Part shown: piece after piece, positions 1-21,067 of the stretch
Layout of the letters: each line of letters opens with the position of its first letter
How positions within the stretch are numbered: the first letter of the stretch is position 1
Origin: a virus
DNA: 21,067 bases
Strand: one strand, 5' to 3'
IMG/VR virus record: IMGVR_UViG_3300029448_000284
Span: 8,149-29,215 of that record
Notes under the pieces: generated by a model
The model's database searches: none
What the model saw: the letters and a program-made list of their open reading frames with translations, nothing else
Told to the model about the DNA's origin: nothing
Position numbers and translations under genes: made by a program

Positions 1-66
1 GCTTTCTTTAAAACAGATGAGGGTATGGAAATATACTCTAATATTGAAAAACGATTAAAGGATTAA
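1..66 (+). CDS. 3' end of an upstream gene (possibly major capsid protein)
   Basis: The first 22 codons from base 1 form an open frame ending in TAA at 64-66; the last residues read EGMEIYSNIEKRLKD. Base and codon use match the genes that follow. The gene starts outside the window, so its product cannot be identified from these 21 residues. In P22-like and many marine podovirus-like genomes the gene just before the neck/adaptor genes encodes the major capsid protein. A strong hairpin directly after the stop fits a transcript boundary behind a highly expressed gene. The capsid assignment is inference from order only; portal or scaffold are alternatives. Confidence 0.55.
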   Translation, partial: AFFKTDEGMEIYSNIEKRLKD

Positions 67-79
67 GTTCCATGTAGAT

Positions 80-106
80 GTTAGGCCATCAACTTGGTGG
101 CTTAAC
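80..106 (+). terminator. Intergenic stem-loop (12-bp stem, 3-base loop)
   Basis: Bases 80-91 pair with 95-106 without a break, including two G-T wobbles, around the loop ACT (92-94). It lies between the stop at 66 and the start at 126. There is no clear T-run after it (CTACTACAAAAC follows), so it is not a textbook intrinsic terminator. It could be a partial terminator, an mRNA processing or 3'-stability hairpin for the upstream transcript, or a structure that exposes the start at 126. The hairpin is seen directly in the sequence; its role is inferred. Confidence 0.6.
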
Positions 107-125
107 TACTACAAAACAAAATATT

Positions 126-836
126 ATGGCAATAAATATAGATACAGTGTATCAAAGAGTGTTGGCTATATCAAATAAAGAACAAAGAGGATATATAACA
201 CCTCTTGAGTTTAATTTGATGGCTAATCAAGCTCAATTAGATATTTTTAATCAATATTTTTTTGATTTAGGTCAATTTAAAAGACAACCTAAATATGATT
301 TAGAATATTCAGATTCAGTTGCTTTTCTTGAAGAAAAAATGTCTATATTTGAATTATTCAAACAAACTCCAATTGCTTCAAGTAATAATGTTTTTACTCT
401 TAGTACAGACTTATATCAGTTAGGTAATGTTTATCATACTATATCAAGTGTAGACTATGAAGTTGAAGAAGTAAGTAAAAGAAACTTAATACAATATCAA
501 TTATCACCACTCTCTACTCCAGTAGCTAAAAGACCCGTATTTACAAGAAAAACAGATTCAGGAAATAAAATAGAAATTTTTCCAAGTACAATAACTTCAG
601 CTGTAACTTATAATTATATTAAAAAACCAGCTGATGTTTCTTGGGGTTATACTATAATAAACGGAGAAACACTATATAATTCCAACACAGCTGTTAATTT
701 TGAATTACACGCTTCAGAAGAAACTGTTCTTGTTATTAAAATATTAGCTATTGCTGGTATTATAATAAAAGATCCTAGCTTGTATCAAATATCATCTCAA
801 GAAGAAGTTAAAAATATTCAACAAGAAAAAGCGTAA
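126..836 (+). CDS. Neck/head-tail connector-type structural protein
   Basis: This is a 236-residue protein starting MAINIDTVYQRV. I place the start at ATG 126, not the upstream in-frame ATG at 78. The 78 start would put 16 extra residues inside the 80-106 hairpin, while the 126 context (ATATTATGGCA) closely matches the start at 9706 (AATAATATGGCA). The N-terminal region around residues 10-40 carries NKEQRGYITPLEFNLMANQ and then a helical FNQYFFDL stretch. I associate this pattern with a family of structural proteins in uncultured marine podovirus-like phages, always near the capsid and hub genes. The rest is mixed alpha/beta with no enzyme motif. The position just after the capsid region and 3 bases before another adaptor-like gene suggests a connector or neck ring subunit. 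The family pattern is recognised, but the exact role is inference. Confidence 0.6.
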   Translation: MAINIDTVYQRVLAISNKEQRGYITPLEFNLMANQAQLDIFNQYFFDLGQFKRQPKYDLEYSDSVAFLEEKMSIFELFKQTPIASSNNVFTLSTDLYQLGNVYHTISSVDYEVEEVSKRNLIQYQLSPLSTPVAKRPVFTRKTDSGNKIEIFPSTITSAVTYNYIKKPADVSWGYTIINGETLYNSNTAVNFELHASEETVLVIKILAIAGIIIKDPSLYQISSQEEVKNIQQEKA

Positions 837-839
837 CAA

Positions 840-1970
840 ATGGGACTACTAGGAACAACAACTCAAGAATCTTACTATAATCAAGCACAAAATTTTTTAG
901 GCGATGGATCAACAAAAGTTTTTCAAATAAGTGCTAATAGTATAAGTCCATTACCTTCAGCTGAATCTGAGTTTGAAGTATTTATAAATGAAAAAATAGT
1001 AAGTAATAATAATTATACTTATTCTAGTCCAAATTTAACGTTTACTAATACAAACGTAAATTCATTAATTCAAGAGTCAGACGGAGCACCAAAATTAAAC
1101 CTTAAAATAATAGTAAGGCAAGTAGCTGGTAACGAGCAGTATGGAAGTTATCAATATATTAGTATTGATGATTTAATAAATAACTTTATAGTTTCATACG
1201 TTGGTGAAGATAAAATTATTGAAAGAGTTAAAAAAGCTGACATTGCTTTTCATGCACAAAGAGGTATACAAGAGTTAAGTTATGATACTTTAAAATCAAC
1301 TAAATCTCAAGAAATAGAAGTACCAGCTTCATTAAGTTTTATATTGCCTCAAGACTACGTTAATTATGTTAAATTAACCTGGTCAGATGATGGTGGTATT
1401 GAACATATAATATATCCAACTAGAATTACAAGTAATCCAGTTGGTATACTTCAAGATTCAGAATACAAATATTTATTTGATGTAGATGGTAAGCTTCAAA
1501 CATCTTATAATTCCTCTACTTGGAATACCTTTTCTAAAGGACCTGATTATACTACTCAAGAAAATGATAGAAAAACATTAGACGTATCTAATGTTCACGT
1601 TTCAGGTAAAAGATATGGTATTACACCAGAACATGCTCAATCAAATGGATCTTTTTTTATAGATAATTTAAAAGGTGTTATATATTTTAGTTCTAATATA
1701 GCTAACAAAATAGTTATTTTAAAATATATAAGTGATGGTTTGGGTACTGATGCAGAAATGGTTGTACATAAATTTGCTGAAGAGGCAATGTACAAGTATA
1801 TGGCTTACGCTGTTCTAGCGAGTAAAGCTAAAACCCCAGAATATATAGTAAATAGATTTAGAAAAGAAAGATTTGCAGCCGTAAGAAAAGCAAAGCTTAG
1901 ACTATCTAATATTAAAGCTGAGGAATTAACTCAGATAATGAGAAATAAATCAAAGCAAATTAAACATTAA
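840..1970 (+). CDS. Head-tail adaptor-like structural protein with N-terminal beta domain
   Basis: This 376-residue protein starts 3 bases after the previous stop. Residues about 15-95 form a beta-rich module (FLGDGSTKVFQI, then an EVFINEK strand and an LTFTNTNV strand). Its spacing resembles the N-terminal attachment domains seen in T7-type tail fibres and related virion proteins. Residues about 105-150 (SIDDLINNFIVSYVGEDKII, then a helical FHAQRGIQELSYDT) and the following strands resemble P22 gp4 / T7 gp11-type adaptors, which form the ring under the portal. The C-terminal 80 residues are helical and rich in Lys/Arg (MYKYMAYAVLASKAK, RFRKERFAAVRKAKLRL). Position between the first neck gene and the hub gene supports a connector role. 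This is fold-level inference, and a tail fibre anchor is the main alternative. Confidence 0.55.
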   Translation: MGLLGTTTQESYYNQAQNFLGDGSTKVFQISANSISPLPSAESEFEVFINEKIVSNNNYTYSSPNLTFTNTNVNSLIQESDGAPKLNLKIIVRQVAGNEQYGSYQYISIDDLINNFIVSYVGEDKIIERVKKADIAFHAQRGIQELSYDTLKSTKSQEIEVPASLSFILPQDYVNYVKLTWSDDGGIEHIIYPTRITSNPVGILQDSEYKYLFDVDGKLQTSYNSSTWNTFSKGPDYTTQENDRKTLDVSNVHVSGKRYGITPEHAQSNGSFFIDNLKGVIYFSSNIANKIVILKYISDGLGTDAEMVVHKFAEEAMYKYMAYAVLASKAKTPEYIVNRFRKERFAAVRKAKLRLSNIKAEELTQIMRNKSKQIKH

Positions 1971-1973
1971 AAC

Positions 1974-4900
1974 ATGCCAGAATTAAAGCATCATTTTCGT
2001 AAAGGTCGCATGAATAAAGACCTAGATGAAAGATTATTGCCTAATGGAGAGTATAGAGATGCTCAAAATGTGGAAATAATTACATCTGAGGGATCTGACG
2101 TTGGTTCTATACAAAACGTATTAGGTACTGTTTTAAAAAGAGGTAGAATATATGATGAAAATACAAAAATATTAACTGAGTGGTCTGCAGATTCTAATTT
2201 ATTTGATTTAATAGACCCAACATGCATAGGTTCTTTTGTTGATACTCAAAATGATAATATTTATTGGTTTATACACTATTCATTTTTAAATGATGCTGGC
2301 AATGCTATTGTAAATGGTAGTGCTGTTGTTGAGTATGATGATACTACAAGTGTTATACAACCAATATTAGTAGATGTAAATAATATATTAAATTTTAGTT
2401 CTGATTATTTAATAACAGGTATAAATGTTATAGATGGTTTGTTATTTTTTACAGATAATCAAACAGAACCTAAAAGAATAAATATAAAAAAATTTAAAGA
2501 AGGAACCACTGTAGGTAGTGATCAATTTAAAGTACAAACAAAATACTTAGGAGCTAATGGTAGTAATTTTACAGAAAAAGATATAACTGTAATAAAACTT
2601 TCACCTAACATAAAACCTGAATTAAATTTATCTTCTTCTAAAAGAACAGGTGTAGGAACAGGTAATCAACCTATAACCGTAAAATCTCATAGTGCAAGCT
2701 TTAAAACAGCTGAAGGAGATACTGGTGTTTCAAGGGCTAATGGTTTTGAGTTATCTTTAGTTTTTCCACTAGCTCCAAATTTTAGAGTTGGTGATATACT
2801 TAAATTATCTTACACTGATAGTAATCCTATAGAAGGTGATACAAATTATGAAATACTTGTAGAAGTAACTAAAGGTAATAATTCTTTTTTAACAACTTTT
2901 GTTAAAATACAATCAATACCAGATGAAGTACCTTTTGGTACAAATCTTCCATGGGAAGTTATATTACTTGAAGATGAGCCATTGTTTGAAGATAAGTTTG
3001 TAAGATTTGCATATAGATGGAAATATATAGATGGTGAATATTCAACTTTTTCACCTTTTTCAAATATAGCTTTTTTACCTTCAAACTTTGAATATAAGTC
3101 ATCTGATGGTTTTAATATTGGTATGACTAATACTTCTAGACAAATAGAAATACAAACTCTAGAAACACCACCAGTTGGCGTTGTTGAAGTAGATTTATTA
3201 TATAAAGAATCAAATAATAATAATGTATATATTGTAGATAGAATTAAAACCGAAGATTTATCTACAGAGTTTCCATATGAAATAAAAAGTGAAATAGTTG
3301 GTGATGTTGTAGAATCAAACCAAATACTAAGACCATTTGATAACGTTCCATTAAAAGCTAAATCTCAAGAAATAAGTTCTAATAGATTATTGTATGGTAA
3401 TTATACTCAAGGATATAATATACAAAACAATAGATTACCTGATATAAAAACAACACATAATTCAATTGATATTACTACAGTTGGCACACCTGAAAAATCT
3501 ATAAAATCACAAAGAACATATCAAGTTGGTGTTGTTTATTTAGACGCATATAGTAGAGAAACACCTGTTTTTTCTAAAAAAGAAGCAGCTGTTACTATAC
3601 CTAAAAAATATTCTGATAAAGTAAATAGTTTAAGTTGTGAATTAAGTAATAATGCACCTGATTTTGCAACACATTTTAAGCACTTTGTAAAAGAAACATC
3701 TAGTGAATATTATAATATTGCTTTAGACAGATATTACTTGGCAGAAGATGGTAATATATGGTTATCTTTTCCATCATCTGAAAGAAACAAGGTTACTGAA
3801 GAAAACTATTTAATTCTAAAGAAAAAACATGATAGAAGTACTTTTGTAGATTTACCTAATAGATATAAGATATTAGATATTAAAAGTGAAGTTCCAGATT
3901 TTATATCACAACAATTAAAATCTAAAGCAACTGCAAATGTTCAGTGTAGATTTGATGCTGGTGCATTATCCAATGAACCAATAGCTAAAGGATCTGCTTT
4001 TCAATTTTTAGGTCCTACAGATGTTCAAAATCCAAGCTTTTATAATTCATTTTCTTCTAACGCAGAAATAGTAATAACTACTTTACAATCAAGTAATATT
4101 GTTGGTGTTACTAATAGATATAAAGTACAAAAAGGTGGACCAACTGGTAAACAAGAAAGTAGTTTAGAAATTTATGAAGTAACACTTAAAACGTCTATAA
4201 AGGATAGTGACAAAGATGTATTTGCCTCATATAATACAGACGGAACAATACTAAGCTCTTATTTTCTTAACACAGCTCAAAATGCTGTTGTTGAATTTAA
4301 AATAGAAGTATTAGAAAAAGAGAAAAAAATAGACTCTCAATTTTTTGGTAGATTTTTTGTTAAAATAAATAGAAATAATGTTTTTGATGAAAACATTATA
4401 GATACATTTCCAGCTGCAAAAACTGAGTTTTCAAGCATAAGAAATGTTAATATAATACAAGATGCTTTAAGTAATCCTGAAAACGACAATAACTCATTAG
4501 TAACAGGTACTGCAGCTGCAGCTTTAGCAACAGGTGTAGGTAGTATTTTTATAGTTGGTTCAGCTTTAGCTATATGGAATTCTAAACCAAATAAAGATAA
4601 AAATGTTGATTTTTGTTGGACAGATACAAATCCAAAGAGTACATATGAAAAGGGAGAACATAATCACCCTAAATTAGGTAGTAAAAATTTTACACTTTAT
4701 TTAGCTGGAGTAGATTTACCAGGAGAAAAGCATGATAAAAAAAATAAATATGAAGATATCATAACTGATCCTATGTCTAAGGAGCTAAGACAAGTTGGTA
4801 ACTTTATTCAGTTTGAAAACGCTAAAGGTTTACTTGGTTCTATATATAAAATAACGGGTGCAAGAGTTGAGACTGGTTGGAGATCAGCTAAAAATTCTAG

Positions 4901-7900
4901 AAGAAAAAGAACCGTAGGAAGAAGAAGAGAATTTTATGTAGACTTTGAAAAAGTAACTGATGATGTTACAAACAAAAATAAAGGTTATGATGATGGTTTT
5001 GTTTTTGAAGATACAGATGAAACTTCAGACACTTGTAGAATAGTAAAAATTCACATAGTAAGAAAACTAGTTTCAACTGATTTTCTTGAAGAAAATGACA
5101 TATCATCTAATAATCCAGCTATATTTGAAGTTGAGCCTAAAGAGTCTATAGATCTAGATATATACAATGAAGTTGGTAGCGCAATACCTATAGTAAAAAC
5201 TGGATTAAAAGTTACAGGTACAAGCATAGCCGCAAACTCCGTTGTAGATGTTTATAAACCTGAAGAAGATATTATAGTATTAGATACAAATACCACTGGT
5301 TCTATATCTTCTGGTTCTATTTTAACTTTTACAGATCCAAAAGGTATATATAGTTTTACTTTAACAACTAATGGCACTATTTCTAGTGGAACAAAAAATA
5401 TAACAATATCTGATGGACAAATATATGGTCAAAATCATCAACTTGACTGGTGTAACTGCTATAGCTTTGGACAAGGAGTTGAATCTAACAGAATTAGAGA
5501 TGACTTTAATGCTGTAACAATAGATAAAGGCCCAATTGTTTCAACTGTATTAAATGAAAAATATAAACAAGATGTAAAACTAAATACTATAACTTACTCT
5601 GGTATATTTAACTCTACTGGTGGTATAAATAGATTAAATGAGTTTATTGCAGCTGAAAAAATAACAAAAGATTTAAATCCAGAGTATGGCAGTATACAAA
5701 AGTTACATGTTAGAGATACTGATTTAATTGCTTTTTGTGAAGATAAAGTTTTAAAAATACTAGCTAACAAAGATGCTTTATTTAATGCTGATGGTAATAC
5801 TAATTTAACTTCTACAAATAATGTTTTAGGCCAAGCAATACCTTATTCAGGTCAATATGGTATATCTAAAAATCCAGAGTCTTTTGTATCACATGCTTAT
5901 AGAATATACTTTTCAGATAAGGCTAGAGGATCTATTTTAAGATTATCTAGAGATGGATTAACAGATATAGCCATGAAAGGTATGACAGACTTTTTTAATG
6001 ATAATCTACCACTGTCAACTTCAATAATAGGATCTTATAATGAAAGAAAAGGATCATACAATATTACGTTAAATAATGTTACACTTTGTTTTGATGAAAG
6101 AGTAGATGGTTGGACTAGTTTTAAATCATTTTTACTTGAGTCAGGAGTTTCGTTAAATAATACTTACTTTACTTATAAAAATGGGTATTTATATGCTCAT
6201 AGCAATGAAAGAAGAAACTCATTTTATCAAACTTTAGCTAAAGTTACTTCTGCTTTATCAAACGGTACTTCTTTATCTATAGCTAGTCAACCTGGAGTAG
6301 AAAACATTGCTATAGGTGATTTTGTTTTAGGTACTGGTATTGTTGGTGATGTTACTGTAACTAATATATCTATACCAACTACCACTGTTGGAGGAGTAAC
6401 AATACCTAATAGATCTAGTAATACTACTATAACACTTTCATCAGCTCAAACTATAAGTAATAGTACTAATATAGAGTTTGTAAAAACACATGATTCATCT
6501 GTTACTTTACTAATAAATGATCAACCATCATTAATAAAAGAATACAAAACTATTTCCTATGAAGGTAGTGATTCTAAAGCATATACATATTCTGGTACAA
6601 TATCTGTTGATGCTGCAGGTAATGCATTAGGTTCTAATATAACTATATCGGCAGGAACACCACTTTCTGATTTACAAAGATATAGTTATAATGCTAATCA
6701 AATATCACAATTAACTGAAACAGCAGTTTCTGGTTGGAGTGCTGAGTCTATAACAACAAACTCACAAAGTGGTAGCGTTAAGTTATTTAAAAATAAAGAA
6801 GGTTTGTGGAGTAGTGCTATATCAGGTGATGCAACTTCATTATCTAATATAGATACTAAAGAGTTGTCAGTTCAAGGTTTAGGCACTTTTTCATCAATAA
6901 CAGGAGCATCAAGTCCTACTCAAGCTGAGTTAACTATAGTTTTAGCTAATTCTACATCAAATCACAATACAGATGTATCAGCAACTAAAATAATCAATGG
7001 TTTAGCAAATGGTGCAAATATAAATAGCACATATGGAACTTTAGATTTAATTATATATGCTACAACAGGATACGTTTTAACTGCTTCAAACTTTGCTTTT
7101 AGTAGTGCTTCAGGAGTTAGTGGCGCTGGAGTTAGTGGTATTTCATTTGCTCAAGATGGTATTAATGTAAAAGCTACTATAACTTTTAGTGGTGTAATGC
7201 CATCTTCAGATGATACAATGACAATAACTATTACTGGAGCAGCAACAGCAAATACTTATACTTTAGCTGGAACATTTGATACTATTGAAGAAAATACAAC
7301 AACTGGATCTAGTGATAATGTTGCTTATTCTGGAAGTGGTACTTATGACAAGAAAACTGTTGCTGACGCTAGTACAGATCCAATAACATACACTAGTGTT
7401 CCAGAAACTGTATTTACAAAAACATTTGCTGCAAATAACAATCATTTCTTTTTTACAAAACCAGTTGCTTTTATAGAAGAAGAAGATGACAGTTCTATTA
7501 GTGGTTATACTATAACAGATACTTGGGCAACAACTACAGCAACTGTTGATGGTGCTGTAAGTAATAGTGCTAGTGTTACGCTAGATGCTGGACATTCAGG
7601 TATAGTTGCAGGTATGGCAGTTACCGGTGTAGGTTTAGGTCAAGACTGTAGAGTTTCTTCAATAAATTCTAATGCGTTAACACTTTCATCTGCTAAAACA
7701 ATACCAGATGGTACTACATTAACATTTACATCAACTTCTGTAACATTTACAGTTAAATATATATATGGTATAAACAACCCTAAATTTGATAAGTTAATAT
7801 TTACAGCTAAAGCTGTTGAAGTATTTAATCCTGGTGAATCAATACTAACTTCTTTTGTTAGTGGTAATAAAACAGTATTGAGTGAAGGTGAAACTAGAAC

Positions 7901-9701
7901 AATGGTAATACAAGGTTCAACAGGTTATGATACTGAAACAAATCCAACTTTTACTTTTTCAAATGAAGCATCAGGAACAGGTATTTCATTTACTCAAGAT
8001 GCAGCTACAGCAACCGCAACTTTTAGTACTTATGTTGGTACAGTGCAGCCTGGTATGGGTGTTACTGGTACAAATATACCTTCTGGTACAGAAGTTAGTT
8101 ATGTTGTTGTTGATCCTACAACTGACGCTATTACAGTTCACGTAACGCTACCTAATAATTCTTCTGTAACTACACCAACAGGTACAATAACTTTTAAAGA
8201 ATTTTATAACGAAACTTTAAACAGTGGTGCTGGAGGATATCAACCAACATCACATACTATAACTTTACCTGACACTGGCAGACTTTCTATAACAAGAAGT
8301 TATAATCCAGTAACTGCAACAAAATATTATAGATATTTTATTAGAGCTGTAGCGCCAGCAGATTTGTCATCTACTTTTTCAGGTAATGCTGTTTTAGATT
8401 CTAGTAACGACTTTGCTTTATGTGAAGTTGTGCAATATAAAAAACCAACTATAAATATAAATGCAGTTTCAACTTTAAAAGATAATCAAAACCCAAATGT
8501 TGATATAAACGTAAGAAATCTTGATGATACAGTTACTGTTTCAACAGCATTAGGTAGTGCTGCTGCAAATTCTAAAACAATAACTCTTGCATCAGGTAAC
8601 ACAGAAATAAAAGTTGGTATGTTAGTAACTGGTACTAATATATTAGCAAAAACTAGAGTTAAAAGTATAAGTGGTACAACTTTAACTATAGATCAAACAC
8701 CAACCTCTGCACCAACAGGTGAACTTAAGTTCTTAGATAATGGCCAGTACGAAGCTTATGGCGAACCTGATTTTGGGTCCGTGTATTCTCAAATACCTTT
8801 TAAAGTTGTAGCACAAATAGGTGGTACTACTACTTTATCAAGCCAAAGAGATATAAGTGCAGAAGATGATTTTAAATATAGTGAAGTAACACTTTTTGCT
8901 ACTTCTGTATCTAATGGTAATGTAGTTTTTTCTGATACATTACCAGAGGCTATTGAAGTTGGTTCTATTATTACATCAAGTAGTATAACATCTAGTTACT
9001 CTGATAAAGTTATTACTGTTGCTGTTAAAGCCACATCTCAAGTGACTTTAGCTGTTGATGGTGTAGCTTTAAGTAGTGGTGCAAGCACTTATGTTACAGC
9101 AGGTGATGAACTTGTTTTTTCAGCACCATATTCTTGGGATTTTAATATAAGTAATTTAAGTGAAGCTATAACTGGTAATAATAAATATACTTTAACAGGT
9201 TTAATATCAGTTGCTAGATATGGATATCAAAACTTGCCTGTAGATTTAGATTTAGATAATATAATACAAGCGGCTACAAATGCAGGAAGTGGTGGTGCAA
9301 CAACAAGCTTTATATTTATACAAAAAACATTTGATACAAGTTATTATATTTCTAGTTTAGTAATGTATCCTAAATCAATAGCTGTAGGTACAAATGATTC
9401 AACTAATATAAGTTTTACTGGTACAGTTACTGGTAATTGGTATGGTAATACAATAAGTGGTATTAGATTATATCTAGGAACTGGTACTACAGGATTTCAT
9501 AGATCTTCTGATGGTGCTGCTTTAACAACTGGAACAGGTGGTGATGTGTATGTAGCATTAACATCAAGTGCAACTACAGCTAACTCAAGTCCAAATGTTA
9601 CTTCAGCAACTTTTTCATTTACTTTAAAGTTAGCTCAAACAGCTGCAGCTGGTCAAACTTTAACAGTAGAGCCAAGAATATACTTACCAATACAACCTTA
9701 A
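1974..9701 (+). CDS. Giant tail hub / P22 gp10-like DNA-stabilisation protein with C-terminal repeat array
   Basis: This 2575-residue virion protein starts 3 bases after the previous stop. The N-terminus (residues 1-50: GRMNKDLDERLLPNGEYRDA, then NVEIITSEGSDVGSIQNVLG) is a signature I associate with packaged-DNA stabilisation / tail hub proteins of marine podovirus-like phages. Residues to about 840 are beta-rich. Residues 843-868 are hydrophobic and Gly/Ala-rich (TAAAALATGVGSIF...IVGSALAIW), an unusual segment inside a hub protein. A basic patch follows at 970-987 (NSRRKRTVGRRREF). Residues about 1160-1420 (CNCYSFGQGVESNRIRDDFN and later FSDKARGSILRLSRDGL, VDGWTSFKSFLLESG) look like the closing part of the hub, with propeller-type strands. 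From about 1420 to the end it is Ser/Thr/Gly-rich with at least five degenerate VTGT-type beta repeats, as in adhesins and fibres, plus a final Ig-like domain ending EPRIYLPIQP. It probably combines the hub plug with receptor-facing domains. P22 gp10 is far shorter, so most of the length is added material. Confidence 0.65.
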   Translation: MPELKHHFRKGRMNKDLDERLLPNGEYRDAQNVEIITSEGSDVGSIQNVLGTVLKRGRIYDENTKILTEWSADSNLFDLIDPTCIGSFVDTQNDNIYWFIHYSFLNDAGNAIVNGSAVVEYDDTTSVIQPILVDVNNILNFSSDYLITGINVIDGLLFFTDNQTEPKRINIKKFKEGTTVGSDQFKVQTKYLGANGSNFTEKDITVIKLSPNIKPELNLSSSKRTGVGTGNQPITVKSHSASFKTAEGDTGVSRANGFELSLVFPLAPNFRVGDILKLSYTDSNPIEGDTNYEILVEVTKGNNSFLTTFVKIQSIPDEVPFGTNLPWEVILLEDEPLFEDKFVRFAYRWKYIDGEYSTFSPFSNIAFLPSNFEYKSSDGFNIGMTNTSRQIEIQTLETPPVGVVEVDLLYKESNNNNVYIVDRIKTEDLSTEFPYEIKSEIVGDVVESNQILRPFDNVPLKAKSQEISSNRLLYGNYTQGYNIQNNRLPDIKTTHNSIDITTVGTPEKSIKSQRTYQVGVVYLDAYSRETPVFSKKEAAVTIPKKYSDKVNSLSCELSNNAPDFATHFKHFVKETSSEYYNIALDRYYLAEDGNIWLSFPSSERNKVTEENYLILKKKHDRSTFVDLPNRYKILDIKSEVPDFISQQLKSKATANVQCRFDAGALSNEPIAKGSAFQFLGPTDVQNPSFYNSFSSNAEIVITTLQSSNIVGVTNRYKVQKGGPTGKQESSLEIYEVTLKTSIKDSDKDVFASYNTDGTILSSYFLNTAQNAVVEFKIEVLEKEKKIDSQFFGRFFVKINRNNVFDENIIDTFPAAKTEFSSIRNVNIIQDALSNPENDNNSLVTGTAAAALATGVGSIFIVGSALAIWNSKPNKDKNVDFCWTDTNPKSTYEKGEHNHPKLGSKNFTLYLAGVDLPGEKHDKKNKYEDIITDPMSKELRQVGNFIQFENAKGLLGSIYKITGARVETGWRSAKNSRRKRTVGRRREFYVDFEKVTDDVTNKNKGYDDGFVFEDTDETSDTCRIVKIHIVRKLVSTDFLEENDISSNNPAIFEVEPKESIDLDIYNEVGSAIPIVKTGLKVTGTSIAANSVVDVYKPEEDIIVLDTNTTGSISSGSILTFTDPKGIYSFTLTTNGTISSGTKNITISDGQIYGQNHQLDWCNCYSFGQGVESNRIRDDFNAVTIDKGPIVSTVLNEKYKQDVKLNTITYSGIFNSTGGINRLNEFIAAEKITKDLNPEYGSIQKLHVRDTDLIAFCEDKVLKILANKDALFNADGNTNLTSTNNVLGQAIPYSGQYGISKNPESFVSHAYRIYFSDKARGSILRLSRDGLTDIAMKGMTDFFNDNLPLSTSIIGSYNERKGSYNITLNNVTLCFDERVDGWTSFKSFLLESGVSLNNTYFTYKNGYLYAHSNERRNSFYQTLAKVTSALSNGTSLSIASQPGVENIAIGDFVLGTGIVGDVTVTNISIPTTTVGGVTIPNRSSNTTITLSSAQTISNSTNIEFVKTHDSSVTLLINDQPSLIKEYKTISYEGSDSKAYTYSGTISVDAAGNALGSNITISAGTPLSDLQRYSYNANQISQLTETAVSGWSAESITTNSQSGSVKLFKNKEGLWSSAISGDATSLSNIDTKELSVQGLGTFSSITGASSPTQAELTIVLANSTSNHNTDVSATKIINGLANGANINSTYGTLDLIIYATTGYVLTASNFAFSSASGVSGAGVSGISFAQDGINVKATITFSGVMPSSDDTMTITITGAATANTYTLAGTFDTIEENTTTGSSDNVAYSGSGTYDKKTVADASTDPITYTSVPETVFTKTFAANNNHFFFTKPVAFIEEEDDSSISGYTITDTWATTTATVDGAVSNSASVTLDAGHSGIVAGMAVTGVGLGQDCRVSSINSNALTLSSAKTIPDGTTLTFTSTSVTFTVKYIYGINNPKFDKLIFTAKAVEVFNPGESILTSFVSGNKTVLSEGETRTMVIQGSTGYDTETNPTFTFSNEASGTGISFTQDAATATATFSTYVGTVQPGMGVTGTNIPSGTEVSYVVVDPTTDAITVHVTLPNNSSVTTPTGTITFKEFYNETLNSGAGGYQPTSHTITLPDTGRLSITRSYNPVTATKYYRYFIRAVAPADLSSTFSGNAVLDSSNDFALCEVVQYKKPTININAVSTLKDNQNPNVDINVRNLDDTVTVSTALGSAAANSKTITLASGNTEIKVGMLVTGTNILAKTRVKSISGTTLTIDQTPTSAPTGELKFLDNGQYEAYGEPDFGSVYSQIPFKVVAQIGGTTTLSSQRDISAEDDFKYSEVTLFATSVSNGNVVFSDTLPEAIEVGSIITSSSITSSYSDKVITVAVKATSQVTLAVDGVALSSGASTYVTAGDELVFSAPYSWDFNISNLSEAITGNNKYTLTGLISVARYGYQNLPVDLDLDNIIQAATNAGSGGATTSFIFIQKTFDTSYYISSLVMYPKSIAVGTNDSTNISFTGTVTGNWYGNTISGIRLYLGTGTTGFHRSSDGAALTTGTGGDVYVALTSSATTANSSPNVTSATFSFTLKLAQTAAAGQTLTVEPRIYLPIQP
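5205..5330 (+). repeat. Beta repeat copy 1 (VTGT type)
   Basis: Hub protein residues 1078-1119. It carries the pattern LKVTGTSI, a Val-rich strand, IIVLDTNTTGSISSGS and a closing ILTF. It is a lone copy inside the hub region, well before the main array, and is shorter than the others because the front strand is hard to define. Confidence 0.45.
6240..6479 (+). repeat. Beta repeat copy 2 (VTGT type)
   Basis: Hub protein residues 1423-1502, at the border between hub and array. It reads GDFVLGTGI, then VTVTNIS, an inserted Thr/Val/Gly stretch, TITLSSAQTISNSTNIEF. The pattern is: Gly-X-X-Val-X-Gly-Thr-X-Ile, a strand, TLSSAQTI, a closing strand. Confidence 0.55.
7551..7727 (+). repeat. Beta repeat copy 3 (VTGT type)
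   Basis: Hub protein residues 1860-1918. It reads ASVTLDAGHSGIVAGMAVTG, a CRVSSINS strand, then ALTLSSAKTIPDGTTLTF. The TLSSAKTI element closely matches copy 2 (TLSSAQTI), which is the clearest evidence of shared descent. Confidence 0.6.
8001..8195 (+). repeat. Beta repeat copy 4 (VTGT type)
   Basis: Hub protein residues 2010-2074. It reads TVQPGMGVTGTNIPSGTEVS, then a VVVDPTTDAITVHVTL strand and a closing GTITF. The GMxVTGTNI core matches copy 5. Confidence 0.6.
8538..8732 (+). repeat. Beta repeat copy 5 (VTGT type)
   Basis: Hub protein residues 2189-2253. It reads KTITLASGNTEIKVGMLVTG, TNILAKTRVKSISGTTLTI, then a closing GELKF. It is the most regular copy, and its GMLVTGTNI core aligns with copy 4. 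Confidence 0.6.
8886..9119 (+). repeat. Degenerate beta repeat copy 6
   Basis: Hub protein residues 2305-2382. The order of elements matches the other copies (EVGSIITSSSI in place of VGMxVTGTxI, VITVAV and QVTLAVDG strands, closing DELVF), but the VTGT core is lost. This is a weaker call than the others. Confidence 0.35.
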
Positions 9702-9705
9702 TAAT

Positions 9706-10050
9706 ATGGCAGACTCAATTAACTTAGTATTTAGTAAAACAATAAATTCATCAATACAAGTAGGTGATACCGTATATAAATCTATTATAGATGGTAATGG
9801 TGTTGCTGGATCACCTATAGTTGTTGGAAATTGTACGGCTATTAATGCAACTAGAGATACAATAACATGCAGCATAAATGAGTGGGAGGATAGACCTACA
9901 ACTAGTAATTTTATGCTTTTTACAAAAGATAATAAAGCAAATTTATCTTCATTAAAAGGTTATTATGCTGAAGTTGTTATGAAAAACAACTCTTATTTAC
10001 CTGTAGAGCTATATGCTGTTGGTTCAGAAGTTTCTATAAACAGTAAATAG
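9706..10050 (+). CDS. Small virion-associated protein of unknown function
   Basis: This 114-residue protein starts 4 bases after the hub stop, in the context AATAATATGGCA. It is predicted to be mostly beta: SINLVFSKTINSSIQVGDTV, then an IVVGNCTAINATRDTITCSI segment, and a closing GYYAEVVMKNNSYLPVELYA. There are two Cys (in VGNCTA and ITCSIN) and no signal peptide or catalytic motif. Tight coupling to the hub gene suggests a small tail or fibre accessory protein, perhaps a cap or chaperone for the repeat domain, but nothing in the sequence proves a role. I have the impression of similar short proteins at this place in marine phage contigs. Confidence 0.6.
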   Translation: MADSINLVFSKTINSSIQVGDTVYKSIIDGNGVAGSPIVVGNCTAINATRDTITCSINEWEDRPTTSNFMLFTKDNKANLSSLKGYYAEVVMKNNSYLPVELYAVGSEVSINSK

Positions 10051-10088
10051 TTTTTAAAAAGTGTAACTATATTATTGAATACAATTAT
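10051..10088 (+). promoter_or_regulatory. Intergenic gap, possible promoter or processing site
   Basis: At 38 bases this is the longest clean gap between the tail and the internal-protein genes. It holds TTTTTAAAAA (10051-10060), a TATATT hexamer (10068-10073) and the small inverted repeat ATTG-AATA-CAAT (10074-10085). No convincing -35 partner lies at the right distance, so a sigma-70-type promoter is only possible. A phage-specific promoter or an mRNA feature is equally likely. Confidence 0.2.
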
Positions 10089-10688
10089 ATGAAATTAAAA
10101 GATATTAACAAACAAGTAAAAGAAAAGCCACTAAGTAAAAAACAATCAAAAGAACAATTTATAAAATATACAAAAGAGCTAGGTATAAAGCATAGTTTTA
10201 ATTTTGATGAAGCTTGGGAAATAGGTGAAGAAATTAGAAAAAGAAATACTTTTAGAGAAAAAATAACTGAAATACAAGAAAAAGGTACTAATGAAGGTTT
10301 ATGGATGGATGATAAAAAACTTCACGAACGCAACCCTGTTAAGCATAGCTTTGCTGATGGTTGTTATATTAGAGAAATATTTAATCCAGCTAATGAGTTA
10401 TTAGTTACTAAAATACATAAAAAAGAACATCCGTTTTTTTTAATGCAAGGAGAAATGTCAATATTGACAGAAGATGGTGTTAAACATCTCAAAGCTCCAT
10501 ATAATGGTATAACAAAACCAGGAACAAAAAGAATTATATATACGCATACTGATTGTGTGTTTGTAACAGTACATGCAACAACTGAAACTGATGTTGCTAA
10601 AATAGAAGAGCAAGTTATTGCTAAGGATTTTTCAGATCCACTAATAACTCAAGAAGATCTTAAATTATTAAAAAATAAAAAAATATGA
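10089..10688 (+). CDS. Cupin-fold protein in the tail gene cluster
   Basis: This is a 199-residue protein. The first 70 residues are charged and helical. Residues about 95-165 have a cupin-type (ChrR-like) layout: KIHKKEHPFFLMQGEMS gives His110, His114 and Gly121 in motif 1. A turn, Pro144-Gly145, is followed by RIIYTHTDCVFVTVHAT, giving His153 and His162 in motif 2. These histidines could bind a metal ion. Cupins include dioxygenases, isomerases, sugar- and zinc-binding anti-sigma domains; the substrate cannot be told here. The gene sits between structural genes, and its stop overlaps the next start by 4 bases (ATGA), suggesting translational coupling to the internal virion protein. It could be a virion part, an assembly factor or a metabolic gene. 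Fold call moderate, function unknown. Confidence 0.6.
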   Translation: MKLKDINKQVKEKPLSKKQSKEQFIKYTKELGIKHSFNFDEAWEIGEEIRKRNTFREKITEIQEKGTNEGLWMDDKKLHERNPVKHSFADGCYIREIFNPANELLVTKIHKKEHPFFLMQGEMSILTEDGVKHLKAPYNGITKPGTKRIIYTHTDCVFVTVHATTETDVAKIEEQVIAKDFSDPLITQEDLKLLKNKKI

Positions 10689-11542
10689 GTTTTATAGCTG
10701 TAGGTATAGGTTTAGGTGTTGCTGCCGGTGCTAAAACAACTGGTGGTATAATAGCTAAAAACAAAGCAAAAAGAGAAAAATCAATGGCTCAAAATGAGTA
10801 CAATAAAAGGATGAGAGCTTATGAAGGTTTAGATACTTCTAATTTGTATGGTAACATGCAGAATACAATGGAGGATATGACAGTAAACCTACAACAAGCA
10901 GAGTTCATGAAACAGCAACAAATGCAAAGTCAAGCAAACGTTTTATCAACTCTTAGAGGTGCTGCAGGTAGTTCTGGTATTGCAGCTTTAGCTCAAGCAT
11001 CACAGGGCCAAGCTAATATAGCTGCACAACGTGCCTCAGCTTCTATAGGTCAACAAGAAAGACAAAATCAAATTCTAGCATCACAACAAGCAGCAAGATT
11101 ACAACAACTAGAAGCAGCGGGTGCAACACAAGCTAGATCATTGGATTATACTAAAACATCTACATTATTAGGTATGTCTCAACAAAGATTAGCAGGAGCA
11201 AGACTTGAAGAAGCTCAAGCAGATGCACAGATAATTGGTGGTATAGCTGATTTAGGTGGAGCTGTTGCAGGTATGGGTTTGTCAGGTGCTTTTAGTGGAG
11301 GAGAAGCTGTAGCTGGTGGTGTTACTGGTGGTGAGACTGGTGGTGCTAGTTCTTTAACTTCTGGTGAGTTTAATTTTAATCAAGCAAATGCTGGTAACCC
11401 TAATAACATATTGAGTTCTGCTTACGAACCTAATTTTAATCCATTTGGTGCTATGCAAGGTGGTAATACAGGTCAATATTTAATGAATCAATTTAGTTTA
11501 GGCGATTTAAATATAGGTACTAATAAAAAATATAGGTCCTAA
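10685..11542 (+). CDS. Internal virion (DNA ejection) protein, T7 gp14-like style
   Basis: This 285-residue protein starts in a 4-base overlap with the cupin gene. Residues 1-25 are Gly/Ala-rich and hydrophobic (IAVGIGLGVAAGAKTTGGII). Residues about 30-190 form a long Ala/Gln/Met-rich helical region (MKQQQMQSQANVLSTLRGAA, AALAQASQGQANIAAQ, QQAARLQQLEAAGATQA). A short hydrophobic Gly/Ala stretch (about 185-205) precedes a Gly/Asn-rich, probably disordered C-terminus. This composition and the place directly before larger internal proteins match small ejection proteins such as T7 gp14 or P22 gp7, which form a channel in the outer membrane. The match is in style and position, not in a specific motif. 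A short direct repeat spans its stop codon. Confidence 0.6.
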   Translation: MSFIAVGIGLGVAAGAKTTGGIIAKNKAKREKSMAQNEYNKRMRAYEGLDTSNLYGNMQNTMEDMTVNLQQAEFMKQQQMQSQANVLSTLRGAAGSSGIAALAQASQGQANIAAQRASASIGQQERQNQILASQQAARLQQLEAAGATQARSLDYTKTSTLLGMSQQRLAGARLEEAQADAQIIGGIADLGGAVAGMGLSGAFSGGEAVAGGVTGGETGGASSLTSGEFNFNQANAGNPNNILSSAYEPNFNPFGAMQGGNTGQYLMNQFSLGDLNIGTNKKYRS

Positions 11543-11552
11543 TAAAAAATAT
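11520..11552 (+). repeat. Short tandem duplication across the stop codon
   Basis: The 14-mer CTAATAAAAAATAT occurs at 11520-11533 and again at 11539-11552, a 19-base period. The second copy contains the TAA stop (11540-11542) of the upstream gene and runs to just before the start at 11558. It looks like a local slippage duplication. Confidence 0.7.
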
Positions 11553-11557
11553 TAAAA

Positions 11558-12961
11558 ATGAAAGCAGACAAAGGATTAATAAAAGGAGCAGCACAATTAG
11601 CACAAACTAATTTAATTGCACAACAGCAAAAGATGCAAGCTATAGAAGGTTTTGGCCAGACTTTTAGCTCAGTATATAACATGATACAGCAGCAAAAAAA
11701 TGCAGAAAAACTAGCTGAAAAAGAGCTGTATGAAGATCAAAGAGCTAGATATAAAGAAGAAATGAAAGACGTTAACGACGTTGATTATAGTTTTGAAGCT
11801 TTAAATGCAGAACAAGTAAACATGTATAGAGAGTTTGCTACTGGTAAAAAGCAAAGATATTCTGAAATATTTTACGAACTAGAAAATAAGTCATTAACTC
11901 AGCAACAAAGAAATGATTTAGAGTTTGAAAAATCTGTTATATTATCTGATCTTAGAAACTCAGCAGCTAGCCTAGCATCTGCAACAGAAAGACAAAATAA
12001 AACTAGAGAATCTTACGAAGCCGGTGATATATCTGACTCTAATTTTTACACTGATCCTGGTAGCATGAGTAATTTATACGATACTATGATGCGTAATAAT
12101 TTTTCTATTGATGAAAGAGGTAATGCTATTGTTAATACTAATTATAATTTAAAGGCTACTGAACAAGCTAATGACTTTATAAAAATTAATGAAGATATTA
12201 GAAAACAAGTTAGAACTTATGGAATAAATCCATTAGAAAAAGAAGAAGATAAATTATTAAGAAGAAATAAAATTGAAAATTCTTTAGATGATGGCGAAGT
12301 TTTATCTTTTATGTTTGATGATTTAGATATTAATAATGGAGGTTATTATGATTCAATTTTAGCTAAAAATCCACAACTTAAGAATAAATTTAATGAGATG
12401 AGAACTCATTTGTCAGATCCAAATAAAAGAAAAGAAGCTATAAAATACTTTAAAAGTGTGGTTTCTGATGAGTTGATGTTAGGCATTGATTCTAATATTC
12501 AAGCTGGAACAGCAGAATATAAAGCAAAAAATCCAGATCCTAAAGATGATGATAAAAAAGAAAAATTCACAGGTCAAGCACTTAAAAACTTTAATACTAG
12601 AGAAGGTTTAAAAGATTTAAGAAAACTAAAATTTAAAATGTCTGAAAAAGAAATGTCTGAAATAACAGGTCCTATCTTACAAGAGCAAATAGATCCTACT
12701 ACAGGAAAAAAACTTGAAATAGATGATAAAAAACTTCAAGACTATAATTCTTATATATATGAAGTTGCAAATACTTTGTCAAAAATATTAGGTTCAACTC
12801 AAAATAATAATGTTAGTTATAATACTGAAACAGAAATGTTTGAAATAATGGGTCCTAGCTATGGTTTAGGAAGTTATACACTTGAACAAGTACTTAGTGA
12901 AGATGACACAGATCCAAATAATTTAGCTTATAGATTTAGACAAATGTCTACAGAAGAATAA
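11558..12961 (+). CDS. Internal virion protein, helical (ejection protein candidate)
   Basis: This 467-residue protein starts 15 bases after the previous stop. Residues 1-100 are a Gln/Lys/Glu-rich amphipathic helix (LAQTNLIAQQQKMQAIEGFG, then NMIQQQKNAEKLAEKELYED) with coiled-coil character. The rest is highly charged, mostly helical and rich in Asp, Glu, Lys and Asn, with no membrane segment, Cys cluster or enzyme motif visible. The position between the gp14-like protein and the megaprotein, with only 1 base before the next start, suggests the middle protein of a three-part ejection set (as T7 gp14-gp15-gp16 or P22 gp7-gp20-gp16). This is inferred from order and composition; a scaffold for the inner core is an alternative. 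Confidence 0.5.
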   Translation: MKADKGLIKGAAQLAQTNLIAQQQKMQAIEGFGQTFSSVYNMIQQQKNAEKLAEKELYEDQRARYKEEMKDVNDVDYSFEALNAEQVNMYREFATGKKQRYSEIFYELENKSLTQQQRNDLEFEKSVILSDLRNSAASLASATERQNKTRESYEAGDISDSNFYTDPGSMSNLYDTMMRNNFSIDERGNAIVNTNYNLKATEQANDFIKINEDIRKQVRTYGINPLEKEEDKLLRRNKIENSLDDGEVLSFMFDDLDINNGGYYDSILAKNPQLKNKFNEMRTHLSDPNKRKEAIKYFKSVVSDELMLGIDSNIQAGTAEYKAKNPDPKDDDKKEKFTGQALKNFNTREGLKDLRKLKFKMSEKEMSEITGPILQEQIDPTTGKKLEIDDKKLQDYNSYIYEVANTLSKILGSTQNNNVSYNTETEMFEIMGPSYGLGSYTLEQVLSEDDTDPNNLAYRFRQMSTEE

Positions 12962-12962
12962 T

Positions 12963-15900
12963 ATGATAAATTTTAACAACATAGTTTCTAAAGATCCAAA
13001 ACCAGTTTTTGATGTTTCTAAATATCTTTTAACTGTTGATGATATTACAGGCAAGGAAGAGGATGTAAGAAAAATTATTTCTAAAAAACTAGCAATAACA
13101 GGTTTAAATGTTAAAGAAGATTTTACAACTCCATTCAATGAATTTGGTGCTAGTATAGATGCTATTACTTTATCTAAAGTTAACATTTTAAATGAAGATG
13201 TTGACTATACTACACAATCAATAAGTGATCAAATAAAAGAATATAAAGAAAACAATATAACAATACCTGTAAACAGTAGCGATTCTGCAGAAGAAAGAGT
13301 TAAAAAATTAAATGACTTTATAAGAGCTAATGCTGATCCAGATTTTTTAAATAAAGCTAAAAGTGATAATCCTAAAATTCTTGAAGATATAATAACTAAT
13401 TTTCAACAACACATACCTAGCGATACTGATGTAAAACAACAATTAATAAATGAAAGATTAGATTTTCTTGAAGACATAAAGTCTCAAGAAACATATTACA
13501 AACAATTTGAAGCAGGTGATTTTACTTATAAAGCTACTCCTGAACAAAGAAAAGATTATGAATTATATAGTCAAGGTAAAGCATTACCTGATTTTACATC
13601 AGAGCAAGTAGCTAAAAAGAAAGATGAAATAATAAATTCAAATGCTGAAAAGTGGGTGTCAGAATATGCTTCTGATTTATCTGATTTACAGAGAAAACAA
13701 ACTTTAGCTATACTTTATGATCATGAAGATACTTACTTAAAAGAAAGAGCTAGTTATGTTAAAAAAATAGATAATTTAACACAAAATGCTAATGATAGAT
13801 TAAAATTTATTGAAGACATGGATGCTGGAATAGAAAAAGATTATCCAGGTCTTTTAACAAAACTTACAAACAAAGAACAAATTGAGCAAGGCAAATACAC
13901 ATCTGATCAATTACTTAACTTAGAAACTTTAATTAGAGATAGAAATAAAGAAATATCAGCATATCTAACTCAGATTGAAAAAATAGATGAGATGAAACTT
14001 GTTACAAGTAAAGAAAAAGGTGAGTTTTATCTACCATTAGCTATACGTAACTTTGAAAAAAATTATAGTAGAATTGAACAAACACAAAGTTTGTTTAAGT
14101 CTATGGGTGCAATGGCTCTTTATGGCGCTGCAGATTTAGCAAGAAGAGCTAATGCTATAACTTTACCTGTGTCAACTATGACACCATTAGTTGAATTAGT
14201 TGAAGAAGTAGGGCAAGAAGGAGAAGGTTATCAATATACAATACCTGTAGATAAAATATCTAATGCTAAGGATTTATCTAGGTGGCTTATGAGCTCTGCT
14301 ATAAATACAGGCACTTCTTTATCTATGGCTGCAGTTGGAGGTCCTGCTGCTTTACCATTGTTTTTTACTATAGGTTATGGTGATGTAGCTTCTAGTTATC
14401 ATATACAAAGAGATAAAGCTGAGGCTAGAATGTTTAATATGAAAGACTTATTAGACTCAGGGGCTGTACTCACACCAGAGCAAGATGCACAAGTAAAAGA
14501 AGATATTAGAATATTAGGTTTATCAGATCTTCAAGTTTTTGCTACAGCAGGCATAGCTGGTCTTATAGAAGTTGCTACTGAAAAACTGACAACATTAAAA
14601 CTATTAGCTGGTGTTAAAAGAAGTGTAACTCAAGTAGCTAAAAAAGATATAAAATTAGCTTCAAGAGAGATATTCAAAGGACTTACATTAGAACCTGCTG
14701 GTGAATCAGTTGTAGAACTTACAAATAACTTTGCAGACATACAAATACTAGGTGAAGATAAAGACTATTTTGAAAATGTTACTGAAGTATTTTTTCAGTC
14801 TTTATTACCTGGTACTGGTTTTTCTATTAGAAATGCTGCACCATTCGTTAATAGTATAGTTGTAAATGAATTTTCAGATAAAAAGCAAGCAAAAAAATTA
14901 GCTGAAAATGAAATAAAACTTAATAAATTAATAGGAAACAAAAAAATATCAAGATTACCTAAAGGTACTAGATCTTTAATTGATGATATAGTACAAGAAA
15001 ATAAAAAAATAAAAAATCAAATATACGCAAAGCTTAGAAATGGTACATTAACTTCTAAAGATATTAGTGACCTTGGCAAAGCTTCAATTAAAATGCGTAA
15101 AATACAAAGAGAAGTTACTGCAGCAGCTAATGATCCAAGTCTTAGTTTATCTGAAAAGAAACAAATAAAAGATGAAAGTAAAATAGAGTTTGATAAACAA
15201 AGTGGTATTAGAGAGAAAATATTAACGAGTGATCCTCTTGTTGCTACAGAAAAAAATAAAATTCAACAAGAAACTATAGATCAATTTAATTTTATTAATA
15301 AACAGTTAAGTGGTAATGCAATTAATAGATTAAATGTAGAATATAATTTATTAGGAGGATTAAAGAAACAACAAGTTAATCAAGATATTATTGATAATTT
15401 TATTGATAATGATAAGCTTGTGTATGAAGAAGCTAATGATGAACAAAAAGAAGTAATATTAGGTCAAGCATACATAAAAAACAAATTAACAGAAGAATTT
15501 GAGTTAAATTCACAAAATGCAGAAAAAATATTAGATGTTTTAAATGAACAATTAGGCACAGACACTAAAGTTTATTATATAAAAGAAGAAACAGAATACA
15601 TAAAAGAAGCATTTAAAGAAGGCGGCACAGAAAATTTAACAAAAAGAGCTTCTAACAATATTTTAAGTGATTTATCTCAAGATGTTGTGGATGAAAATGG
15701 TAATCAAATTAGGTTTGAAAATCAATCAGATGAACAAAAAGCACAAACAAGGATAAATTATCAAACATATAAAAGATCTTTTGGTTTTTTTGGAGGTGAA
15801 AAAGGTAATGTTTTTATAAATAGAGATAAATCTATTGCAGGTGGTGAAGTCGGCATTGTCTTACATGAAATACTTCATGCTTACTTTGATAAAAAGCAAG

Positions 15901-18900
15901 AACAATTAAGTGAAAGTTTAAGTGAAACAACTACATTAAAAGAATCTTTTGATGAAACAGAAGGTAGAAATTTATTGTCATATTTAAAAAAAGAACAACC
16001 AGATTTATATGCTCAAGTAACTAGACAGCTTGAAATGGTAACAGAAGCTAGAGATAAAAATTATACTGAAGAAAAACGACCCTTGTATTCTTTAGATAAA
16101 GAAGTTATGAGTGTATTATCAGACGTTATATTAGGTTCTAAAAGAAATGTACCAAAATCAATACGTAAAAGTATAACTGATTTAGTTAATAATTTAATAC
16201 CTAAAAAATTTAGAGATACTAAGTTTGGTAATTTCTTCAAACCAACTGACAGTGAAGCTTTATTTGATTTTATAATAGATTTTAATAACAGAGTTAGTTC
16301 TGATAATAATTTTTATAATCAAGTATCTGCTAAAAGTGCTTTTGATAAAGCAGAAAAAGTAAAAAAAGAAATTACAAATAAAAAAATAAATGAGAATCTT
16401 GAATCAACTGACAAGATAATAAGTGAATTATCAAAACAAACAACAAGTAATCTTAATAGAATTTATGCTGAAGCAGAAAACATTGATGATATAATTTTTG
16501 ATGTAGCTAATGAATTAATAACTACTAAAACAATAGATAAAGAAGGTAATGTAAATATAATGCCTGGTGATGGTTTGATAGGTAAATTAGTCGATTATGG
16601 TAATGAGAAAATTAAAGGAAGAGCTGGTGTACCATTATTTAGAGAATTTAGAGATCAAATAATATTTGAGGCTGCATATGGTGGTAATGAAAAAGGTAAA
16701 AATACAAACACTAAAGGAAGAAATGCTAATACTGGTATACCTGATTTAATAAGAACATATAATCCAAATAATGAAGCGGGTATGTCTTTTGCTTCATGGA
16801 TATATAAATATTTACCTTTAAGAATAAATGGTATTGCAAATCATTATTTAAATGCACCTGATGATAGTTATGCAATAAGTATGTCTCAACAAGAGAGTAG
16901 CGATTTTTTATCTGGTCAAACAGATGCTTTGATTACTACTCAACAAGAAATATCTCAGTCTAATGAAGATCTTATTAACGAACAAAAAAGAGTTGAAAAA
17001 TTATTAGATCCCAGAAATATTATAGCAGATGATGAATTAAAAAATAAAGCTACAAATATTATTTTAGATAATTTTGAAGATATATCAGATGATCCTTTAT
17101 CATTTAAGTCATTACCTGATTTATCTCCAGAGACAACTGCTGAAATATTTCAAATACCAGCTAAAAAATTAATTCCTAAAAACAATTTTACTCAAGGTGA
17201 ACTCAAAAATACAATGAGAACACTTGATGATATGTTTGATGACTTTGTAAAAATATTTCCTAAAGGTGCTGTTGTTGATAAAGCAGTAACTCAAGACTTA
17301 TACGGAACTTCTACAGGTTTACCTACTAATGTATTAACTGCTTTTTATAAAAAAGGTAATAGAATAGATACAGCATCAGGTTTACCTATATATGAATTAG
17401 CAGAAATTACTAAAGAACAGTTTAGACAAGAGCTTGGTATATTACCTGATGGAACTATACCTGACAAAGTATTTGTGCAATCAACACAAGCCCAGACAGC
17501 TAAGGGTTTAGCTATAATGTTTGGTAAGCTTGTAACTAATACTACAGTAAGACAATATTTACAGACCTTAAGTGCTAAAGAGCAATTAACAGCAGATATT
17601 GCAGCTGGTAAAAGTGAGAATATGTTATCAATACTATTAGATAATACTAAAAATTATTTTGACAAAACTTTTGCTCCTCGTGATTATATATCATATGTGG
17701 GTTCTGTAGTAAATACTATAAGTTCTTATATGATACCTAATGAAAAAATTAATAAATATACTACTAATGTAAATGCTGGTAATTTTGAGGATAGATTTAA
17801 AGCAGCAAAAAAACTATACTTAAATTATGTTAATGAAAATATTAAATCTAAAAATAAAAGACCAAATACACTGGAAAAATTAAGACTTTTAAATGAAGAT
17901 GATTTAGATATAATAATTAGCAAACTACAAAAAACAAAAATTAAAAAATTAGTTAAAAAGAATTATGTAAAAAGAAATACTAGTTATAAAGCATTAGCAT
18001 GGGAAGACATTTTATCCACGGCAGTTTTTGAACAAAAAAATTCTAAGTTTGTAATATTAGAAGAAGGAACAACTGGTTATGACTCTACTTCACCAGATTT
18101 ACAAGTTAAAGTAACATTACCTGTTCCTGATAAAGATGGCAAAACTAAAGAAAAAGAATTTATAATTTTCTTTGAAGCTAAACTAACAACAGGCGCTAGA
18201 CTTGGTAGTCTTGGTTCTACTACAGTTAAATTATTAAACAAACAATTAGAATATTCATCTTTAAGTGGCGGGGAAAACAAAAGCATAGAAAATAGTATTA
18301 AAGAAAGTAAAAAAGACATAAATGATGCATATATTAAATTAATAGAATTTATTAGTGAAAGGCATGAAGGATTTAATACTATAGGTTCTATAGGTAAAAA
18401 AGGTGAACCTAATTCAAATAAACTAAATGAAGAAACATATGAATTAGCTAAAGATAAAGGTTTAGTAAAAGAAACAGATTTTACTTTTTATACAGACATA
18501 AATGAAATGTCTGATAAGTATAATGATAAGGATAATTATTTTATAGAAATAAAGGATAAAGGTTTATACTTTATTGGCAAAAACAAAGCAGACAACATTT
18601 TTAACTTACCTGAATTAAAGAAAAAAAATGATCAATATGTTAAAATTGGTGTTAGAACTAATATAACAAAAGGTGATACTGATACAAATGGCTTTTTTAA
18701 TCTAAGAATAAGATCCCAGTTTGTGCTGGGTAAAGGTCAAAGATTAAAAAAATCAGACTACACATTAAACGATATAGCAGGTTTAATGGAAAAAATGCCA
18801 AATAATTTAATAGAAAACGACAAAGGAAGACCTGTTCAAAATTTAGAATCTTTAGATACTAGATTTAATAGTATAATAGAAGAAACAAAAGGTAATAAAA

Positions 18901-21056
18901 GTTTACTAGCGAAAGCTGATAAGGTTATACCAGAAGTTATAGCTAGACAGCAAGGTGCAAGTATAGGTAAATATAAGTTTTTTGTACCTCCATCAGCAGA
19001 AGATTTTATGGGTCTTATGTATTCTTTTATGGGTAAAGGTACTCAAGGTGATTTGCATAAACAATTTTTTGAAGAAACATTAAATAAACCATACAAAAGA
19101 GGTATAGCTCAGTTAGAATCTGCTAAGCAGAAAATAGAAACAGATTATAAAAAGCTTAGAAAAAAATATCCTGAAGTATATAAAAAGTTAAGTAAAAAAA
19201 TGCCTGGCACTGAATTTACTCATGACCAAGCTATAAGAATATTTCTTTGGAAAAGTGGTGGTTTTGATTTAGAGGAAACTGGTTTAGAACCAGAAACATC
19301 AGAAGGTAGAAAATTAATAAATGATGCTTTTTTTGCTGTAGCTAAAGATCGTGATTTGCAACAATTTGCAAGAGGTGTTGGACTTATATCTGGTCAAGAA
19401 AAAGGCTGGATTGAACCTACTAGAGACTGGGTTATTGATAATATAGCTAGTGATTTAAATAACATATCAGATAAAATAAGTAGAAAAGAATTTTTACAAG
19501 AATTTACAGATAACTATAAAGAAATATTTAATAAGCAAAACTTAAATAAGATAGAAGCTATATATGGTACTAGATTTAAACATGCCTTGGAAGACATACT
19601 TTTTAGGATGGAAAAAGGTACTAATAGAAACTTTGGATCTGAAGACGCTAGAGCTAACGATTTTGCTGATTTTCTAAATGGTTCTGTTGGAGCTATAATG
19701 TTCTTTAACATGAGATCAGCAGCACTTCAAACTTTATCTGCTGCTAATTATATTAATTGGAGTGATAACAATATATATGCAGCTGGCAAGGCATTTGCAA
19801 ATGTACCTCAATATTATGCAGATGTTGCTACATTATTTAATTCTGACAAATTAAAACAAAGAAGAAAAGGTTTTAAAATTGATGTTAATCAGGCTGAGTT
19901 AGTTAGATCGATAGAAGGCCAAAAGAATAAATTTAAAGCAGCATTAAGATATTTACTTAAAATTGGTTTTACACCTACTCAAGCTGTTGATAGTCTAGCT
20001 ATAGCAACTGGTGGTGCTAGTTTTTATAGAAACAGAACTAAAACTTATCAAGAGCAAGGACTTAGTTTAAAAGAAGCTGAAGCAAAAGCTTTTGAAGACT
20101 TTTCAGAAATTACTGATCAAAGTCAGCAGTCATCAGATCCAGCTATGGTATCTGAGCAACAGGCTAATAAGTTTAGTAGATGGGTATTATCTTTTCAAAA
20201 TACATCTATGCAGTATAATAGACTTATAAAGAAAGCTGCATTAGATATAGCAAATAATAGAGGTAATACTAAAGAAAATGTATCAAAAATACTTTATTAT
20301 ACATTTGTTCAAAACTTTATATTTAACGCATTATCTAGCGCTTTATTTGCTGTAGCACTTGGTAGTAGTGATGATGATGAAAAAGATCAGCAAAAAATTT
20401 TAAGAACTGCTAATGGTATGGCGGACACTATATTAAAAGGTGCTGGGTATTATGGAGCTATAGTTGCAATGTTAAAAAATACTGCTTTTGAAATACATAA
20501 ACAAGAAAGTAAGAGTTGGGGTAAAGATTATGTATATGTTCTTTTATCAATGCTAAATGTTGCACCAGCTGTAGGTTCTAAGTTTTCAAAGGGATATAAA
20601 ATACAAAAAACATATGAGTTTCAAAAAGATCTTATAAAAGAAAGAGGTTTTTATCCTGGTACTTTAGATCCAAAAAGTTTTGGTAAAAAACAAAGTTTTG
20701 GTTTTAAAGGAGCAAAAAACATTATTGATAATCCTGCTTATATGATGGTTGGTTATGGTCTTTCTGTTGTAAATATACCTTTAGATAGAGTAATAAAGAA
20801 AGTAAGCAACGCTAGTTATGCTTTAGATAATACTACTAAAAACTGGCAAAAAACAGCTTTAATCTTTGGTTTTAGTACTTGGGATCTTGACTTGAAAAAT
20901 GCTGATGGTCTTATTATAAAAGAAAGAGCTCAAGATCAAAGAAGAGAAGCTGGTTATAAAAAAGCCGCTGCAACTAGAAAAAAAAATAATCCTAAACTTA
21001 CAAAGCAACAAAAACTAACAAAAAAAAGTAGAAAGCTTAACAAATTAATAAAATAA
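12963..21056 (+). CDS. 2697-residue internal virion megaprotein (multi-enzyme ejection protein)
   Basis: It starts 1 base after the previous stop. Residues 1-350 are charged and helical. Residues about 446-475 (SLSMAAVGGPAALPLFFTIG) and 522-540 (VFATAGIAGLIEVAT) are membrane-prone. Residues 965-975 hold a zinc-peptidase motif, His968-Glu-Ile-Leu-His972, and Glu1047 in DKEVMSVLSDV could be the third ligand. Residues about 1255-1300 (LIRTYNPNNEAGMSFASWIY) resemble sigma region 2. Residues 1681-1740 hold a PD-(D/E)XK-type set: Glu1681, Asp1712, Glu1738-Ala-Lys1740. From PPSAEDF (2009) to the end lies a module with RSAALQTLSAANYINWSDNN (2251-2270) and a hydrophobic helix near 2448-2467. I know this module from megaproteins of uncultured marine phages. 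The tail is Lys-rich. By position it is the counterpart of T7 gp16, probably ejected with DNA. Enzyme activities are predicted, not shown. Confidence 0.65.
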   Translation: MINFNNIVSKDPKPVFDVSKYLLTVDDITGKEEDVRKIISKKLAITGLNVKEDFTTPFNEFGASIDAITLSKVNILNEDVDYTTQSISDQIKEYKENNITIPVNSSDSAEERVKKLNDFIRANADPDFLNKAKSDNPKILEDIITNFQQHIPSDTDVKQQLINERLDFLEDIKSQETYYKQFEAGDFTYKATPEQRKDYELYSQGKALPDFTSEQVAKKKDEIINSNAEKWVSEYASDLSDLQRKQTLAILYDHEDTYLKERASYVKKIDNLTQNANDRLKFIEDMDAGIEKDYPGLLTKLTNKEQIEQGKYTSDQLLNLETLIRDRNKEISAYLTQIEKIDEMKLVTSKEKGEFYLPLAIRNFEKNYSRIEQTQSLFKSMGAMALYGAADLARRANAITLPVSTMTPLVELVEEVGQEGEGYQYTIPVDKISNAKDLSRWLMSSAINTGTSLSMAAVGGPAALPLFFTIGYGDVASSYHIQRDKAEARMFNMKDLLDSGAVLTPEQDAQVKEDIRILGLSDLQVFATAGIAGLIEVATEKLTTLKLLAGVKRSVTQVAKKDIKLASREIFKGLTLEPAGESVVELTNNFADIQILGEDKDYFENVTEVFFQSLLPGTGFSIRNAAPFVNSIVVNEFSDKKQAKKLAENEIKLNKLIGNKKISRLPKGTRSLIDDIVQENKKIKNQIYAKLRNGTLTSKDISDLGKASIKMRKIQREVTAAANDPSLSLSEKKQIKDESKIEFDKQSGIREKILTSDPLVATEKNKIQQETIDQFNFINKQLSGNAINRLNVEYNLLGGLKKQQVNQDIIDNFIDNDKLVYEEANDEQKEVILGQAYIKNKLTEEFELNSQNAEKILDVLNEQLGTDTKVYYIKEETEYIKEAFKEGGTENLTKRASNNILSDLSQDVVDENGNQIRFENQSDEQKAQTRINYQTYKRSFGFFGGEKGNVFINRDKSIAGGEVGIVLHEILHAYFDKKQEQLSESLSETTTLKESFDETEGRNLLSYLKKEQPDLYAQVTRQLEMVTEARDKNYTEEKRPLYSLDKEVMSVLSDVILGSKRNVPKSIRKSITDLVNNLIPKKFRDTKFGNFFKPTDSEALFDFIIDFNNRVSSDNNFYNQVSAKSAFDKAEKVKKEITNKKINENLESTDKIISELSKQTTSNLNRIYAEAENIDDIIFDVANELITTKTIDKEGNVNIMPGDGLIGKLVDYGNEKIKGRAGVPLFREFRDQIIFEAAYGGNEKGKNTNTKGRNANTGIPDLIRTYNPNNEAGMSFASWIYKYLPLRINGIANHYLNAPDDSYAISMSQQESSDFLSGQTDALITTQQEISQSNEDLINEQKRVEKLLDPRNIIADDELKNKATNIILDNFEDISDDPLSFKSLPDLSPETTAEIFQIPAKKLIPKNNFTQGELKNTMRTLDDMFDDFVKIFPKGAVVDKAVTQDLYGTSTGLPTNVLTAFYKKGNRIDTASGLPIYELAEITKEQFRQELGILPDGTIPDKVFVQSTQAQTAKGLAIMFGKLVTNTTVRQYLQTLSAKEQLTADIAAGKSENMLSILLDNTKNYFDKTFAPRDYISYVGSVVNTISSYMIPNEKINKYTTNVNAGNFEDRFKAAKKLYLNYVNENIKSKNKRPNTLEKLRLLNEDDLDIIISKLQKTKIKKLVKKNYVKRNTSYKALAWEDILSTAVFEQKNSKFVILEEGTTGYDSTSPDLQVKVTLPVPDKDGKTKEKEFIIFFEAKLTTGARLGSLGSTTVKLLNKQLEYSSLSGGENKSIENSIKESKKDINDAYIKLIEFISERHEGFNTIGSIGKKGEPNSNKLNEETYELAKDKGLVKETDFTFYTDINEMSDKYNDKDNYFIEIKDKGLYFIGKNKADNIFNLPELKKKNDQYVKIGVRTNITKGDTDTNGFFNLRIRSQFVLGKGQRLKKSDYTLNDIAGLMEKMPNNLIENDKGRPVQNLESLDTRFNSIIEETKGNKSLLAKADKVIPEVIARQQGASIGKYKFFVPPSAEDFMGLMYSFMGKGTQGDLHKQFFEETLNKPYKRGIAQLESAKQKIETDYKKLRKKYPEVYKKLSKKMPGTEFTHDQAIRIFLWKSGGFDLEETGLEPETSEGRKLINDAFFAVAKDRDLQQFARGVGLISGQEKGWIEPTRDWVIDNIASDLNNISDKISRKEFLQEFTDNYKEIFNKQNLNKIEAIYGTRFKHALEDILFRMEKGTNRNFGSEDARANDFADFLNGSVGAIMFFNMRSAALQTLSAANYINWSDNNIYAAGKAFANVPQYYADVATLFNSDKLKQRRKGFKIDVNQAELVRSIEGQKNKFKAALRYLLKIGFTPTQAVDSLAIATGGASFYRNRTKTYQEQGLSLKEAEAKAFEDFSEITDQSQQSSDPAMVSEQQANKFSRWVLSFQNTSMQYNRLIKKAALDIANNRGNTKENVSKILYYTFVQNFIFNALSSALFAVALGSSDDDEKDQQKILRTANGMADTILKGAGYYGAIVAMLKNTAFEIHKQESKSWGKDYVYVLLSMLNVAPAVGSKFSKGYKIQKTYEFQKDLIKERGFYPGTLDPKSFGKKQSFGFKGAKNIIDNPAYMMVGYGLSVVNIPLDRVIKKVSNASYALDNTTKNWQKTALIFGFSTWDLDLKNADGLIIKERAQDQRREAGYKKAAATRKKNNPKLTKQQKLTKKSRKLNKLIK
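15855..16130 (+). other. Zinc metallopeptidase-like domain core in the megaprotein
   Basis: Megaprotein residues about 965-1055. The core GIVLHEILHAYFDKK has His968 and His972 as zinc ligands and Glu969 as the likely catalytic base. About 75 residues on, DKEVMSVLSDV supplies Glu1047, the sort of Glu plus Ser/Asp helix seen as third ligand in gluzincin-like families. A role in cutting host envelope proteins, or in self-processing after ejection, is inference. Confidence 0.55.
18000..18185 (+). other. PD-(D/E)XK nuclease-like motif in the megaprotein
   Basis: Megaprotein residues 1681-1740. A helix with Glu1681 (WEDILSTAVFEQ) is followed by a strand with Asp1712 (SPDLQVKV) and a strand ending Phe-Phe-Glu1738-Ala-Lys1740. 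The order E...D...ExK is that of the PD-(D/E)XK nuclease fold. The spacing from Asp to Glu (26 residues) is acceptable because a charged loop (DKDGKTKEKE) lies between. The activity could act on host or phage DNA during entry. Confidence 0.45.
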
Positions 21057-21067
21057 GTAATTATAGA

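Follow-up and report, generated by a model that had tools for sequence, protein, structure and literature searches.

The question raised by this locus is what kind of protein is encoded by the single giant reading frame that lies at the end of a virus sequence, and what such a protein might do when infection begins. The window, by which we mean the whole 21,067-nucleotide stretch that was analysed, covers bases 8149-29215 of a virus record that is 29,215 bases long and opens with virion genes matched by PHROGs. The frame was established to be intact, with an ATG start and no internal stops, and an earlier, sequence-only reading of this DNA, which had placed one frame of 2697 residues at 12963-21056, proved exact in its coordinates. 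An assembly artefact or chimera was ruled out because a homologue from a different metagenome, L007, aligns collinearly with residues 15-2671 at 80% identity. Upstream in the record one frame was read as the portal on account of its database matches, and other frames there were read, by position and by eye, as terminase, scaffold-like and capsid-like genes. The portal exhibits 54% identity to that of Manatee Spring podovirus and 43-45% identity to those of phages of Maribacter and Flavobacterium, and the latter similarity makes a host within the Bacteroidota likely; the phage is marine, and its hosts are probably Flavobacteria-like. The features discussed below are collected in Table 1.

Table 1. 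Features of the giant frame and of its upstream neighbours, in window coordinates
Feature	Position	Strand	Basis
Upstream neighbour, 285 aa, Cys-free	10685..11542	+	positional counterpart of Gundel_1 gp072
Upstream neighbour, 467 aa, Cys-free	11558..12961	+	positional counterpart of Gundel_1 gp073
Giant protein gene, whole frame, no Cys	12963..21056	+	ORF reading; collinear homologue L007
N-terminal Gly/Ala-rich helical, weakly hydrophobic region (residues ~370-640)	14070..14882	+	Kyte-Doolittle profile
Zincin-like metallopeptidase core (residues 923-1058)	15729..16136	+	profile, HMM matches, structure model
HEILH active-site motif (residues 968-972; H968, E969, H972)	15864..15878	+	sequence, conservation
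E1047, aligned downstream Glu, predicted third zinc ligand	16101..16103	+	invariant in 45 aligned sequences
ELSK, weak junction motif at the joint of zincin and sigma-like unit	16425..16436	+	same place as YSK, MSK, FSR in relatives
Sigma-70 region-2-like unit (residues 1256-1295)	16728..16847	+	through relative L038
Conserved module after the sigma-like unit (residues 1349-1556)	17007..17630	+	L007 alignment, structure model
GKSENMLS, junction before the exchange slot	17607..17630	+	GDGKSxxMFSK in many relatives
Exchange slot with PD-(D/E)XK-like module (residues 1557-1963)	17631..18851	+	module common only to the window giant and L007
Predicted nuclease-like core (D1712 at 18096, E1738 at 18174, K1740 at 18180)	17988..18362	+	low-confidence model
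Universal C-terminal module, all-helical (residues 1964-2697; 734 residues)	18852..21053	+	alignments, structure model

No Pfam family scored above its cut-off in the giant of the window, nor was a match obtained among PDB sequences. A search of IMG/VR with the last 713 residues of the giant returned 139 relatives, 80 of which were fetched, and the first set comprised 68 distinct complete giants of 2240-4058 residues. GTDB genome contigs yielded 17 further relatives, all metagenome-assembled and none from an isolate, and most of a hold-out set of 65 new relatives came from rescanning IMG/VR with a distant relative as query. Sequence similarity places the window giant in a large protein family from uncultured marine phages. 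All relatives cover residues ~1964-2648 of the window giant and about one third of them align with parts of residues 1258-1556, while near-full-length alignment was obtained with L007 only. The region near the N-terminus that had been described as membrane-prone turned out to be marginally hydrophobic, its peak being one 19-residue window (residues 517-535) with a Kyte-Doolittle mean of 1.65, which is weaker than had been claimed. This region was matched by eye to related regions of family member L001 and of the cultured phages Gundel_1 and elemoA, with E-values of 1e-11 between L001 and Gundel_1 and 5e-12 between Gundel_1 and elemoA.

Composition and gene neighbourhood point to a protein that leaves the virion. 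Not one of the 2697 residues of the window giant is cysteine, and Cys is absent outside the C-terminal tail from 59 of 70 first-set and 60 of 65 hold-out giants. The same property extends to the two small proteins encoded just upstream: among the relatives, gene -1 is Cys-free in 50 of 60 loci and gene -2 in 47 of 51. The window shares with Gundel_1, phi13:2, phi38:1 and elemoA the order of a ~200-aa gene, a ~500-aa gene and a giant; in these four phages all three products are devoid of Cys, and annotation calls the giants virion or structural proteins, some of these labels having been assigned by similarity. Cys is present in the large tail proteins and in both terminases that were read. The virion RNA polymerases of N4-like phages are likewise reported to be Cys-free, which has been ascribed to their passage through the tail on injection (PMC3915230, PMC4837373). 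As some other virion proteins also lack Cys, its absence is regarded as a supporting sign of ejection rather than as proof, and it may provide a simple marker for ejected proteins.

The conserved C-terminal module that the sequence-only reading had noticed is present in all relatives, with an identity to the window of about 42-94% among those fetched and a mean column identity of 48% in an alignment of 43 members. Its AlphaFold2 model is all-helical (mean pLDDT 71.5), and a Foldseek search of this model against PDB returned nothing significant. Against BFVD 38 matches were obtained at E <= 0.001, of which the top four were close giants (37-42% identity, E < 1e-40), while 34 further viral proteins at E < 1e-3 included several named ART-PolyVal or large polyvalent protein-associated. 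LPD38 was not matched in any of 10 records, and its control likewise matched nowhere. The absence of Cys and the synteny with virion proteins lend indirect support to ejection of the window giant into the cell. The idea of an injected multi-domain protein is largely right as to kind, given the polyvalent class, the Cys-free trio, the virion synteny and the C-terminal fold match, but a modular ejected chain, probably cut, is the more fitting description. The sequence-only reading had seen neither the exchange slot in the middle nor the repeated, co-varying motif at the module joints of relatives, which suggests that the protein is cut into pieces instead of working as a single chain. In 28 of 70 giants (L025 among them) the chain terminates in a tail rich in Cys and His that contains two repeats resembling zinc knuckles, the remainder of these proteins being nearly Cys-free.

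An embedded zinc peptidase is strongly supported by conservation among the relatives. The HEILH motif had been taken from the outset as that of a zinc peptidase, and the chance of finding any HExxH in a shuffled window giant is 0.0015. Exactly one HExxH was present in 67 of the 68 complete first-set relatives and, counted before the C-terminal module, in 59 of the 65 hold-out relatives, for which shuffles give 0.6 overall; the motif is retained in 126 of 133 relatives despite a surrounding region of only 11-19% identity. A downstream Glu was aligned in 45 of 45 sequences with 11-19% identity to the window, at 49 to 112 residues after HExxH. The alignment was built from HExxH-bearing sequences, for which reason the invariance of H, E and H within it arises by selection, and the set-wide HExxH counts constitute the fair test. 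The zincin profile HMM matched Gundel_1 (1.5e-27, Gundel_1 being part of the profile) and elemoA (4e-9). A model of residues 850-1963 (mean pLDDT 60) placed a helix, strands, the HExxH helix and then the Glu helix in succession, and a helix and strand layout with an HExxH helix and a later Glu has been described for the peptidases of polyvalent proteins (PMC5512222). Structure prediction and fold search, which had been suggested as a check, thus returned a zincin-like order of elements and no significant PDB match by Foldseek, leaving the zincin fold unconfirmed there. Degenerate zincins were observed in L115, L119, L128 and L159, in which the first His of HExxH is replaced (EELFH, QEVGH, EELYH) and Glu and the second His are retained.

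Downstream of the peptidase lies the putative cargo. The sigma-like unit is supported through a relative: L038 exceeds the Pfam cut-off for Sigma70_r2 (27.4 bits against a cut-off of 24; 2.8e-6) and is homologous to the window giant from residue 1259 onward (31%, E = 5e-31), the alignment covering only the second half of the Sigma70_r2 match of L038. The candidate copy in the window giant itself falls below Pfam detection. At E up to 1, Sigma70_r2 was seen in 3 of 67 family members, and no sigma region 4 was found. The conserved module that follows was predicted with block pLDDT values of up to 97 and matches no known fold.

The next segment behaves as an exchange slot. L001 and the window giant share 94% identity over the C-terminal module and 64% over residues 1258-1556 but carry unrelated modules in between, the slot content having been exchanged between two anchors that are closely related. 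The slot module of L007 is 92% identical to that of the window. Most other relatives carry in this position a module with an EHxxP-type motif, often followed by a HAD-like DFDDT domain at a distance of ~168 or ~367 residues from the C-terminal module; this HAD domain is absent from the window giant, L001 and L007. The common slot module (e.g. residues 1530-1640 of L037) contains H..R, then EHxxP and later D and looks HNH-like by eye, a label that is a guess only, as a PDB profile search gave nothing significant. In one group of relatives, which includes L070, L078 and L063, the HAD-like domain, located between slot and C-terminal module, is split by an inserted P-loop kinase (AAA_33/Zeta_toxin, above the Pfam cut-off in L070 and L078), a kinase-phosphatase pairing reminiscent of polynucleotide end repair.

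In what is the slot module of the window giant a PD-(D/E)XK-like nuclease motif had been noticed, which belongs to a fold in which D and E-x-K occupy neighbouring strands of an alpha-beta-beta-beta-alpha-beta core. The model places P1711-D1712 and E1738-A-K1740 on two adjacent strands, with a helix before and a long helix after, in an alpha-beta-beta-beta-alpha order, at a confidence mostly below 75. The P-D...E-x-K pattern also occurs in 68% of shuffled copies of the window giant and so is no evidence by itself; a fold search of the model including this core against PDB gave no match, and homologues of the module in phages, plasmids and IMG/VR were limited to L007. We regard the nuclease assignment as a plausible hypothesis at about even odds.

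A short motif recurs at the joints between modules in most of the relatives. [MQIK]FS[KR] occurs in 62 copies in 45 non-redundant giants, as compared to 8.2 ± 3.1 in shuffles; the motif was spotted in this first set, so that these statistics are post hoc; independent testing comes from the hold-out set, whose C-terminal modules are nevertheless related to those of the first set. In the hold-out 67 copies were present where 12.2 were expected, with a scrambled control at 12 as against 12.0, and KFSK was the most repeated four-residue word. Scrambled controls at expectation rule out an effect of composition, the count in the 561 further ORFs of these loci (7 versus 9.0), which shows no enrichment, rules out a general phage feature, and the synonymously differing codons of the copies rule out DNA recombination as their source. 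Roughly one copy is found per module joint: one site follows the zincin and another the conserved middle module (GDGKSxxMFSK), and the HAD domain and the C-terminal module (QQAKxKFSK) are each preceded by a site, these last two being where copies are densest. Of 148 pairs of copies within a protein, 49 agree in the residue that precedes FS, as compared to 22.6 ± 4.1 (hold-out p = 0.01), and rare variants shift jointly at several joints, such as VKWS at three in L081, KFKR at four in L018 and LQF[SA] at three in L015. Motif similarity tracks zincin similarity after correction for the C-terminal module (partial r 0.15, p 0.0005), a small effect from matrices that include related sequences. In these respects the motif looks like a set of polyprotein cut sites. 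Some relatives are without a clear junction motif, and the joints of the window giant, L001 and L007 have no FS[KR], only ELSK and NMLS; as its own motif is weak, cutting of the window giant is a prediction made from its relatives.

Taking the intact frame, the conserved zincin residues, the exclusion of Cys, the universal C-terminal module, the exchange of slot content and the co-varying junction motif of the relatives together, we consider it fairly probable that the window giant is a polyvalent, probably self-processed ejected protein, i.e. a Cys-free chain in which a zincin cuts the joints and frees cargo, where ejection, cleavage, the zincin as cutter and the activities of the cargo are the parts that we infer. 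Under this model the giant would be made as a single chain, would be packed in the virion with the two small Cys-free proteins encoded just upstream, and would cross the short tail at the onset of infection, packing and passage being served by the all-helical C-terminal module and the Gly/Ala-rich helical N-terminal part. The cargo would lie in the middle, as the sigma-region-2-like unit and the exchangeable module, here a possible PD-(D/E)XK nuclease, and the embedded zincin would most likely cut the chain at the module joints and thereby free it.

This model has to be weighed against other functions for the motif. L115 and L159, both from the hold-out set, keep KFSK joints despite having lost the first His of HExxH, so a different protease may do the cutting, or the site may have another function. 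Placement at module joints at about one copy per joint, as for cut sites, and a partial correlation of the motif with the zincin that exceeds that with the C-terminal module make it rather unlikely that the motif is a docking tag through which every module is tethered or packaged, the short peptide binding one partner (the C-terminal module, the portal or a neighbour protein), with the giant staying whole like the N4 virion RNA polymerase; a common partner would also make the copies vary together, the N4 enzyme has an HExxH domain and yet is packaged uncut (PMC5512222), and the two zincin-damaged relatives fit such a tag. We consider it improbable that cutting at the motif is the work of a separate protease, from phage or host, while the zincin acts as an effector on host proteins: the retention of the motif by zincin-damaged relatives would agree with this, and Iyer and colleagues also weighed effector roles for such peptidases (PMC5512222), whereas a general head-maturation protease should have sites in the 561 other ORFs, which are not enriched, and covariation of motif and zincin would not be expected. 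A purely structural ejection-channel protein with inactive, enzyme-like remnants, to which the absence of PDB fold matches, the chance-level nuclease motif and the loss of the first His in some relatives could be reconciled, is scarcely credible in view of the retention of HExxH amid such low identity and of kinase domains above Pfam cut-offs in relatives.

Returning to the self-processed ejected chain, a more far-reaching version, which we hold tentatively and at slightly less than an even chance, is that of a DNA-phage polyprotein with its own junction code, in which a fast-evolving peptidase and the joint motifs co-vary across phages and whatever cargo is flanked by two joints would be released once ejected. 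If this is true, the cargo could be a nuclease, an HNH-like module, a phosphatase with an inserted kinase or a sigma-like unit, and the giant would amount to a natural delivery chain of the plug-in type, its cut signals specific to each phage. The concerted, repeated motif gives exact candidate cut sites and allows module borders to be marked from sequence alone, and the slot shows how such phages may swap their injected content.

By most tested features the window giant belongs with the phage-type polyvalent proteins described by Iyer et al. in 2017 (PMC5512222), which are very large and multi-domain, contain an embedded zincin (HExxH and a later Glu) and are thought to be injected and partly self-processed. 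Several disparate domains are likewise joined in one chain here, namely the zincin, the sigma-region-2-like unit and the variable slot, to which relatives add HAD-like and kinase domains, and proteins that bear the polyvalent name are matched by the C-terminal fold. The window giant differs in that neither an LPD nor another Pfam polyvalent domain was found in it, with the LPD38 control silent too, and in its sigma-region-2-like unit, the co-varying junction motif of its family and the fixed slot before a universal C-terminal module, none of which forms part of that description. Self-cutting of injected phage proteins by their own zincin was proposed in that study, the main text of which gives no cut sites, does not contain the words 'sigma' or 'linker' and has 'cleavage site' only in a reference title (PMC5512222). 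We therefore regard the co-varying motif and the exchange slot as the parts that are new relative to known polyvalent proteins.

The N4 virion RNA polymerase of the Schitoviridae is similar in that it is an ejected protein of ~3500 residues in which an HExxH domain precedes a large C-terminal domain that is mostly helical and has no known fold (PMC12633501), and N4-like virion polymerases share the absence of Cys (PMC3915230), whereas the N4 protein is packaged unprocessed (PMC5512222). An N4-type RNA polymerase was rejected as an identity for the giant, as Pfam, PHROGs and PDB sequence searches revealed no polymerase catalytic domain and no sequence similarity was found. The cargo proteins of the crassvirus phi-crAss001 are also large and virus-encoded; in this podovirus of Bacteroidota they reside in head and tail, and ejection through the tail has been suggested for them, whereas that study describes no embedded peptidase with junction motifs (PMC10172136). 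A phage tblastn search gave no sequence match to them. Among cultured phages, gp074 of Tenacibaculum phage Gundel_1 (Pachyviridae) occupies the same place in the virion gene block, comprises 2482 residues without Cys, has an HEFGH zincin and contains a stretch similar to the C-terminal module (26%, E 3e-9), while it is without FS[KR] joints of the family type and its middle region is unrelated, with a weak acetyltransferase-like stretch.

Other giants in the same gene position carry HEIFH and HEFGH motifs, these being elemoA gp21 (L088, 7432-18516; 3694 aa), which has no Cys, and the giant of MW202828 (L107, from 36920), with one Cys in the 1826 residues read; the family C-terminal module was matched neither in elemoA nor, by tblastn, in MW202828. 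Elsewhere in the window, between 1974 and 10050, PHROG family 18548 matches in two pieces, the middle of a 2575-aa tail protein and the next frame of 114 aa, a pattern that looks as if a large insertion had split a smaller tail protein.
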